Source: Propionibacterium cyclohexanicum
Lineage (GTDB): Bacteria; Actinomycetota; Actinomycetes; Propionibacteriales; Propionibacteriaceae
NCBI RefSeq assembly: GCF_900111365.1
Contig: NZ_FOGZ01000010.1
Location: forward strand, 1-64,000
Length of the DNA stretch: 64,000 nucleotides
Direction: 5' to 3'
Positions 1 to 64,000 of the stretch are shown piece after piece (the first letter of the stretch is position 1; each line of letters starts with the position of its first letter). The notes beneath the pieces are model-generated. The model saw only the letters and a program-made list of their open reading frames with translations. It was not told the DNA's origin and ran no database searches. A program made the position numbers and the translations under genes.

Positions 1-176
1 ATCCTCGGAAGGCCTCGGCCACTATCCGGGCACCGACGCGCCGCGCCCTCCCACCACGGCTGCTGCGTCGCCTACACCCTCATCTGGGAAGAGCCAGTCT
101 TCGTCGATAGGGGCATGGGCCCGGTCAATTGCCGGCCTGGCGGTCCACCAGGCGCTTTTCGCGAGAGAGAACCGGT
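1..176. other. left-edge stretch, no confident gene
   Basis: One plus-strand frame stays open from the window edge to about position 318, but it runs straight through the tRNA-Gly gene and its hairpin, so continuous coding is unlikely. I see no recognisable domain on either strand. It may hold the tail of a gene lying outside the window. Confidence 0.3.
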
Positions 177-212
177 CAGTTCTCCTGACAGCGATCGCCG
201 TCAGGAGAACTG
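177..212 (-). terminator. hairpin downstream of tRNA-Gly
   Basis: A perfect 13-bp inverted repeat (CAGTTCTCCTGAC at 177-189 and its complement at 200-212) encloses a 10-base loop that itself contains the palindrome GCGATCGC. It lies 4 bases beyond the 3' end of tRNA-Gly and so probably ends or processes that transcript. There is no U-run after it on the minus strand, so a classical intrinsic terminator is not certain. Confidence 0.5.
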
Positions 213-216
213 CGCA

Positions 217-290
217 TGGAGCGGGCGACGGGAATCGAACCCGCGTATCCAGCTTGGGAAGCTGGCGCTCTACCATTGAGTTACGCCCGC
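217..290 (-). tRNA. tRNA-Gly (anticodon CCC)
   Basis: The minus strand folds as a cloverleaf. The acceptor GCGGGCG pairs with CGCCCGC, the anticodon stem CCAGC/GCTGG holds the loop TTCCCAA (anticodon CCC), and the T-arm contains GGGTTCGATTCCC. The discriminator is T and CCA is encoded at 217-219. The length is 74 bases including CCA. A possible -10 element (TAGACT on the minus strand) lies at 309-314. The gene stands alone. Confidence 0.95.
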
Positions 291-478
291 AGAGCGTGAG
301 ACGTGCTGAGTCTAGCGCATGAGCGCGACCAGATTGTGAGCGGGCGGGCACCCTGTCAGCCGGACCAGTGCTGCGCCACAGCCCCGCCGGTCCACCGGAC
401 TCTTCGGTGTTCGGGTCCCGCCAGGATCCCGCAGCAGGTCATCCAGCGCCCGCCACAGACGGCTGCGAGGCATGAGCC

Positions 479-1120
479 TCACTCGAATCTGGGCAGGCGC
501 CCGTAGACGACGCTCCCGGCGGGGGGTGCAGGCAGCGGTTCCGGTGGCTTCCGCAGGCTCTCCCACTGCTCGAAGTACCGCGTCAATGCCGGGTGCCAGG
601 CAAGGCCAAGCGCGAGGGCGGTGAGCGGGATGGCCAGGCAGGTCACTGGATTGAACAGCACCCCGAGCACAGACACCACCAATGCGACGATGCCCAGCTG
701 CCGCGCAGAACGGTATCCGGTCCACGCCTGATAGGCGCACACGCAGGGCGCCGCGACCATCGCGGCCACCGCCGCGGCGAGTGCCACGACCAGCCATACC
801 GAGCCGGCCCCTCCCGGGCGGGGACGCAGCCAGCCCACCACCCACGCCGAATCGAAGAACTGCTCCACGTGCATCGCTACCCACCAGTAGCTCAGGTAGC
901 CCACTGCGGCCGCCCCGGCGCCGGCATAGAGCAGGCATTGGACAGCCACCAGGGCACCGGGGCGGATGGGCTCACCGGTGCGCGGTGAGAGTGGGACGCC
1001 CCGGTGGCTCGCCGGCAGGGGTGGGAGGGTCGCGATCGGGGTCTGTGGGGCGACGCCCAGGCCCTCGGTACCGGCCGATCGGGTGACATCCGGATCGTCG
1101 TCGCTGCCGCTCGACGTCAT
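479..1120 (-). CDS. small polytopic membrane protein of unknown function
   Basis: The protein has 213 residues: about 50 polar, Pro/Thr-rich residues, then hydrophobic segments around residues 50-75, 95-125 and 140-180, so three or four membrane helices, and a short Pro-rich tail. No family was recognised. The ATG at 1120 is chosen because GGAGG lies 5-6 bases upstream; the frame continues further upstream but through low-complexity Cys/Arg/Ala sequence that looks non-coding. It is transcribed divergently from the HAD phosphatase, and the shared upstream region carries three direct repeats of CTTGCAGGC. Confidence 0.65.
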   Translation of the reverse strand: MTSSGSDDDPDVTRSAGTEGLGVAPQTPIATLPPLPASHRGVPLSPRTGEPIRPGALVAVQCLLYAGAGAAAVGYLSYWWVAMHVEQFFDSAWVVGWLRPRPGGAGSVWLVVALAAAVAAMVAAPCVCAYQAWTGYRSARQLGIVALVVSVLGVLFNPVTCLAIPLTALALGLAWHPALTRYFEQWESLRKPPEPLPAPPAGSVVYGRLPRFE

Positions 1121-1168
1121 CGCCACCTCCATTGCGCGTCCGTGTGCGCCACAGCCTAGCGCCCCAAA

Positions 1169-1224
1169 CTTGCAGGCAGTCGGCTTGCAGGCAGCCCGAC
1201 TTGCAGGCCCGGGTGCAAGCCTGC
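1169..1224. repeat. three CTTGCAGGC repeats in a divergent promoter region
   Basis: CTTGCAGGC occurs at 1169, 1184 and 1200 (spacing 15 and 16), followed by the partly inverted TGCAAGCCTGC at 1214-1224. The cluster lies between the divergent starts at 1120 (minus) and 1336 (plus). The spacing would suit a repeated protein-binding site, but no regulator can be named. Confidence 0.45.
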
Positions 1225-1335
1225 GCCCGCCCGAGCCCCGTGCGAGCGCCAGGGGCAGGTGACACCACGGTGCGCAGTGCTGGGCGCGGCGGCGAGCACG
1301 GCACGGTCCGAGCGCCATGGCCTAGTGTGTGACAG

Positions 1336-1989
1336 GTGAGCGACGACCATCCCGCCTGGAAACTTGCCCTCTTCGATCTCGACGGCACCCTGGTCAATAC
1401 GATCGACCTGATCGTCCAGGGATTCACCGAGGCCTATGCGCAGGTGCTGGGCGTCGACATCCCCCGCCGCAAGGTGCTCACCTTCATCGGCCTGCCGATG
1501 CCCGATGTGATGGCCGCCGAGGCCCCGGAGCATTCGGAGCAGATGCAGGACTGCTACTACGCCTACATCAACGCCCATCACGACGAGATGGTGCGGCCCT
1601 ACCCCGGAATGGTCGAACTCGTCACCGAGCTCGCCGAGCGAGGCGTGCAGACCGCTGTCGTCACCGCCAAGCGCACCCCGCTGGCCACGCACGGCCTGCG
1701 CCTGACCGGCTACCCCGAGACGATCAGCGTCGTGAGCGGAATGGAGGACACCGTCAAGCACAAGCCCGAACCCGAACCGCTGCTCGCAGGCCTGGCGAAG
1801 GTGGGCGTCCAGCCATCCGAGGCGGTCTACATCGGGGACGCGATCTACGATCTGCAGGCCGCCGCCGCCGTTCCGATGGACGCCATCGGGGTCACCTGGG
1901 GTGCCGGTGAGGAGGCGGCCATGGCCGATCAGCGCCCCATGGCGATGGTGAACAGCGCCGCCGAACTGCGCCGGGCCCTGCTCGGCTAG
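1336..1989 (+). CDS. HAD-superfamily phosphatase (PpaX/phosphoglycolate phosphatase-like)
   Basis: The 217-residue protein has HAD motif I at residues 14-19 (DLDGTL, nucleophile Asp14 and acid/base Asp16), a helical cap containing the YxGxxELVxEL stretch, motif II Thr in VVTAKRT, motif III Lys in KHKPEPEP, and motif IV as YIGDAIYD. This is the normal layout of soluble pyrophosphatase/phosphoglycolate-type HAD enzymes, which dephosphorylate small phosphoesters or PPi. The start is a GTG with no convincing Shine-Dalgarno sequence. The gene converges on the CoA-transferase and ends 45 bp before a shared terminator. The exact substrate cannot be read from the sequence. Confidence 0.85.
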   Translation: MSDDHPAWKLALFDLDGTLVNTIDLIVQGFTEAYAQVLGVDIPRRKVLTFIGLPMPDVMAAEAPEHSEQMQDCYYAYINAHHDEMVRPYPGMVELVTELAERGVQTAVVTAKRTPLATHGLRLTGYPETISVVSGMEDTVKHKPEPEPLLAGLAKVGVQPSEAVYIGDAIYDLQAAAAVPMDAIGVTWGAGEEAAMADQRPMAMVNSAAELRRALLG

Positions 1990-2033
1990 GACCGGGCCCT
2001 GCGCGCGAGCCAGGTGAGGGCTGCGCCGGTACG

Positions 2034-2079
2034 CAGTCGCCGGGGGCGGCCCGCCACTGCGGACCGCCCCCGGCGACTG
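2034..2079. terminator. bidirectional terminator
   Basis: A perfect 16-bp inverted repeat (CAGTCGCCGGGGGCGG at 2034-2049, complement at 2064-2079) with a 14-base loop lies between the convergent HAD phosphatase and CoA-transferase genes. Its position and strength suit a shared transcription end; the U-tracts are weak on both sides. Confidence 0.75.
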
Positions 2080-2099
2080 ACTGATCGGGCCCCCAGGAC

Positions 2100-3617
2100 T
2101 CACGCCTGGAGCATGGACCCCGTCTCGTTGAAGCGCTCGTGCCAGCTGAGCGCCTCGCTGAGGATGTGCGGGGTCTGCTGGAAGGTGCTCGTGGCGCAGG
2201 CCCGCTCGTAATAGTCCTTGAGCTGCTCGCGGTAGTCCGGGTGCACGCACTTCTCGATGATCACCTTGGCGCGCTGACGCGGGGCGAGCCCCCGCAGATC
2301 GGCCAGGCCCTGCTCGGTGATGATGACGTGCACATCGTGCTCGGTGTGGTCCACGTGAGAGACCATCGGCACGATCGCCGAGATCTTGCCGCCCTTGGCA
2401 GTTGACGGTGAGACGAAACAGCTGATGAACGCGCTACGGGTGAAATCGCCCGAACCGCCGATGCCGTTCATCATGCGCGTTCCCATGACATGGGTGGAGT
2501 TCACATTGCCGTACATATCGGCCTCGATCATGCCATTGGAGCTGATCACGCCGAGCCGACGGATCACCTCGCCATTGTTCGAGATGTCCTGGGGGCGCAA
2601 GATGATGTGCTTTCGGTAGAACGCGGCGTTCTCGTTCATCTTGTGCGCATAATCGGGGCTCAGCGAGAAGGCGGTGGCCGAGGCGACCGTGAGCTTGCCG
2701 GCGTCGATGAGATCGATCATGCCGTCCTGGATCACCTCGGTATAACTGGACAGATTCTCCAGGTCCGAATGCAGCAGGCCGTCGAGCACTGCGTTGGGAA
2801 TATTCCCCACGCCCGACTGCAGGGGCAGCAGATTCTTGGGAATCAGACCCGACTTCACCTGGTAGTGCAGGAAATCGAGCAGATAGTTCGCGATGGCGCG
2901 CGAGTCGTCGTCGATCGGCTTGAACGGCGTATTGCGATCCGGGTCGGAGGTCTTGATGACGGCAACGACCTTGGCGGGGTCCACCTTCAAGGTCGCCTGG
3001 CCGATCCGGTCGCCCGCGCTGGTGATCGGCACCGGAACGCGGTTCGGGGGGAGCGCACCGATCGGATAGTAGATGTCGTGCATGCCGCGCAGGTCCTCGG
3101 ACTGCCAGCTGTTGACCTCGAGGATCACCTTGTCGGCGAGCTCGAGCCAGGTGCGGTTGTTGCCCACCGAGCTGGATGGGACGAGTTCGCCGTCAGCGGT
3201 GATGGCTGACACCTCGATGACTGCGAAATCCGGCTTGGGGAAGAAACCGGCCGCCACCTGACCAGCCATGAAGGACAGATGCACGTCGGAGTAGTACGTG
3301 GTGCCGGCGTTGATCGCCTTGCGCATGCTCGGATCCGATTGGTATGGGGAGCGGAGCTGCACACCACCGGTTTCGGCCAGCGCGCCGTCGAGCTCAGGGG
3401 CTGTCGATGCGCCGGTATAGGCACTGATCCTGAAATCCTCGCCGGCGTCGCGGGCAACCCTCATGCGCTGCGCCAGGGCCGGCGGGAATTCCTTGGGATA
3501 ACCCGATCCGGTGAATCCGCTGAACCCGATCACTGCGCCATTGGGCACGAGTGCTGCTGCATCGCTCGCGCTCATGACCTTGCTTGCGAAGCTTGCATTC
3601 GCAATCCGCTCTGCCAT
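2100..3617 (-). CDS. succinyl-CoA:acetate/propionate-type CoA-transferase (acetyl-CoA hydrolase/transferase family)
   Basis: The 505-residue protein belongs to the class I acetyl-CoA hydrolase/transferase family (AarC, Cat1, Ach1). Recognisable parts are the N-terminal FSGFTGSGYPKE loop, GVGNIPNAVL, the active-site segment YTEVIQDG with Glu294, the GGSGDFTRSAFIS glycine motif near residue 390, and the C-terminal ITEQGLADLRGL. Length and catalytic Glu position match AarC as I know it. In propionibacteria this family moves CoA between succinyl-CoA and acetate or propionate, closing the Wood-Werkman cycle; assignment to that role is inference. The ATG at 3617 has the strong site AGGAGGA 5 bases upstream. 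Transcribed alone or after the DUF1015 gene. Confidence 0.9.
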   Translation of the reverse strand: MAERIANASFASKVMSASDAAALVPNGAVIGFSGFTGSGYPKEFPPALAQRMRVARDAGEDFRISAYTGASTAPELDGALAETGGVQLRSPYQSDPSMRKAINAGTTYYSDVHLSFMAGQVAAGFFPKPDFAVIEVSAITADGELVPSSSVGNNRTWLELADKVILEVNSWQSEDLRGMHDIYYPIGALPPNRVPVPITSAGDRIGQATLKVDPAKVVAVIKTSDPDRNTPFKPIDDDSRAIANYLLDFLHYQVKSGLIPKNLLPLQSGVGNIPNAVLDGLLHSDLENLSSYTEVIQDGMIDLIDAGKLTVASATAFSLSPDYAHKMNENAAFYRKHIILRPQDISNNGEVIRRLGVISSNGMIEADMYGNVNSTHVMGTRMMNGIGGSGDFTRSAFISCFVSPSTAKGGKISAIVPMVSHVDHTEHDVHVIITEQGLADLRGLAPRQRAKVIIEKCVHPDYREQLKDYYERACATSTFQQTPHILSEALSWHERFNETGSMLQA

Positions 3618-3750
3618 CAATCCTCCTGGTCCGTGGACGCAGTCCACCCGCCAAGGGCGGCTGCCGTCATGACGTGCACAGGCTACAGGTCGGCCTCGGC
3701 GGACGATGAGACAGGTCACCCTCTCACTTCGCCGGTCGATGGGGCTTCGC

Positions 3751-4935
3751 TCAGAACTCCCCGCTGCGCCGGATCGCGAAGCCGGTACGCAGCTTCGGGG
3801 TGAAGAAGGTGGACTTGGGTGGCATGAGCAGACCTTCGCGGGCGGTGCGCATGATCTCCTCCAGGCCAGTGGGCCGGATGAGGATGCCACCCGCATGGTT
3901 CGCAACCTCCCGCGTCATCTCTGCCAGCCCATGCTGATAGCTGATGGTGGCCCCAGTGTCACCCAATGCCTTCTCCAGCCAGGCGCCGTCCAGGGCCCTG
4001 ACATCGTCGAAGGCGCCAGGCTTGGCAATGAGCCAACTTGCCGTGGCATCGGGAGCCAGCAGCACAAGGCGTCCCAGGTCAACCATCTGTGCCAGGGTGG
4101 CGGGCCCGACCGGATGCCCGATCGACTCGATCTCGAAATGGCGGGCCAGCGCGGTCCGGAGCTCCCCGAAGCCGATGCCGTCCACCAGCCGATGGATGGC
4201 CTCGATGGACAGCTGGTGCTCCACGAGCTCGTTGACGAAGGCCAGCGTGAATTCGGCGGAGGTGTCGGTGCGTCCTGTCGCGGCGCGCACCTCGTCGCGG
4301 TAGGTGCGCGAGATGGCGTAGCGGTGGTGGCCGTCGGCCAGGAGCACGTCATCGGCCGCCAGTACGGTCTGGATGGCGCTGATGCGGGCCGGATCGGTGA
4401 CCCGCTCGATGCAGTGGCGCACGCCTTCCACCCTCACCGATCCGAGCGGCTCGCCCGGTGCGGCGAGCACCTGCGTGAGCCCCTCGGCCAGCGAGAGCCC
4501 CCATACCGGTGACAGATTCGTATGGGTGGCGCGAGTGAGATCGAGCCGGTCGGTGACAGCCTTCTTGGTGGTGTGCTCATGGGGCAGGACCCCGCCGGCG
4601 CCCTCGTCGACGACCTCCAGTCCACCCATCACACCGCTGATCATCCGGTCGGTACCGGTGGCATCGGTGAACGCCATCCGGTAGATGGTGAAGCTGGGCT
4701 CGTCCTCCTCGATGAGGATTCCCTCGTCCAGCCAGCGGTTCAGGGTCTGGGCGGCGATCTCATAGCGGTCCTGGCCGCCGCGCGGATCATCGAGCCACGA
4801 GATGTTGTGCGTGTCGCGATGCTCGAGCGCCTCGACATCGTCGTCGTTGATCACGTCGTAGGGCGGGGCGATGACCTGGTCGAGAGGGACCGATGGGGCG
4901 AAGCGCACTGCGGCAAAGGGCTCGAAACGAGGCAT
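3751..4935 (-). CDS. DUF1015 family protein
   Basis: The protein has 394 residues with the family hallmarks: the N-terminal FEPFAAVRF, APPYDVI at residues 23-29, NISWLDDP near 44-51, a central ADGHHRYA motif (polar residues typical of a phosphotransfer or nucleotide site) and the C-terminal PPKSTFFTPKLRTG. DUF1015 proteins have been linked to the ParB/sulfiredoxin fold and proposed as small-molecule (serine) kinases; I recall this only in outline and do not assign an activity. The ATG at 4935 is preferred over an upstream TTG because it begins the conserved block. No ribosome site is visible, so it may be leaderless. It lies 133 bp upstream of the CoA-transferase gene. Confidence 0.8.
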   Translation of the reverse strand: MPRFEPFAAVRFAPSVPLDQVIAPPYDVINDDDVEALEHRDTHNISWLDDPRGGQDRYEIAAQTLNRWLDEGILIEEDEPSFTIYRMAFTDATGTDRMISGVMGGLEVVDEGAGGVLPHEHTTKKAVTDRLDLTRATHTNLSPVWGLSLAEGLTQVLAAPGEPLGSVRVEGVRHCIERVTDPARISAIQTVLAADDVLLADGHHRYAISRTYRDEVRAATGRTDTSAEFTLAFVNELVEHQLSIEAIHRLVDGIGFGELRTALARHFEIESIGHPVGPATLAQMVDLGRLVLLAPDATASWLIAKPGAFDDVRALDGAWLEKALGDTGATISYQHGLAEMTREVANHAGGILIRPTGLEEIMRTAREGLLMPPKSTFFTPKLRTGFAIRRSGEF

Positions 4936-4986
4936 GGAGAACAGGCTAGCGAGCAACGGCGGCGGGCGGGAAACCTGCCTGGATAC

Positions 4987-5484
4987 TCATTCCATGTCCA
5001 TGGTCCAGTAGTCCTCGGTGCCGCAGCGCTCGGCGGCGATGGCCATACCGAGATGTTGCGCGACTCCCCTTGAGGGGGCGTTGCGCCTGTCGATCGTACT
5101 GGAGAAGCGAGTGATGCCCAGCTGTGCGTAAGTCTGCTCGATTACTCCGAGAGCGGCCTCGGTGGCATATCCGTTGCCCTGCCATTGAGGGTTGATGACC
5201 CATGCCAGGATGCACTCGTGCGGCTCGATAGTCGCCTGGACGTAGCCAATGGCGCATTGCGCTGGCTTCAGGCGCACCACCCAGTTTCGCCATTTTGTCG
5301 TAGCGCTGTCCCAGCGAGATGTCTGCGACTCATACCTGGCGGCGAGCTGTTCTTCGTCCAGCGGCGTGTCGTCGATATAGGCGTAGAGGGCGGGGTCCGC
5401 CAGTATCCTCGCCATCTCGCGGGCGTCCGCCACTCTCAACGGCGTGAGAAGCAGGCGTTGCGTGTCAAGTGGAGCAGCGACCAC
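4987..5484 (-). CDS. GNAT acetyltransferase, RimJ/RimL type
   Basis: The 165-residue protein opens with TQRLLLTPLRVADAREM, typical of RimJ/RimL-like N-acetyltransferases. The acetyl-CoA-binding motif A follows (WVINPQWQGNGYATEAALGVIEQTYAQLGITRF, around residues 93-125) and then the NAPSRGVAQHLGM motif B, all in the usual order. Such enzymes acetylate protein N-termini or small amines; the target is unknown. The start is GTG. It ends 51 bp upstream of the start of the DUF1015 gene on the same strand. Confidence 0.85.
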   Translation of the reverse strand: MVAAPLDTQRLLLTPLRVADAREMARILADPALYAYIDDTPLDEEQLAARYESQTSRWDSATTKWRNWVVRLKPAQCAIGYVQATIEPHECILAWVINPQWQGNGYATEAALGVIEQTYAQLGITRFSSTIDRRNAPSRGVAQHLGMAIAAERCGTEDYWTMDME

Positions 5485-5733
5485 GCGGCAATGCTATTCG
5501 CCGTCTCGCGTGAGGGGGGCACAGCGCTGCGAGACCGAGTCGAAAGGCCCGCCATGCGTTGGGCTGGACCGCCCCACGTTCCTGCTGTGCGGCCGGCCGC
5601 CGCAATGGACCTTCGCAACGGCACATGAGCTCCTCGGTCCTTACCGATCATCCGGACAATACGGTATGGGGCAAGGCGTCCCGGCCCCTGGTCGCCGGGC
5701 GCTCACTGCTCCAGGACCCAGCGGAGGAAGACG

Positions 5734-7059
5734 GTGGACAACCAACGCGAACCTGCACTCCTCGCCGAGCGGCCGATGGCGCTGCGCCGATGGCGGGCCA
5801 GCGGCCTGCTGGACGACTCGCTGTTCATCGCTGCCGCTGTCCTCTCGCTCCTGCTTGCCGCCGTGGTGCTGCGCAAGGGGATCAGCACCTGGGCCGATCT
5901 GTTCTATCTGCTCGGCTTCTACCTGGTGCTGGCCTATCTCGCCCTGCCGCGCATCCACCGGATCCTCACCACGCTCTATGTGCCCGACTACTTCATCGGG
6001 CGCACCCGCACCAGCGATGGTCTGCTTGGCGACCCGGTGAACCTCGCCCTGGTGGGAGAGGCCGATCAGATCCGCGAGGCGATGGAGAAGGCCGGCTGGG
6101 TGGAGGCCGATCCGGTGAGCCTTGCCTCGGCGCTGCGTATCGTGTCGTCCTCGCTGCTGCGTCGAAGCTATGCGCATGCCCCGGTGAGCCCGTTGTTCCT
6201 GTTCGGACGACAGCAGGATTTCGCCTACCAGCAGGAGGTGTCCGGGAATCCCTCCCAGCGCCACCATGTGCGTTTCTGGAAATGCCCCGAGGGCTGGCTC
6301 TTGCCGGGTGGGCGCCGGGTCGAGTGGCTCGCCGCAGGAACCTATGACCGCTCGGTGGGCCTTTCGCTGTTCACCTTCCAGGTGACTCACAAGATTGCCG
6401 CCGACATCGACGTGGAGCGCGATCACATCATCGAGACCCTGCGGGAGAGCCCCGCCCAGGTGTCGGTCGAGGTCATCGAGAACTTCTCGACGGGCTATCA
6501 CTCGCGCAACGGCGGCGGCGACTCGGTGCACACCGATGGCGCGCTGCCGGTGGTCGACGTGAGCCGCGTGGCGGTGCCGTGGGCGGGCGAGACCGAGGAA
6601 GAGCTGCCCGTCCTCGAGGATGTCGGCCGCAGGCCGCTGTCGGTGGCGATCGCCGCTCTCATCATCGTTGTCAACATCGTGGTCCAGATCGGCGGGACGC
6701 TGATCCTCGTGGATCGGGACTTTCCCCAGGTTGTCGAGTCCTCGGGTGCCTCGCCGCTGACCCTGGTCGTGATGCTGGCCGTCGTGCTCGGTGTGCTGGC
6801 AGTGGTCGAACTGGCTCTTGCCTGGGCGGTCTTCCAGGGGGTGAACATCGCGAGGCTGGCCCTGCTGCTCGTCGTGACCGTGTCGATCACCGGGGAGCTG
6901 GGCCGTGCACTCGTCCGCGATGTGCCCAGCGCCTTCTCGCTGGCTCGGATGACGGCCGATGTTGCGGTCGTCTACGCTCTCACCAGCCTGTCGGCGCGGC
7001 AATGGACCCGCCACCAGGTGAGCAATAGGAGGGCTCGGCGACATCGCGGCCGTGCGTGA
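5734..7059 (+). CDS. membrane protein with LssY C-terminal domain
   Basis: The protein has 441 residues. Two membrane helices (about 28-50 and 54-74) precede a soluble LssY_C-type domain around residues 90-240, recognisable from DPVNLALVGE, WVEADPVS, the PVSPLFLFGRQQDFAYQ stretch, HHVRFWKCP and the terminal VTHKIAADIDVERDHI. Three or four further helices fill residues 305-430. LssY domains are found in Legionella type I secretion-associated proteins and in PAP2-phosphatase fusions, with no settled function. The GTG start follows GGAGGAAGAC. It converges on the GntR gene with only 12 bp between stops and no clear terminator. Confidence 0.8.
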   Translation: MDNQREPALLAERPMALRRWRASGLLDDSLFIAAAVLSLLLAAVVLRKGISTWADLFYLLGFYLVLAYLALPRIHRILTTLYVPDYFIGRTRTSDGLLGDPVNLALVGEADQIREAMEKAGWVEADPVSLASALRIVSSSLLRRSYAHAPVSPLFLFGRQQDFAYQQEVSGNPSQRHHVRFWKCPEGWLLPGGRRVEWLAAGTYDRSVGLSLFTFQVTHKIAADIDVERDHIIETLRESPAQVSVEVIENFSTGYHSRNGGGDSVHTDGALPVVDVSRVAVPWAGETEEELPVLEDVGRRPLSVAIAALIIVVNIVVQIGGTLILVDRDFPQVVESSGASPLTLVVMLAVVLGVLAVVELALAWAVFQGVNIARLALLLVVTVSITGELGRALVRDVPSAFSLARMTADVAVVYALTSLSARQWTRHQVSNRRARRHRGRA

Positions 7060-7071
7060 GGGCTCCGCCGG

Positions 7072-7842
7072 TCAGCCCAAATCCTCGCAGGCCCAGGTCT
7101 CCAGGGCGCGCGCCAGCGGCTGGTAGTGGCTGTGGACGGCATCCCGGTAGGCGTCGAGGTCGCCGCACTCCGCCGCTCGCAGCATCGCGCCGTGGGCTGC
7201 CACGGCCTCGTGGAGCTCCTCGTCGGGTGGCACGTCCAGCTCGGCCAGCAAGGTGGTGTGCACATCGAAGAAGGCCTGCATGAGATCGTTGATGAGATGT
7301 CCCGCCGATCGTGGCACGAGCATCCCGTGGAAGAGCCGGTCCTGCTCGGTGAAGGGGGACCCGTCGTTGTTGAGCCTGACCATCTGACGAGCCAGCTGGT
7401 GGAGGGTCTCGTCGTGCGTTCCCTCCAGTTCGGACACCACCCGGTCGGCCTGGCCCAGATCGAGGGTGAGGCGGGCGTCCACCACCTCGCGCAGCCTGCC
7501 CACGGCGTCGCCGGGGCGCACCTCGGCGCGAAACAGCAGGTTCGCCACCATCGGGGTGAGGGTCAGGGCCCCCACCTTCGTGCCGGTGCCATGATGCACC
7601 TCCACGATGTCGAGCGCGGCAAGGAAGCGGATCGCCTCGCGGATCGACGATCGGCTGGCGCCGAGCCGGGCCCCGAGCTCGGGCTCGGGCGGTATCGGGT
7701 CGCCGGGTCCGAGCCCATCGTCGACGATGAGCTGTTTGATCCGCTCGGCGACGGTGTTCGCAGAGGTCGATTCGGGAGCCTCCCCGGCCGTGTCGATCTG
7801 GCCCTCGGCAATGCCGGGAATCCTGGTTCGAGCGCCGTTCAT
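7072..7842 (-). CDS. GntR/FadR-family transcriptional regulator
   Basis: The 256-residue protein has a winged helix-turn-helix at about residues 30-95 (VAERIKQLIVDDGL, PPEPELGARLGASRSSIREAIRFL, VHHGTGTKV) and an all-helical FCD effector domain from about 105 to 245. FCD regulators sense carboxylate metabolites such as lactate, gluconate or acyl-CoA, often through a bound metal. An Asp/His set is present (EQDRLFHGML, AAHGAML, HSHYQPL). The ATG follows GAGGTG. No co-transcribed catabolic gene adjoins it, so its target is not evident. Confidence 0.88.
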   Translation of the reverse strand: MNGARTRIPGIAEGQIDTAGEAPESTSANTVAERIKQLIVDDGLGPGDPIPPEPELGARLGASRSSIREAIRFLAALDIVEVHHGTGTKVGALTLTPMVANLLFRAEVRPGDAVGRLREVVDARLTLDLGQADRVVSELEGTHDETLHQLARQMVRLNNDGSPFTEQDRLFHGMLVPRSAGHLINDLMQAFFDVHTTLLAELDVPPDEELHEAVAAHGAMLRAAECGDLDAYRDAVHSHYQPLARALETWACEDLG

Positions 7843-7995
7843 CGGAGCACCTCACCTGTTCTCGTACCCGCCCGGTCGCCAGCGTCTGTGCGGGCTCGGC
7901 AGCGTGGGACGTCCGTCGTCACAGGCGAGTGTAACCCGATGTCTGGCCGCTCAACGCAGCTCACCTGTGTACCCAGCCCCTGGGCAGACCCCGGC

Positions 7996-8565
7996 TCAGC
8001 GCCGCGCGCCGCGCCCCGGCAGGGTCGTGAGCCGGCGGATCGAGACGAACAGCCAGCTGGCGCCCGCCACCAGACCCCCCACCATGACCGCAAGATTCGC
8101 CCAATGGGGAAGACCCCAGCTCGGTGCCAGGGCGAAGACGCCCAGCGAGAGCGCCAGGTAGATCGCGAACAGCCCGGCGAGCCAGGCAATGAGCAGCCAT
8201 AGTCGCTGGCGCATGAGCGGCCAGTTCTCCTCGCGGGTCCAGTAGCGGGTGGCTTCTTTGTCGCGCAGCCGGAAGCCGCTCGGCGAGATCGTGAGCAGCA
8301 CCCCACCCACCAGGATCATCGCCGCGAAGAAGACCGTCATCCCTGCCGAGAACCCCAGCCAGGAGTCGCGCGACCACCAGGCATCCGGCGGCCCGGCGAA
8401 ACGGACATGGCGGGGGACCTGCTCGGGCATGGCCCCGAAGGCCGCCAGCTCCAGCGCGACGGCCATCGGCACGAGCACGAAGGCGGGCCTACTGCACGTC
8501 GCCCAGGCCCGTACCGTCGCGCCGAGTTCAGGACGCGCGGCGGGCCGGCGCGGCTCACTTGGCAC
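7996..8565 (-). CDS. small membrane protein, DUF1648-like N-terminal part
   Basis: The 189-residue protein has helices near residues 30-45, 75-95, 122-145 and 152-172. The stretch MPEQVPRHVRFAGPPDAWWSR after the first helix resembles the periplasmic LP-x-x-VP-x-H segment of DUF1648 proteins, seen in SdpI-like immunity proteins. The GTG at 8565 is preferred: it has AGGTGCAAG just upstream and overlaps the end of the aldo/keto reductase gene by 11 bp. An ATG at 8604 would overlap by 50 bp. It is probably the third gene of the methyltransferase-reductase operon. Function unknown. Confidence 0.65.
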   Translation of the reverse strand: MPSEPRRPAARPELGATVRAWATCSRPAFVLVPMAVALELAAFGAMPEQVPRHVRFAGPPDAWWSRDSWLGFSAGMTVFFAAMILVGGVLLTISPSGFRLRDKEATRYWTREENWPLMRQRLWLLIAWLAGLFAIYLALSLGVFALAPSWGLPHWANLAVMVGGLVAGASWLFVSIRRLTTLPGRGARR

Positions 8566-9409
8566 CTTGCACCTCGTCGGGGTGACTGCCGAAACGATGG
8601 TCACGGTTCAGCGCGCTGATCCGGGCCAGCTGGTCGTCGTCCAGCTCGAAGTCGAACAGCTGGGAGTTCTCGGCGATCCGCTCGGGATGCACCGATTTGG
8701 GGAAGACCACGTCACCGCGTTGCAGATGCCAGCGCAGCACGACCTGGGCGCTGGTGTGCCCCGTCGCGCGGGCGACCGATTCGATCACCGGGTCGCGGAG
8801 CAGATGACCGCGTCCCAGCGGGGACCAGGCCTGCGTGACGATGCCCAGTTGACGGTGCGCAGTACGCAGTGGCTCCTGGGTCAGATAGGGGTGGATCTCG
8901 ATCTGGTTCACCGCCGGAGTGACACCGGTCGCCTTGATGATGGTCTCGAGATGCTCGCGCTGGTGGTTCGAGACGCCGATGGCCCGCACCCGCCCGGAGT
9001 CCAGGAATTCGATCATGGTCGCCCAGGTGCCGATCAGATCGCCCGACAGCGCCATCGGCCAGTGCACAAGGAACAGATCGAGCACCTCGAGGCCGAGCGC
9101 CCGCAGAGTCGCATCGAAGGACTCGCGCGCACGGGCCGGCTCGTGGGCCGTGTTGTTGAGTTTGCTGGTGATGAAGAGCTGGTCGCGTGGCAACCCACAG
9201 CCTGCGATCGCCTTGCCGACCTGGGCCTCGTTGCCGTACATCTGCGCCGTGTCGATATGGCGATATCCCAGCTCGATGGCGGCGCGGACAGCCGTCTCGG
9301 TGTCATGAGGGGTGATCTTGTAGGTGCCGAAACCAAGCTGGGGAATGGTGACCGGGCGGCCTGCGGTGCCGTGGATGAGCTCGATGGCCCGTGCGGGAAG
9401 CGCGTTCAT
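8555..9409 (-). CDS. aldo/keto reductase
   Basis: The 284-residue TIM-barrel oxidoreductase has the AKR catalytic tetrad in context: Asp and Tyr in HIDTAQMYGNE (near residues 52-60), Lys in ITSKLNN, and His in LFLVHWP. The NADPH-binding C-terminal part includes VFPKSVHPERIAEN. The family reduces aldehydes and ketones such as methylglyoxal or 2,5-diketo-gluconate; the substrate is not predictable. Its ATG overlaps the stop of the upstream methyltransferase gene as ATGA, suggesting translational coupling. It overlaps the following membrane protein gene. Confidence 0.93.
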   Translation of the reverse strand: MNALPARAIELIHGTAGRPVTIPQLGFGTYKITPHDTETAVRAAIELGYRHIDTAQMYGNEAQVGKAIAGCGLPRDQLFITSKLNNTAHEPARARESFDATLRALGLEVLDLFLVHWPMALSGDLIGTWATMIEFLDSGRVRAIGVSNHQREHLETIIKATGVTPAVNQIEIHPYLTQEPLRTAHRQLGIVTQAWSPLGRGHLLRDPVIESVARATGHTSAQVVLRWHLQRGDVVFPKSVHPERIAENSQLFDFELDDDQLARISALNRDHRFGSHPDEVQGAK

Positions 9410-10410
9410 GCAGTCACTGTGCCACGTGCCACACAGCGGGTCAGGGTGTAGAAGGGGTTCTGCTCCACCACGGTGGTCATCCCGACGGCAGCGGTGAGCC
9501 GGGCCTTCCACGGCAGGTGCGAGTTGTACACGCACCACAGCTCGCCGCCAGGACGCAGCACCCGCCCCGATTCGGCGAACATCTCCAGCGCCGGCTCGGA
9601 ATCCTTGGCGATGCCGCGGTGGAAGGGCGGGTTCATCACCACGACGTCCACCGAGCCGTCGTCGAGCCCCTCGAGCCGGTCGCTCCAATGGGCCTCGACA
9701 CGCTCGCCGTTCGCCTCGGCGGTGGCGAGGGTGGAGGCGACGGCCGCCTGGCTGGTGTCGATCCCGTAGACCTGCGAGGAACGATTCGCCCTGGCCAGCA
9801 GCGTGGCGAGGATGCCGGATCCGCAGCCGAAGTCCACGAGGACGTCACCGTGCAGATCGGGGCACCGGGCGGCGAGCAGCCGAGTGCCGTCATCCACCTT
9901 GTTCGTTGCGAAGACCGCGCCATGGGCCATGACGCCGATGCCGAGATCGGGGTGGACGCGCTCGCGGGGCCAGCTGAGTCGGCTCCGCCCGGCGCCGGTG
10001 GCCCGCAAGGCCCGGCACTTGTACTTGCCCAAGGAGGCCGAGACGCCCTTGAAGTGCTTTGCCAGCACCTCGTTCATGGACCGATTGAGATTCTTGGCGC
10101 GGGCCGCTGCGATGACGTGCACGTTCTGGTCGGCATGGGCCGAGATGAGCTCGGCGTACTCGTCGAGCGCGCTGAGCGCCTTCGGCAGCCTCATCCAGAC
10201 CAGATCCACCCCGGCGAGGGTCTTCTCGTCGAGGGAGTCGACGAGCATCTCGGCGGGCAGCAGATCGGCGTCGCGGCGGTCGTCGCACCAGATGCTGACT
10301 CGTCCGGCCAGCTCCCCAGCCGCCTCCACGAGCCCCGGGGCGTCGATCACCAGCAGGTGATGCGCGACGTCGGGAGACTGCTCGACGATGATGCGTTCCA
10401 CGGGATCCAT
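9406..10410 (-). CDS. class I SAM-dependent methyltransferase, RlmG/RsmC type
   Basis: The protein has 334 residues. An N-terminal pseudo-methyltransferase half (about 1-170) is followed by the catalytic half with the SAM motif VDFGCGSGILATLLA and the NPPF motif (VVMNPPFHRGI). That duplicated layout is typical of the RsmC/RlmG rRNA guanine-N2 methyltransferases. The likely role is base methylation of 16S or 23S rRNA; which one cannot be decided here. The ATG at 10410 is chosen because GGGAG lies about 10 bases upstream. It is the first gene of an operon with the reductase (ATGA overlap). Confidence 0.85.
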   Translation of the reverse strand: MDPVERIIVEQSPDVAHHLLVIDAPGLVEAAGELAGRVSIWCDDRRDADLLPAEMLVDSLDEKTLAGVDLVWMRLPKALSALDEYAELISAHADQNVHVIAAARAKNLNRSMNEVLAKHFKGVSASLGKYKCRALRATGAGRSRLSWPRERVHPDLGIGVMAHGAVFATNKVDDGTRLLAARCPDLHGDVLVDFGCGSGILATLLARANRSSQVYGIDTSQAAVASTLATAEANGERVEAHWSDRLEGLDDGSVDVVVMNPPFHRGIAKDSEPALEMFAESGRVLRPGGELWCVYNSHLPWKARLTAAVGMTTVVEQNPFYTLTRCVARGTVTA

Positions 10411-10517
10411 GGCACCGATTCTCCCGGCCTGCGGCGTCGCTGTCACATGCGGCCCGTGCCGAGATCGGCCGGCGGCCCGGGTGCTGCGCAGACAGCGCCC
10501 AGGAGCGAGGCTCCGGG

Positions 10518-11843
10518 GTGTTAGCGTTCCTGCCCGTGAAACTGTGGACGCGCAACGATCGCGAGCTGCTGGCGCTCGCCGTCCCCACCTTCGCCACCCT
10601 CATCACCGAGCCCCTGCTCGTGCTTGCCGACACCGCATTCATCGGCCACGTCGGGTCCATTCCGCTGGCCGGATTGGGGCTGGGATCCAATGTGCTGGGG
10701 GTGGTCACCGGCCTGTGCGTCTTCCTGGCCTATTCCACGACCTCGACCGTGGCGCGACGGCTCGGCACCGGGGACACCGCGGCGGCCTTCGACGCCGGAC
10801 GCGACGGGATGGCACTGGGCCTGGTGCTCGGCATCGTGCTGGCGGCAGTGCTGGTCCTGGGCGCACCGCAGATCATCGGCTGGTACCGGCCGGCACCCGA
10901 GGTGGCCTCCCAGGCGGTGAGCTATCTGCGTCTGGTCGTGCTCGGGCTGCCCTTCCAGCTGGTCGTGCTGGCCTCCACCGGTCTGCTGCGCGGTCTCCAG
11001 GATGCCCGCACCCCGCTGTACATCGCGATCGGGGTGAACCTCACCAACATCGGTCTTGATGCGCTGCTCATCTATGGCTTCGGGATGGGCATCCGCGGCT
11101 CTGCCAGCGCCACGGCCACGGCTCAGGCCTGTTCGGCGGTGGTGCTGTTCGCGGTGGTTGCGCGACGAGCTGCCCGCGGCGGGGCAAGCATGGTGCCCAG
11201 CGTGCGCGGCATGGCGGAAGCCGCCCGGCACGGAGGCTGGCTCGTGGTGCGCACGGCAGCGCTGTGGATCTCGCTCACCGCCACCACCGTCGTGGCCACC
11301 CATCTCGGTTCCCATGTGCTGGCCGCGCATCAGGTGGTCAACTCGTTGTGGTCATTCATCTCCTTTGCCCTCGATGCGCTGGCCATCGCCTGCCAGTCGC
11401 TGGTGGCCCGGCGGCTGGGAGCCTCCGATGTGCCCGGCGCCGTCGCTGTCATGGTCCGTGCGCTGGGATGGGGGTGCGTGCAGGCGCTGCTCGCCGGTGG
11501 CCTCCTGGTGGCGGCCCGTCCCCTCGTCATCGGCCTGTTCACCCCCGATCCGCAGCTTGCGCAGCTGCTCATGGGTGCTCTGGTCGTGATCGCCTTCCTC
11601 CAGCCGCTGGCCTCGGCGGTGTTCGTGCTCGACGGCGTGCTCATCGGTGCGGGGGACACCCGCTTCCTGGCGCTCGCCGGACTGGCCGTGGTGGCTGTCC
11701 ACCTGCCCATGCTCGTCCTCGTCGATCACTACCGGGCCGGGCTGATATGGCTGTGGATCGCCTACGGAGGCTTCCTGATGGCCCGCGGAGTGACGCTCTT
11801 GTTGCGCGCCCGCTCCGGACGCTGGGTGCGCGTCGGCGTCTGA
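10518..11843 (+). CDS. MATE/DinF-family efflux transporter
   Basis: The 441-residue protein has twelve hydrophobic segments and the MATE hallmarks: LALAVPTFATLITEPLLVLADTAFIGHVGSIPLAGLGLG at the N-terminus and the pseudo-repeat AAHQVVNSLWSFISFALDALAIACQSLVARRLG in the second half. DinF-type MATE proteins expel cationic organic compounds using Na+ or H+. The first possible start is GTG 10518; a GTG at 10536 (MKLWTRNDREL) fits family N-termini as well and may be the true, leaderless start. It is divergent from the methyltransferase operon. Confidence 0.92.
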   Translation: MLAFLPVKLWTRNDRELLALAVPTFATLITEPLLVLADTAFIGHVGSIPLAGLGLGSNVLGVVTGLCVFLAYSTTSTVARRLGTGDTAAAFDAGRDGMALGLVLGIVLAAVLVLGAPQIIGWYRPAPEVASQAVSYLRLVVLGLPFQLVVLASTGLLRGLQDARTPLYIAIGVNLTNIGLDALLIYGFGMGIRGSASATATAQACSAVVLFAVVARRAARGGASMVPSVRGMAEAARHGGWLVVRTAALWISLTATTVVATHLGSHVLAAHQVVNSLWSFISFALDALAIACQSLVARRLGASDVPGAVAVMVRALGWGCVQALLAGGLLVAARPLVIGLFTPDPQLAQLLMGALVVIAFLQPLASAVFVLDGVLIGAGDTRFLALAGLAVVAVHLPMLVLVDHYRAGLIWLWIAYGGFLMARGVTLLLRARSGRWVRVGV

Positions 11844-11870
11844 GCCACTTGCCGCGGGCCAACGACGGGT

Positions 11871-12953
11871 TCACGAGGCCGGCGAGACCTCGATGTGGTC
11901 GTCGTGGGTGGGCTGGGGAAGCTCGGACTTGGGCACCAGTGACCATTGCTCCATCGCGTGGCGCAGCTGCTCGGCGGCGTCGATGTTGAGCGGGCTGCTC
12001 ACCCACATCGCGTAGGGCAGGTTGAGATAGCGCTTGGCTTTCACGGCTGGCAGGTCCTTCGTTGCTGGGTTCGATTCCAGCAGGGCCGTCTTCTGGGCGA
12101 AGGTCTGTTCCCCGTAGTCGACGAAAACGATGACATCGGCATTGCTGGAGGCGACCTTCTCCCAGGAGACGGTGGTCCAGGTATCTGCCACATCGTCCAT
12201 CACATTGCGCCCGCCAGCCGCTGTGATGACTGCCTGTGGTCCTCCGAATCGTCCGCTGGTGAAGACTGTCGTGTCACCGGAGTCGAAGACCAGGACATTG
12301 GGTTTCGCGGTGGCTTGAGGAGCCTTCTCCAAGGCCTCACGGCGAGCGTCGATATCCGAGACGACTGCGCTCGCCTGGGCCCGATGGCCGGTGATGGTGC
12401 CCAGATTGGACAGGTCCGTGTCCAGCGCCGTCCACGGATCCATGATCCCGCGGGCCTTCTCGCCCTGCTTCTGCAGGCAGCTCTCCGACAGGACATAGGG
12501 GCTGATGCCGACGGCGCGGAGCGACTCGGGAGTGACCCCGCCTTGCTTGAATCCGTAGTTCCAGCCGGCAACCACGACCTGGGGCTGCTTCGCCACGATG
12601 GTCTCGAGGCTGGCCATCGTCGGCGAGGTCTCGGAGAGCCCGGAGAGGGCCGACGCGCCGTAGTGGGCGCTCAGCACTGTGTGGTCGCGGTTGAGGCTGG
12701 AAATACCCACCAGATTCTTCTCGGCCCCGATCGCCAGCATCATGGCGATCATGCCGGAGTCGTTGACGAAGACCTTGTCGGCGGGTGAGGGATAGCTGAC
12801 CTGCTGGTTGCAGTTCGTGACCGAGACGGTGCCTGCCGTGCTCGCCGAGGCCGAGCTGGCCGCCGGCGAGGCGCTTGGCGAGGAACAGGCGCTCGCTGCC
12901 AGAAGGGTGGCGGTCAGCAAGACCGCAGCTTTCCAGGCTTTCCGTGCTTTCAC
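11871..12953 (-). CDS. btuF: corrinoid/metal-chelate ABC transporter substrate-binding lipoprotein (BtuF-like)
   Basis: The 360-residue protein has a lipoprotein signal peptide ending in the lipobox LAASAC (Cys23), a Ser/Ala-rich linker and a class III binding-protein fold. It contains IGAEKNLVGISSLNRD, SLETIVAKQPQVVVAGWNYG and a long connecting helix around TITGHRAQASAVVSDIDARREAL. This family binds cobalamin, heme or ferric siderophores. The cobalamin riboswitch at the head of the operon argues for corrinoids. It is the last gene of the permease-ATPase-binding protein operon, 29 bp after the ATPase gene. The gene symbol rests on that context. Confidence 0.82.
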   Translation of the reverse strand: MKARKAWKAAVLLTATLLAASACSSPSASPAASSASASTAGTVSVTNCNQQVSYPSPADKVFVNDSGMIAMMLAIGAEKNLVGISSLNRDHTVLSAHYGASALSGLSETSPTMASLETIVAKQPQVVVAGWNYGFKQGGVTPESLRAVGISPYVLSESCLQKQGEKARGIMDPWTALDTDLSNLGTITGHRAQASAVVSDIDARREALEKAPQATAKPNVLVFDSGDTTVFTSGRFGGPQAVITAAGGRNVMDDVADTWTTVSWEKVASSNADVIVFVDYGEQTFAQKTALLESNPATKDLPAVKAKRYLNLPYAMWVSSPLNIDAAEQLRHAMEQWSLVPKSELPQPTHDDHIEVSPAS

Positions 12954-12982
12954 CGGGATCTCTCTTTCATGTGCATGGGTTG

Positions 12983-13834
12983 TCAGTGGTGCTGTGGGGG
13001 CCGCGGATTCTGGGGGCTGCCCATCAGAAGGTGCGTGTCCCCGGTGCGCGGGTTCTCGACCGGCGTGATGTCGACGTGGAAGCAGTGGGCTGATGCCTCG
13101 CCTGTGACCACCTGCTGCGCCTCGCCCAACTCCAGCAGTCGCCCGCCGTCGATGAGCGCCGCGCGATCGAAATAGGCGGCCGCCAGGTCGAGGTCATGGA
13201 CTGCTGCGATGACCGTGCGATGCAGGCCTCGCACCAGGTCGAGCAGGGACAGTTGCTGGTGCACATCGAGGTGATTCGTCGGCTCGTCGAGAAAGAGCAG
13301 CGGCGCACCTTGGACGAGTCCCCTGGCCAGGATGGCCCGGCGCAGCTCACCTCCCGAGGTGCGCGAGACCGGCCGATCCGCCAGAGCGCGCAGTCCGACC
13401 CGATCGAGGGCTTCCAGGACGGTGTCCCGGTCCTCGCGGCGAGGGCGTGACCAGGGGTTGCGATGGGGGACTAGACCCAGTTCCACCAACTCGGCGATCC
13501 GCAGATCCCCGCTCGGGCGCTCATCCTGGGAGACCACGGCGATCGTTCGCCCGCGCTCGGCCGATGGCATGGTGGACAGTTCCTGGCCGTTGACCATGAT
13601 CCGGCCCGCCATGGCCGGGCTCACGCCGGCCAGCGCGCGGATGAGTGTGGACTTTCCCGATCCGTTGGGACCGACCAGCGCCAGGGACTCACCGGGCTCG
13701 ACGCTGAGGTCGACCCCGCTGAGCACGACCCGTCCTTGGTTCCCGCAGCTCAGCGCACGGGCCTCGAGCCGCGCGGCCCGAGCGGTCGACGCCGTGGGCG
13801 CGAGCGACGGGGCCAGCAGCGTGCGCCTGCTCAT
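12983..13834 (-). CDS. btuD: ABC transporter ATPase for corrinoid import (BtuD-like)
   Basis: The 283-residue FepC/BtuD-type ATPase has Walker A GPNGSGKST near residue 55, Q-loop VVSQDE, a signature that reads RTSGGELRRA rather than the usual LSGGQ, Walker B LLFLDEPTNHLD and switch His in AAVHDLDLA. The C-terminus is His/Pro-rich (NPRPPQHH). Its ATG overlaps the permease stop as ATGA, so the two are coupled. It energises the importer encoded by its neighbours. Confidence 0.88.
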   Translation of the reverse strand: MSRRTLLAPSLAPTASTARAARLEARALSCGNQGRVVLSGVDLSVEPGESLALVGPNGSGKSTLIRALAGVSPAMAGRIMVNGQELSTMPSAERGRTIAVVSQDERPSGDLRIAELVELGLVPHRNPWSRPRREDRDTVLEALDRVGLRALADRPVSRTSGGELRRAILARGLVQGAPLLFLDEPTNHLDVHQQLSLLDLVRGLHRTVIAAVHDLDLAAAYFDRAALIDGGRLLELGEAQQVVTGEASAHCFHVDITPVENPRTGDTHLLMGSPQNPRPPQHH

Positions 13835-14901
13835 GAGCCCGATCCGAACTCATAGGTACGCCGTCCGAGCAGGACGAGGAAGATCGGGGCGCCGATGAGT
13901 CCGGTCACGACGGAGGCCGGGATTTCGACGGGCGCCACCAGGATCCTCGTGATGACGTCGACCCAGACCATGAACACGGCCCCGATGAGCGCAGCGATCG
14001 GGAACAGGACGCGATGGCGTCCGCCCACCAGCAGCCGTGCCAGGTGGGGCATGACCAGGCCCACGAAACCGATGCCCCCTGATGATGCGACGAGGACGCC
14101 GACGAGGACCGCCTGGATGACGAACAGGGCGATACGCAGCTGCGTGACCGGGACACCCAGGGCGATCGCCACCTGTGCCCCGTTCGCCAGGGCATCCAGC
14201 CAGCCGCTCAGGCTGTACAGGACGATCCCCAGGACGAGGGTCACGATTGCCGGGAGCAGCAGATTCGACCATTGCGCACCCGAGAGGGTTCCCAGCAGCC
14301 AGAAGAGCACGGCCTGGGCAGCCTGCTGGTTGCCGGAGACGAAGATGAGGCAGCTCGACAGCGAGGAGAATGCGGAGGACAGGATCGTGCCGGTGAGAAC
14401 GAGACGTAGCGGGGTGAGACCCCCTTGAAGCTGGGCCACCCCGAAGACCAGCACGGAGGCAGCCAGCGCGCCCACCAGGGCGCCGCCGGTGAGCGCCAGT
14501 CGTCCTCCAAGGGCACCCAGCCCTCCCGCGATCACCGCCGTCGCCCCTACCGACGCGCCCGAGGAGACCCCGAGCAGATAGGGATCGGCGAGCGGATTCT
14601 GGGCCAGGGTTTGGATGCTCGCGCCGGCGATGGCCAGACCCGCACCCACGATGACGGCGAGGAGCGTGCGTGGCAGCCGAAGCTGCCAGACGATCAGGTG
14701 GGCCGTCGGGCTGGTGGCCGGTCCGCCGAGGCCCTGCCGTAACCCTGCGACGACCTGGTCGAGTGGGAGCATATTGGCACCGAAACCCAAGGACAGGACG
14801 ATACTCAGCGCCAGGAGCGCTCCCAGAGCGCAGGCCAGCGGGCCGGCAGGAAGGCGTCGTGCCGCTGGGGCGGCGTCGGGCGCTGAGGGCCGTGAGGTCA
14901 C
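13831..14901 (-). CDS. btuC: FecCD/BtuC-type ABC transporter permease
   Basis: The 356-residue protein has about ten membrane helices and the FecCD signatures RLPRTLLAVIVGAGLAIAGASIQTLAQNPLADPYLLGVSSGAS, IGFVGLVMPHLARLLVGG and VEIPASVVTGLIGAPIFLVLL. It forms the translocation channel of the corrinoid importer. The start is GTG with a weak ribosome site, common downstream of riboswitches that act on translation. First gene after the cobalamin riboswitch, about 30 bp beyond the B12 box. Confidence 0.9.
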   Translation of the reverse strand: MTSRPSAPDAAPAARRLPAGPLACALGALLALSIVLSLGFGANMLPLDQVVAGLRQGLGGPATSPTAHLIVWQLRLPRTLLAVIVGAGLAIAGASIQTLAQNPLADPYLLGVSSGASVGATAVIAGGLGALGGRLALTGGALVGALAASVLVFGVAQLQGGLTPLRLVLTGTILSSAFSSLSSCLIFVSGNQQAAQAVLFWLLGTLSGAQWSNLLLPAIVTLVLGIVLYSLSGWLDALANGAQVAIALGVPVTQLRIALFVIQAVLVGVLVASSGGIGFVGLVMPHLARLLVGGRHRVLFPIAALIGAVFMVWVDVITRILVAPVEIPASVVTGLIGAPIFLVLLGRRTYEFGSGS

Positions 14902-14929
14902 TATGGTGCTTTCGCTCGGAGCCTGATCG

Positions 14930-15062
14930 CGAGGCTCGTTTCGACCAGGGATGCGCTGGTAGCCGGACTTGGGCGGATGCCGATGGCACCGCCCTCACCG
15001 TCGCGCGTCGGCTCCGGATTCGCACCGGATTCCCCACCGCACCCTGTTAGGACGTACTTACG
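14930..15062 (-). promoter_or_regulatory. cobalamin riboswitch
   Basis: Read on the minus strand, the conserved core GGGAATCCGGTGCGAATCC is followed by GGAGCCGACGCGCGACGGT, which matches the GGTG-x-GAATCC-x-GG/GC-C-x-GC-x-AC-x-GT core of cobalamin riboswitches. Further on, AAGTCCGGCTACCAGC (14954-14969) matches the B12 box AGYCMGGAGACCTGCC. It ends just before the GTG of the permease gene, so adenosylcobalamin probably represses the importer, perhaps by hiding the ribosome site since no separate terminator is evident. Confidence 0.9.
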
Positions 15063-15238
15063 CTAACAGCACAGATCCTGGGTCGTTGCAGGAGGTGGGG
15101 CCGAGCTTTTTCTGACACGCATCGCCGTGTGCGGCGCTCCTCGAGCGATTTGAGGCGAGTTGGGTCAGTTTTGTGTCGCTCACTTCCGCACAGCCAAGGC
15201 CCCATGCCACGACGAACCCTGCTGGCTAGAGTCGGTGG

Positions 15239-16120
15239 ATGGTAGCTACACCGCTCGAAATCCATGTCATCGCCGATTCCACCGGCGAAACCGCCGCGAG
15301 GCTGGCCCGCGCCGCGCAGGTGCAATTCCCTCAGACCAAGTTCGTGATCGTGCGCCATCCGCGGGTGAGAAATCCCGAGCAACTGCTCCAGGCATTCGAC
15401 GAGATCAACGGATCAGCCGGCCAGGCATCCCGGGTCGTCTTCTTCACCCTTGTCAATGCGGAAATGAGAGGCATGGTGCAGCGTTACTGCACTGATAAGG
15501 CGATCCCTCATGCCGACCTCATGGGCGACGCACTCGAGGCGCTGGGCAAGGCCGCGGGTCGCAGCGCCGACGAGGTTCCCATGCGCCCGGTCGGGGTGGA
15601 AGCCGATTACTTCGACCGGATCAGCGCCATGGAGTTCGCCGTACGCAATGACGACGGTGTGATGCCCGAGTCGCTTCGCGACTGTGACATCTGCCTCGTG
15701 GGGGCCTCCCGGTCGGGGAAGACCCCACTGTCCATCTATCTCGGCTACGCCGGCTACAAGACCGTCAACGTGCCGATTGTGCCGGGTATCGCGCCGCCAG
15801 AGCAGCTGCGCTCCATCGAGCGCTGGCGCATCGTCGGGCTCACCATCGACGCCGAGCGACTGCTGCAGATCCGCACCAGGCGCGTGAAGGGAATGGGCGG
15901 TTTCGGCACGAAGGACGGCTATTCCGATCTGGCGAAGATCTATGACGAGCTGGACGAGGTGGGCGCGGTCCAGCGCGCCCTCGGCTGCCCGGTGATCGAC
16001 ACCACCGGCCTGGCTCTGGAGGAGGCTGCGGCCCGCGTCATCGAGATCGTCGAGGAGCGGGCGCATCGGGTTGGTGCGCACCTGCGCAGGCCGGCAGGGA
16101 GCATGAAGATCCGGCCGTAA
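15239..16120 (+). CDS. pyruvate, phosphate dikinase regulatory protein (PPRP, DUF299)
   Basis: The 293-residue protein is a bifunctional ADP-dependent Ser/Thr kinase and Pi-dependent phosphorylase of the PPRP/PSRP family. It shows the N-terminal IHVIADSTGETAARLARAA, the P-loop GASRSGKTPLSIYL near residues 157-170, NVPIVPG and the C-terminal CPVIDTTGLALEEAA. The family inactivates PPDK by phosphorylating the Thr next to its catalytic His and reverses this. That target is the next gene downstream, which supports PPDK rather than PEP synthase as partner. The ATG has no clear Shine-Dalgarno site; a TAGAGT about 12 bases upstream may make it leaderless. Confidence 0.92.
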   Translation: MVATPLEIHVIADSTGETAARLARAAQVQFPQTKFVIVRHPRVRNPEQLLQAFDEINGSAGQASRVVFFTLVNAEMRGMVQRYCTDKAIPHADLMGDALEALGKAAGRSADEVPMRPVGVEADYFDRISAMEFAVRNDDGVMPESLRDCDICLVGASRSGKTPLSIYLGYAGYKTVNVPIVPGIAPPEQLRSIERWRIVGLTIDAERLLQIRTRRVKGMGGFGTKDGYSDLAKIYDELDEVGAVQRALGCPVIDTTGLALEEAAARVIEIVEERAHRVGAHLRRPAGSMKIRP

Positions 16121-16476
16121 GCCTGACGATGAGGTCGGGGGCCCTGACGGTGGCCTCACAGGCGAGCCCTGACGGTGGCATGACAGCCGGGCGCTGCCGG
16201 TTCCTCACGGCGATGGCGCCGCCCGCAGCCGGCAGCGAGACGGCACGGTGCCCGTCCTGGGGCACCGGAATCCGTGAATCGCGCGGAATCCGCGCCGAAT
16301 TCCCGTCGGACTTGAGACGATGCGCCCAACAGACAAGAATCGGAGTCGCGCGACACGGTGGTTGCGTGCCGTTGGTTCAACAACAGAACACGGCTCCACG
16401 GATGGCCTCGAAGCAGCGGCCAGCGCGTCCACGGGTGGTTCGCCGCCCGAACTGCTCGTCAAAGGAGAGTGCAGAA
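16121..16476 (+). other. intergenic region upstream of ppdK with a 14-bp direct repeat
   Basis: This 356-bp gap holds no convincing gene. GCCCTGACGGTGGC occurs twice, at 16141-16154 and 16166-16179, 25 bp apart. The ppdK frame is open across the gap, but the sequence is Arg/Pro-rich and lacks dikinase similarity. The ppdK promoter probably lies here. Confidence 0.5.
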
Positions 16477-19131
<2,655 letters not shown>

Positions 19132-19157
19132 GCGCGCTGGCGCAGCGATGATCCCTC

Positions 19158-19190
19158 AGTAGCGGCCCGCCGACCCGGCGGGCCGCTACT
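19158..19190 (+). terminator. intrinsic terminator after ppdK
   Basis: A perfect 15-bp stem (AGTAGCGGCCCGCCG at 19158-19172, complement at 19176-19190) with the three-base loop ACC lies 27 bp beyond the ppdK stop. There is no long U-run, as is common in high-GC actinobacteria. Confidence 0.8.
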
Positions 19191-19311
19191 GTGTTCGACG
19201 CCATTCCCGCAGGCCCGGCCGAGCGGTGCACCGAGGAGCCAGGGGACTGTCGGCGGCGCAGTGGAGAATGGTTGTCGAGCAGCGAGCGGGTGGACCACGG
19301 GAGGATGCGCC

Positions 19312-21375
19312 ATGACTGACCATCGGATTGACTGGCGGCTTCGCTATGCCCCCGGCGACTGGGTGGTCTGGGCCGGGCGCTGTGTCGTCGTCGTCCTGCG
19401 CCGTAGCCTCGACTGCAGTTCCGACGTCATCGCCGCGATGTGGTCCGATGTGGAGTCGGCGCGCGGTCGCGCCGACGCGCTCACCGCGCTGGCCCGCCAT
19501 GGCCTGGACAGGCTGCCCGACGCCGCGATCATCCTTGCCGAGGGTGGGGTGAGCCGCTGCCTGGTCCGCGGCCAGGTCCAGGTGCGCGAGCTGGGGCGCG
19601 CGGGCCTGCTCGCCGATGGCGCCGGACGCGCCGATTTCGTGGAGGTGGACGGCCACGGCGCCGCGCTTCGCCTCGAACTCAGCGGCGATGGGGCTGCAGG
19701 GGGGCTGCTGCTGCCCTTGCGCCGGGGCGTGGCACTGTGCTCCTCGCTCACGGTGCAGCCCTACGAGCTCGGCGAGAAGACGTCGCCGCCCCACGCGGCG
19801 GTCTCGCATGCCCTGTACGACACGCCGGCCGCGGCGGTACCGCCCAGGACCATCGCCCCCGCCCCCAGCGCCGCCGAGCCGGGCCGCGAGCCCGCGGATG
19901 CCGTGGGAGCGCCAGTGCCCACCGGCCATCACCGGGACTGGAGCACGGCCTCACCCCAAGTGCTGCAACGATTCGCCGCGCCTACCGCCTCCTTGCCCGC
20001 TCCCTTGCCCACCCAGGCATCCGCAGCCGGCCAGGATGTGGGCGGGGAGGACCGCGAGGCCCGGGCTGGGGATCCGCGTTCCGATCTGCGGAGCGCTCTC
20101 GATCTGCACGGTGCTCCTGATCTGCGCGGTGTCGAGGAGGCTTCCGGCGCCACCGATTCCTCCGCGGATGCTGATCGTGTCGAGTCCGATGAGGAGGTGG
20201 TCGAGTGGTCGCCCCATGGCTGGACCGACGAGTCCACCTGGCTCGGTCGTGGCGGGGTTTCCGACCAGGATGCCTTCATGTACGCGAAGACCGAGGTGCT
20301 CGGCTCAGGCCATGACGCCGAGCGCAGTCGGACCGAACCGAGCGAGGGCGGCTCCGGTGAGGAGCCGATGTCCGGTGAGCCGGCCGGTTCCCCGGCAGCT
20401 GAGGGTGAGCCGGCCAGTACCCCGGCAGCTGAGGGTGCGCCGGTCGAGGATGCGGGGGATGTCTGGGAGCCCGATCTCGGCCCCGCCTCGTTCGTGCCCG
20501 GATTCGGCGCCCAACCGGAGCCGGGGGATGTCCAGAACGGGGAGCCCGCCATCGGCGGCGAGTCCTTCGAGGAAGCTGGACGCAGGGGGCCCTGGCACGA
20601 GGCCGCAGAGTCGGGGGAGCCGTGGCCTCAGGCCGCAGAGTCGGGGGAGCCGTGGCCTCAGGCCACGGGGATGGCAGAAGACGACCCTGCGGCTTCGGCT
20701 GAGCATTTCGGCGAGGAGCCGTCCGCCGAGCCGGCCCCAGTTCCCGGGCAGCCGTCCGCCCCCTTGCCTCGACCCGCCGTCAACGACGGATCGCAGCCAT
20801 CCCAGCCCCAGGCGGGCGGTTCGCCGTTGTCCGCCTCGAAGTCCGGGCCACAAGAACCACCGATCGACCAGCCCCCCGCGGCTCCCGGCGCCCAGGCCGA
20901 GCCGCCAGGGCCGCAGGCTCCAGCAGCAGTCCTGGCACAGTTCTGCCCGGCCGGGCATCCGAACCGCCCCGGCAGCAGGTTGTGCCGGGTGTGCGGCCAG
21001 AAGATCCCCGATAGCGCACCCCAGCCGGTGCAGCGTCCCCTGCTGGCTGACCTCGTCACCTCGGGTGGTCAGGTGTTCCAGCTCGACGGACCGGTGCTCA
21101 TCGGGCGTGCGCCGCGTGCACAGCCTGGCGAGGACGCTGCCATCTTGCGGGTTCAGAGCCCCCACCACGACATCAGCCGTACTCACGTGCGGGTGGCCCC
21201 GCACGAGTGGGACATCGCCGTGACCGACATGAATTCCACGAATGGCACCATCGTCTTCGAGGTGGGCAACGATCCGATGAGACTCGGCTCCGGGGACACC
21301 GTATTCGTGGGACTGGGCACCGTCATCGACCTTGGCGATGGGCAACAGGTGAGCATCGAGGCGCCCCGAGGCTGA
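19312..21375 (+). CDS. zinc-ribbon and FHA domain protein with long disordered linker
   Basis: The protein has 687 residues. The first 165 form a folded region of unknown family (WRLRYAPGDWVVWAGRCVVVVL onwards). Residues about 170-540 are Pro/Glu/Ala-rich and contain near-perfect repeats (PAAEGEPAS/PAAEGAPVE; AESGEPWPQ twice). A one-knuckle-pair zinc ribbon follows (FCPAGHPNRPGSRLCRVCGQ), then a C-terminal FHA domain with GRAP, SRTHV and NSTNGT, the phosphothreonine-binding loops. It probably reads Ser/Thr-kinase phosphorylation; no kinase or phosphatase gene is adjacent. The ATG follows GGGAGG. Confidence 0.82.
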   Translation: MTDHRIDWRLRYAPGDWVVWAGRCVVVVLRRSLDCSSDVIAAMWSDVESARGRADALTALARHGLDRLPDAAIILAEGGVSRCLVRGQVQVRELGRAGLLADGAGRADFVEVDGHGAALRLELSGDGAAGGLLLPLRRGVALCSSLTVQPYELGEKTSPPHAAVSHALYDTPAAAVPPRTIAPAPSAAEPGREPADAVGAPVPTGHHRDWSTASPQVLQRFAAPTASLPAPLPTQASAAGQDVGGEDREARAGDPRSDLRSALDLHGAPDLRGVEEASGATDSSADADRVESDEEVVEWSPHGWTDESTWLGRGGVSDQDAFMYAKTEVLGSGHDAERSRTEPSEGGSGEEPMSGEPAGSPAAEGEPASTPAAEGAPVEDAGDVWEPDLGPASFVPGFGAQPEPGDVQNGEPAIGGESFEEAGRRGPWHEAAESGEPWPQAAESGEPWPQATGMAEDDPAASAEHFGEEPSAEPAPVPGQPSAPLPRPAVNDGSQPSQPQAGGSPLSASKSGPQEPPIDQPPAAPGAQAEPPGPQAPAAVLAQFCPAGHPNRPGSRLCRVCGQKIPDSAPQPVQRPLLADLVTSGGQVFQLDGPVLIGRAPRAQPGEDAAILRVQSPHHDISRTHVRVAPHEWDIAVTDMNSTNGTIVFEVGNDPMRLGSGDTVFVGLGTVIDLGDGQQVSIEAPRG
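20385..20665 (+). repeat. in-frame tandem repeats in the FHA protein linker
   Basis: Two sets of direct repeats lie in the coding sequence: about 30-bp copies around 20392-20450 (encoding PAAEGEPAS-type units) and about 33-bp copies around 20598-20665 (encoding AESGEPWPQ units). All keep frame, so copy-number change would alter linker length without breaking the protein. Confidence 0.7.
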
Positions 21376-21471
21376 ACCGCAGGGTTCGGCAGGACGCTGC
21401 CGGCATCGCTCGCCCCGCCTACGCTCGAGGTACACCGTTCGCGTACCGCGACATCGATCGAAGGGGTACAC

Positions 21472-21765
21472 ATGAGTGAACCAGACGTGACGAAGAACGA
21501 GCAGGAGTCCCGCTACGAGGCCCGGATCGATGGCCAGCTTGCCGGGTTCCTGCAGTACCGCTCCGCGGGCGATGCCATCGAACTGCCGCACACCGAGGTG
21601 GACCCGCAGTTCGGCGGGCAGGGGGTCGGCAGTGCTCTCGTGCGCTATGGCCTCGACGAGATCCGCGCGCAGGGCGAGCACAAGATCATCCCCACCTGCC
21701 CATTCGTCAAGGGATGGCTCGACAAGCATCCGGACTATCAGGACCTGGAGGCCGGACAGGCGTGA
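21472..21765 (+). CDS. small GNAT-like N-acetyltransferase (YidJ/GTLF3-type)
   Basis: The 97-residue protein contains only the core of the GNAT fold: the N-terminal strand pair (YEARIDGQLAGFLQYRS), the acetyl-CoA loop VDPQFGGQGVGSALVRYGLDEIRAQG and the C-terminal CPFVKGWLDKHPDYQDL. The CP-F-x-x-x-(F/W)-(I/L) and HP-x-Y ending is diagnostic of the short GNAT subfamily. Substrate unknown. The ATG follows GAAGGGG. It lies 34 bp upstream of the nucleoside hydrolase gene and may be co-transcribed with it. Confidence 0.88.
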   Translation: MSEPDVTKNEQESRYEARIDGQLAGFLQYRSAGDAIELPHTEVDPQFGGQGVGSALVRYGLDEIRAQGEHKIIPTCPFVKGWLDKHPDYQDLEAGQA

Positions 21766-21799
21766 CGCGGTCCCGGGCAGCGATACCGAGCCGACAGCG

Positions 21800-22747
21800 A
21801 TGACGAAGAAGGTCCTGCTGGATTGCGACCCGGGTCACGACGATGCCGTGGCCATGCTCCTGGCCCAGGGCAATCCTGAGCTCGAGGTGGTGGGGCTCAG
21901 CACCGTCGGGGGAAACCAGACACTCGCCAAGGTGACTCGCAATGCGCTGGGCCTGGCGACCGCTTTCTCGATGACAGACGTGCCGATCGCTGCCGGGTGC
22001 GCACGGCCCCTTGTCCGGCAGCCACAGGTCGCTCCCGAGATCCACGGGGAGTCCGGACTCGGTGGGGTGCACCTGCCCCTACCGGCCATGACACTCGACC
22101 GGCGCCATGGCGTGAAGTTGATCATCGACACCGTGATGACCTCCGATCCTGGCGGGATCACGCTTGTTGCCACCGGGCCGCTGACGAACATCGCGATGGC
22201 GGCCCGCCTCGAGCCGAGGATCGTCGAGCGCGTGGCCGAGGTGGTGCTCATGGGCGGCGGACAGCACACCGGCAACATCACCCCGGTGGCAGAGTTCAAT
22301 GTGCATACCGACCCGGAGGCCGCCCACATCGTCTTCCACGAACCGTGGCCGGTCACGATGGTGGGGCTCGATCTCACCCACCAGGCACTCGCCACCGATG
22401 AGGTGATCGCTGACCTCGGTGCCGTGCCAGGCCCCGTCACGGCGTTGATCATGGACCTCTTCGATGCCTTCCGGGCAGCCTACGAGCATGCCCGGGGCTT
22501 TCCCGCGCCGCCGGTGCACGACCCTTGCGCGGTGGCCTACTGCATCGATCCGAGCATCGTCGAGACGGTGCCGGTGCCGGTCGATGTCGAGCTGGGCGGC
22601 CATCTCACCGAGGGCATGACAGTCGCCGATTTCCGGACACCGCCCCCGGCCGACTGCCATACGCGGGTGGCGACAACGCTCGATGTGTCCCGATTCTGGG
22701 CACTCGTCCACGACGCCCTGGTGCGCGTCCAGGCAGGGGCGAGGTGA
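21800..22747 (+). CDS. inosine-uridine-preferring nucleoside hydrolase
   Basis: The 315-residue protein has the family signature LLDCDPGHDDAVAMLLA at the N-terminus, whose Asp residues bind the catalytic Ca2+. Further family motifs are STVGGNQTLAKVTRNAL, VATGPLTNIAMAA, VLMGGG, AEFNVHTDPEAAHIVF and the C-terminal HDPCAVAY with the proton-donor region. It cleaves nucleosides to a base and ribose. The stop overlaps the ATG of the ribokinase gene (TGATG), and the released ribose would be that enzyme's substrate, so the pair forms a nucleoside-salvage unit. Confidence 0.94.
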   Translation: MTKKVLLDCDPGHDDAVAMLLAQGNPELEVVGLSTVGGNQTLAKVTRNALGLATAFSMTDVPIAAGCARPLVRQPQVAPEIHGESGLGGVHLPLPAMTLDRRHGVKLIIDTVMTSDPGGITLVATGPLTNIAMAARLEPRIVERVAEVVLMGGGQHTGNITPVAEFNVHTDPEAAHIVFHEPWPVTMVGLDLTHQALATDEVIADLGAVPGPVTALIMDLFDAFRAAYEHARGFPAPPVHDPCAVAYCIDPSIVETVPVPVDVELGGHLTEGMTVADFRTPPPADCHTRVATTLDVSRFWALVHDALVRVQAGAR

Positions 22748-23775
22748 TGGGCGCAGGGCGGAATCCCTTGCCGACGCCGGCTGATCGATCCCGTGGACGA
22801 CCCGCCGGCGGCCAGCTGCTCCGTAGGGCGCGGCATCTGCTCGAGGGGCTCGAGGGCCGGGTGGCGGTGGTGGGCTCTCTCAATGCGGACCTCACGGTGC
22901 GCACGAAGCACCTGCCGCGACCGGGCGAGACGGTCAGCGGCGGGCCGATGACCGTGCTGCCCGGCGGCAAGTCCGCGAACCAGGCCGTGGCCTGCGCATT
23001 GCTCGGAGCCCGCCCGGCGATGATCGGTGCCGTCGGCGCGGATGAGCACGGTGCGATGCTGCTCGACTCGCTGCGTCGCGCCGGCGTGGACACGACCGGC
23101 GTCCTGCGACGCCAGCTCGCGACCGGGACCGCGGTCATCACCGTCGATGCTGTCGGTGAGAACACCATCGTCGTGTCCCCTGGGGCGAATGCCGCCCTGA
23201 GCGGCGCCGATGTCCACCGGGGTGCCGAGCTGATCCGGCGCGCCGCCGTCCTGGGGCTGTGCCTCGAGATCGGGGACGAGGCCCTCGTCGCGGCAGCCCG
23301 GGTGGCGCGCGAGGCTGGGGCGCGTGTGGTGCTCAATCCCTCCCCGATGCGCGCAATCCCCGCGGAGCTGAGCGCACTGACCGATGTGCTGGTGCTCAAC
23401 GAACACGAGTTGGCCCAGCTCTCGGGCTCGGGCGAGACCGGCGATGACACCATGGAGATGGTGCGTCGGCTCGGTGTGCCCCGAGCGGTCGTGACCCTGG
23501 GGTCACGCGGCTGCCGGGTGATCGACGGGGCGCAACCCCACAGGCTGCCCGCCTTCGCAGTGAAAGCCGTCGACACCACCGGATGTGGAGATGCCTTCAC
23601 CGGAACCTTGCTCGCAGCGCTCGCCTCGGGTGGTTCCCTGGTGGACGGGGCCGCCGTGGGCGCCGCGGTGGCGGCCCTCGCCGCGAGTTCCCCCGGAGCT
23701 CAGCGCTCCTATCCCGACCGGGAGCGGGTGCGCGCCTTCCTCGACGAACAGGATGCCGGCTGGCAAGGCGTCTGA
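22747..23775 (+). CDS. rbsK: ribokinase (PfkB family)
   Basis: The 342-residue sugar kinase has an N-terminal extension of about 38 residues before VVGSLNADL, then PGGKSANQAVACALLGA (substrate site), and near the end DTTGCGDAFTGTLLAAL with the catalytic Asp and anion hole. Order and spacing fit ribokinase. The start is set at ATG 22747 (GTG at 22744 is equally possible), with GGCGAGG upstream and a one-base overlap with the nucleoside hydrolase stop. It would phosphorylate ribose freed by that enzyme to ribose-5-phosphate. Confidence 0.9.
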   Translation: MGAGRNPLPTPADRSRGRPAGGQLLRRARHLLEGLEGRVAVVGSLNADLTVRTKHLPRPGETVSGGPMTVLPGGKSANQAVACALLGARPAMIGAVGADEHGAMLLDSLRRAGVDTTGVLRRQLATGTAVITVDAVGENTIVVSPGANAALSGADVHRGAELIRRAAVLGLCLEIGDEALVAAARVAREAGARVVLNPSPMRAIPAELSALTDVLVLNEHELAQLSGSGETGDDTMEMVRRLGVPRAVVTLGSRGCRVIDGAQPHRLPAFAVKAVDTTGCGDAFTGTLLAALASGGSLVDGAAVGAAVAALAASSPGAQRSYPDRERVRAFLDEQDAGWQGV

Positions 23776-23814
23776 CGGGCCGGCCGGGTATCCAGCAGCG
23801 TCAGTCCTGCCAGC
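23759..23814. terminator. nested inverted repeats between convergent genes
   Basis: GCTGGCA (23759-23765) pairs with TGCCAGC (23808-23814), and inside it CTGACG (23772-23777) pairs with CGTCAG (23799-23804). The structure spans the ends of the convergent ribokinase and oxidoreductase genes and may end both transcripts. Confidence 0.4.
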
Positions 23815-24844
23815 TCAGCGCCATCTTGCCCCTGACATGCCCAGCCTCGAGATCGGCGTGAGCGGCCCGCAGATGGCGGGCATCCACCGGGCCGGCCACT
23901 GCGGTGAGGGTGGTGCGCAGGGTGCCGGAGTCCACAAGCTGTGCGATCCGCTCGAGGATCTCGTGCTGGCGAACCAGATCTGCGGCGTGGTTCAGTGGAC
24001 GGGCGAACATGAACTCCCAGTGCCACGACAGCGCCTTGTCCTTCAGTGCGAGGTAGTCGATGTCGGTTGGCTCGTCGGTGGCCAGGATGTGGCCGAATGG
24101 CCTCGTGACGCTGGCGAACAGCGAGGTCAGGCCGGCGGAGTGGGTTGAGTAGATGTAGTCGACGCCTTCGGGGGCGAGTTGGCGGATGTGCTGGGCCAGC
24201 TGCGGGTCGTGGTGGTCCACGAGATGGTCTGCGCCCAGCTCGCGGACCCATGCCTGGGACTGCGGCCTCGACGCGGTGGCGATGACGGTGAGGCCGGTCA
24301 GTGCCTTCGCGAGCTGGATGACCATGGATCCGACCCCACCGGCGGCTCCGATGACGAGGAGGGTGCCCCGGGAGCGCTTCTCGAGACCGAATTTGTCGAA
24401 CAGCCCCTCCCATGCGGTGAGCCCGGTGAGGGGCATCGCTGCGGCCTGCTCATGGCTGAGCGAGATCGGCTTGCGCGCCACGATGCGTTCGTCCACGAGC
24501 TGGATGCGCTGGTAGGAACCGGGGCGATCGATGCTCCCGGCGTAGTAGACCTCGTCGCCAGCCTGGAACAGGGAGGTTTGCGGACCGACCGCGAGAACGA
24601 TCCCCGAAGCGTCCCATCCGAGGACTCTCTCCCCGGCCTCGCCCGGCCCTGCGACGCGCAGCTTGGTGTCCACCGGGTTGACGGAGATGGCCTGGACGTC
24701 CACCAGAAGATCATGCCCGCTCGCCGGACCCGGAGCCGGGATGGTGGTATCCACCAGGCTCTCCGGGCCCTCGATCGGGCCGCCGGCCCGTGTCACCACG
24801 GCCGGGATCGTCGTCGGGAACTTCGCCGCGGGTTCAGATGCCAT
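23801..24844 (-). CDS. zinc-type alcohol dehydrogenase-like / quinone oxidoreductase
   Basis: The 347-residue protein is a medium-chain dehydrogenase/reductase. Its N-terminal GroES-like part contains VQAISVNPVDTKLRVAG and lacks the zinc-binding Cys/His set, as in quinone reductases. The Rossmann part carries LVIGAAGGVGSMVIQLAKAL near residues 160-180, binding NADPH. It most resembles the zinc-type ADH subfamily often paired with HxlR regulators and induced by electrophiles or quinones. The ATG follows GGAGGAG. The HxlR gene lies upstream on the same strand, with an inverted repeat between them. Confidence 0.9.
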   Translation of the reverse strand: MASEPAAKFPTTIPAVVTRAGGPIEGPESLVDTTIPAPGPASGHDLLVDVQAISVNPVDTKLRVAGPGEAGERVLGWDASGIVLAVGPQTSLFQAGDEVYYAGSIDRPGSYQRIQLVDERIVARKPISLSHEQAAAMPLTGLTAWEGLFDKFGLEKRSRGTLLVIGAAGGVGSMVIQLAKALTGLTVIATASRPQSQAWVRELGADHLVDHHDPQLAQHIRQLAPEGVDYIYSTHSAGLTSLFASVTRPFGHILATDEPTDIDYLALKDKALSWHWEFMFARPLNHAADLVRQHEILERIAQLVDSGTLRTTLTAVAGPVDARHLRAAHADLEAGHVRGKMALSWQD

Positions 24845-24916
24845 ATCGGTTCTCCTCCTCGTTCGGATTCCTGGAGAGTAGTTGGCACGGGGTACTTACC
24901 CGCAACGGCACTTACT

Positions 24917-24937
24917 ATCCATTAGCTAGTAATGGAT
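24917..24937 (-). promoter_or_regulatory. candidate HxlR operator
   Basis: ATCCATTA and TAATGGAT form an 8-bp inverted repeat around a 5-base spacer, in an AT-rich patch 73 bp upstream of the oxidoreductase start and just past the HxlR stop. ACTTAC occurs twice in the neighbouring sequence (about 24894 and 24910). It is a natural binding site for the adjacent regulator. Confidence 0.5.
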
Positions 24938-24962
24938 CGATCCCGTGCAGTGCGCAGCCAGC

Positions 24963-25340
24963 TCACCTCAGGTGGGCCTGGGCCTGGGCATGATGGTCCT
25001 CCGCCCAGGTGCGCAGGGCAGCAATGGGCCCGACCGCGCTGTGTCCCAGGTCGCTGAGCGAGTATTCGACGTGCAGGGGTACCTCGGGGATGACCTGACG
25101 TACCACCAGGCCATGGTCCTCCAGCCGGCGGAGCGTGCTGGTGAGGACTTTCGGTGAGATTCCGGCGAGCAGCCGCTCCAATTCGCCGAACCGGCGAGGG
25201 CCGTCCGCCAGGGCGCCGATGGCCAGCGCCGACCACTTGCCGGCCACCACGTCGAGCAGCTCGCGACACGGACAGCTGGACGAGTAGACGTCACCGCGAT
25301 GCGTGATGGCGGTGTCAGTGCGGGTTTGCGAGCTGGGCAC
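24963..25340 (-). CDS. HxlR-family transcriptional regulator
   Basis: The 125-residue winged-helix protein has the HxlR order: the redox-type Cys pair in SSCPCRELLDVVAGKW (the conserved N-terminal Cys and Trp), RRFGELERLLAGISPKVLTSTLRRLEDHGLV as recognition helix, and VEYSLSDLG in the wing. Two Cys at about residues 23 and 25 could sense quinones or electrophiles, as in YodB or QorR. The start is GTG. It most likely controls the quinone-reductase-like gene downstream through the inverted repeat at 24917-24937. Confidence 0.9.
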   Translation of the reverse strand: MPSSQTRTDTAITHRGDVYSSSCPCRELLDVVAGKWSALAIGALADGPRRFGELERLLAGISPKVLTSTLRRLEDHGLVVRQVIPEVPLHVEYSLSDLGHSAVGPIAALRTWAEDHHAQAQAHLR

Positions 25341-25587
25341 GGTGGGCCTCCTGAGCTGCTGGGAAAGCAGCTGAATTCCATCGACAGGTATCTAAAGGAT
25401 AGTCCCGCAGAAGCGGTGCCCGGCCTGACCGGCCGGCGCGCGCGATTGGGCGCCGCCCTCGTGGACCGTTGACGGTGGCCGGATTCTCGAGCGCCCTCAC
25501 GCGCCTGCCGGCATGGCAATCCCGCGGGTTCGATGGCGGGCCAGCTCTGCGCCCCATTCGCCTGGTTCGGTCGGAGGGCCCGTGTCA

Positions 25588-25612
25588 TGATAATTGCTAA
25601 TGATTCTCATCA
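25588..25612 (+). promoter_or_regulatory. Fur/Zur-like metal-repressor box
   Basis: The AT-rich block beginning TGATAATTGCTAATGATTCT at 25588 and ending in CATCA stands out in GC-rich DNA. It contains GATAAT and ATGATTCTCAT, strongly resembling overlapping Fur-family boxes (GATAAT-type units). It lies 55 bp upstream of the metal-uptake operon start. Whether Fur, Zur or another repressor binds cannot be told from sequence; it does not resemble the DtxR/IdeR consensus. Confidence 0.65.
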
Positions 25613-25667
25613 ATGTTTAGACTTCTCCCCGTCGCCGTCCAAGGCACCCGATTCGTGGAGGAAGCCC

Positions 25668-26690
25668 ATGCGCGCTATGCCTGCAAGCCGCCAGCTGACC
25701 CTGGCGGGACTCGCCGCCCTGCTCGTGCTCGTGAGTCTCGTCGTTGTGGGCCTGGGGCCCATCCATATGACGACCGGTGAGGCGGCTTCCTCGGTTGCCC
25801 GGCTGCTCACTGGGCACGGCCATGACAGCGGGAGCGACCTTCTCATCGCTGCCGTGCGGGCGCCCCGGGTGCTCACTGCTGTGCTCGTAGGGGCCGCCTT
25901 GGGGATCGCGGGGGCGGCGATGCAGACGGTCTTCCATAACCCGCTGGCCGAGCCCGGTATCACCGGTGTGTCGTCGGGTGCCGCAGTGGCAGCGGTCCTG
26001 CTCATCGTCACCGGTGGTGCCCGGATCCCCGGCGTGCTGCCGCTGGGTGCCTTCCTCGGCGCCATGGCCGTGGCAGGATTCATCCAGGTGTTCAGCCTGA
26101 GCGCTCCGGGGCGCTCCAGCGCTCCACTGCTGCTCGTGGGCATCGCCCTCAATGCCCTTCTCGGAGCGGTGGTGAGTGCCGTGATCACCAATGCTCCGCA
26201 GGCCGAACAAGCGCGCTCCGCGTTGTTCTGGCTCAACGGCGATCTCACCGGTCGCTCCATGGACGATGTGCGGATGGCCACCCCGCCCATCGTGATCGGT
26301 GTACTCGCGCTGGCGTGGCACACCCGAGAACTCAACCTGCTGAGCCTGGGCGATGCCACCGCACAGACCTCGGGCCTCGACGTGCGCGCCTGCACCCGGC
26401 GCATCATCGCGGCGGCGGCGCTGGCCACGGCTGGCGGAGTGGCCGTCACGGGCATCATTTCCTTCGTCGGACTGGTCATTCCCCACATCGTGCGCCTGAT
26501 CTGGGGCGGTGATCATCGCTTTGTCATGCCCGCCAGCGCACTGCTCGCCGCGATCTTCCTCGTCATCGCCGACACCATCGCGCGCATGGCGTTCAGCCCG
26601 GTCAGTGTGCAGACCGGAACGGTGACAGCCCTGGTAGGGGCCCCTTTCCTGCTAGCCCTCGTACTGAGGGACGGCGGAGTGCGGCAGTGA
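25668..26690 (+). CDS. FecCD-type ABC transporter permease (iron-siderophore/heme)
   Basis: The 340-residue protein has about nine or ten helices and the FecCD motifs RAPRVLTAVLVGAALGIAGAAMQTVFHNPLAEPGITGVSSGAA, ISFVGLVIPHIVRLIWGGDHR and VQTGTVTALVGAPFLLALVL. It is the channel of a metal-chelate importer. The ATG at 25668 follows GTGGAGGAA. First gene of a five-gene cluster with a metal-repressor-like box upstream; its stop overlaps the ATPase start (GTGA). Confidence 0.92.
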   Translation: MRAMPASRQLTLAGLAALLVLVSLVVVGLGPIHMTTGEAASSVARLLTGHGHDSGSDLLIAAVRAPRVLTAVLVGAALGIAGAAMQTVFHNPLAEPGITGVSSGAAVAAVLLIVTGGARIPGVLPLGAFLGAMAVAGFIQVFSLSAPGRSSAPLLLVGIALNALLGAVVSAVITNAPQAEQARSALFWLNGDLTGRSMDDVRMATPPIVIGVLALAWHTRELNLLSLGDATAQTSGLDVRACTRRIIAAAALATAGGVAVTGIISFVGLVIPHIVRLIWGGDHRFVMPASALLAAIFLVIADTIARMAFSPVSVQTGTVTALVGAPFLLALVLRDGGVRQ

Positions 26691-27538
26691 GTACGAGGAA
26701 ATCGGGGCGTGGGACAGGCGCCTGGCGCGCTGCACGGCGCCGCCCGCTCGTGGAGATCGGCACCGCGGCACTGAGCCTTCACGAGGTGCGTGCCGGGTAC
26801 GGGCGTCACCCTGTGATCGCCGGCCTCGATCTCGACGTGGAGCCAGGCCTGGTGCACGGCATCATCGGGCCCAACGGTGCAGGCAAATCGACACTGCTCA
26901 AGGCCTGCCTGGGCCTGATTCCTTCCCGTGGACAGCTCCTGGTGCACGGACATGAACTTGTCACCCTCAGCGCTGTGCAGCGCGCCTGGCTCATGAGCTA
27001 TCTGCCGCAGGATCTGACGACCACCTCCACCCTCACCGGCGAGGAGTACGTGCACATGGGCCGCTACGCGCGCCGGCCCCGCTTCGGCCAGCTCAATACC
27101 GCCGATGAGGAGGCCGTGAACCGAGCCCTCGATATGACCGGCTGCCGGGAATGGGCCTCGCGCCCGCTGGCCCAGGCCTCCGGCGGTGAGCGTCAGCTCA
27201 TCGCACTCGCGCGCGCCCTTGCCCAGGATGCGGCGATCCTCATGCTTGACGAACCCGCCTCGGCGCTCGACCTGGGCCACGAACTGAGCGTGTTGCGGCT
27301 GCTGCACCCATGGGTCGCCGGCGGTGACAGACCGCGCACGGCAGTGCTCGTCTTGCACGACCTCACCTGGGCGGCGCGCTTCTGCGATCGGCTGCATCTG
27401 CTGGTCAACGGCCGGCTCATCGCAAGCGGCAAGCCGGCCGAGGTGCTCACTACGGGCACCTTGCGCGCGGCCTATGGCATCGCTACCGCAATCACCACTG
27501 TCGCAGCCACCGGAACCCTCGACGTCACGCCCCTGTGA
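26687..27538 (+). CDS. FepC-type ABC transporter ATPase (iron-siderophore/heme)
   Basis: The 283-residue ATPase has Walker A GPNGAGKST near residue 62, Q-loop YLPQDLT, a signature that reads QASGGERQLIALARAL (ASGGE instead of LSGGQ), Walker B ILMLDEPASALD and switch His in VLHDLTWAARF. The start is GTG, overlapping the permease stop by 4 bp. It powers the importer with the neighbouring permease and binding protein. Confidence 0.92.
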   Translation: MSTRKSGRGTGAWRAARRRPLVEIGTAALSLHEVRAGYGRHPVIAGLDLDVEPGLVHGIIGPNGAGKSTLLKACLGLIPSRGQLLVHGHELVTLSAVQRAWLMSYLPQDLTTTSTLTGEEYVHMGRYARRPRFGQLNTADEEAVNRALDMTGCREWASRPLAQASGGERQLIALARALAQDAAILMLDEPASALDLGHELSVLRLLHPWVAGGDRPRTAVLVLHDLTWAARFCDRLHLLVNGRLIASGKPAEVLTTGTLRAAYGIATAITTVAATGTLDVTPL

Positions 27539-27579
27539 TCGCCTGCTGTACCCATCTCTCCTGGTGAAAGGAAACACCT

Positions 27580-28578
27580 GTGCACGTCATCTCCCGCCGT
27601 TGCCCAATAGCCACCACGATCGCCACGGCGATGCTCATGCTCGCGGTGCTCAGTGGATGCGCCACCCACACCGCAGACGCCACGCCACCTGCTGGCGAGT
27701 CCACAGCGAGCGCTTCCAGCTGGCCCCGAGTCGTGGACGTTGACGGCCAGAAGATCACCATCAAGGCTCAACCGCGAAAGATCGTGGCCATCACCTCCGA
27801 GACCGCGGATCTCGCGCTCCAGCTTGCCGGGCCGTCGCGTCTTGCGGCCATCCCCGCCAGCAGCCAGCTGCCCGTCATGGGCACGGCCGTCGAACTCGCC
27901 AGACAGGTGCCCAATACCCTGCCCACCGGCACCGATCCCGACCCTGAGAAAGTGCTGTCTTATGGGCCCGATCTCGTGGTGTCGACGCTGCGCCATGACG
28001 GCGAAAAGAACGCGAGCCGGCAGATCCAGGCATCCGGCGTGCCTGTGGTGAGCTTGAGCGACTCGGACTTCACGACCCCCGAGAAACTCGCCCATGTCAT
28101 CGACATCCTGGGCCAGGTGCTTGGCGAGCAGGACAGGGCCGCGCAGCTGAGCACCGAGCTCATGGATTCGGTGAAGAGCGTGGATGCCGACCGCGGCACC
28201 GCGCATCCCACTGCGTTGTCGCTGATGGCAAGGGGTAACACCGTGATGGCCTTCGATGACAGCCAGATGCTGCCCGGTCTGGTGAGGCGGGCCGGCGCCA
28301 CGAATGCAGGCGCCAGCGTAGGACTCACCCAAACCCGGCCGGTCGATGCCGAGTTGGTTGCCAAGGCCAACCCGCAGGTCATCTTCCTGGAGGACTTCAT
28401 GGGCCAGGGCCGCAAGCCCTTCGCTGCGCTGCTCGCCAGCCCCGTACTAGCCTCGGTGCCCGCCATCGCCAATGCGCACGTCTACCTGATTCCCATGACG
28501 CAGGCATCCGCGGTGTCGGGCACCCAGACCGCGGTCGGCTATCGTGCCATCGTGGACGATCTGAAGAAGGTCTCCTGA
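27580..28578 (+). CDS. iron/heme ABC transporter substrate-binding lipoprotein
   Basis: The 332-residue protein has a signal peptide ending in the lipobox LSGC (Cys24), then a helical-backbone class III binding fold: PRKIVAITSETADLALQLAGPSRLAAIP, PEKVLSYGPDLVVST and AHVIDILGQVLGEQDRA. Binding residues cannot be assigned with certainty; ferric siderophore or heme is likely from the operon and the upstream box. The GTG follows TGGTGAAAGGAAA. Third gene of the cluster, 41 bp after the ATPase gene. Confidence 0.9.
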   Translation: MHVISRRCPIATTIATAMLMLAVLSGCATHTADATPPAGESTASASSWPRVVDVDGQKITIKAQPRKIVAITSETADLALQLAGPSRLAAIPASSQLPVMGTAVELARQVPNTLPTGTDPDPEKVLSYGPDLVVSTLRHDGEKNASRQIQASGVPVVSLSDSDFTTPEKLAHVIDILGQVLGEQDRAAQLSTELMDSVKSVDADRGTAHPTALSLMARGNTVMAFDDSQMLPGLVRRAGATNAGASVGLTQTRPVDAELVAKANPQVIFLEDFMGQGRKPFAALLASPVLASVPAIANAHVYLIPMTQASAVSGTQTAVGYRAIVDDLKKVS

Positions 28579-28598
28579 GTTCGCCAGGCGCCCGGTTT

Positions 28599-30527
28599 GT
28601 GCCGGCTGTACCGCGCGGACAAGACTCGGTTTCCGTGGACGTCAATTCGGCAGCGGTTCCTGCGATGAGTAGCGGGCAGGCGCACCCCCAGTGGCGCGCA
28701 GGCGCGCCCGCCGATGCCGGGCACGATCACCGCCCGCGGCACGGAGCCGGTGGGCAGCCCCAGCATGGCGATCAGCCCGGGGTGCGTCTTGGCACGAGCC
28801 GTGGCCGACAGGCCCTGGCGCTGACAGTGGGCCTCGACCTGCTCGCCTCGGTGGCAGCTGCGGTCTTCCTCGTGGAACTGGCCAGGCTCATCGCCCAGAC
28901 GCCGAGTTCGGGCGGTCTCATCGTGGCGGCACTTGCCGGGTTCGTCCATGTGGCGTCCGGGGTCGGTTGCCGCTCGCTGTGCCGGGTCAGTTCCCTGAGC
29001 GAGGAGCAGCCGCTGCGAGAACGGCTGCTGGAACGCTGGTGGCGCACGGCATCGGGCATTCACGCACGACCGGCGGTAGCTTCCCAGGGGCCGGCCGGGA
29101 CCAGGAGTGGCGACCGGATATCGCTGTTCACGGACTCAGTCGAGCGGTTCACCCAGTACCGCCAGGGCTTCGCGGGACGCCAGCGTGCCGCAGGCATCGC
29201 CCCGCTGTGCGTGCTGGGCGTGATCGCCGTGAGCGTCGACCCGGTCATCGCCGTGATCCTCGCGCTGGCCGTGCCCTGTGCACCTCTCGCGATCAAGAGG
29301 TTCAGTGCGCTCTCGCGCACGGCCGCCAACCGATCGCGGGAACTGCGCAGCCGACTGGCCACTCAGTACCTCGAATCGATCCAGGGACTCGAGACGCTGG
29401 TGATCGCCAATGCAGCCCCCCGCGTGGCCCGCGAGCTTGCCGAGGCGGGTGAGCGGAGCCGGCGGGCCACGATGGCCGTGCTGGCCCGCAATCAGCTCGT
29501 CCTGCTCGTCTCGGACGCCGCTTTCTCCCTCGTGATGGTCACCCTCTCGGCCGCGCTGGCGGCGTGGCGGCTGGGCTCGGGAGCGATCACACCGGCCGGG
29601 GCGATCGCAGTCGTGCTGTGCTCGGTGCTCCTGCTCTCGCCCCTCGACCTGGTTGCCAGCTCCTTCTATGTGGGCCTGGCGGGTCAAGGAGCCCAGCGGG
29701 CGCTCCAGCGGTTCTGGGCCCCGCGCGGGGAGAGCCCACAGGCACAGCTCCGGCCGGCACCGAATCCCGGCCCTGAGGAGCGGATCGCCCATCACCTGGC
29801 CGAACGCAAGAGCGACGAGGAGCACGCTGCGCCGAGTGTTCGGCTGAGCGGTGCACACCTCGGCTACCCCGGGGCGCCGGTTCTGCACGACGTCGACTTC
29901 ACCGTTCCCCGCGGCGGCCGGGTCGTCGTGCTGGGCCCCTCGGGGGCCGGCAAGTCCACGCTGCTGCGCGCCCTCAAGGGCGATCTGTTGCCGGAGGCAG
30001 GCGAGGTCGTCATCGACGGCATCGCCTTGAGCGCCGGAACCCAGGAACGCGTCCGGGCCCACAGCGCTCTCGTGGCACAGAGCACCTGGCTCTTCACGGG
30101 AAGCATCCGCGACAACCTCGCCTTGGTCAACCCGCAGGCCGACGAGGACGCGCTGTGGCAGGCCCTCCAGCTTGTCGATCTCGCGGGCTTCGTCACCCGG
30201 ATGCCCGATGGCCTCGACAGCGCCGTGGGGGAGCGTGGACAGGCGCTGTCGGGTGGCCAGGTGCAGCGATTGTCGCTGGCCCGGGCCTTCCTGTCCGGCC
30301 GGGAATTGCTGCTGCTGGACGAGCCCACCTCGCAGGTCGACCTGTTCTCCGAGCAGGTCATCATGGCGGCGCTGGACCAGCTGGCCGCCGACCACACGAT
30401 CGTGCTCGTCACGCACCGACCCTCGGCAGTGGCCGGAGCCAGTGCAATCTGGGAGGTCGCCAACCACGGACTTCAGCAGATCCCTGCTGGCCAGCTGCAT
30501 CGAGGGCTGGAGGCCAGCGATGTCTGA
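28599..30527 (+). CDS. CydD-like ABC half-transporter of the metal cluster
   Basis: The protein has 642 residues if GTG 28599 is the start; GTG 28635 and ATG 28665 are alternatives and none has a good ribosome site. A His-rich N-terminal stretch (several His between residues 27 and 53) precedes a type IV ABC membrane domain of the CydD kind, with YLESIQGLETLVIANAAPRVARELAEAGERSRRATM. A nucleotide-binding domain follows, with GPSGAGKST, LSGGQVQRLSLARAF and LLLDEPTSQVD. It lies 20 bp after the binding-protein gene and overlaps its partner by 8 bp. Such pairs occur in actinobacterial heme or siderophore loci; import of metal-chelate, as in IrtAB or YbtPQ, or export are both possible. Confidence 0.82.
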   Translation: MPAVPRGQDSVSVDVNSAAVPAMSSGQAHPQWRAGAPADAGHDHRPRHGAGGQPQHGDQPGVRLGTSRGRQALALTVGLDLLASVAAAVFLVELARLIAQTPSSGGLIVAALAGFVHVASGVGCRSLCRVSSLSEEQPLRERLLERWWRTASGIHARPAVASQGPAGTRSGDRISLFTDSVERFTQYRQGFAGRQRAAGIAPLCVLGVIAVSVDPVIAVILALAVPCAPLAIKRFSALSRTAANRSRELRSRLATQYLESIQGLETLVIANAAPRVARELAEAGERSRRATMAVLARNQLVLLVSDAAFSLVMVTLSAALAAWRLGSGAITPAGAIAVVLCSVLLLSPLDLVASSFYVGLAGQGAQRALQRFWAPRGESPQAQLRPAPNPGPEERIAHHLAERKSDEEHAAPSVRLSGAHLGYPGAPVLHDVDFTVPRGGRVVVLGPSGAGKSTLLRALKGDLLPEAGEVVIDGIALSAGTQERVRAHSALVAQSTWLFTGSIRDNLALVNPQADEDALWQALQLVDLAGFVTRMPDGLDSAVGERGQALSGGQVQRLSLARAFLSGRELLLLDEPTSQVDLFSEQVIMAALDQLAADHTIVLVTHRPSAVAGASAIWEVANHGLQQIPAGQLHRGLEASDV

Positions 30528-32385
30528 TAGCGGTGAGCCCACCGGCAGCGCCAGCTCGCTGCGTCAGGCCCGAGCAGGGGCCGCGAGGGGGCATGGCAGC
30601 GCCGAGCCCCCGTCTGCCGGTCGGCGCGAGGTGGCCCGATGGCTGGTGGGCGTGGCGCGCCCCGTCCTCATGCCGATGGCCGCGTCCACAGCCGCACGAC
30701 TGGTCGACCAGCTCGCCGGTCTCGCCCTGTTCGGCCTGGCCATGCTGGGCGTACTGAGCTGGGCAGACGCTGGCGGCGGGGCGCTCGCGCTGCTCGTCCT
30801 CGCCCTCGTGGCACTGAGCCTGGTCAAGGCGCTGTGCCGCTATCTGGAGCAGTTCCTCGGGCATCTGGTGGCTTTCAAGGCTCTCGAACTGTTGAGGGTG
30901 GAGACCTTCGCCGCCCTGTGGCCCCAGGCTCCGGCGGTGCTTGCGCGCAGCCGTTCGGGGGATCTGCTGCAGCGGCTCACGAAGGATGTCGACCGTGTCG
31001 AGGTTTTCTTCGCGCACAGTTTCGCTCCCGCGCTGACCGCAGTGCTCACCCCGCTCGTCGCGGCGCTCACGGCGGGTTGGCTGGTGTCGTGGCCAGTGGC
31101 TGGCGTGATGGCGATCGGCCTGGCGCTGACCGTGTTCCTGGTGCCATTCCTGGGGGCTGGGCCTGCGGCTCGAGCCGCGACGCGCAGTGCGAGAACGCGC
31201 GGGCGCCTTACCCATGAGATCACCGACTCCGTGCAGGGCGTCGCCGAGGTCACCGGCTACGGCCTCCAGGACGATCGGGTGGCCAGGAGCCGAGTGCTGG
31301 CCGATCGGCTGGGTGCGAGCGGACGCGTCGTCACTGCCGTCGAAGCGGCGCGCGCGATGGTGTCGGGGGTGGTGCAGTGGGGCACGGTCGTGGCGATGGC
31401 CGTGGTGGGACACCATGAGGGGGTCGGCGTGGCGATACTGGCCGCCGTCATCGTGGTGGCGCTGCGCTGCTTCGCCGCGACAAGGGCTGTCGAGGACTTC
31501 CTCACCGATCTCGACGCCTCCTTCGCATCGGCCGGGCGGCTGTGGCGCGTCGCCCACACGCCGCCTGCGGTGCGTGACCCCGAGCGCCCCCGCGCGCTGG
31601 CAGTCGGCCCGCTCGATGTGGTCTGGCAGCAGGTCAGTTTCCGCTACGACGACGGGGTGGGCGACAGCGGGCATGCCGCCCTGGATGCGGTGAGCTGCAC
31701 GGCAGCCGCTGGCGAACACACCTGCATCGTGGGAAGTTCGGGTGCGGGGAAGTCGACCCTCGTGCAGCTGGCGCTGCGCTATGCCGATCCCCTTCGAGGG
31801 GAGGTGCTGGTCGGGGGCGTCGATGTCTGTGAGCTGGCCTTGACCGAGCTACGCGCAGCGATCTCCATGGTGAACCAGCAGCCCTTCTTCTTCGCCGGGA
31901 GTGTCGCCGATAATCTGCGTCTGACAAGGCCCGATGCGAGCGACGCCGAGTTGGCGCAGGTGTGCCGTCAGGCCCATATCGACGAGCACATAGCCACCCT
32001 TGCGCAGGGCTATGGCACGGATGTCGGTGAGCTGGCAGCCTCCTGGTCGGGAGGCCAGCGTGCCCGGCTGGCACTGGCCCGGGCCCTGCTTACTGATGCC
32101 CGGGTGTTCATCGTCGACGAGTACACCGCGAGCCTCGACGACGAGCTGGCCGCCGAGCTGGCGGCGAGCCTGCGGCAGGCACGCCCCGATGCCACCCTCA
32201 TCGAGATCACCCATCGGGTGTCGAGCTCGCTGGGGGCCGACCGGGTGATCGTCTTGGACCGGGGGCGCTGTGTTCAGCAGGGCCGTCCTGGCGAGCTGGC
32301 AGCGTCCGAGGGCCTCTATGCCCGGATGCTGGCCCGCGAGGCCGACGCCGTCAGCCAGGTGACGGCCGGCCTGACGTCATCGTGA
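30520..32385 (+). CDS. CydC-like ABC half-transporter, partner of the preceding gene
   Basis: The 621-residue protein has six membrane helices followed by an ATPase domain. ELLRVETFAALWPQAP, RSRSGDLLQRLTKDVDRVEVFFAHSFAPALTAVLTPLVAAL and THEITDSVQGVAEVTGYG follow the CydC pattern. The ATPase has GSSGAGKSTL, a signature reading WSGGQRARLALARALL and Walker B VFIVDEYTASLD, where Asp-Glu-Tyr replaces the usual Asp-Glu-Pro. The ATG at 30520 has GGAGG 6 bases upstream. No cytochrome bd genes adjoin it, so the pair is probably not a genuine CydDC but part of the metal-uptake unit. Confidence 0.84.
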   Translation: MSDSGEPTGSASSLRQARAGAARGHGSAEPPSAGRREVARWLVGVARPVLMPMAASTAARLVDQLAGLALFGLAMLGVLSWADAGGGALALLVLALVALSLVKALCRYLEQFLGHLVAFKALELLRVETFAALWPQAPAVLARSRSGDLLQRLTKDVDRVEVFFAHSFAPALTAVLTPLVAALTAGWLVSWPVAGVMAIGLALTVFLVPFLGAGPAARAATRSARTRGRLTHEITDSVQGVAEVTGYGLQDDRVARSRVLADRLGASGRVVTAVEAARAMVSGVVQWGTVVAMAVVGHHEGVGVAILAAVIVVALRCFAATRAVEDFLTDLDASFASAGRLWRVAHTPPAVRDPERPRALAVGPLDVVWQQVSFRYDDGVGDSGHAALDAVSCTAAAGEHTCIVGSSGAGKSTLVQLALRYADPLRGEVLVGGVDVCELALTELRAAISMVNQQPFFFAGSVADNLRLTRPDASDAELAQVCRQAHIDEHIATLAQGYGTDVGELAASWSGGQRARLALARALLTDARVFIVDEYTASLDDELAAELAASLRQARPDATLIEITHRVSSSLGADRVIVLDRGRCVQQGRPGELAASEGLYARMLAREADAVSQVTAGLTSS

Positions 32386-32536
32386 GCCGCTGAGCTGGTA
32401 GAAAGCCCCATCGTCGCCCACGACCCCCTCCGAGCGGGTGCGGGTATGCGGTGAGTTCGCGGCACGGGTGATACCCGTCTAGGCGGCACCCAGCCCTTGC
32501 GCCGCGACGGTCGCCTCACGCTGGGCGTTGGCCGCA

Positions 32537-34126
32537 TCAGGATGCGCCGTCGACGCTCTGCGCCGGATCCTGCTTCTGCACCGGGATCCGCAGTGTGAAG
32601 CAGGAGTAGCCCTCGTGGGAGTCCACGCGGGCCGAGCCGCCGTGAGCTGCCATGACGGCGGCTACGATGGCCAGCCCCAGCCCCGTCGAGCCCTCCTCGT
32701 CGTGGGTGCGGGCCGCGTCTGCGCGGGCAAATCGCTCGAAGACGTGGTCCCTGATCTCGGGGGGTACGCCTGGCCCGTCGTCCTCGACGCTGATCAGCGC
32801 ATCCTCGCCCTCGATGCGCACCGAGGTGGTCACAGTGGTCCCGGCGGGGGTGTGCTTGCGGGCGTTCGACAGCAGATTCGCGACTACCTGGTGCATCTGG
32901 TCGCGATCGGCCAGCGCCATGGCCGGTTCGTCGGGCACGTCGAGCAGCCAATGGTGGTCGCGGCTGGCGACGCGCGCGTCCGAGACCGCATTGAGCACGA
33001 TCTCCACCAGATCGACGCGTGTCAGCTCCACATTGCGTCCGGCGTCCAGGCGCGCGAGCAGCAGCATGTCCTCGACCAGCCGCCCCATCCGGCGTGACTC
33101 GCTGGCAATTCGGTTCATCGCAAAGGCGACGTCCGGGGGCAGTTCGTCCCCGCGCCGCTGGCTGAGCTCCGCATAACCTCGGATGGCAGCCAGCGGATTG
33201 CGCAGCTCATGGCTGGCGTCGGCGACGAACTGCTTGACCTTGGTTTCCGATCTCTCACGGGCGCTGAGGGCACCCTCGACATTGTCGAGCATCCTATTGA
33301 AGGACAGCCCCACCCTCCCGACCTCGTTGTCTTCGGCTGACTCGCCGGTCGGAATCCGTTCGGGCAGGACGACCTCGCCGGTGTCGAGGTCCATCTTCGA
33401 GACCTCGGTGGCGGTGGCCGCCAGCTGGTTGAGGGGTCGCAGCGAATCCCTTACGACGGCCATGGCGCTCACTGCCGCGGCCACGATGGCCATCACCGTG
33501 AAGCCCGCTTCGATGGCGATGAACTCGCGTATGACATGGCTCCACCGCTCCATGGGCATACCCAGGTAGACGGTGCCAGAGATGGTTCCCTCGCGCGACG
33601 AGATGAGGGCCTTGTGGGCCAGCGCCCGGTAGGTGCCGAGATCGGGGATGGTCACGGTACGCGTCGTGCCATCGGTGGGGATCCGCGTCATCGCCGCGTT
33701 GATCTGCGGCGATGTGGAGCTGGACTGGGTGCGGTCGACTCCCTCAATCGTGCCGACCGTCGCGCCATCGCTGGCCACGATGACAATGATGGAACCCACG
33801 GGAAGACCGCCAAGACCAGCTGTTCCGCTGGTGCGTCCGCTCTGGTTCTCCAGCCCGATGGCCTGGGCAAGCTGTTGGTCGATCTGGGCCGTGAGGATCC
33901 GGTTGACGATGACGATGCCAAGCGCGCTCAAGGCCACCGCGATCACCGCGACGAGAACGCAGATGCGCGTTACCAGCTGTCTGCTGAGAGTGCCTCTGCC
34001 CATTGGCGCCAGCCTAGTGGCCAGCACTCGCCCGGCACCCTGCGCCGCGCCCGGCTCGGTCGGCTCGGTCGGTTCGGTCGGCTTGGCCGGCTCCGCCGGG
34101 TCAGTTGGCGGCGGGCTTGAGGACAT
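32537..34126 (-). CDS. sensor histidine kinase (TrcS/MprB-like)
   Basis: The 529-residue protein has a low-complexity cytoplasmic N-terminus with PTE/PTEP tandem units, a membrane helix around residues 52-75, an extracytoplasmic sensor region (about 76-200), a second helix (about 208-230) and HAMP. The kinase core holds the H-box FVADASHELRNPLAAI (phospho-acceptor His306), N-box NLLSNARKHTP, G1 VEDDGPGVP and G2 GSTGLGLAIV. It would phosphorylate the regulator encoded just upstream, whose 3' end overlaps its start by 26 bp. The signal is unknown. Confidence 0.93.
   Translation of the reverse strand: MSSSPPPTDPAEPAKPTEPTEPTEPGAAQGAGRVLATRLAPMGRGTLSRQLVTRICVLVAVIAVALSALGIVIVNRILTAQIDQQLAQAIGLENQSGRTSGTAGLGGLPVGSIIVIVASDGATVGTIEGVDRTQSSSTSPQINAAMTRIPTDGTTRTVTIPDLGTYRALAHKALISSREGTISGTVYLGMPMERWSHVIREFIAIEAGFTVMAIVAAAVSAMAVVRDSLRPLNQLAATATEVSKMDLDTGEVVLPERIPTGESAEDNEVGRVGLSFNRMLDNVEGALSARERSETKVKQFVADASHELRNPLAAIRGYAELSQRRGDELPPDVAFAMNRIASESRRMGRLVEDMLLLARLDAGRNVELTRVDLVEIVLNAVSDARVASRDHHWLLDVPDEPAMALADRDQMHQVVANLLSNARKHTPAGTTVTTSVRIEGEDALISVEDDGPGVPPEIRDHVFERFARADAARTHDEEGSTGLGLAIVAAVMAAHGGSARVDSHEGYSCFTLRIPVQKQDPAQSVDGAS
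34052..34096 (-). repeat. 9-bp tandem repeats in the histidine kinase gene
   Basis: About four to five copies of a 9-bp unit (CGGCTCGGT and close variants) lie in tandem and encode the PTE/PTEP tract in the cytoplasmic N-terminus of the sensor kinase. The unit keeps frame, so slippage would change only tract length. Confidence 0.7.
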
Positions 34127-34835
34127 ATCCGGCGCCGCGCATGGTGTGAATCATGGGGGCGCGGCCGGCATCGATCTTCTTGCGCAGATAGCTGATGTAG
34201 AGCTCCACGACATTGGCCTGGCCGCCGAAGTCATAGTTCCATACCCGGTCGAGGATCTGGGCCTTCGACAGCACCCGCCTCGGGTTGCGCATGAGATAGC
34301 GGAGCAACTCGAATTCGGTGGCCGTCAGGTGGATCTCCTCGCCACCTCGCGTCACCTCGTGGGAGTCCTCGTCGAGTTCCAGGTCGCCCACGATGAGCTC
34401 GGACTCCGAACGCTTGCTCGTGGCACCGGTACGGCGCAACAGCCCGCGCAGCCGGGCCATCACCTCCTCGACGCTGAACGGCTTCGTGACATAGTCGTCG
34501 CCACCGGCGGTGAGCCCATTGATCCGGTCCTGCACGCCATCCTTGGCCGTAAGGAAGATGACGGGCACATCGGGCTGCTCGCTGCGCACCCGGCGCATCA
34601 CCTCCAGCCCATCGAAGTCGGGCAGCATCATGTCGAGCACGATCGCATCGGGGCGCACATCGCGAGCCACCCGCACCGCCTCGGATCCGGATCCGGCTGT
34701 GCTGGGCTCCCAGCCCTCATAGCGCATCGCCATCGACAGAAGCTCGGCCAGGCTCGTCTCGTCGTCGACCGCCAGCACCCGGATGGGCGTGCCATCGGGC
34801 CTCGTCAGTTGTTCCTGTGTTTGCACACCACGCAT
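34101..34835 (-). CDS. OmpR/PhoB-family response regulator
   Basis: The 244-residue protein has a receiver domain with acidic pair in VDDE, phosphorylatable Asp68 in VLDMMLPD, the Thr in FLTAKD and Lys in YVTKPFS. A C-terminal winged helix (about 145-240) contains HLTATEFELLRYLMRNPRRVLSKAQILDRVW and VVELYISYLRKKID. It resembles TrcR/MprA-like actinobacterial regulators. The ATG at 34835 has a weak ribosome site; GTG 34826 is possible. It overlaps its kinase gene, so the two are translationally coupled. Confidence 0.94.
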   Translation of the reverse strand: MRGVQTQEQLTRPDGTPIRVLAVDDETSLAELLSMAMRYEGWEPSTAGSGSEAVRVARDVRPDAIVLDMMLPDFDGLEVMRRVRSEQPDVPVIFLTAKDGVQDRINGLTAGGDDYVTKPFSVEEVMARLRGLLRRTGATSKRSESELIVGDLELDEDSHEVTRGGEEIHLTATEFELLRYLMRNPRRVLSKAQILDRVWNYDFGGQANVVELYISYLRKKIDAGRAPMIHTMRGAGYVLKPAAN

Positions 34836-34913
34836 GACACCATGCTGACAGCGCAGCCACAGGATTTCCTGTGCGGTGTCTGTCGATTCACTGTGAACGG
34901 GTGTTGCGCCCTG

Positions 34914-34967
34914 TCAGCCGGGTGCTAGGCGCCCCTTCGATCAGCCGGGTGCTTGGCGCTCCTTCGA
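34914..34967. repeat. two 27-bp tandem repeats beyond the DoxX stop codon
   Basis: Two adjacent 27-bp copies (34914-34940 and 34941-34967) differ at only two or three positions, and a third partial copy runs into the DoxX stop codon from 34968. Each unit brings a TGA in the DoxX frame. The array looks like slippage duplication of the gene's 3' end. Confidence 0.75.
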
Positions 34968-35429
34968 TCAGCTGGGCGGCACGAGACTATCGAAACCTTC
35001 GCTTTCCGTAGTGGAACGGTCCTTCTCGAAGAGCATGTCAACTCCGGTGCGTCCTGCGCCGAAGCACAGCAGGACGAAGGCCACGGTGGCGAGCACCACG
35101 TTGTACTCGTAGCCACCCGAGGACAGATAGGGTCCCCAGCGGAATCGCAGCCAGACGACGATGAGAACATTCTGGGCGATGGCTATGATCGCCACCAGCC
35201 GGGTGAGGATGCCGAAGATGAGCATCACCCCGCCGGCCACCTCGAAGACGAGGGCTCCCCAGGCCATCAGTTCCGGTGCCGGCACGCCATGCTCGGTGAG
35301 CAAGAGCACTTCGGCGTCCATCCCGTGGATGTCCCAGCGGGCCCAGCCGTGCGCGATGAGCGCCAGCCCGAGCGTGACCCGTGCCACCAGCAGTCCGATG
35401 TCGTGGACGACGTTCATGAAGGTCGTCAT
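34968..35429 (-). CDS. DoxX-family membrane protein
   Basis: The 153-residue protein has four membrane helices. LLVARVTLGLALIAHGWARWD at the N-terminus and FEVAGGVMLIFGILTRLVAIIAIAQN in the middle are the DoxX signature parts. DoxX-like proteins sit in the cytoplasmic membrane; some take part in thiosulfate oxidation or, in mycobacteria, in a membrane-associated oxidoreductase complex linked to SodA and a thiosulfate sulfurtransferase. Neither partner is nearby. The ATG is preceded by GGGGGA at suitable spacing. Single gene, divergent from the methionine transporter region. Confidence 0.88.
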   Translation of the reverse strand: MTTFMNVVHDIGLLVARVTLGLALIAHGWARWDIHGMDAEVLLLTEHGVPAPELMAWGALVFEVAGGVMLIFGILTRLVAIIAIAQNVLIVVWLRFRWGPYLSSGGYEYNVVLATVAFVLLCFGAGRTGVDMLFEKDRSTTESEGFDSLVPPS

Positions 35430-35560
35430 GGCAGTCCCCCTTGCCTTGTGGGAGTGACACTACGTGTTCGGGGCGCGGTGGAGGCGTTGCGACCGTGGTG
35501 TGTGCCGCGCCATTGGGTCTCGACCTGGACCGTTGGCTGTGGTGCTGAGCATGGCAGGGT

Positions 35561-35590
35561 TTGACAGCGCTCCGAGCCACGGCCTACGGT
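35561..35590 (+). promoter_or_regulatory. promoter of the methionine-transporter leader
   Basis: TTGACA at 35561-35566 and TACGGT at 35585-35590 are separated by 18 bases. The -35 is a perfect sigma-70/SigA-type hexamer. Transcription would start near 35597, about 38 bases before the leader-peptide ATG, giving a compact leader RNA. Confidence 0.55.
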
Positions 35591-35634
35591 GACTGCACCG
35601 CCGGGGCGTCCGCCCCCCTGCCATGAGGATCCTG

Positions 35635-35742
35635 ATGAACATCATGTTGACCATCGCGAAGTCCGCCGATGCGTCCGCTGGTAGCTCCCTCATGATGATG
35701 GCGACCGATATGTGTTGTCGCCGAATGCTCTGCGCCTGCTGA
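35635..35742 (+). CDS. Met/Cys-rich leader peptide (candidate attenuator peptide)
   Basis: The 35-codon reading frame starts at ATG 35635, with AGGA at 35626-35629 as ribosome site, and stops at TGA 35740-35742. Its second half is strikingly enriched in two scarce amino acids: Met at codons 20-22, 26 and 31, and Cys at 27, 28, 33 and 35 (SLMMMATDMCC then RRMLCAC). The stop codon abuts a terminator, and the next gene is a methionine-type binding protein. The layout is that of a ribosome-stalling leader peptide sensing charged Met-tRNA and/or Cys-tRNA. This is inferred from sequence alone. Confidence 0.62.
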   Translation: MNIMLTIAKSADASAGSSLMMMATDMCCRRMLCAC

Positions 35743-35800
35743 AAAGGCCGCATTCGCAATTCACCTCGGGCGCCAGCGTGCTGACGCCCGGGCCTTTTCC
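35742..35800 (+). terminator. attenuator terminator upstream of the metQ homologue
   Basis: A GC-rich hairpin (CGGGCGCCAG at 35767-35776, CTGACGCCCG at 35781-35790, one C-A mismatch, loop CGTG) is followed directly by GGCCTTTTCC. AAAAGGCC at 35742-35749, overlapping the leader stop, is an exact complement of GGCCTTTT at 35791-35798. The alternative pairing GCGCCTG (35732-35738, last leader codons) with CGGGCGC (35767-35773) would remove the terminator's 5' arm. These mutually exclusive folds support attenuation. Confidence 0.6.
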
Positions 35801-35922
35801 CACAGGCTGTCACCCTGTGGCCAGGCACATCCGTTTCCTGTTTTCCCAGATCGCCCGGGTGGGCGCGCTTTCGCGTGCGCCGCCACGGGCGCGCATCCAT
35901 CCCCAGCATCGGAGTCAGAACA

Positions 35923-36876
35923 ATGAGCGACCAGAACCCCACCCACACCGACGCGCTGCCCGAGCGTCCCCACTCGAAGCCGAATGTGTGGCTGATCGTC
36001 GGCATCGCCGTCGTGGTCATCGCCCTGATCGTCGCCATCGTGGTCTATGCCACCGGGCGCAACAAGAAGGCCGATGCCGCCAACGTGACCGTGACGATCG
36101 GCGTCACCGATGAGGCCCAGAGCCACTGGGCCATCCTCAAGAAGAAGGCCGCAGCCGAGGGCATCAATGTGGTGACCAAGAACTTCAGCGACTACACGCA
36201 GGCCAACCCGGCATTGAGCCAGAAGCAACTCGACCTCAACGAGTTCCAGCACCTGCTCTACCTGGCGAACTACAACGTCTCGAACAACGACAACCTGACC
36301 CCCATCGGAGCCACCTTCATCGTGCCCTTGCCGCTGTACTCGCAGAAGCACACCTCACTCGACCAGATTCCCCGCGGCGGCAAGATCGCCATCCCCAATG
36401 ACCCGACGAACCAGGCCCGTGCCCTGCTCGTGCTGCAGGCTGCCAAACTCATCACGCTCAAGAACGGCGGCTCCGTCTTCTCGACGCCTGCCGATATCGA
36501 TGCCGCCAACTCCACCGTGAGCGTCACCCCGGTCGATGCTGCACAGACGGTTGCGGCGCTGCCCAGTGTGGACGGCGCGGTCATCAACAACAACTTCGCC
36601 GCCGACGCCAAGCTCGACCCGAGCAAGGCCCTCTACAAGGACGATCCGAACAATTCCTCAGCCGAGCCGTACATCAACGTGTTCGTCGCACGCGCCGAGG
36701 ACAAGGACAACGCCACCTACAAGCGAGTCGTCGAGCTGTACCACGAGACCGACGTCGTCAATGCCGCCAGGGCCGACTCCAAGGACACCGCAGTGATCGT
36801 GGATCGTCCAGCCAGCGAGCTGCAGACCATCCTCGACGGCCTGGAGGCGAAGGTGAAGGCGAGCAAGAACAAGTGA
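35923..36876 (+). CDS. metQ: methionine-type ABC transporter substrate-binding protein (NlpA/MetQ family)
   Basis: The 317-residue protein has the MetQ-type fold: VTIGVTDEAQSHWAILKKKAAAEGINVVTKNFSDYTQANPALSQKQLDLNEFQHLLYL, then IAIPNDPTNQARALLVLQAAKLITLK and a C-terminal VVELYHETDVV. Instead of a lipobox it begins with about 23 polar residues and a single helix (about 24-45) with no Cys, so it is probably membrane-anchored by an uncleaved segment. The ATG follows GGAG. First gene of metQ-metN-metI, downstream of the Met/Cys leader and terminator. A methionine role rests on family and operon. Confidence 0.85.
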   Translation: MSDQNPTHTDALPERPHSKPNVWLIVGIAVVVIALIVAIVVYATGRNKKADAANVTVTIGVTDEAQSHWAILKKKAAAEGINVVTKNFSDYTQANPALSQKQLDLNEFQHLLYLANYNVSNNDNLTPIGATFIVPLPLYSQKHTSLDQIPRGGKIAIPNDPTNQARALLVLQAAKLITLKNGGSVFSTPADIDAANSTVSVTPVDAAQTVAALPSVDGAVINNNFAADAKLDPSKALYKDDPNNSSAEPYINVFVARAEDKDNATYKRVVELYHETDVVNAARADSKDTAVIVDRPASELQTILDGLEAKVKASKNK

Positions 36877-36887
36877 CCCCACCCCAC

Positions 36888-36960
36888 TGACCCCACGAGG
36901 CAGGCCGCCGCGGCCCGGTGGGGTCACGGCCGGGGCGTGCCCCCCAGGGCGCGCCCCGGC
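36888..36960 (+). promoter_or_regulatory. two intercistronic hairpins between metQ and metN
   Basis: TGACCCCAC (36888-36896) pairs with GTGGGGTCA (36918-36926), and directly after it GCCGGGGCG (36929-36937) pairs with CGCCCCGGC (36952-36960). Neither has a U-run. They probably protect the metQ mRNA 3' end or cause partial termination, so that binding protein exceeds ATPase and permease. Confidence 0.55.
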
Positions 36961-36988
36961 AAACCGCTCGATACAGAACCCAGGAGCC

Positions 36989-38101
36989 ATGACAACCCAG
37001 ATTGCGTTCCACAATGCCGGCAAGGTCTTCCAGACCTCGTCGGGGCCGGTCACGGCACTCGAGAAGATCGACCTCGAGATCGACAAGGGCGAGATCTTCG
37101 CCGTCATCGGCTATTCCGGAGCTGGCAAGAGCACCCTCGTACGCCTCATCAATGGTCTGGAGCGCGTCACACAGGGCACTGTCTTCGTCAACGGCATCGA
37201 CATCACCCACCTGCCGGAGGGCAAACTGCGATCGGTGCGCCGCGAGATCGGCATGATCTTCCAACAGTTCAATCTCATGCGTTCCAAGACCGTGTACGGG
37301 AACATCGCCTATCCCCTCAAGCTCGCGAAGTGGAGCAAGGCCGACATCCAGGCGCGGGTCACTGAGCTGCTGAGCTTCGTGGGGCTCACCTCGAAGGCCT
37401 GGGTCTACCCGGATCAGCTGTCCGGCGGCCAGAAGCAGCGCGTCGGCATCGCCCGCGCGCTGGCCACCCGGCCCTCTGTGCTGCTGGCCGACGAGTCCAC
37501 GAGCGCGCTGGATCCCGAGACCACCCAGGATGTGCTCGCCCTGCTCCGGCGCGTGAACGAGGAACTGGGCGTGACAATCGTCGTCATCACCCACGAGATG
37601 GAGGTGGTGCGGGCGATCGCCGACCGGGTCGCCGTGCTCGACTCGGGGCAGCTCATCGAAGGTGGCAGCGTCGACGAGATCTTCGAGAATCCCAAGGCCG
37701 CCACCACGAGGCGCTTCGTCAACACGATCACGCACTACGATCCCGAACCAGGCGAGATCGAGCGTCTCCAGGCCGCCCGGCCCGGGGCCACTCTGGTGAG
37801 TATTCGCTCGGTCGATCCGGCCGAGTTCGGGCGCTGCCTGGCGGTGATCGGCGCCGATTCCGAGGTCAGCTTCGAGATCGTGCGCGGCGGCATCGTGCAG
37901 GTGAAGACCCGTTCGATCGGCAGTTTCACCGTGGCGCTGGACGGCCCGGCCGGTGCGGTGGCCCGGGCCGAGACGAGCCTGCGTGAGGTTGCCGGGCTGG
38001 CCGAGGAATTGACCCGCGGGGAGCACGCGCTGGATACCCCGGCGCCCGGCCGCCACGAGCTGGGAGAAGAACCGGACGCACCGATCGGAGCAGAGAAATG
38101 A
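36989..38101 (+). CDS. metN: methionine-type ABC transporter ATPase with NIL domain
   Basis: The 370-residue protein has an ATPase core with Walker A GYSGAGKST, Q-loop FQQFNLMRSKTVYGNIAYPLKLAKW (the MetN-specific stretch), signature LSGGQKQRVGIARAL and Walker B VLLADESTSALDPETT. A C-terminal NIL domain at about 265-335 (LVSIRSVDPAEFGRCLAVI, GGIVQVKTRSIGSFTVAL) in MetN binds methionine and trans-inhibits transport. A further 40 disordered residues follow. The ATG lacks a strong ribosome site (CAGGAG lies 6 bases upstream). It overlaps metI by 4 bp. Confidence 0.93.
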   Translation: MTTQIAFHNAGKVFQTSSGPVTALEKIDLEIDKGEIFAVIGYSGAGKSTLVRLINGLERVTQGTVFVNGIDITHLPEGKLRSVRREIGMIFQQFNLMRSKTVYGNIAYPLKLAKWSKADIQARVTELLSFVGLTSKAWVYPDQLSGGQKQRVGIARALATRPSVLLADESTSALDPETTQDVLALLRRVNEELGVTIVVITHEMEVVRAIADRVAVLDSGQLIEGGSVDEIFENPKAATTRRFVNTITHYDPEPGEIERLQAARPGATLVSIRSVDPAEFGRCLAVIGADSEVSFEIVRGGIVQVKTRSIGSFTVALDGPAGAVARAETSLREVAGLAEELTRGEHALDTPAPGRHELGEEPDAPIGAEK

Positions 38102-38757
38102 GCGACTGGGACTCCATCAAGTCCGTCTACTTCCAGTCCATCCTCGAGACCCTCTTCATGGTCGTCACGACGCTCATCGTCGGAGGGCTCGCCGGGCTGC
38201 TGCTCGGCCTAGGCCTGTACTCGACGCGAGCCGGCGGGCTGCTGGCCAACAAGTGGGTGCATACGGTGCTGAACGTCATCGTCAACATCATCCGCCCCAT
38301 CCCGTTCATCATCTTCGTCACCGCCATCGGACCTCTGACCCTGCGCGTCATGGGAACGACCATCGGCACGAGCGCTGCCACCTTCGCGCTGTGCGTCGCT
38401 GCCACCTTCGGTATCTCACGCATCGTCGAGCAGAACCTGGTCACCGTCGACCCCGGTGTCGTCGAGGCTGCCCGGGCGATGGGCGCCGGGCCATGGCGGG
38501 TGCTGTTCACGGTTGTCATCCCCGAGGCGCTGGGTCCCCTCATTCTCGGGTATACCTTCATCTTCGTCTCGGTGGTCGATATGACGGCTGTCGCCGGTGC
38601 GGTTGCCGGGGGCGGCCTGGGCCAGTTCGCCATCAGCTATGGCTATCAGCGCTTCAACTGGTCGGTCACGGCACTGGCCGTGGTGACGATCATCGTTCTC
38701 GTGCAGCTGGCCCAGTTCACTGGCAACACACTGGCCCGCAAGGCGCTGCGGCGCTGA
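38098..38757 (+). CDS. metI: methionine-type ABC transporter permease
   Basis: The 219-residue protein has five helices and the MetI patterns: LETLFMVVTTLIVGGLAGLLLGLGLY, NIIRPIPFIIFVTAIGPLTLRVMGTTIG and the EAA loop VEAARAMGAGPWRVLFTVVIPEALGPLILG, then VDMTAVAGAVAGGGLGQFAISYGYQRF. It forms the membrane channel with MetN. ATGA overlap with metN. Last gene of the operon. Confidence 0.94.
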   Translation: MSDWDSIKSVYFQSILETLFMVVTTLIVGGLAGLLLGLGLYSTRAGGLLANKWVHTVLNVIVNIIRPIPFIIFVTAIGPLTLRVMGTTIGTSAATFALCVAATFGISRIVEQNLVTVDPGVVEAARAMGAGPWRVLFTVVIPEALGPLILGYTFIFVSVVDMTAVAGAVAGGGLGQFAISYGYQRFNWSVTALAVVTIIVLVQLAQFTGNTLARKALRR

Positions 38758-38820
38758 GCCGACCGCCTGCCCCTGGCCGCCAGGGCCTGGCTCAGCGGGC
38801 CGCGAGCAGCCGGGGGCACA

Positions 38821-39573
38821 ATGGCCGCCATGACGTGGCAGCGGATCTGGTCGGGCCTGGTCGGGCGATTGCGGGCCAGCGCGGTGCCCGAGGGACCCGC
38901 CGACACCGGCTGGCTCGCCATTGCCTGCCTGGCGGCGCTGGCCTGCGTAGCCGTGCCGGTCTTGTGGCGTGCGACGCGCAGCCTCGTCACCGTGGTGCAC
39001 GAGACCGGTCACGCGCTGGTCGGCGTGGCCTGCGGACGGCGCTTTGTGGGTTTTCGGGTCAATACCGACATGTCGGGTGAGACGGTCACTGCGGGACGCG
39101 AGCGGGGGCTCGCCCGGATCGCTACCACCGCTGCCGGCTATCCGATGCCAGCCTTGGTGGGCGCCGGGCTGGTGTACGTCGGATTGCACGGCTATGCGAG
39201 CCTCCTCCTGCTCGTCAGCTGGCTGATTCTCGCGGCCCTCGCAGTGCGCGCCCGGTCCGCCTATACAGTGCTCACCCTTGCGCTGCTGCTCGGTGCAGTG
39301 GGGGCCCTGTGGTGGGCCGGCGGAGACGGGTTGAACACGGCCGTGGTCGCCGGAGCGGGTGTCTTCCTCGTTCTCGGGGGTTGGCGTGGCTGGCTCGCAG
39401 TGCTCCGCAGCCCGGACCCACGCCAGGACCCTGGCACACTGGCTGGCCTGACCCACATTCCGCGAGCGCTGTGGAACGCGCTGTTCGCCCTCGTGATGGC
39501 GGCATCGAGCTGGCTGCTGGTGCGGCTGCTGGGTGCTCCCCTGGGCGCGGCTGCCCAGGCCGTGATGCCCTGA
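38821..39573 (+). CDS. M50B-like membrane metalloprotease
   Basis: The 250-residue protein has six or seven helices. The first holds the zinc-binding motif VVHETGHALVGVACGRRFVGF with His60, Glu61 and His64 (HExxH type), as in the M50B/site-2-protease-like family of actinobacteria. The third ligand region may be the TTAAGYPMPALVGAGLVY segment, which resembles the family's AGY-x-x-P motif. Substrates are unknown. The start is ATG 38821; ATG 38830 is equally likely. Transcribed alone after metI, 63 bp downstream. Confidence 0.78.
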   Translation: MAAMTWQRIWSGLVGRLRASAVPEGPADTGWLAIACLAALACVAVPVLWRATRSLVTVVHETGHALVGVACGRRFVGFRVNTDMSGETVTAGRERGLARIATTAAGYPMPALVGAGLVYVGLHGYASLLLLVSWLILAALAVRARSAYTVLTLALLLGAVGALWWAGGDGLNTAVVAGAGVFLVLGGWRGWLAVLRSPDPRQDPGTLAGLTHIPRALWNALFALVMAASSWLLVRLLGAPLGAAAQAVMP

Positions 39574-39687
39574 TGATGACCCGCACGCCGGCCCCCAGGG
39601 TGCCTGCTGCGCAGGAAGACGGCTTGCGACGACGAGCAGTTCTGCGTCCCGAGGCCTGCCACCGGTGGGCCCTGCGGAGGCGCTGGG

Positions 39688-40098
39688 TCAGGCCGGCGCC
39701 TGCGAGCTGTGGCCCTGGTCCCAGGCGTCCCGGGCCTCCAGGACATCGCCCACATGGGTCTCCGCCCAGCGCCGGGCGGCCCTCACCGGCTCGCGGAGCG
39801 AGCGCCCCAGCGCCGTGAGCTCGTACTCGACGCGCGGCGGCACCTCGGCATAGACCCGGCGGGCCACGAGACCGTCCTGCTCCATGAGGCGCAGCGTATG
39901 CGTGAGCACCTTGGGGGTGACGCCGCCGACTGTGGCGCGTACCTGTGTGAAGCGCAGCGGGCCAGCGTCGAGGGCCTCGACGACCAGCGGTGTCCACCGC
40001 TCACCCATCCGCGCGAGCACGGTGCGGGAGGGACAGGCGGGATTCATGACATCAGCGGGCAGGTTGTCGCGGACGGTAGGGCTTTGGGCTGTGCTCAT
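39688..40098 (-). CDS. HxlR-family transcriptional regulator
   Basis: The 136-residue winged-helix protein has the HxlR pattern: a single Cys in PACPSRTVLARMGERWTPLVVEAL, LRFTQVRATVGGVTPKVLTHTLRLMEQDGLVARRVYAEVPPRVEYELTALG. The conserved N-terminal Cys is present (near residue 22) but not the Cys pair of the other HxlR protein in the window. It is divergent from an NAD(P)-binding protein gene, which is its most likely target, through an AT-rich 119-bp intergenic region. Confidence 0.9.
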   Translation of the reverse strand: MSTAQSPTVRDNLPADVMNPACPSRTVLARMGERWTPLVVEALDAGPLRFTQVRATVGGVTPKVLTHTLRLMEQDGLVARRVYAEVPPRVEYELTALGRSLREPVRAARRWAETHVGDVLEARDAWDQGHSSQAPA

Positions 40099-40217
40099 GG
40101 GTCAATAGTATCTCATGGATATTCAGTTTCCTTGAAGATATTGATTTCGCTTGGATACCTTAGACGTGCCATGAGTCGCGCGGGCCGTCCGTGCGGCTGG
40201 CCGAGAGTGGAGGCATC
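40099..40217. promoter_or_regulatory. AT-rich divergent promoter/operator region
   Basis: Between the divergent HxlR and NAD(P)-binding protein genes lies an unusually AT-rich block (about 40105-40165). It includes GTATC and GATAC as distant inverted repeats and GATATTCAGTTTCCTTGAAG with TTC/GAA inverted ends. The HxlR protein probably binds here. Confidence 0.45.
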
Positions 40218-40826
40218 ATGAAGATCGTCGTTGTCGGGGCAACCGGCATGGTGGGAAGCCGAATCGTCGCCGAGGCGCTGCACAGAGGGCACGAGGTGGT
40301 CGCTGTGACGCGCCGGGGTACTGCCGTGGATGGGGCTACGAGCGCCAAGGCCGAGTTCACCGATACCCCGGCCATCCTGGATCTCGCCAAGAACGCCGAC
40401 GCCCTGGTGGTCGCCGTTCCGCCGTCGCGGACCAGCCCGGAGCCGATCGAGGTCAACATCGAGGCTCACCAGCGGATCATCGACGCCAAGCCCACAACGC
40501 GGGTCCTCGTCGTCGGCGGCGCTGGCTCGCTGCTCGAGGACGGCGTCCGGCTCGTCGACACCCCCGGGTTCCCCGAGGACTACAAGCGAGAGGGGATCTG
40601 GGGCTCGGATCTGCTCGAGCGCTACCGTGCTGCGGGGGACAGCCTCGACTGGGTGTTCGTCTCCCCCTCGCCGGTCATCGCGCCGGGTGAGCGCACTGGG
40701 CACTACACGCTGGGCACCGATAGCCCTGCCGGTGAGCACGTCAGCGCCGAGAACTTCGCCGTGGGGGTGCTTGACGAGCTCGAGAAGCCGGCCCATCGTC
40801 ACCAGCGCATCACTTTCGCCGACTGA
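40218..40826 (+). CDS. NAD(P)-binding atypical SDR (NmrA/YwnB-like)
   Basis: The 202-residue protein has a Rossmann fold with KIVVVGATGMVGSRIVAEALHRGHEVVAVTRR, the GxxGxxG dinucleotide site of extended/atypical SDRs. LVVGGAGSLLEDGVRLVDTPGFPEDYK and WVFVSPSPVIAPGERTGHYTLG are typical of the YwnB/YesF group. The usual Tyr-x-x-x-Lys pair is not evident, so catalysis is uncertain; a redox-sensing or flavin-reductase-like role is possible. The ATG follows GTGGAGG. Divergent from its probable HxlR regulator. Confidence 0.87.
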   Translation: MKIVVVGATGMVGSRIVAEALHRGHEVVAVTRRGTAVDGATSAKAEFTDTPAILDLAKNADALVVAVPPSRTSPEPIEVNIEAHQRIIDAKPTTRVLVVGGAGSLLEDGVRLVDTPGFPEDYKREGIWGSDLLERYRAAGDSLDWVFVSPSPVIAPGERTGHYTLGTDSPAGEHVSAENFAVGVLDELEKPAHRHQRITFAD

Positions 40827-40991
40827 GCTGCGCCGGCTCGGTGCGTGCTGGCTCATCGCGTGTCGACTGGCCTTGTGAGGGCGGGGTCCGCCTCGTCAGT
40901 CGGACAGCTCGTCCTCTAGGATTCGTCTCAGAGCGCAAAGGCACTCGACGCGCCAGCAGCGCTGGGGCGGATCGCTGGAGGGATCTCGTTC

Positions 40992-41513
40992 GTGGCAGCT
41001 GCCGGCAGTGGCGTGCGCAGGAGTGGTTGGTACATCGGCGCCGTCGTCGTCCTGGTGCTCGGTGTCCTGGTCATGGTGGTGAAGATCGCCTCCTCGGCCG
41101 ACTCACCCCCGGCACCCAGCACGGTCGGGCCCAGCGCGACCCGATCCGGCACGGCCGGTCCGGCGTCCGTGGTGGCCAGCGCCAGCCACGCCGCGGCCGG
41201 CCGCAGCACGGCGGGAAGCGCAGGCGCTGCGCCCGACTCCGACGACATCACGGCCGCCTCGACGCCCGCCCCGGGTAGCGACCGGATCACCGTGAACGTC
41301 CCGGCGGACGCCCCCGGCTGGGCCACGCTCACGCTGGGGCCGGGCACCAGCAATGGCATCCTGACCATCGAGGTGGCGGGGGGCTCCACCTCGACGGCCT
41401 CCGTCGACGGTCCGGGACCGGTCCGGATCGATCTCGACGCACCGGCGGGACGACATGCCGTGACGATCAATTCGACGGGCTCGCTGGGAAGCGCGACGAT
41501 CTCCTTCTCCTGA
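40992..41513 (+). CDS. membrane-anchored secreted protein of unknown function
   Basis: The 173-residue protein has an N-terminal hydrophobic helix (about 12-33), a Ser/Thr/Ala/Pro-rich linker (34-95) and a small C-terminal domain of beta-rich composition (ITVNVPADAPGWATLTLGPGTSNGILTIEVAGG onwards). No Cys follows the helix. No family was recognised. The GTG follows GGAGGG. It precedes the GH64-like gene by 142 bp and has the same anchored, linker-plus-domain build. Confidence 0.68.
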   Translation: MAAAGSGVRRSGWYIGAVVVLVLGVLVMVVKIASSADSPPAPSTVGPSATRSGTAGPASVVASASHAAAGRSTAGSAGAAPDSDDITAASTPAPGSDRITVNVPADAPGWATLTLGPGTSNGILTIEVAGGSTSTASVDGPGPVRIDLDAPAGRHAVTINSTGSLGSATISFS

Positions 41514-41655
41514 CTGTGGATTCTCCGGACTGTGGGCGGCGGATTCGTCCCGATTGCTGAGACGGGTCGGTGGTTCTGGCTACCATTCCTGTCACAACGC
41601 ACCGGCGCCGCCGAACTCTGCGTGGCCGTGGTGAAACCCTTGCTAGGAGTCCGCC

Positions 41656-42990
41656 ATGACATCGAAGAGAAGCACTGCCCGTACACCGATGATCGTGCTC
41701 GCTGCGGCCATCGTCATGGCACTCGCCGTCTGGATCGTCATCAACTCGGCGAACCGGGGCGCGAACTCGCTCGATCCCGCCGGCACCACCGAGCCCGCCG
41801 GATCGGGCAGCTCGGCCGGTGACCGGGTCGATTCGTCGAGCCTTCCCATCGAGCTGACGAACAACTCGGGCTCCGACCAGCCGTTGTACATCTACATCGT
41901 GGGGAGCTCCACGACCATCTCCTCCGGCGACAAGCTCGGATACGTCGATCGCGAGGGTCGCTTCCAGCTGTGGCCGAAGGCGGACGGCACGACCCCCGTC
42001 GATGCCCCCGATGTGGCGATCGAGGGCCCGGCCCCCGGGACGACGATGACACTGCACCTGCCGGTGGGAATCTCCGGGCGCATCTACTACGCGCTGGGCA
42101 ACAAGCTGCACTTCGGCCTGGTGGGTGCCGGCGATGGCACCACCGGCCTCATTCAGCCGGCCCCCTGGGATCGAGCCGACAAGAACTACGCCACGCTGTT
42201 CGACTGGACCGAGTTCACCTTCACCTCGAACGCCACCTCGGGAACCGGGCTGTGGGCCAATCCCACCCAGGTGGACCAGTTCGCCGTTCCGGCAACCGTC
42301 GGCGTGCGCGGCCCCGACAATGCCGCCGCCGACACCGGAACGCTTGCCCCCGGTGGGCGCGCGAAGGTGATCGAGACGCTGTCGGCCGATCCGGCATGGG
42401 CGAAATCCGTCGTGCGGGACGAGTCCGGCAGATTCCTTCGGGTACTCGCACCGGGCCATGCGACGATGGCCGGGCTGCTCGCCAAGGACTATCTCGATGC
42501 CTTCATCGCCACCGCATGGTCGCGCTACGAGAACTCGGCACTCACCGTGATTCCCAATGCCCAGCAACCCGAACGAAAGTTCTTCGGCAGGACCGTGGGC
42601 GATGTGATGACGTTCACCGATACCAGCGGTACCACGGTCGCCGCCTTCGCCCGGCCCAGCAGCGCCGACGTGTGGGGCTGCGACGGCAATCTCAACGGGG
42701 TGGGCAATACGACCCTGCCCAACGACCAGACCGTCGGGCCCATCTCGCGCACAGTGTGCGCAGCGCTGACCAGGGGGACGCTCGGCTCTGCGGACACCGA
42801 GCCCGTCACCGACGCTGCGAGATTCTTCACGAACACCGAGGGCCTCAACCTCTACGCCAAGAGCGTGCATGCGGCGATGGCGGACGGCCGGGCCTATGCC
42901 TTCCCCTTCGATGACGTGGGCGCCCACGAGTCACTGGTCTCCCAGTCGGATCCCAGCGCGATGTCGATCACGGTCCAGCCACTGGGCTGA
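41656..42990 (+). CDS. GH64-like beta-1,3-glucanase, membrane-anchored
   Basis: The 444-residue protein has an N-terminal signal-anchor helix (about 12-32), a short polar linker and a glycoside hydrolase family 64 (thaumatin-like) domain from about residue 62 to the end. Family features are LPIELTNNSGSDQPLYIYIVG, the catalytic region FDWTEFTF with Glu186, NPTQVDQFAVPATVGV with Asp207 and VWGCDGNLNG. GH64 enzymes cut beta-1,3-glucan to laminaripentaose. The catalytic assignment is by pattern only. The ATG follows TAGGAGT. Transcribed alone or with the gene upstream. Confidence 0.82.
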   Translation: MTSKRSTARTPMIVLAAAIVMALAVWIVINSANRGANSLDPAGTTEPAGSGSSAGDRVDSSSLPIELTNNSGSDQPLYIYIVGSSTTISSGDKLGYVDREGRFQLWPKADGTTPVDAPDVAIEGPAPGTTMTLHLPVGISGRIYYALGNKLHFGLVGAGDGTTGLIQPAPWDRADKNYATLFDWTEFTFTSNATSGTGLWANPTQVDQFAVPATVGVRGPDNAAADTGTLAPGGRAKVIETLSADPAWAKSVVRDESGRFLRVLAPGHATMAGLLAKDYLDAFIATAWSRYENSALTVIPNAQQPERKFFGRTVGDVMTFTDTSGTTVAAFARPSSADVWGCDGNLNGVGNTTLPNDQTVGPISRTVCAALTRGTLGSADTEPVTDAARFFTNTEGLNLYAKSVHAAMADGRAYAFPFDDVGAHESLVSQSDPSAMSITVQPLG

Positions 42991-43020
42991 GCGGGTACCG
43001 GCCCGGGCTCCTCGAACGCC

Positions 43021-44787
43021 TCAGATGCCCATCACTTTCACGGGCTTGAGCGTCACGTCCTCGAGCAGCGCAGCGATGATCGCCGAATAGTCGCCGCTCA
43101 CCGGCCTGCCGAGCACACCTGCCCAGGCCGGGGTGATCTGCGCCGCATGGTATTTGTGCCCATAGCCCTCCGGCACATTGCGGCAGACCGGCATATCGCT
43201 CGCCACCTGCCAGAAGGTGACGAATGGCCACCACCGCATCGCTGCCATCGGGCTGGCCGGGACCCGGCGTGCGCCGAGCCACTCGGGGCGGCGCCACAGC
43301 AGCCGGGTGGACCACCACACCACGGGATCCGTGTCGTTCTGCAGATAGACGATGCGGGGATGTTCCCAGGCCTCCAGCGGCGTGCCGAACTCGTCACTGA
43401 GCAGTTCGCGGCCGTTCTTCGCGAAACGGATCTGCCGCCCGGAATCGATGACGGGATCGACGACGGTGGAGCCGGGCGCGCGCCGGTCGGTGAGCAGCTC
43501 GTGCATCGGGGTGAAATCGGGGGTGCCGAGCCACACCGCACCGTCGATGCGAGCGGTCATGTCCTGTGGGGACTCGAAGATGCCGTTGCTGCCGTAGGCC
43601 CCCAGGGACTCTCCGGCCAGGTAGAGCCTGGGCCGCTTGTCGGGCGGAATCTCGTGGAGCCGGGACTCGACGGCCTCGAACAGCAGCCGGCTGGCCGCCA
43701 CCGGGACCTCCTTGCCGGTGAACAGCGTGATCGCGCTGGGCAGGCCTGAGTACTGGGTGGCCACGGTGCAGCAGTCCCCGCCGGTGAGATATTCGAAGGC
43801 CGAGGCGCTCCACTCGTTGACATTGCCGCGTCCGGTGGTGGTGACGATACAGATCGCCCGGCGCTGCCATGCGCCGATGCGGTCCATCTCGGCTACCGCA
43901 GCCTGGGCGATGCCCTCGAGGCTGCGTCCATTGAGAGCGGCATAGGCCCGCAGTGGTTCGAGCGCTGGCTGTCGCGTCACCTCTTCGATGCGGGCCCGAT
44001 CCGGGCCGCCTGAGACGAAGCGCTTGCCCTGCAGGCCCAGGCTGTCCCAGGCCTCGCGGGAGCTCGCGCTTCCCGAGCGTCCCGGGTCGGTGGGTGCGTC
44101 GACACCGGGCGGGGTGGTGCGGTCGAGGTGCTCAGAGGCCGTCTTGCCCACTCCGCACACACCCTTGAGGATCACCTGGTCGAAGACGAGGACGATCGTC
44201 GCGAGCACGATGAGCGTGGACAGCATGCGCGCCAGCAGTGCCCACACGAAGCGGCTCTTGAGGTGATTGGTGAACCAGTCGATGGTGGCCACCGTGCCGC
44301 GCCACTGCAGTGCGAACAGCGCCAGGATGACAGTAGCTGCCCCGGTGGACAGTGCCGCCCAGCTCGGCCCAGGGCCCTTCACCTGGCAGTAGCGGGCGGT
44401 GCGGCGCTGACCCGAAAGGCTTGCGAGGGGTATTCCGGCCAGCAGCAACGCGAGCACCAGCAGGCCCCCCGCCAGCCAGATGCGCTTGCCATGGCGCAGA
44501 TGCACGTGGACGCCGAGCAGATCAGCCAGCAAACCGGTCATCCAGCTGACCAGCAGCCCCGACTGGTAGCCGAACATGGCTGACAATGCCGCAATGAAGC
44601 CCTGGAATCCCCAGGGCCGGGGCAGCAGCGAGGGGGAGTAGGCCGCCGTATAGCCGATGATCCCGCCAGTGACTCCGGCTGCAGACAGCCCCGCCAGGTG
44701 CGCCTCGCGCCAGTCGACCAGCCGTTCAAAGAGTTGGATGCGCAACTGCTCGGTCGCCGGATCGCTCCGGCGGTGGTGGCGCGCCAT
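43021..44787 (-). CDS. membrane alpha/beta hydrolase (PF10081/PF15420 type)
   Basis: The 588-residue protein has four or five helices in the first 230 residues, which match the alpha/beta-hydrolase N-terminal membrane domain (YSPSLLPRPWGFQGFIAALSAMFGYQSG). The C-terminal hydrolase domain contains VVTTTGRGNVNE, the nucleophile elbow LAGESLGAYG with Ser394, DGAVWLGTPDFTPMH and HPRIVYLQNDTDPVVWWS. The family is common in actinobacteria, with unknown substrates, possibly lipids. The ATG at 44787 is preferred over one at 44823; TAGGCT a few bases upstream suggests leaderless translation. Confidence 0.88.
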   Translation of the reverse strand: MARHHRRSDPATEQLRIQLFERLVDWREAHLAGLSAAGVTGGIIGYTAAYSPSLLPRPWGFQGFIAALSAMFGYQSGLLVSWMTGLLADLLGVHVHLRHGKRIWLAGGLLVLALLLAGIPLASLSGQRRTARYCQVKGPGPSWAALSTGAATVILALFALQWRGTVATIDWFTNHLKSRFVWALLARMLSTLIVLATIVLVFDQVILKGVCGVGKTASEHLDRTTPPGVDAPTDPGRSGSASSREAWDSLGLQGKRFVSGGPDRARIEEVTRQPALEPLRAYAALNGRSLEGIAQAAVAEMDRIGAWQRRAICIVTTTGRGNVNEWSASAFEYLTGGDCCTVATQYSGLPSAITLFTGKEVPVAASRLLFEAVESRLHEIPPDKRPRLYLAGESLGAYGSNGIFESPQDMTARIDGAVWLGTPDFTPMHELLTDRRAPGSTVVDPVIDSGRQIRFAKNGRELLSDEFGTPLEAWEHPRIVYLQNDTDPVVWWSTRLLWRRPEWLGARRVPASPMAAMRWWPFVTFWQVASDMPVCRNVPEGYGHKYHAAQITPAWAGVLGRPVSGDYSAIIAALLEDVTLKPVKVMGI

Positions 44788-45135
44788 GGCGCCCAGCCTA
44801 TGCACAACGGGCAGGGCCGACAAAGCGGGGGAGGGGTCGTCTCGCGCTCACCTGGGGACGGGCCCTCGTGAGCCGGATGCGCGTCGCGTCACCGCCCCGA
44901 ACGCATGGTCCCACGCCACGGCGGCGCAGCGAGAGGATCCTCGGGCAAAGGGTCTTTGGTGGCCCGAGCGCGATTCTCGGTGCGCACCTGCTGGTGGGCG
45001 CCAGCCCAAGCACCCCAGGGTGAGCACGGTCGAGGTGAGGTACCCCACGCGCGCCTGGGGGGGTCGGCTGTCACCCGCACGCTCGCCAAGCTCGCTTTCC
45101 ACGGCGCCAAGCACGCACCCTCTTGCCGGCCATGA
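44788..45135. other. 348-bp stretch without a recognisable gene
   Basis: Neither strand holds a frame with a recognisable domain. Short Arg/Gly-rich frames exist but have no ribosome site and no family similarity. It borders the decayed UmuC and IS3 remnants and is probably non-functional apart from the hydrolase promoter. Confidence 0.4.
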
Positions 45136-45159
45136 CGCGTAGCCCATGCTCCCCTGGTT

Positions 45160-45345
45160 GAGCCCGACCAACGAGGTAGCCGCCTAAGTGCTCTTATTGA
45201 CCACGTCAACGCCACCGTCGGGCGGGACGCTGTTGCTCTCGGCCTCGCCGGCCTCGAGTCCGCGCCGAACTGGCAGATGCGCCGTGACATGCTTCCCAAC
45301 CGAGGCACCACCCGCTGGTCCGAACTGGCCGTCGTCCGCGCCTGA
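45160..45345 (+). pseudogene. remnant of a Y-family DNA polymerase (UmuC C-terminus, DUF4113)
   Basis: The frame ending at TGA 45343-45345 encodes LIDHVNATVGRDAVALGLAG, then NWQMRRDMLPNRGTTRWSEL and AVVRA. This fits the C-terminal DUF4113 block of UmuC-type polymerases (D-x-x-N-x-x-x-GR, W-x-MRR, TTRW-x-EL-x-VV-x-A). Upstream the frame is blocked by a stop at 45133-45135, and the polymerase palm, thumb and finger domains are absent. Only about the last 60 of some 420 residues survive. It lies beside an IS3 remnant, which may have caused the loss. Confidence 0.8.
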
Positions 45346-45565
45346 TATGTGGCCGCGTCGCGGTGCAATCCAGCCAGTCCACTGACCGTGCTCCGGTTCC
45401 AGTATCCGCCGCACCACATCCCAGCCCCAAACGTTAACCGGTATTTCGCCATAAGGCCTGCATCGGACGATCTCTACAAGCCGACGTGCCTCACGTTTCT
45501 TGAGCGCGTGGGTGGGGTTGGTGCCTCAGGTACTTTGAGCGCGAGGCTTGCCTGAGTGGAAGGCA

Positions 45566-45980
45566 TGAATCGTCCCAGGTTTGGTGGAGGGTCTGATTCC
45601 CCGAGGGGGTGATGACTGTGCCAGTACCGAGGGAATATCCGACGGAGCTTCGTGAGCGTGCGATGCGACTGGTTGCCGAGGCCCGGAAGGAGGATTCGGC
45701 GTTGTCGTTGAATGTGGCAGTGGTCCGGATCGAGCAGCGTGTCGGGGTGAACGCCGACGCGCTGCGTGGCTGGTGCAAGCAGGCCGCGATTGACGCGGGC
45801 GAACGCTCTGGACCGCCGAGGAGCTCGAACTCCCCACGCTCTCCTGGGTGCACTGGTTCAACGAGAACCGGTTGCACTCATCGATCGGATACCTCACACC
45901 CATCGAGAAAGGAGAACGGGTACTACCGTGAAATGACCTCCCAGGGCCAGCCGGCGCCGGGAGAACTTGCCCGCCACTGA
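45566..45980 (+). mobile_element. internally deleted IS3-family element
   Basis: The left end probably begins near 45566 (TGAATCGTCCCAGGTTTGGT), followed by an orfA start at ATG 45612 encoding VPREYPTELRERAMRLVAEA and the helix-turn-helix VGVNADALRGWCKQAAIDAG. At about 45805 the sequence jumps, with a frame change, to the C-terminal end of orfB (WVHWFNENRLHSSIGYLTPIEK), then a second one-base shift to GYYREMTSQ and the stop at 45978-45980. The DDE catalytic core is missing, and no right inverted repeat is found. The element is dead. Confidence 0.85.
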
Positions 45981-46092
45981 ATCCAGGATGCTTCCATGCC
46001 CAGTCAACTCGGATCTCGTCGGCGAGGCGGCGGTAGAGCTGGCGATTCAGGGCCGGCCCGCCGATTCTCCTGGCGCCGGAAGTGCCCGCCAC

Positions 46093-46111
46093 TGAGGCGG
46101 ACTTCGCCTCA
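46093..46111 (-). terminator. short hairpin over the glycosyltransferase stop codon
   Basis: TGAGGCG (46093-46099) and CGCCTCA (46105-46111) form a 7-bp stem with a 5-base loop that includes the stop codon of the glycosyltransferase gene. A possible transcript end, but short. Confidence 0.35.
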
Positions 46112-47239
46112 GGCGGCGGCCGAGGTCGTGGTGACAGGCAGGGTCGCAATGGTCCGCCTGCCGGCCACGAGCATCCGGTAGACCCGTTCGTATCCCGCCG
46201 CCATGACCGGCAGGTCGAAGCGCTGTTCGGCATCCCGACGGCAGGCTGCCGGGTCGATCTCCTCCACCCGGTTGATCGCCTGGGCGAAGGCGTCGATCCC
46301 GCGAGCGATGAAGCCGGTCGTGCCGTCGCGCACGATCTCGGGCACGCTACCCCTCGGCGTGGCCACGACCGGTGTGCCGCAGGCCAGCGCCTCGGCCATC
46401 ACCATGCCGAACGGCTCCTCCCACTGGATCGGAAAGACCAGGCAGGCTGCCTTGGAGTAGAGCTCCCGCTTCAGAGCCGCATCGGCCACGCCGACATAGT
46501 GGACATCGGGCCCGAGCATCGGGCGCACGTACTGGTCGAAGTACTCCTTCTCCGGCGGCTCGCTCAGCTTGCCCGCCAGGACGATCGGGCGCCCTGCCCG
46601 ACGGGCGGCTTCGATGGCCAGATGGGGCGCCTTGTCGGCGCAGAAGCGCCCGATCCACAGCACCCAGTCCTCCTTGTGCGCCCGGAAGGGGAAGGACTTG
46701 ACGTCGATCCCGTTGGGGACGCAGCCGGCCCAGTTCAGTCCCGGTGCCTGGCGCATCTGGGCTCTCGAGATGGCGACCAGCTCGATGCTTGTGCCCAGCC
46801 GTCGGTAGTAGTCGCCGTTGTCTCCGCTCACCGGCCCGTGCATGGTCACCACGGTCGGTTCATGGCGTCCGGCGGCGAGCAGGGGCCCGGCCGCCGAGTT
46901 GTCGTGGACCACATCGAGATCGAGCTCACGCAGCGCGCGCCCGGCTTCGGCGGCCAGCACGAGTTCGGGCATGACGCTCGAGCCGAGCAGCTCGGAGGGA
47001 GGCTCGTCATGGACCCGCACATAGTGCTGGGCCTTCGTGCCCGGTGCTCCCGAGGCGATGAGCGTGACCTCATGGCCGCGCGCGACGAGCTGATCGACCA
47101 GGGCTGCGACGACTGCCTCGGTGCCGCCGTATCCCTTGGGGGGCAGTTCGAACCACGGGGGAGCGATCATCCCGATCTTCAGCGGGTCTTCCTGGGGTCT
47201 GGCCGCAGCTGGTGCGTCGGGAGTCATGGTCAGCGACAT
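46109..47239 (-). CDS. GT4-family glycosyltransferase
   Basis: The 376-residue GT-B enzyme has the N-terminal KIGMIAPPWFELPPKGYGGTEAVVAALVDQLVARGHEVTL glycine-rich loop and, in the C-terminal half, WIGRFCADKAPHLAIEAARRA, LVFPIQWEEPFGMVMAEALACGTPVVATPRGSVPEIV, with the E-x7-E donor-sugar motif of retaining GT4 enzymes. Substrate unknown. The ATG at 47239 is chosen because GGAAGGAG lies 6 bases upstream; an ATG at 47245 would be too close to it. It is divergent from a glycogen-debranching-like gene, and a repeated operator-like motif lies between them. Confidence 0.92.
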   Translation of the reverse strand: MSLTMTPDAPAAARPQEDPLKIGMIAPPWFELPPKGYGGTEAVVAALVDQLVARGHEVTLIASGAPGTKAQHYVRVHDEPPSELLGSSVMPELVLAAEAGRALRELDLDVVHDNSAAGPLLAAGRHEPTVVTMHGPVSGDNGDYYRRLGTSIELVAISRAQMRQAPGLNWAGCVPNGIDVKSFPFRAHKEDWVLWIGRFCADKAPHLAIEAARRAGRPIVLAGKLSEPPEKEYFDQYVRPMLGPDVHYVGVADAALKRELYSKAACLVFPIQWEEPFGMVMAEALACGTPVVATPRGSVPEIVRDGTTGFIARGIDAFAQAINRVEEIDPAACRRDAEQRFDLPVMAAGYERVYRMLVAGRRTIATLPVTTTSAAA

Positions 47240-47307
47240 CGGCATCTCCTTCCGAATTGATCATCATGTGATGTAGCACATGCACAGGTGATTCATGCCA
47301 ATCATAG

Positions 47308-47356
47308 GACAAGAAAATCTACTTGTCGAAGTGTAGGTTTGCTTGTCTAGATGTAG
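47308..47356. promoter_or_regulatory. candidate MerR-type operator, repeated CTTGTC motif
   Basis: GACAAG (47308-47313) and CTTGTC (47322-47327) form an inverted repeat with an 8-base spacer. The second half belongs to a 16-bp direct repeat: ACTTGTCGAAGTGTAG (47321-47336) and GCTTGTCTAGATGTAG (47341-47356), identical at 12 of 16 positions. The block is AT-rich and lies between the divergent glycosyltransferase and debranching-enzyme genes. A MerR regulator is encoded in the same unit and is the obvious candidate to bind. Confidence 0.55.
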
Positions 47357-47418
47357 CTATGATGGTGCCTTCCGGGGGCCATGCCCACAGCGAGGACCGG
47401 GCAGAATGGGGAGACGTG

Positions 47419-49587
47419 GTGGATGCTCAGGAACACAGCAGCGACGATGACGTCAATCGCACCGGACCCCATGGCATCGGGTTGGTGCCGCGCCTCCAGC
47501 AGACCGTGGCGCTCGTCGAGGGCTCGTCCTTCTGCGTCGCTCAGCTGGGAGGCGAGATCGTCCCCGAGCAGGTCGACGGCCTGTTCGTGCGCGATACCCG
47601 GATTCTCTCGCGCTGGCAGCTGCGCATCGACGGGCACGACATCGAGCCGCTGAGCGTGCTGCCCGGTGAGCCGTACGAGTGCCGCTTCGTCGGCCGGCTC
47701 CCGGCTCGTCCGGGGGCGGTGGAACCCACCATTCTCGTCGAGCGCCACCGGATGGTCGGGGAGGGGATGCGCGAGGACATCGTCATCACCAACTACGGCA
47801 CCGAGGCCGCCGGGCTGGAACTGGCCTTGCAGGTGGACGCCGACTTCGCCGATCTCTTCGAGGTGAAGGACCGCCGCCCCACCCATCCTCGGGAGATCGA
47901 CAGGCGGGCCGACGCCTCGGGCGTGCACCTGCAGACCTCGGGGGCGAATGTGCAGAGCCGTGGCATACGGATCTCGTGGCCCGGCGCCCAGGCCGCCCCG
48001 GGCGTGCTTCAGGCCAGGGCAGTGGTGCCTGCGCACGGCAGCTGGCACACCAGCATCGCTGCGATCCCGGTGGTCGGAGGCGCCGAGTTGTCCGAGCCCT
48101 TCCCCCTGGACCGCCCGCTGGCAAGTACCGGCCCGGCCCTGCGGATGCGCGGCTGGCATGCGATGAACCCTGCCATCACTGTGCAGAATTCCGTGCTCGC
48201 CCAGGCACTGACCACCAGCGAACGTGACCTGGGCGCCTTGCGGATCAGCGATCCGGACCACCCCGACGACGAGGTGGTGGCAGCCGGTGCGCCCTGGTTC
48301 ATGGCCCTGTTCGGCCGCGATTCGCTCATCACCAGCTCGCTCATGCTGCCCTATGTGCCCCAGCTCGCGGTGGGCACGCTGCGTACGCTCGCCCGGCTGC
48401 AGGGCACGAAGGTCTCGGCGATGAGCGAGGAGGAGCCCGGGCGGATCCCCCACGAGGTCCGGCTGGGCGCCGACCTCTCCCTGGCGCTGGGTGGCGAATC
48501 CGTCTACTACGGCTCCATCGACTCGACACCGCTGTTCGTCCTGGTGGCAGGGCAGGCGCTGCGCTGGGGTGTCGCCCCCGAAGATCTCGCGCCCCTGCGC
48601 CCGGCTGTTGACCGGGCCCTCGACTGGATCGATCACTATGGCGATCGCGACGGCGACGGTTTCGTGGAATACCAGCGCAGCACCGACCGGGGGCTGCTCA
48701 ACCAGGGCTGGAAGGACTCCGCGGACGCAATCAGCCACGCCGATGGCCACCTGGCCGAGACCCCCATCGCGCTGGCGGAGGTGCAGGGCTACTGCTACGC
48801 CGCCCGGCATGCCGCCGCCGACCTGGCAGAGGCTTTCGGCGAACCCGACCGCGCCGCCGCGCTGCGCCACCAAGCCGAACAGCTCAAGGAGCACTTCCAC
48901 GAGGCCTTCTGGCTTCCCGACGAGGGTTTCTACGCGCTGGCGCTGGACGGGCACAAGCGTCCGGTGCGTTCCCTCGCCTCGAACATCGGACACTGCCTGT
49001 GGACCGGGATCGTCAAGGATGAGGTGGCCGGGCAGGTGATCGACCGGCTGGTCGCTCCCGACATGTTCAATGGCTTCGGCATACGCACCCTGTCTGCGCA
49101 GGCTCCCCGGTACAACCCGGCGAGCTATCACAACGGCTCGGTCTGGCCCCACGACTCGGTGCTGGCGGCCTCCGGGATGGCCCGCTATGGCCGTCGTGAC
49201 GCCGCGACGACGGTGACGGAGGGACTGCTCGATGCCCTGGAGGCCTTCTCGGGGAGACTTCCCGAGCTGTTCTGCGGCTTCTCGCGAGACGAGAAGCCCA
49301 TTCCGGTGCCCTATCCGACCTCCTGCTCGCCGCAGGCATGGGCTGCGGCCACCCCCTTCGAGCTGCTGCGGATCAGCCTCGACCTGGACGCTGACCTGCC
49401 CACCGGGAACGCCCGGGCGGCGGCTGTACCGGCCAGCATCGGGCGCGTCCGGCTGCGCAGGAGCCCGGCTGGGTCGACACCCGTCAGTGTCGACGCGGAC
49501 GAGACTGGCGCCCACGTCTCGGAACTGGCCGGCCGTGCGGGGGACACTGGTGGCAGCGGCGCCAACCACGAGGAGAGGCATGACTGA
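47419..49587 (+). CDS. glycogen-debranching-like amylo-alpha-1,6-glucosidase family protein
   Basis: From GTG 47419 the protein has 722 residues. The N-terminal debranching-associated domain contains LVEGSSFCVAQLGGEIVPEQVDGLFVRDTRILSRWQLRIDG. The catalytic (alpha/alpha)6 barrel contains AGAPWFMALFGRDSLITSSLMLPY, GRIPHEVRLG, YYGSIDSTPLFVLVAG, NQGWKDSADAISHADG and SYHNGSVWPHDSVLAA; the GWKDS and NGSVWPHD acids are likely catalytic. The true role may be hydrolysis of a self-made glycoside rather than glycogen, given the adjacent GT4 enzyme. The start is chosen for GGGGAG a few bases upstream; ATG 47359 is also in frame. It overlaps the MerR gene by 8 bp. Confidence 0.87.
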   Translation: MDAQEHSSDDDVNRTGPHGIGLVPRLQQTVALVEGSSFCVAQLGGEIVPEQVDGLFVRDTRILSRWQLRIDGHDIEPLSVLPGEPYECRFVGRLPARPGAVEPTILVERHRMVGEGMREDIVITNYGTEAAGLELALQVDADFADLFEVKDRRPTHPREIDRRADASGVHLQTSGANVQSRGIRISWPGAQAAPGVLQARAVVPAHGSWHTSIAAIPVVGGAELSEPFPLDRPLASTGPALRMRGWHAMNPAITVQNSVLAQALTTSERDLGALRISDPDHPDDEVVAAGAPWFMALFGRDSLITSSLMLPYVPQLAVGTLRTLARLQGTKVSAMSEEEPGRIPHEVRLGADLSLALGGESVYYGSIDSTPLFVLVAGQALRWGVAPEDLAPLRPAVDRALDWIDHYGDRDGDGFVEYQRSTDRGLLNQGWKDSADAISHADGHLAETPIALAEVQGYCYAARHAAADLAEAFGEPDRAAALRHQAEQLKEHFHEAFWLPDEGFYALALDGHKRPVRSLASNIGHCLWTGIVKDEVAGQVIDRLVAPDMFNGFGIRTLSAQAPRYNPASYHNGSVWPHDSVLAASGMARYGRRDAATTVTEGLLDALEAFSGRLPELFCGFSRDEKPIPVPYPTSCSPQAWAAATPFELLRISLDLDADLPTGNARAAAVPASIGRVRLRRSPAGSTPVSVDADETGAHVSELAGRAGDTGGSGANHEERHD

Positions 49588-49921
49588 CGAGGACCTCATG
49601 CGCCGGACTTCACGCGCTCCGCTGCATGCCGATGACCTGCCCTTCTACACCGTCGGGCAGGTGGCGATGCTGCTGGAGATTCCGGCTGGCTCGCTGCGGC
49701 GCCTCGACGTGGAGGGGATCGTGCGCCCGAAGCGCTCCGGCGGCGGGCAGCGCCGCTACTCGCGCAATGACGTGGAGCAGCTGCGGGAGGTGGCCGAGCT
49801 CACCCACGAAGGCGTCACCCTGCCGGGGGTCCGGCGCGTCCTCGACCTGCGCCGGCGGGTCGATGAGCTCGAGGCCGAGGTGGCCGGGCTCAAGGCCGAG
49901 CTGGATGAGCGCGAGCGCTGA
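49580..49921 (+). CDS. MerR/HspR-like transcriptional regulator
   Basis: The 113-residue protein has a MerR-type winged helix (FYTVGQVAMLLEIPAGSLRRLDVEGIVRPKRSGGGQRRYSRNDVEQLREVAELTHEGVTLPGVRRVL) followed by a coiled-coil dimerisation helix (RRVDELEAEVAGLKAELDERE). It lacks any C-terminal ligand domain or metal-binding Cys, as in HspR. The ATG follows AGGAGAG and overlaps the debranching-enzyme stop by 8 bp. It probably controls the glycosyltransferase and its own operon from the CTTGTC motifs at 47308-47356. Confidence 0.9.
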   Translation: MTDEDLMRRTSRAPLHADDLPFYTVGQVAMLLEIPAGSLRRLDVEGIVRPKRSGGGQRRYSRNDVEQLREVAELTHEGVTLPGVRRVLDLRRRVDELEAEVAGLKAELDERER

Positions 49922-49953
49922 CCTCTGGTGCAGGCCCGGCCCGGCGCCGAGGC

Positions 49954-50727
49954 TCAGTGGTCGCTGGGAGCGCGGTGATCGGGATGGGACAGGTCCATCC
50001 CGGCCAGCGTGCCCACCACCACGAGCGAGGGCGGGCTCACCTGGCGGGCGTCCATCTGGGCGACGGCCTCGCCGAGCGTCGTACGCCAGGAGCTCTGCCC
50101 GGGCAGGCTGGCATTGCTCACCACGGCCACCGGGGTGTCCACGGCGAGCCCGCCGGCGATGAGCTCGGGTGCGATCTCGCGCAGGTGGGCAACGCCCATG
50201 AGAATGACCAGCGTCATCCTGGTGCGCGCCAGCTCGCGCCAGGGCACCTCGCTGCGGGGATCGCCCGGTGCGACGTGGCCCGAGACCACGGTGAATCCCT
50301 GGACGAGATGGCGGTGGGTGAGCGGAATGCCTGCCAGGCCCGGTCCGGCCGTACTCGCCGAGACGCCCGGAATGACCTCGACGGGGATGCCCGCCTCGGC
50401 GCAGGCCTGCCACTCCTCGCCTCCGCGCCCGAAGACGAAGGGATCGCCGCCCTTGAGACGGACTACTCGCCGGCCCCGCCGGGCGTGGGAGACGAGCAGC
50501 TGATTGATGCGCTCCTGGGGCACGAACTCCCCGCGCGGCACCTTGCCCACCGCAATGAGCTCGGCCTGCGCCGATGCCTGGGAGAGCACCTCCTGGGGGG
50601 CGAGCCGGTCGTACAACACCACATCGGCCTGCTGGACGGCGCGCAGCCCGGCCACTGTGATGAGTCCTGGGTCGCCGGGGCCGCCCCCGACCAGGGTGAC
50701 GCTGCCGGGCAGCAGAACTGTGCTCAT
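49954..50727 (-). CDS. cobA: uroporphyrinogen-III C-methyltransferase
   Basis: The 257-residue SUMT adds two methyl groups from SAM to uroporphyrinogen III, giving precorrin-2 for cobalamin and siroheme. Motifs are in order: TLVGGGPGDPGLITVAGLRAVQQADVVLYDRL, VRLKGGDPFVFGRGGEE, EVIPGVSASTAGPGLAGIPLTHR, VVSGH and TLVILMGVAHL. No CysG-type dehydrogenase domain or HemD fusion is present. The ATG at 50727 follows GGGAGGT. It is not next to other cobalamin genes here. Convergent with the MerR gene, only 32 bp between stops. Confidence 0.95.
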   Translation of the reverse strand: MSTVLLPGSVTLVGGGPGDPGLITVAGLRAVQQADVVLYDRLAPQEVLSQASAQAELIAVGKVPRGEFVPQERINQLLVSHARRGRRVVRLKGGDPFVFGRGGEEWQACAEAGIPVEVIPGVSASTAGPGLAGIPLTHRHLVQGFTVVSGHVAPGDPRSEVPWRELARTRMTLVILMGVAHLREIAPELIAGGLAVDTPVAVVSNASLPGQSSWRTTLGEAVAQMDARQVSPPSLVVVGTLAGMDLSHPDHRAPSDH

Positions 50728-50959
50728 CGAACCTCCCGTGGGACATCGGCCGGCCTCTGCAGACGCTGGACAACCGTCATGTCCGGCCCGATGGGCCACT
50801 CTAGGGGCACGCGGGCCGCCAGCTGCGCGCGGGAACCGGCGCACAGGGATGCCGAGGGCGGCGACGCAGGGAGCGGTCACGATGGGAGACCGCCTGGCGG
50901 GCTCGCCGGGACAGCGTAGCGTCGAGTCCGCACAGAATCCAGCCGGGAGGGCCAATACA

Positions 50960-51967
50960 GTGAAATACGCAGTCATCGGGGCAGGCGCCATGGGATATCG
51001 CTATGGTGTTCTTCTCCAGGAGAAGGCCGGCCTGTCCGTCGACTTCATCGACACCTGGACGCCCAATCTCGATGCGGTACACGCTCAGCACGGTGTCTAT
51101 GTCTCGCGCGATCACGAGAACCGCCACCTGGTGCCGATCCGGCTGTGCACGCCGGAGGAATACACCGGGGATCCAGATGTGTGGATCGTCTTCGTCAAGC
51201 AAATGCAACTGGCCGGTGTGCTCAAGCGATGTGCCCACCTGTTTCGGCCCGGGCAGTACGTATTCAGCGCGATGAACGGCATGGGCCATGTCGAGAAGCT
51301 GCAGGAGTACTTCGCGGACGACCACCTGGTGGCCGGTACCGCCATGATCGCCACAGTCCTCAACGGTCCCGGCGACGTCGACTTCATCGGCGCGTCGGGG
51401 GCAGGGCACATGCACATGGTGAACCGCACCGAGAAGCCGGATGCGACCACCCGCGCCATGGTCGAGGACTTCACGGCGGCCAACCTCAATCCGGTGCTCA
51501 CCGAGAACTTCATGGGCACCTTGATGGCCAAGGTGGTCTTCAATTCCGTCGTGAACACGCTGTGCACGATGTTCGGCGTGACGATGGGCGAGTTCGCCAC
51601 CTACCCGGGCGCGCAGGACATGTCCCGGATGCTGCTCGACGAGGCATATGACGCCTGCGAGCGCGATGGGATCCAGCTCATCGAAACGCGCCAGGAATGC
51701 GTGGAATCGGTGGACTTCGTGAGCCGGGTCGGCAACCCGCTGCACTATCCGTCGATGTACCAGGACTTCTCGCACGGGCGCCCAACCGAGGTGGACTACA
51801 TCAACGGCTACATCGCCCGGCTGGGCCGCAAGCACGACTACATCTGCCGGCTGCACGAATTCGTCACCCATCAGATGCACCTGGCCGAGGCGATGCGCGA
51901 TCTCAAGGCTGCCGGGACGGTCGAGCAGGAGGACCCGGCACGGATGGGCGCCCAGCAGGCAGCCTGA
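50960..51967 (+). CDS. ketopantoate reductase-like (PanE/ApbA) oxidoreductase
   Basis: The 335-residue protein has an N-terminal NADP-binding motif KYAVIGAGAMGYRYGVLL, the central VKQMQLAGVL and SAMNGMGHVEKLQEYF (the NG motif of ketopantoate reductases), and a helical C-terminal domain with the catalytic Lys region LMAKVVFNSVVNTLCTMFG and PSMYQDFSHGRPTEVDYINGYI. That set fits 2-dehydropantoate 2-reductase, which makes pantoate for CoA. Paralogues acting on other 2-oxo acids exist, so the role is provisional. The GTG follows GGGAGG. It is followed after 158 bp by an Old Yellow Enzyme homologue. Confidence 0.85.
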   Translation: MKYAVIGAGAMGYRYGVLLQEKAGLSVDFIDTWTPNLDAVHAQHGVYVSRDHENRHLVPIRLCTPEEYTGDPDVWIVFVKQMQLAGVLKRCAHLFRPGQYVFSAMNGMGHVEKLQEYFADDHLVAGTAMIATVLNGPGDVDFIGASGAGHMHMVNRTEKPDATTRAMVEDFTAANLNPVLTENFMGTLMAKVVFNSVVNTLCTMFGVTMGEFATYPGAQDMSRMLLDEAYDACERDGIQLIETRQECVESVDFVSRVGNPLHYPSMYQDFSHGRPTEVDYINGYIARLGRKHDYICRLHEFVTHQMHLAEAMRDLKAAGTVEQEDPARMGAQQAA

Positions 51968-52125
51968 AGGCAGGTAGCGCCGTCCCCGCCTTCCGCTGTG
52001 CGCGAGAATCCGGCTGCCGGGCGTCTCGGGCCATCATCTGCGGCCGCATCGACAAGGTCCGGTGGCATTCTCGGCCATGGACATCGACGACCGCGTCCCG
52101 TGGGGACGCGCGGGGAAGGAATCAC

Positions 52126-53238
52126 ATGAACGACCAGCCGGCACTGCTCTTCGAACCCATCACGCTGCGCGGCCTCACCGTGCGCAACCGCGCCTGGGTA
52201 CCGCCGATGTGTCAGTTCGCGGTGGGTGCCCGCAACGGCGTGCCGCAGGACTGGCACACCGTGCACTACGGCAGTCTCGCGGTCGGCGGCTTCGGCCTGG
52301 TGGTCTGCGAGTTCACGGCAGTGAGTCCTGAAGGCCGGATCACTCCCTATGACACCGGTCTGTGGAACGACGAGCAGCAGCAGGCGTGGTCGCGCATCGT
52401 CGACATCGTGCACGCCAGCGGCGCGTCGATCGGCGTACAGCTCGCCCACGCCGGGGACAAGGCAAGTACCGAACGCCCATGGCCGGGCAGCAGGCCAGGC
52501 CTGCTCGGCGTCGATGAGGGCGGCTGGGCCCCCGTCGGTGTGCGCAACACCATGCTCACCGATCGGCTGGGCCGCGGGGTGCCCGTTCACGGGCTCGACG
52601 AGCAGGAGATCGCCCAGGTCATCGACGCCTTTGTCGCCGCCACCTGGCGCGCCGAGCAGGCTGGCTTCGACACTGTCGAGATCCATGCGGCGCACGGCTA
52701 TCTGCTCCACCAGTTCTATTCGCCCCTGACCAACGACCGTACCGACGGCTGGGGCGGCAGCCGCGAGAAGCGCGCCCGCCTCACCCTCGACGTTGCCAGG
52801 GCGGTGCGCGCCACCTTCCCCGCCGGCAAGCCGGTGCTGCTGCGGCTGTCTGCCACCGACTGGAATCCCCGCGGCTGGTCGGCCGACGACTCGGTGTGGC
52901 TGTGCCGCCAGCTGCGTGAGATCGGCATCGACCTGGTCGACGCGTCCACGGGCGGCCTGCCGGGCGCCGACATCGCGGTGGGCCCGGGCTACCAGGTCGG
53001 TTTCGCCGAGCGGATCCGCCGCGAGGCGCAGATTCCCACCGCGGCCGTCGGGCTCATCACCGATCCCCGCCAGGCTGAGGAGATCCTGGAACAGGGCCGG
53101 GCCGATGCCGTCGATCTTGGCCGCGAGGCATTGCGCGACACCAACTGGCCGTTGCGCGCGGCACACGAACTCGGCGTTCCCAATGAGCGCGCCCCCTGGG
53201 CGCCGCCGCGCCAGCGGGGCTACTGGCAGGCCGCCTGA
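52126..53238 (+). CDS. NADH:flavin oxidoreductase, Old Yellow Enzyme family (YqjM-like)
   Basis: The 370-residue FMN-binding TIM barrel contains LFEPITLRGLTVRNRAWVPPMCQFA (with the Cys typical of thermophilic-like/YqjM OYEs), GVQLAHAGDKAST, FDTVEIHAAHGYLLHQFYSPLTNDRTDGWGGSREKRARL (His-x-x-His substrate pair) and VGLITDPRQAEEIL. It reduces activated C=C bonds using NAD(P)H. The ATG follows GGGGAAGGAA. Likely monocistronic or linked to the genes around it; the natural substrate is unknown. Confidence 0.94.
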   Translation: MNDQPALLFEPITLRGLTVRNRAWVPPMCQFAVGARNGVPQDWHTVHYGSLAVGGFGLVVCEFTAVSPEGRITPYDTGLWNDEQQQAWSRIVDIVHASGASIGVQLAHAGDKASTERPWPGSRPGLLGVDEGGWAPVGVRNTMLTDRLGRGVPVHGLDEQEIAQVIDAFVAATWRAEQAGFDTVEIHAAHGYLLHQFYSPLTNDRTDGWGGSREKRARLTLDVARAVRATFPAGKPVLLRLSATDWNPRGWSADDSVWLCRQLREIGIDLVDASTGGLPGADIAVGPGYQVGFAERIRREAQIPTAAVGLITDPRQAEEILEQGRADAVDLGREALRDTNWPLRAAHELGVPNERAPWAPPRQRGYWQAA

Positions 53239-53325
53239 GCACTGTGATCCGGCGGCCGGGAGTTGTGAAATCTCATGCATTGTCTGCCAGGCTGCTCTGG
53301 ACAGACCCCACAAAGGAAAGGGATC

Positions 53326-53988
53326 ATGGCCGTACTTCCGGTTGATCACATTGTGTTCCTCGTTCCGCACATCGATGACTATGTCGAGGAATTTGCTCGC
53401 GTCACCGGCGTCACCCCCCTGTTCGGGGGTGCGCACGCGAAGATGGGAACCAAGAACTTCCTGGTTCGTCTCGACTTCGGCAATGACAACCCCTCCTATC
53501 TCGAGCTGCTCGGCCTCGACGATGCACAACAGGGCATTCGGGCCGAGGACACCGTGTTCGGAGTCGGAAAATACGGCCCCGATCCATACCCCCATTTGTT
53601 CACCTGGGCAATCCACCCGGGTGATCTCGGAGCTGTGACGGGCGCGGCGACGCGCCGTGGTGTACAGGTGGGTGATGTGCGGGAATGGTCGCGCGAGTCG
53701 CCCGAAGGAGAGCTGCTCGAATGGCGGGTTGCCTTCAATTCCGAATTGCCCTTCGGTGGACTCCAGCCATTCCTCATCGACTGGGGGAATACCCCACACC
53801 CATCCTTCAATACGGCGTTGGAGACACTTTCGGTGGTTGAACTCCGCTTAGAGCACCCCAGTCCGGAGCAGTTGTCGCAAGCTCTCTCAGGGCTCGGGCT
53901 CCAGGTCATTCCACCCATCAGTTTCGGACTGGTCCCCACCATCTTCCTCACCGTTGACACCCCGCGCGGGCAGATTTCTCTTCACTGA
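53326..53988 (+). CDS. VOC-superfamily (glyoxalase-like) protein
   Basis: The 220-residue protein has two glyoxalase-like beta-alpha-beta modules: VDHIVFLVPHIDDYVEEFARVTGVTPLFGGAHAKMGTKNFLVRLDFGNDNPSYLELLGLD (metal-ligand candidates His and Glu), and a diverged second half beginning near VVELRLEHPSPEQL. It matches the PF13468 glyoxalase-like pattern. Substrate unknown. The ATG follows AAAGGAAAGG. It lies 13 bp upstream of the ProC homologue, so the two form an operon. From here the GC content starts to fall. Confidence 0.82.
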   Translation: MAVLPVDHIVFLVPHIDDYVEEFARVTGVTPLFGGAHAKMGTKNFLVRLDFGNDNPSYLELLGLDDAQQGIRAEDTVFGVGKYGPDPYPHLFTWAIHPGDLGAVTGAATRRGVQVGDVREWSRESPEGELLEWRVAFNSELPFGGLQPFLIDWGNTPHPSFNTALETLSVVELRLEHPSPEQLSQALSGLGLQVIPPISFGLVPTIFLTVDTPRGQISLH

Positions 53989-54001
53989 TCAAAGGAATGC
54001 C

Positions 54002-54793
54002 ATGAGCTATCGGCTTGGAATCATTGGATTCGGCAACATGGGGGGCGCCATCGGCGCCGGTCTGGTCACCAACAAGGCGCTGCCGGCGTCAAAGATCGTG
54101 GCCTGGGATGTCTCCGCCGCGGCACTCGAACGTGCCGGGACAGTTGGCATCAGGACCGCCGCTGGCATTGCCGAGCTATGTGTGGCATCCGACATCGTTC
54201 TGCTGGCTGTGAAGCCCCAGGACGCCAGCGCCGTTGTCGGGAACGTAGCAGAACACCTCGCTGGAAAGGCCGTCATCACCATCGTCGCCGGGCTGACCAC
54301 CGATTCCCTCGCCCGGCAGCTGCCTGCTGGCACGCGGGTGCTGCGCGCGCTGCCCGACACGCCCGCGCAGGTAGCCGAAGGCGCCTTCGGGCTGTCCGAG
54401 GCAACCACCATCACCGCTGACGAGAAGGCAGACATCGAGGGATGGCTGAACACCATCGGTCTCGTTGAATGGGTGCCCGAGGAACACATGGACGCGGTCA
54501 CCGGACTTGCCGGTGCCAGCGCCTACGCGGCCATCATGATCGAAGCGCTCGCGGACGGTGGAGTCCAGCAAGGGCTCAGGCGCCCCGCCGCACAGCGTCT
54601 GGCTGCACAAGTCGTGCTGGGGACAGCGAAATTGCTCCTTGTCAGCGGGGATCATCCGGGACAGTTGAAGGACGACGCCTGCTCGCCCGCTGGCACCACT
54701 TTGGAGGGAATCCGTGCCTTGGAGCGGGCCGGATTCCGCTCCGCCCTCATCGAGGCCGTCATTGCGGGATCACAGCGCGCTCGAGAACTGTGA
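54002..54793 (+). CDS. proC: pyrroline-5-carboxylate reductase
   Basis: The 263-residue protein has an N-terminal Rossmann motif LGIIGFGNMGGAIGAGLV, LLAVKPQDASAVV, and the C-terminal dimerisation domain with VTGLAGASAYAAIMIEALADGGVQQGLRRPAAQRLAAQVVLGTAKLL and the family signature DDACSPAGTTLEGIRALERAGFRSALIEAV (PGGTT appears as PAGTT). It reduces P5C to proline with NAD(P)H. Pairing with a VOC gene and an amino-acid importer may mean it is an extra copy acting on a related imine. The ATG follows AAAGGAA. Confidence 0.9.
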   Translation: MSYRLGIIGFGNMGGAIGAGLVTNKALPASKIVAWDVSAAALERAGTVGIRTAAGIAELCVASDIVLLAVKPQDASAVVGNVAEHLAGKAVITIVAGLTTDSLARQLPAGTRVLRALPDTPAQVAEGAFGLSEATTITADEKADIEGWLNTIGLVEWVPEEHMDAVTGLAGASAYAAIMIEALADGGVQQGLRRPAAQRLAAQVVLGTAKLLLVSGDHPGQLKDDACSPAGTTLEGIRALERAGFRSALIEAVIAGSQRAREL

Positions 54794-54831
54794 CAGCTCC
54801 TTTCCAGTTTGTGGACGGCGCCAGCAGATGG

Positions 54832-55623
54832 TCAGTTGATTGCGGAGGCTGCCAAGAATCTCTGGAGTTCGGTGTTTTCCTTGTCAGCTTTGGCATCTGC
54901 GAATCCTGGGTACAGCTTCATATTGCCTTCATGGAAGAACAGTAATCGGTCAGCGGCCTTTGCGGCAAAACTCATGTCATGTGTCACCAGCACGACGCAC
55001 AGGCTGTTCGAGTCTCTCAGCTCGGTGAGAACACCGAGCACATCTGCGGCAACTGGTGGGTCAAGTGCTGATGTGATCTCGTCGCAGAGGAGTACCTCGG
55101 GAGACATCATCAACGCGCGTGCGATGGCAACTCGCTGCCGTTGTCCCCCGGACAGCTGCAAGGGCATTGCCTCCAAATAATCAGACATGCCGACTGAGGC
55201 CAAGGCCGAGAGTGTTTTCTGATGCAGTTCTTCCGTTGGCAGTTTGAGGATCTTCCGGGGCGCAAGCGTGAGGTTCCGCCTGACATTCAAATGCGGCCAC
55301 AGGGTGTAATTCTGAAAAACCATGCCGATCTTCCGGCGCTCACTGGCCCAACTCTCTGTGACAGACTCCCCATCGGTTACCAGCTGTCCATCGATGCTGA
55401 TCTTCCCTTCGTCAATCGTTGTCAGACCGGCAATGGCCCTCAACAGAGTGCTCTTCCCAGAACCACTACTGCCCAGGATGACGCTGATCTCACCCCTCCT
55501 GAATTCGGCGGAGACATTTCGGAGGACGTGCCTGTCGCCATATGATTTGATGACCGATTCAATTCTCACGGCCGGAGCTGGAGCTGGGTCTCCAGATATT
55601 GAACCACCCTCAGAATCAACCAT
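54832..55623 (-). CDS. polar amino-acid ABC transporter ATPase
   Basis: The 263-residue GlnQ/HisP-type ATPase has Walker A GSSGSGKSTLLRAI near residue 50, Q-loop MVFQNYTLWPHLNV (the FQ-x-x-x-L-x-PH-x-x-V pattern of PAAT importers), signature LSGGQRQRVAIARAL, Walker B VLLCDEITSALDP (Ile replacing Pro) and switch His VTHDMSFA. Codon use is AT-richer than in most of the window. Its ATG overlaps the permease stop as TAATG. Last gene of the binding protein-permease-ATPase operon. Confidence 0.92.
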   Translation of the reverse strand: MVDSEGGSISGDPAPAPAVRIESVIKSYGDRHVLRNVSAEFRRGEISVILGSSGSGKSTLLRAIAGLTTIDEGKISIDGQLVTDGESVTESWASERRKIGMVFQNYTLWPHLNVRRNLTLAPRKILKLPTEELHQKTLSALASVGMSDYLEAMPLQLSGGQRQRVAIARALMMSPEVLLCDEITSALDPPVAADVLGVLTELRDSNSLCVVLVTHDMSFAAKAADRLLFFHEGNMKLYPGFADAKADKENTELQRFLAASAIN

Positions 55624-56297
55624 TACGCGTTCTCCCTCCGGCGAATACTACGGCGCTCAAGTGAATTGACAATCAAGGATACAGGGAAGGCAATGACAAA
55701 GTAGAAACCGGCGGCAGTCGTGAAGATCTCAAGCGGCCGGTAATAATGCTGAGAGGCTGTGTTCGCCTGGAACATGAGATCTGCAACTCCAATTGTCGAC
55801 ACGAGCACGGTGTCTTTGAAGGAGTTGATGAGCAGCGAGAGGATGGATGGCAACTGTTGTCGAAAGGCCTGCGGGAAAATGATGTGAACAACTTGTGATA
55901 GCCTGGGCAGCTGCAACACTTCGGCGGCCTCGAGTTGTTCAGGTGGTATGGCCTGGAAGCCGGCGCGGTACGCCTCGGCCATGTAGGCCACCAGATTGAG
56001 ACTCAGTGCGACAATCGCGGCAGCGATTCCTGGTAGCTTGATATTGAGAAGGATGGGGAGCGCGTAGAACGCCCAAAAGAGCTGTATGAGCAGTGGCGTG
56101 CAGCGAAAGATCTCAATGTATATTTGAGTCGCATAGCGGATGACCCATATATCTGACATCCGCGCAAGAGCAACTGGGATGGCGCCCACAAGGCCGATCA
56201 CAATGACGATGACGGTGAGCCAGACGGAAAGTAGCAAGCCGTTGAGCAGCATTGGCATTGCTTGCCCAACAACACTCCAATCAGGCGAGTACTGCAT
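55623..56297 (-). CDS. polar amino-acid ABC transporter permease
   Basis: The 224-residue HisMQ/GlnP-type permease has about five helices: LLNGLLLSVWLTVIVIVIGLVGAIPVAL, YIEIFRCTPLLIQLFWAFYALPIL and the EAA loop YRAGFQAIPPEQLEAAEVLQLPRLSQVVHIIFPQAFRQQLPSILSLLINSFKDTVLVSTIGVADLM. Only one permease gene is present, so it probably acts as a homodimer. The ATG at 56297 follows GAGGAA. It is separated from the binding-protein gene by 125 bp that contain a perfect 17-bp hairpin. Confidence 0.92.
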   Translation of the reverse strand: MQYSPDWSVVGQAMPMLLNGLLLSVWLTVIVIVIGLVGAIPVALARMSDIWVIRYATQIYIEIFRCTPLLIQLFWAFYALPILLNIKLPGIAAAIVALSLNLVAYMAEAYRAGFQAIPPEQLEAAEVLQLPRLSQVVHIIFPQAFRQQLPSILSLLINSFKDTVLVSTIGVADLMFQANTASQHYYRPLEIFTTAAGFYFVIAFPVSLIVNSLERRSIRRRENA

Positions 56298-56332
56298 TCT
56301 TTGTTCCTCATTCCCGATGACCTTGGATTGGT

Positions 56333-56372
56333 GCTTTCCTGGTGCCGAGTTGTCACTCGGCACCAGGAAAGC
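56333..56372 (-). promoter_or_regulatory. perfect 17-bp intercistronic hairpin
   Basis: GCTTTCCTGGTGCCGAG (56333-56349) and its exact complement (56356-56372) enclose a 6-base loop between the binding-protein and permease genes. No U-run follows on the transcribed strand. It probably stabilises the binding-protein mRNA or ends part of the transcription. Confidence 0.65.
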
Positions 56373-56422
56373 AGATTAGGAGAGTATCCAAGGATTATTG
56401 AAATCAGCTGGTCACCTGTGAA

Positions 56423-57313
56423 TCACTTTTGGTATTGTTGGGGAACAACAGGAACTACACGCCCGTCCTGGATTTCTGAAGGTATGTTGGCCTGGGTGTA
56501 GCTCGCGCTCACTTGCCCTGAGTAAACGGTATCGCTGATGGCTGCGTTGATCGTCTGCAGTGATGTGAAATCAATATCACGAGCCACCCCGAAGGCGGAG
56601 ATTGACACGTCGATGGGATTGGCGGGGACAATGGCGCGAAGTGAGTCATTGGACTGAATGGTCTGCACTGCGGTGTCGCCAGTGACGATCGCCGCAATTG
56701 CGCGGCCACTGATGACGGCCTGAATACCGTTGGCGAAGCTGTCGATGCTGAGCAAGTTCTTGTCGCTTAGTTTGAGTGCAGACTCTTGCGCGCTGCCCTG
56801 TGGTGCGGCAATGGGGAGGGCATTGCTCTCGGCCTCTGCAACGGTGCTCACGTTCGCGGTCTTCTTGACCAGGAGGACGTTATTGGTGCCAGTCACGGGG
56901 TTGGTGAATCCGACGGCCAGGGACCGAGGCAGTGTTATGTCGAGACCGGCTGCCAGATCATATTTGTCAGATTGGATTCCGGCAACGATGTTTGCCCAAC
57001 TGGTTTCTACATACTGCACCTTGACGCCGAGCTCATTTGCCAGCGCTGCTGCCACGACGGTGTAAGGGCCTTGCCATTGCCCGTCCTTTGCCTGGCTGAT
57101 TGTCGGAGCGTCTTCCGCCATGCCGACCCGCAGCACCCCTGCCTTTTTGATCTTCGAAATCCACGTCGTGCTGTCAATGGCAGCCGAATGGCTGTTGCCG
57201 CTGGCAATCTTTCCCCCGAGCAGGCCAAAACCGAGGGCCAATACGATGACCAGAATTAATTCCAGAATTGTTTGGTTGATCTTTTTGTTCTTTGTGCTGC
57301 TGGTAGAGGGCAC
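56423..57313 (-). CDS. amino-acid ABC transporter substrate-binding protein, helix-anchored
   Basis: The 296-residue class II binding protein (SBP_bac_3) contains KAGVLRVGMAEDAPTISQAKDGQWQGPYTVVAAALANELGVKVQYVETSWANIVAGIQSDKYDLAAGLDIT, then FTNPVTGTNNVLLVKK and GRAIAAIVTGDTAV. The N-terminus has basic residues and a helix (about 14-36) but no lipobox Cys, so it is probably held by an uncleaved anchor. The GTG at 57313 follows AAGGAG. First gene of the operon. GC content is low for the window, suggesting acquisition by transfer. Confidence 0.9.
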   Translation of the reverse strand: MPSTSSTKNKKINQTILELILVIVLALGFGLLGGKIASGNSHSAAIDSTTWISKIKKAGVLRVGMAEDAPTISQAKDGQWQGPYTVVAAALANELGVKVQYVETSWANIVAGIQSDKYDLAAGLDITLPRSLAVGFTNPVTGTNNVLLVKKTANVSTVAEAESNALPIAAPQGSAQESALKLSDKNLLSIDSFANGIQAVISGRAIAAIVTGDTAVQTIQSNDSLRAIVPANPIDVSISAFGVARDIDFTSLQTINAAISDTVYSGQVSASYTQANIPSEIQDGRVVPVVPQQYQK

Positions 57314-57350
57314 TTTTACTCCTTGTTTTATCTGCGGCTCGAGGTGAATT

Positions 57351-57372
57351 GGCACGCGTCAAGGCGCGTGCC
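57351..57372 (-). promoter_or_regulatory. 8-bp inverted repeat upstream of the amino-acid importer
   Basis: GGCACGCG (57351-57358) and CGCGTGCC (57365-57372) form a perfect stem with loop TCAAGG, 38 bp upstream of the binding-protein GTG. It could be a repressor site or a leader hairpin. Confidence 0.45.
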
Positions 57373-57908
57373 GGGCAGGATTGTGACGGCAATCTGCTGG
57401 TCTGTTCTTGTCTCGTTGGTTGTGGGGGCGGGGTCAAGAGACAGGGGCAAGAGGCAGGATCAATTGGGGGAACTCGTTGTCGGACGGCCGGTATTCGGCA
57501 TCGGTGTCAATGACTTCCCGATTGTTGAATTCACGGACAGTGCGATGGGCTATGAATCCAACGAGTTCATGATCTTGAAGAACACCGCCTGTTCCCGATG
57601 TCCCTTGAGCGCTGGCGGAGAACCCGGTTGTCCTTGAATTGGCCTTGGGCCAAGAAATATAAGTCAATTCTCGCGAGCACCCGCCCAAACCTCGTCCCAA
57701 GTTCTTGGATCCGTGGTTCGGGTTATCCCAATGCCGATTCCCGTGATTAGTTTGTCAACCCCGTCGTGCTGGTGACATGGCTGATGTGAGCATTGGCGAG
57801 AAACGCACAGCAACTATCGTCTGAGCCAGTTCTGGGTCAAGCCAGAAACGACTGCCTCATTGCCGTTCCCTCGATCGCCGTCACTCACCAACAAAAGGGT
57901 GGAGAATC
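57373..57908. other. 536-bp stretch with no confident gene
   Basis: A minus-strand frame (57434-57700, 88 codons) is open but has no ribosome site or recognised family. The plus strand also shows only short frames. It is AT-richer than average and probably holds the importer promoter plus debris of lost genes. Confidence 0.4.
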
Positions 57909-58010
57909 ATGGCCTGTGCAACAGCGCCCGGTGATGCCCGTGAGGTACCCGAAGTCGACGACTCTGCGGGTCACGAGCAATGGCATGCCAAGAGTATAGC
58001 GTGGATCTAG
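57909..58010 (+). pseudogene. truncated gene start (33 residues)
   Basis: ATG 57909 has GGAG at ideal spacing and begins MACATAPGDAREVPEVDDSA, followed by GHEQWHAKSIAWI and a TAG stop. This reads like the cytoplasmic start of a membrane transporter, cut just where the first helix should begin. No continuation was found in the other frames. I take it as the 5' scar of a deleted gene; a real short peptide is possible. Confidence 0.4.
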
Positions 58011-58211
58011 ATTGCCCTCTGACAAGCGACTTCAGCGATGATATCGCCGTGGAGCGATGTCCGCCAGCAGAGCTGGTCGCCGCCACGGACAGCCTCGCGA
58101 TCCACCGCGCAGTACGCCGGATGGCCTGTGTGTGCGCCGGGATGCGAGCAGGCCTCGCAGGTGCTGCCGGGCTCCTGGTTGTTTGGCGCTGAAGGCCACA
58201 CGGTCTAACAT
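58011..58211. other. intergenic stretch, nothing recognised
   Basis: No reading frame with a recognisable domain on either strand. With 58230-58322 it forms the upstream region of the MFS exporter gene; the MarR-type operator lies at its downstream edge. Confidence 0.4.
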
Positions 58212-58229
58212 TTGCTTAGCACCAAGCAA
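58212..58229 (+). promoter_or_regulatory. candidate MarR operator
   Basis: TTGCTT (58212-58217) and AAGCAA (58224-58229) form an inverted repeat with a 6-base spacer, flanked by AT-rich sequence. This matches the TTGCTTG-type palindromes bound by many MarR proteins. It lies 93 bp upstream of the exporter, whose operon encodes a MarR regulator. Confidence 0.6.
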
Positions 58230-58322
58230 GTAAATTTCGATCTTTGGTGCGGAGCCACAGCTGCCTCCGGTGTGTTGCTTCGCGTCGGGGGTGTCGGCCT
58301 CGCACCAGCAGAAAGCCGGCAC

Positions 58323-60194
58323 ATGTCCTTGTTCAGTCGCTCGCGAGGCGCTCACACCGACGGGGAGGCTCCCGTCTTTTCGGCTCGTTATCACTGGATC
58401 GCCCTGAGCAACACCACCCTCGGCATGCTCATGGCCACCATCAACGGCTCCATCGTCATGATCTCGCTGCCGGCGATCTTCAAGGGCATCAATCTGGACC
58501 CGTTGAAGCCGTCCAATGTCAACTATCTGCTGTGGATCCTCATGGGTTACATGGTGGTGACCGCCATCTTCGTCGTGCCCTTCGGGCGGCTCGGGGACAT
58601 CTTCGGCCGGGTACGCATCTACAACCTCGGCTTCGCCGTGTTCACGGCCGCGTCGATTCTCCTGGCGATCGACCCCTTCACCGGCGCTGCCGGTGGCCAG
58701 TGGCTCATCTGGTGGCGGATGGTCCAGGGCCTGGGTGGGGCGATGCTGTTCGCCAATTCGACAGCCATCATCACCGATGCCTTCCCCGCCCACCACAGGG
58801 GCATGGCGATGGGTGTCAATCAGGTCGCTGCCATCGCGGGCAGCTTCATCGGACTGCTGGTGGGCGGGCTGCTGTCAGTGATCGATTGGCGGGCCATCTT
58901 CTTCGTGAGCGTGCCGGTGGGCCTGATCGGCACGCTGTGGGCTTTCACCTCGCTCAAGGAGATCGGCACCCGCAATCCCGGGCACTTCGACCTCGCCGGA
59001 AACGCCTTCTTCGCCGCCGGGCTCGGTCTGGTGCTCATCGGCGTCACCTACGGCATCCAGCCCTACGGCACCAGCACAACCGGGTGGACGAGCCCATGGG
59101 TGCTTGGTGCCCTGATCGGTGGCGTAGTGCTCCTCGCAGTCTTCGTGACGATCGAGCTGAGAGTTGCCCAGCCGATGTTCGAGATGCGCCTCTTCCGGAT
59201 TCGTGCGTTCACGGCCGGCAACATCGCCACGCTGTTGTCCGCCATCGGGCGCGGCGGTCTGCAATTCATGCTGATCATCTGGCTACAGGGCATCTGGCTG
59301 CCGCTGCATGGCTACAGTTTCGAGTCAACGCCCTTGTGGGCAGGGATTTACATGCTGCCCCTGTCGGTCGGCTTCCTGGTGGCAGGCCCGGTCTCGGGCA
59401 TGCTCTCGGACCGCCTCGGTGCCCGGCTGTTCTCGACCCTCGGTCTGGGCATCGTGGCGCTGACCTTCGTGCTGCTCTTCCTCATGCCCGTCGACTTCAC
59501 CTATTGGCAGTTCGCCGTCGTCATCTTCTTCTCGGGCATCGGCTCGGGAATGTTCAGCGCCCCGAACCGGACGGCCATCATGAATTCGGTGCCGGCAAAC
59601 CAGCGCGGCTCGGCGTCCGGCATGGCGGGCATGTTGCAGAATGCCGGGAATTCGTTGTCGATCGGTGTCTTCTTCTCACTGATGATCGTCGGTTTCTCCT
59701 CGACCCTGCCGCAGACACTCACCAGCGGGTTGCTCGCCCATGGTGTTCCGGCTGGGGCCGCCCAGGCCATCGGCCATGAGCCGCCGGTTGGTCTGCTCTT
59801 CGCGGCCTTCCTCGGCTTCAATCCCATCCAGGAGCTCCTGCGCGGCGCTGGTGTGCTCGGTTCGCTGCACGCCCAGGACGTTTCCGCGCTCACGGGCAAG
59901 GAATTCTTCCCGCACCTCATTTCTGGGCCCTTCCACGACGGACTCGTCGTCGTCTTCAGCGTGGCAGCAATTCTCACCCTCATCGCGGCTGCTGCGTCCA
60001 TGGTGCGCGGTGATCGATTCGTCAACGAAGCAGCTGCTCTCGAAGAGGCGGCGGAGGAGAACGGGCTGAATCCGTTCGCCCCGCAGGGATTCAGCGAGCC
60101 GGGTGGCGACGATGAGCCGGGTGGTGAGGAAGCGCTTCCCCGCGAGATGCTGGCTCGTGAGAGTCTGGCTCGTGAGGGTCTGGTCCGGGGATGA
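58323..60194 (+). CDS. MFS multidrug exporter, DHA2 (EmrB/QacA) family
   Basis: The 623-residue protein has 14 membrane helices. The motifs are [16 protein letters not shown] in helix 1 (motif D1 of DHA2), [13 protein letters not shown] (motif A), [16 protein letters not shown] (motif B) and [25 protein letters not shown] (motif C of antiporters). The hydrophilic C-terminus (about 560-623) is acidic with tandem E-x-LARE repeats. It expels lipophilic drugs using the proton gradient. The ribosome site before ATG 58323 is weak. Its stop overlaps the MarR start as ATGA. Confidence 0.93.
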
Positions 60195-60631
60195 TTCCGC
60201 AGGCCTCACCCGCTGAGCCCCTGCGCGAGGTCTGCGAACTCGCGGCCCACGTCCTGCCTGCGCTCAACCGCAGGCTGCGCCCCAAGGGGAGCGAACTGGG
60301 CATGGGCATGCTCGCGGCGCTGTTCACGGTGGGCAAGCACGGTCCGCTGCGTTCGGGTGATCTTGCCCGCTGGGAGGGGGTCGCGGCCCCGACGATGACA
60401 CACATGATTTCGTCCCTCACGAAGCGGGGCTATGTGGGCCGTCGCCGCGATCCCGGCGACGGGCGTGCCTGCCTCATCGAGATCACCCCTGCTGGCAGCG
60501 ATGCGCTGGCCCGCGCGCGCCATGACTACGCCGATCGCATCGAGAATTTGCTCGCGGGGCTCACCCCGCACGAACTGGGCATCATCCACGCTGCACTGCA
60601 GATCCTCGCCCAGCAGGCCCGGATCGACTGA
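60191..60631 (+). CDS. MarR-family transcriptional regulator
   Basis: The 146-residue winged-helix protein contains [71 protein letters not shown], the MarR recognition helix and the DPxDGR wing. Long terminal helices form the dimer. It probably represses the exporter operon it shares, through the TTGCTT/AAGCAA palindrome at 58212-58229, with release by exported drugs. Confidence 0.94.
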
Positions 60632-60693
60632 GGCGCCTGATCCCCAGCGCAGGTCCGTAAGCACCGGTGCGTCCACTCCGGTAGTTTGTGGCC

Positions 60694-61617
60694 ATGGCTG
60701 TACACGCAACGGCCGAAGTCACCCCAGCTGTCCACGTCGAGCACTTCCAGATGACCTTCGGGTCGACCAAGGTAGTGCGCGATCTCTCCTTCGACGTGGC
60801 GCGCGGCGAGACCTTCGGCTTCCTCGGGTCGAATGGCTCCGGTAAGACAACGACCATCCGCGCGCTGCTGGGGCTCTATGAGCCCAGCGGAGGTGTCCTG
60901 CTCGTCAATGGGGCGAAGTTCCGCCCGGGCCAACAGGGACTTGGCTATCTGCCCGAGGAGAGAGGCCTGTACAAGAAGGAACAGGTGCTCACGACGATGG
61001 TCTACTTCGGCCAGCTCAAGGGCATGAGCGCAGCGGCCGCCCGTGCCTGGTCGCTCGACTATCTCGATCGGGTGGGCCTCGCCGACAAGCAGCGCGTGCG
61101 CCTGGACAAGCTCTCGGGCGGCGAGCAGCAGAAGATCCAGCTCGGTGTCACGGTCATGAACGATCCGGAGCTGCTCATCCTCGACGAGCCCACCAAGGGC
61201 TTCGATCCGGTGAACCGCCGCCTGCTCATGGACATCATCGAGGAGCAGCGCAGGGCCGGGGCCACCGTCATCATGGTCACCCACCAGATGGACGAGGTGG
61301 AGCGGCTCTGCGACCGGGTGCTGCTCCTCAAGGACGGTGTTGCGAGGGCATACGGCAGCGTCCCCGAGGTGCAGGCACAGTTCGGCGCCGCCAGCATCGT
61401 GGTGCGCTTCCATGGCGAGCTGCCTGCCAGCGACGGGTACCGCATCGCCTCGGTGGACAACGGCCGCGCAGAACTGCTGTTGAACCCAGGGACCCGGCCC
61501 GAGGATGTGCTGAGTTATCTCGCCGCGTCGGGCCTGAGCATTTCGGAGTTCACGCCGAGGCGTCGCTCCATGGAATCGATCTTCGTCGAGGTCTACGGCA
61601 AGGAGGCACGGCTGTGA
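60694..61617 (+). CDS. ABC-2 type exporter ATPase (NatA-like)
   Basis: The 307-residue ATPase has Walker A GSNGSGKTTTIRALLGL near residue 48, Q-loop region GYLPEERGLYKKEQVLTTMVYFGQLKGM, signature LSGGEQQKIQLG, Walker B LLILDEPTKGFDPVN and switch His VTHQMDEVERLCDRV. The C-terminal 70 residues match the DUF4162-type tail of NatA/YhaQ homologues. The ATG at 60694 is preferred; TAGTTT at 60682-60687 would act as -10 for a leaderless mRNA. It overlaps the permease gene by 4 bp. Confidence 0.93.
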   Translation: MAVHATAEVTPAVHVEHFQMTFGSTKVVRDLSFDVARGETFGFLGSNGSGKTTTIRALLGLYEPSGGVLLVNGAKFRPGQQGLGYLPEERGLYKKEQVLTTMVYFGQLKGMSAAAARAWSLDYLDRVGLADKQRVRLDKLSGGEQQKIQLGVTVMNDPELLILDEPTKGFDPVNRRLLMDIIEEQRRAGATVIMVTHQMDEVERLCDRVLLLKDGVARAYGSVPEVQAQFGAASIVVRFHGELPASDGYRIASVDNGRAELLLNPGTRPEDVLSYLAASGLSISEFTPRRRSMESIFVEVYGKEARL

Positions 61618-62858
61618 GCACCCAGCACAATCTCGGCACCGTCATTCGTTTCGAGGTGACCCGTGCGCTGGCCAAGCGCAGCTTCTGGCTCGCGACGCTG
61701 GCGATGCCGGCGTTCATCGCGCTCGTCATGGTGCTGCAGATCGGATCGAGCTCGTCGATCTCGGACCAGACCCAGGGGCAGGCGTCCGCCCACATCAACT
61801 TCGCCTATGTCGACGACTCCGGCCTCGTCAATCCGCAGATCGCGTCGGCGGCCGGGGGCACGCGCATCGCCGACCAGAACGTGGGGGTGGAGCAGGTGCG
61901 TTCGGGCGCTCTCGACGCGTTCGTGCACTATCCGGCCGATCCTTCCAGCCAGCCTGTGCAGATCTCGGGACGCGATGTCGGCATGTTCGCTTCCGGCAAG
62001 TACGAGGCGGTCGCCAAATCGGTGCTCACCGCGAGCGTGAGCGCCAAGATCGGCGATCCCCGGCTGGCGGCGATCAGCTCCGGGCAGATCAACTCGGTGA
62101 CCACCACCTATAAGGACGGTGCCGTATCGGGTGGCCTGCGGGAGGCGCTGCCTGCGCTGCTGTTCCCGGTGCTGTTCCTGCTCGCCATCATGCTGCTGGG
62201 CAACCAGATGCTCTCGGCCACCCTGGAGGAGAAGGAGAACCGCGTCACCGAGATGATCCTCACCACCATCGAACCGGACCGGCTCATCGTCGGCAAGATC
62301 ATCTCGCTGTTCATCGTGGGATTCGTGCAGTTTCTGGTGTTCTCGGTACCGACAGTGCTCGGCTATATCGCGTTCCGTGATCGGATGAGCCTGCCCAATA
62401 TCGATCTGTCCACCCTGGTCTTCTCGCCCTCGCGCCTCATCATCGGTTTCCTGCTGCTGCTCGGGGGCTTCGCGCTGGTGGCCGGCTCGCTCGTCGCGCT
62501 CGGAGCCGTGATGCCCACCGCCAAGGATGCCGGCCCGGTCTTCAGCGCAATGATCCTGCTCGTCTTCATGCCGCTGTATGCCAGCGCCTTGATCATCAGC
62601 GATCCCAGTGCGCTCATCGTCCGCTTCTTCAGTATCTTCCCCTATTCGGCGCCGCTCACCGCCATGGCACGCAATGCCCTGGGGACTCTGCCGGTGACCA
62701 CCGCCATCGCCACTATTGTCTGGCTGTTCGCTCTCGCCGCCGTCGCATTGGTGGCGGCGGTGCGGCTGTTCAAGTACGGCTCGCTGTCGTACGGGCAGCG
62801 CTTGAGCCTGCGCACCCTGCTGCCCGGTGGCCGCGAGCGTGGCGGGGCGCGCGGCTGA
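61614..62858 (+). CDS. ABC-2 type exporter permease (NatB/YhaP-like)
   Basis: The 414-residue protein has an N-terminal helix (FEVTRALAKRSFWLATLAMPAFIALVMVLQIG), a large extracytoplasmic domain (about 45-175) and five or six C-terminal helices, with LSATLEEKENRVTEMILTTIEPDRLIVGKI as the family's conserved coupling segment. NatAB-type systems extrude Na+ or peptides/antibiotics; the substrate is not predictable. The GTG overlaps the ATPase stop (GTGA). Confidence 0.92.
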   Translation: MSTQHNLGTVIRFEVTRALAKRSFWLATLAMPAFIALVMVLQIGSSSSISDQTQGQASAHINFAYVDDSGLVNPQIASAAGGTRIADQNVGVEQVRSGALDAFVHYPADPSSQPVQISGRDVGMFASGKYEAVAKSVLTASVSAKIGDPRLAAISSGQINSVTTTYKDGAVSGGLREALPALLFPVLFLLAIMLLGNQMLSATLEEKENRVTEMILTTIEPDRLIVGKIISLFIVGFVQFLVFSVPTVLGYIAFRDRMSLPNIDLSTLVFSPSRLIIGFLLLLGGFALVAGSLVALGAVMPTAKDAGPVFSAMILLVFMPLYASALIISDPSALIVRFFSIFPYSAPLTAMARNALGTLPVTTAIATIVWLFALAAVALVAAVRLFKYGSLSYGQRLSLRTLLPGGRERGGARG

Positions 62859-62918
62859 ACCGTGCGTCCCGATGCTCAACGGCCCGGTTCATCCCCCAGC
62901 GACTCGCAGGGGTAAGCC

Positions 62919-64000
62919 ATGGCCGGAGATCAGACAGCGATTGATTCACGCCAGCTGAGCACAATGATCGGCAACGGCTCACTCGCCGATGCGTCGGTGA
63001 GTTTGTCCGGGCAGTCCGCCGGCTCACTGGTCGGCACGCTCAGCGAGTTGCCCGCCACCGAGCAGGCCGTTGCCTTCCAGCTGCTGGCCAAGGACACGGC
63101 GATGGACGTCTTCGAGTGCCTCGATGCGGGCCTGCAGAAACCCCTGGTCCGGGCACTGCACGACGAAGAAGTCACCGAGGTCTTCTCGGCACTCGACCCG
63201 GACGATCGCGCCCGCCTGGTCGAGGAGTTGCCGGCAAAGGTCGCCAAGCGGCTCATCGCCGATCTGTCACCCCACGAACGGACGCGGACGGCCGTGGTGC
63301 TCGGATATCCCGCCGATTCGGTCGGCCGCTTCGTCCATGAGCAGACTGTTGCCGTGCATCCTGGGGACACGGCCGCGCAGGTGATCGCCCAGCTGCACGA
63401 GCGCGCCGGGGACGCGACCGACTTCGAGACGATGGCCGTCATCGATGCCCGGCGGACGGTGGTGGGCCTGCTCCACCCGCGAGCCGTGTTCGCCGCCGGG
63501 CCCGGCACACCGGTGGCGGAGCTGTCCGCCCCGCCACTGGGCGCCGAGGTCACACAGCTTGCCACGGGGGCGGCCCGCGATCTCCTGCGGAATCGGCTGA
63601 GTGCGCTCCCGCTGGTGGACAGCGAGCGGCGACTGGTCGGCATGCTCGGGCTCACCGACGCGGCCCTCGTCCTCGACGAGTCAGCAGCCGAGGACGCCGC
63701 CTTCGCGGGTGCCAGCAGCCCCATCCGCCGGCCCTATCTGCATACCCCTTTCCTGTATCTGGCCCGTTCGCGCATCGTGTGGCTGTTCGTGCCGGCGATC
63801 TCGGCGATTCTCACCGTCAACGTGTTGTCGATCTTCGAGGACACGCTGGCGAAACGGGTGGAGCTGGCATTGTTCATCCCCCTGCTCACCGGGGTGGGAG
63901 GCAACACCGGCTCCCAGGCTGAAGTGACCGTCACCAGGGCGCTGGCAATGGGGGATGCTTCCCCCAAGGACCTGCTGGCCGTTGCCTGGAAGGAACTGCG
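62919..64000 (+). CDS. mgtE: magnesium transporter MgtE, 3' end outside window
   Basis: About 360 residues are visible; the gene runs off the right edge. The N-terminal helical repeat domain (LSELPATEQAVAFQLL, FSALDPDDRARLVEELPAKVAKRLIADLSPHERTRTAVVLGYPADSVGRFV) is followed by a CBS pair and the first membrane helices, with GVGGNTGSQAEVTVTRALAMGD, the MgtE pore motif. It imports Mg2+, gated by the cytosolic domains. The ATG follows AGGGG. No Mg2+ riboswitch is seen in the short gap after the ABC exporter. Confidence 0.93.
   Translation, partial: MAGDQTAIDSRQLSTMIGNGSLADASVSLSGQSAGSLVGTLSELPATEQAVAFQLLAKDTAMDVFECLDAGLQKPLVRALHDEEVTEVFSALDPDDRARLVEELPAKVAKRLIADLSPHERTRTAVVLGYPADSVGRFVHEQTVAVHPGDTAAQVIAQLHERAGDATDFETMAVIDARRTVVGLLHPRAVFAAGPGTPVAELSAPPLGAEVTQLATGAARDLLRNRLSALPLVDSERRLVGMLGLTDAALVLDESAAEDAAFAGASSPIRRPYLHTPFLYLARSRIVWLFVPAISAILTVNVLSIFEDTLAKRVELALFIPLLTGVGGNTGSQAEVTVTRALAMGDASPKDLLAVAWKEL

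Follow-up and report, generated by a model that had tools for sequence, protein, structure and literature searches.

We propose that a short open reading frame ahead of a methionine-type ABC importer operon in Propionibacterium cyclohexanicum encodes a leader peptide, and we consider it probable that this 35-codon frame controls metQNI by attenuation in response to methionine, and probably also to cysteine. The frame lies at 35635..35742 on the + strand of the window, that is, the whole stretch of 64,000 nucleotides analysed here, and specifies the peptide MNIMLTIAKSADASAGSSLMMMATDMCCRRMLCAC; its assignment is based on the frame and on its conservation in relatives. The last 16 codons contain five Met, three of them consecutive (MMM, 35692..35700, + strand), and four Cys, including an adjacent pair (CC). 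A Shine-Dalgarno sequence, GAGGA at 35625-35629, stands 5 nt ahead of the ATG at 35635. An alternative in-frame ATG at 35623 would lengthen the frame to 39 codons, but it has no visible Shine-Dalgarno ahead of it. The gene upstream of the leader, of the DoxX family, is on the opposite strand, and the leader therefore needs a promoter of its own. A sigma-70-like promoter, TTGACA-18-TACGGT, is found by inspection at 35561..35590 on the + strand (boxes at 35561-35566 and 35585-35590, spacing 18) and is partly kept in relatives: 9 of the 16 close relatives checked, the window counted, carry TTGACA with a TANNNT box 17-18 nt further on upstream of the leader. From this promoter we infer a 5' UTR running from 35597 to 35634 (+ strand), which would comprise a hairpin and the Shine-Dalgarno sequence. 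The promoter boxes, ribosome site, frame and Met/Cys content announced in the original prediction were thus all recovered. A consensus scan of 35400-35930 with its own thresholds reported 0 promoter-like and 0 terminator-like sites, so the promoter and terminator calls rest on inspection, and for the promoter also on the relatives. The hairpin in the predicted 5' UTR, GGGGCGUCCGCCCC (35603-35616), is GC-rich; a genus mate (G120) carries GGGGCACCUGCCCC ahead of its own leader, and a GGCCC/GGGCC hairpin is present in L040, L041 and L044.

The operon downstream has the composition of a methionine importer. The first gene, metQ (35923..36876, + strand), encodes a methionine-type substrate-binding protein of the NlpA family, which matches PF03180 with an E value of 1.1e-65 and the NCBIfam MetQ models below their cut-offs; 22 solved relatives are listed for this product, some of them named MetQ. 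It is followed on the same strand by metN (36989..38101), an ABC ATPase whose best NCBIfam match is MetN, below the model cut-off, and whose C-terminal NIL domain is barely above the Pfam cut-off (24.1 vs 24 bits), and by metI (38098..38757), a permease identified by PF00528 (BPD permease). A short frame with an apparent ribosome site of its own upstream of such an operon is what would be expected of an attenuator.

Could the frame have arisen by chance? Nine Met/Cys in the last 16 codons were found in 1 of 714 window ORFs (20-80 aa, six frames), the runner-up having 6, and in none of 2000 dinucleotide shuffles of 35431-35922. The comparison of the leader across relatives, called for by the original prediction, was carried out in the family, taken as Propionibacteriaceae, where a search of 198 genomes gave metQ-like matches in 120. 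The leader counts cover the 50 highest-ranked metQ matches; 86 further listed matches, including those of the genus mates G118 and G119, lie outside them. Three of the 50 were dropped, L072 as too short and L079 and L080 as matching only residues 158-313, which left 47 upstream regions. The partial matches of L079 (G053:C1:25464-25931) and L080 (G052:C14:98566-99033) look as if the gene were 5'-truncated. Of the 47 regions, 33 contain an ORF whose last 20 residues include five or more Met/Cys; over 30 rounds of shuffling the number of such regions averaged 0.53 and never exceeded 2, and the reverse strand gave 0. By eye, 41 of the 47 regions keep the leader, and six (L050, L051, L052, L054, L055 and L058) have no clear one. 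Shuffles, reverse strand and relatives together rule out a chance ORF.

The 41 leaders picked by eye were used for the codon counts. Internal Met and Cys are both present in 40 of them, the exception being L075, which has Cys and lacks internal Met, and over 1129 residues Met accounts for 12.8% and Cys for 12.1%. A run of codons for the amino acid that the operon handles is thus conserved in relatives, a further property expected of an attenuator. Examples are the leader of the genus mate G120, which ends in LVMMPMLCCGRMLCAC, and those of genera g9 (MTAAFSHTVDADLRAASMMMCRPCCLRMLGTC), g2 (MATATIHRAHADRRASMMMCRCDAMCCRMPGTC) and g28 (MVNRFEPLPGRMMCCCRPASGACGRMRV). Peptide sequences diverge strongly, with a pN/pS of 0.81 in seven g9 leaders and 0.86 in five g2 leaders. 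These values in two genera show no sign of a conserved protein and speak against a peptide that functions as such, so support for coding comes from the codon classes and the frame. Leader residues at large are free to vary and the Met/Cys classes are not, and varied peptides that keep Met and Cys are what is expected if the codons matter and not the peptide. When sought by peptide similarity alone, the leader gave mostly weak matches (29 of 198 genomes at E up to 10, its own included), among which that of G120 was the one checked as preceding metQ.

Similar leaders are present beyond the family. Among 73 scanned metQ loci from named organisms (80 in total, with L125 and L193-L198 left out), 16 have a Met/Cys leader by eye. 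One of these, L158 (Propioniciclava), is a family member, with the same leader as L060, that of G126, and on this shared leader rests the assignment of the family to Propionibacteriaceae; the remaining 15, which include the near-identical pair L131 and L136, were counted as outside the family and belong to Cellulomonas, Isoptericola, Cellulosimicrobium, Oerskovia, Ornithinimicrobium, Phytoactinopolyspora, Sanguibacter and others. No clear leader was seen in the other 57 regions, including the scanned Bifidobacterium, Curtobacterium and Corynebacterium loci. The original prediction did not recognise such an element as described, but the kind is on record: the 2021 reannotation of S. lividans lists metL (MSTTSDRTPATEATTTPGARCMCRRMCAF) before metNIQ as a methionine leader (PMC8079986). 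We accordingly count the element in the window as another example of this kind. We used the metL peptide as a query and obtained 30 loci, of which 27 were read (L253-L255 lie outside). Leaders of the type GARCMCRMCAF, followed by the stop and with variants, make up 25 of the 27, all from a single genus (f20 g50), presumed to be Streptomyces because it matches the S. lividans peptide, and an evident MetN start lies downstream in 20 of these 25. In most Streptomyces loci among L226-L251 a hairpin of the form CTCGCGCCCCGAAGCGAG was seen by eye within a few tens of bases after the metL stop; L244 has a compensated variant of it. The metL of S. lividans TK24 (SLIV_29928) and the window leader have in common a Met/Cys peptide upstream of an importer operon, and the in-frame CGA-AUG pair discussed below is common to the 25 metL relatives and the window. 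The two arrangements differ in that, in the S. lividans case as far as that portion of the source describes it, metN comes first, the transcript is leaderless and a typical Rho-independent terminator is missing (PMC8079986), whereas in the window metQ comes first, the leader has a Shine-Dalgarno sequence, and its stop is fused to a hairpin with UUUU after it. For Propionibacteriaceae we found no report of a methionine leader in the open-licence literature.

A strongly preserved feature of these leaders is a pair of codons. Arg directly before Met is encoded by CGA in 69 of 73 cases when the three leader sets are pooled, while the other Arg codons of the leaders are CGA in 7 of 263. The bias recurs in each set: 34/37 against 5/118 in the 41 family leaders, 25/26 against 1/73 in Streptomyces (where the Arg counts include the two loci judged non-leaders) and 10/10 against 1/72 in the 15 named leaders. 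The figures count sequences and not independent events. Ordinary codon context is ruled out as the cause, since in ORFs of at least 150 codons CGA stands before ATG in 12 of 141 cases (2/27 in the window and 3/25, 6/29 and 1/60 in the three locus sets), a set that probably holds some antisense frames, which would raise CGA. All 69 occurrences of CGAATG are in frame (34/34 in the family, 25/25 in Streptomyces and 10/10 in the named set). In the family the hexamer lies 1 to 20 codons from the stop; it is missing from 9 of the 41 leaders in the family and from 6 of the 15 in the named set. In the window the pair, Arg-Met, is at 35722..35727 on the + strand. A role of CGAAUG as a cis-pairing RNA element was considered and rejected, as partner sites are found at frequencies of 0.12 vs 0.11 downstream and 0.09 vs 0.11 upstream in 66 leaders. 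CGAATG is followed by C or T 31 times out of 34 in the family and 25 times out of 25 in Streptomyces, by A 3 times and never by G; in a +1 reading after CGA, C or T at this position would make the next codon UGY, i.e. Cys. No report of a CGA-AUG constraint in such leaders was found in the open-licence literature, and as a strongly preserved leader feature the pair looks unreported.

What might this codon pair do? The draft genome to which the window belongs has 45 tRNA matches; according to ARAGORN, the Arg tRNAs among them have the anticodons ACG, CCG, CCT and TCT, and none is tRNA-Arg(UCG), so CGA should depend on inosine-adenosine (I-A) wobble. In yeast, a CGA in the P site is considered to impair, through its I-A pair, the decoding step that follows (PMC6301793), and in the Salmonella his leader CGA codons led to strong de-attenuation, which the authors, in the relevant section, read as slow translation (PMC4046918). 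From the sequences, this suggests that CGA may be a built-in slow codon beside the sensed AUG. A bolder version, which we put forward tentatively and regard as rather doubtful, is that CGA-AUG is a dedicated sensor, in which I-A wobble of the P-site tRNA-Arg(ICG) would cripple decoding of the next AUG and render the ribosome hypersensitive to charged Met-tRNA.

In trp and his leaders, regulatory codons in the leader frame are followed by a terminator-like hairpin. The window resembles these attenuators in both respects, and in the his leader, too, a slow CGA alters attenuation, as stated in the part of the study concerned with it (PMC4046918). It is unlike them in carrying two amino acids in one tract and in that pairing of its candidate antiterminator is not conserved. 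The terminator-like hairpin, recognized by inspection and folding, extends over 35742..35798 (+ strand) as AAAAGGCC...GGGCGCCAGCGUGCUGACGCCC...GGCC followed by UUUU. Its 5' arm AAAAGGCC (35742-35749) shares the last A of the stop codon (35740-35742) and can pair with GGCCTTTT, which ends at 35798. Compared with 60 dinucleotide shuffles, the structure around the stop scores z = -3.3; the whole 218-nt stretch reaches just z = -1.75. Over the 41 family leaders the mean z around the stop is -1.42, i.e. somewhat stronger than shuffles. Hairpins with U-rich tails at or below -18 kcal/mol follow 9 of the 41 leaders vs 33 of 246 shuffles, which is no clear enrichment, and a cruder scan at or below -12 kcal/mol found 2 of 41 vs a null of 3.7%; intrinsic terminators are thus not a clear general feature of the leaders. 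The statement that the frame stops right at a terminator fits the window and does not clearly carry over to the leader group.

The folding model proposes an antiterminator (35722..35756, + strand) in which CGAAUGC (35722-35728) would pair with GCAUUCG (35750-35756). We rate this candidate as weak because such pairing is not enriched across the leaders (8 of 66, or 0.12 vs a null of 0.11). Placing the A site of a model ribosome on the Met-Met-Met codons gives the antiterminator pair a P of 0.71-0.79, and in ribosome-free RNA it is also preferred by the model (P 0.82). With the ribosome modelled at the later Met (35710), at Cys 35713 and at Cys 35716, P falls to 0.09, 0.00 and 0.00. When CGA, AUG or CUC occupies the A site the terminator is favoured in the model (P 0.80-0.90); on this calculation, stalling at the AUG of CGA-AUG would turn the operon off. 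A ribosome on the stop codon favours neither structure (terminator 0.00, antiterminator 0.19). Since the other ribosome positions fit less well, a simple switch is reproduced by the model for the Met-Met-Met codons only.

Our model of attenuation at metQNI is as follows. The leader would be transcribed from its own promoter, and the ribosome would meet the Met/Cys tract immediately ahead of the stop codon. If charged Met-tRNA (probably Cys-tRNA as well) runs short, the ribosome would wait in the tract and the RNA downstream would adopt a fold that permits expression of the importer; when both charged tRNAs are plentiful, it would run on and expression would be cut. Through I-A wobble, the CGA that precedes the final Met codon probably delays the ribosome there and tunes the response. 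The cut in the window would most simply be termination at the stop-fused hairpin, which is the step of which we are least sure. A reading compatible with leader-peptide control, to which we give somewhat less than an even chance, keeps the same leader peptide and places the last step elsewhere than in an intrinsic terminator: stalling would expose the metQ ribosome site or block Rho, as has been proposed for mycobacterial cysteine leaders. In agreement with this reading, U-tract terminators are not generally enriched, and the folding model yields a terminator switch only in part. Seliverstov described cysteine leaders in Mycobacterium and P. acnes in 2005, found leaders of this type that lack terminators and suggested Rho (PMC1262725); translation attenuation of M. 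smegmatis cysteine genes is cited in the pertinent passage of PMC13236596; and the portion of the S. lividans reannotation already quoted gives metL no typical terminator. Against it speaks the fact that in the window, and likewise in L061, L063, L064, L065, L066 and L068, a strong hairpin with a U-rich tail lies at the leader stop or beyond it. Leader-peptide control is likely, and an intrinsic, a Rho-dependent and a translational last step are all candidates. The original proposal that ribosome stalling in a leader peptide governs methionine uptake is supported in part, through the comparison of relatives.

How does this leader relate to the cysteine leaders? Canestrari reportedly worked on cysteine leader peptides of Actinobacteria in 2020. 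Such leaders resemble the one in the window: they are short frames that carry Cys codons close to the stop and frequently precede sulfur genes. We searched 296 genomes of the class and 14 controls with NF042936 (Ms4527A cysteine leader). Matches of the type RRHVDLxRVCSAxCR occur in 250 of the 296 genomes at E up to 1, a level at which 5 of the 14 controls also match, and 17 of the 296 pass the cut-off. The genes after 20 of these leaders comprise seven nitrite/sulfite reductases, two PLP enzymes, which we read as cysteine synthase, one cysteine dioxygenase, six genes of other families and four without a Pfam match. In their last 22 residues, 32 of 34 cysteine leaders have 0-2 Met and two have 3; these two, with 3 Met and 2 Cys, stand ahead of the PLP enzymes in the genus mates G118 and G119 (L206 and L211) and end in RRHVDMMRVASAMVRCSCSR and RRHIDMMRVVSVAMCRTCSR. 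Another cysteine leader, L203 of G120, ends in VRPHIDLVRTDSCLCC and is followed by a gene with a glutathione S-transferase C-terminal domain. The window leader differs from this type: 40 cysteine leaders hold few Met and none has CGAATG, and the window leader does not match NF042936, so membership in Ms4527A was rejected. A metQ relative from g22 scores 13.9 bits against NF042936 (cut-off 45), and the reading of the g22 metQ leaders (SRRHIDMMRAGSQRCR) as a cysteine leader whose Leu-Leu may have turned into Met-Met is weakly supported. That the window leader senses cysteine only, its Met codons being incidental or serving another purpose, is improbable in our estimation. The breadth of cysteine-type leaders in the class, often tied to sulfur genes, and the metQ leader L075, with its Cys and no internal Met, would suit such sensing; Met is, however, as prominent as Cys in the 41 metQ leaders, and the seven reductase leaders have just 0-2 Met in their last 22 residues. 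Dual sensing of methionine and cysteine is plausible.

Two further explanations have very little probability. Soft metals can be bound by Met- and Cys-rich peptides, and a nascent peptide that binds a metal such as copper might set expression; the operon, however, resembles a methionine importer with an NIL domain, Met and Cys are freely variable in their order and spacing, and what is constrained at CGA is a codon, not the peptide. It is equally hard to credit that the frame plays no part and that sensing falls to a riboswitch or T-box. S-box riboswitches do serve methionine genes elsewhere among bacteria, according to the Seliverstov study, which also stated that conserved RNA structures were not observed ahead of methionine operons (PMC1262725). 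Rfam at gathering score returned two matches only in the whole window, a tRNA and a cobalamin riboswitch (RF00174, 14937-15072, - strand, 42.3 bits), both elsewhere than the leader, which leaves the leader without a known RNA family at that score.

What would leader-peptide control of metQNI mean? If the model is right, methionine uptake in many Actinobacteria would be under a translated sensor and not a riboswitch or a repressor, and the single listed Streptomyces example would extend to other groups. One conserved codon pair would be singled out, whose role could be tested by a single synonymous change. Should the more tentative idea of CGA-AUG as a dedicated sensor hold, attenuators would detect an amino acid by means of a pair of codons as well as a run of them, in an architecture kept across several actinobacterial groups.
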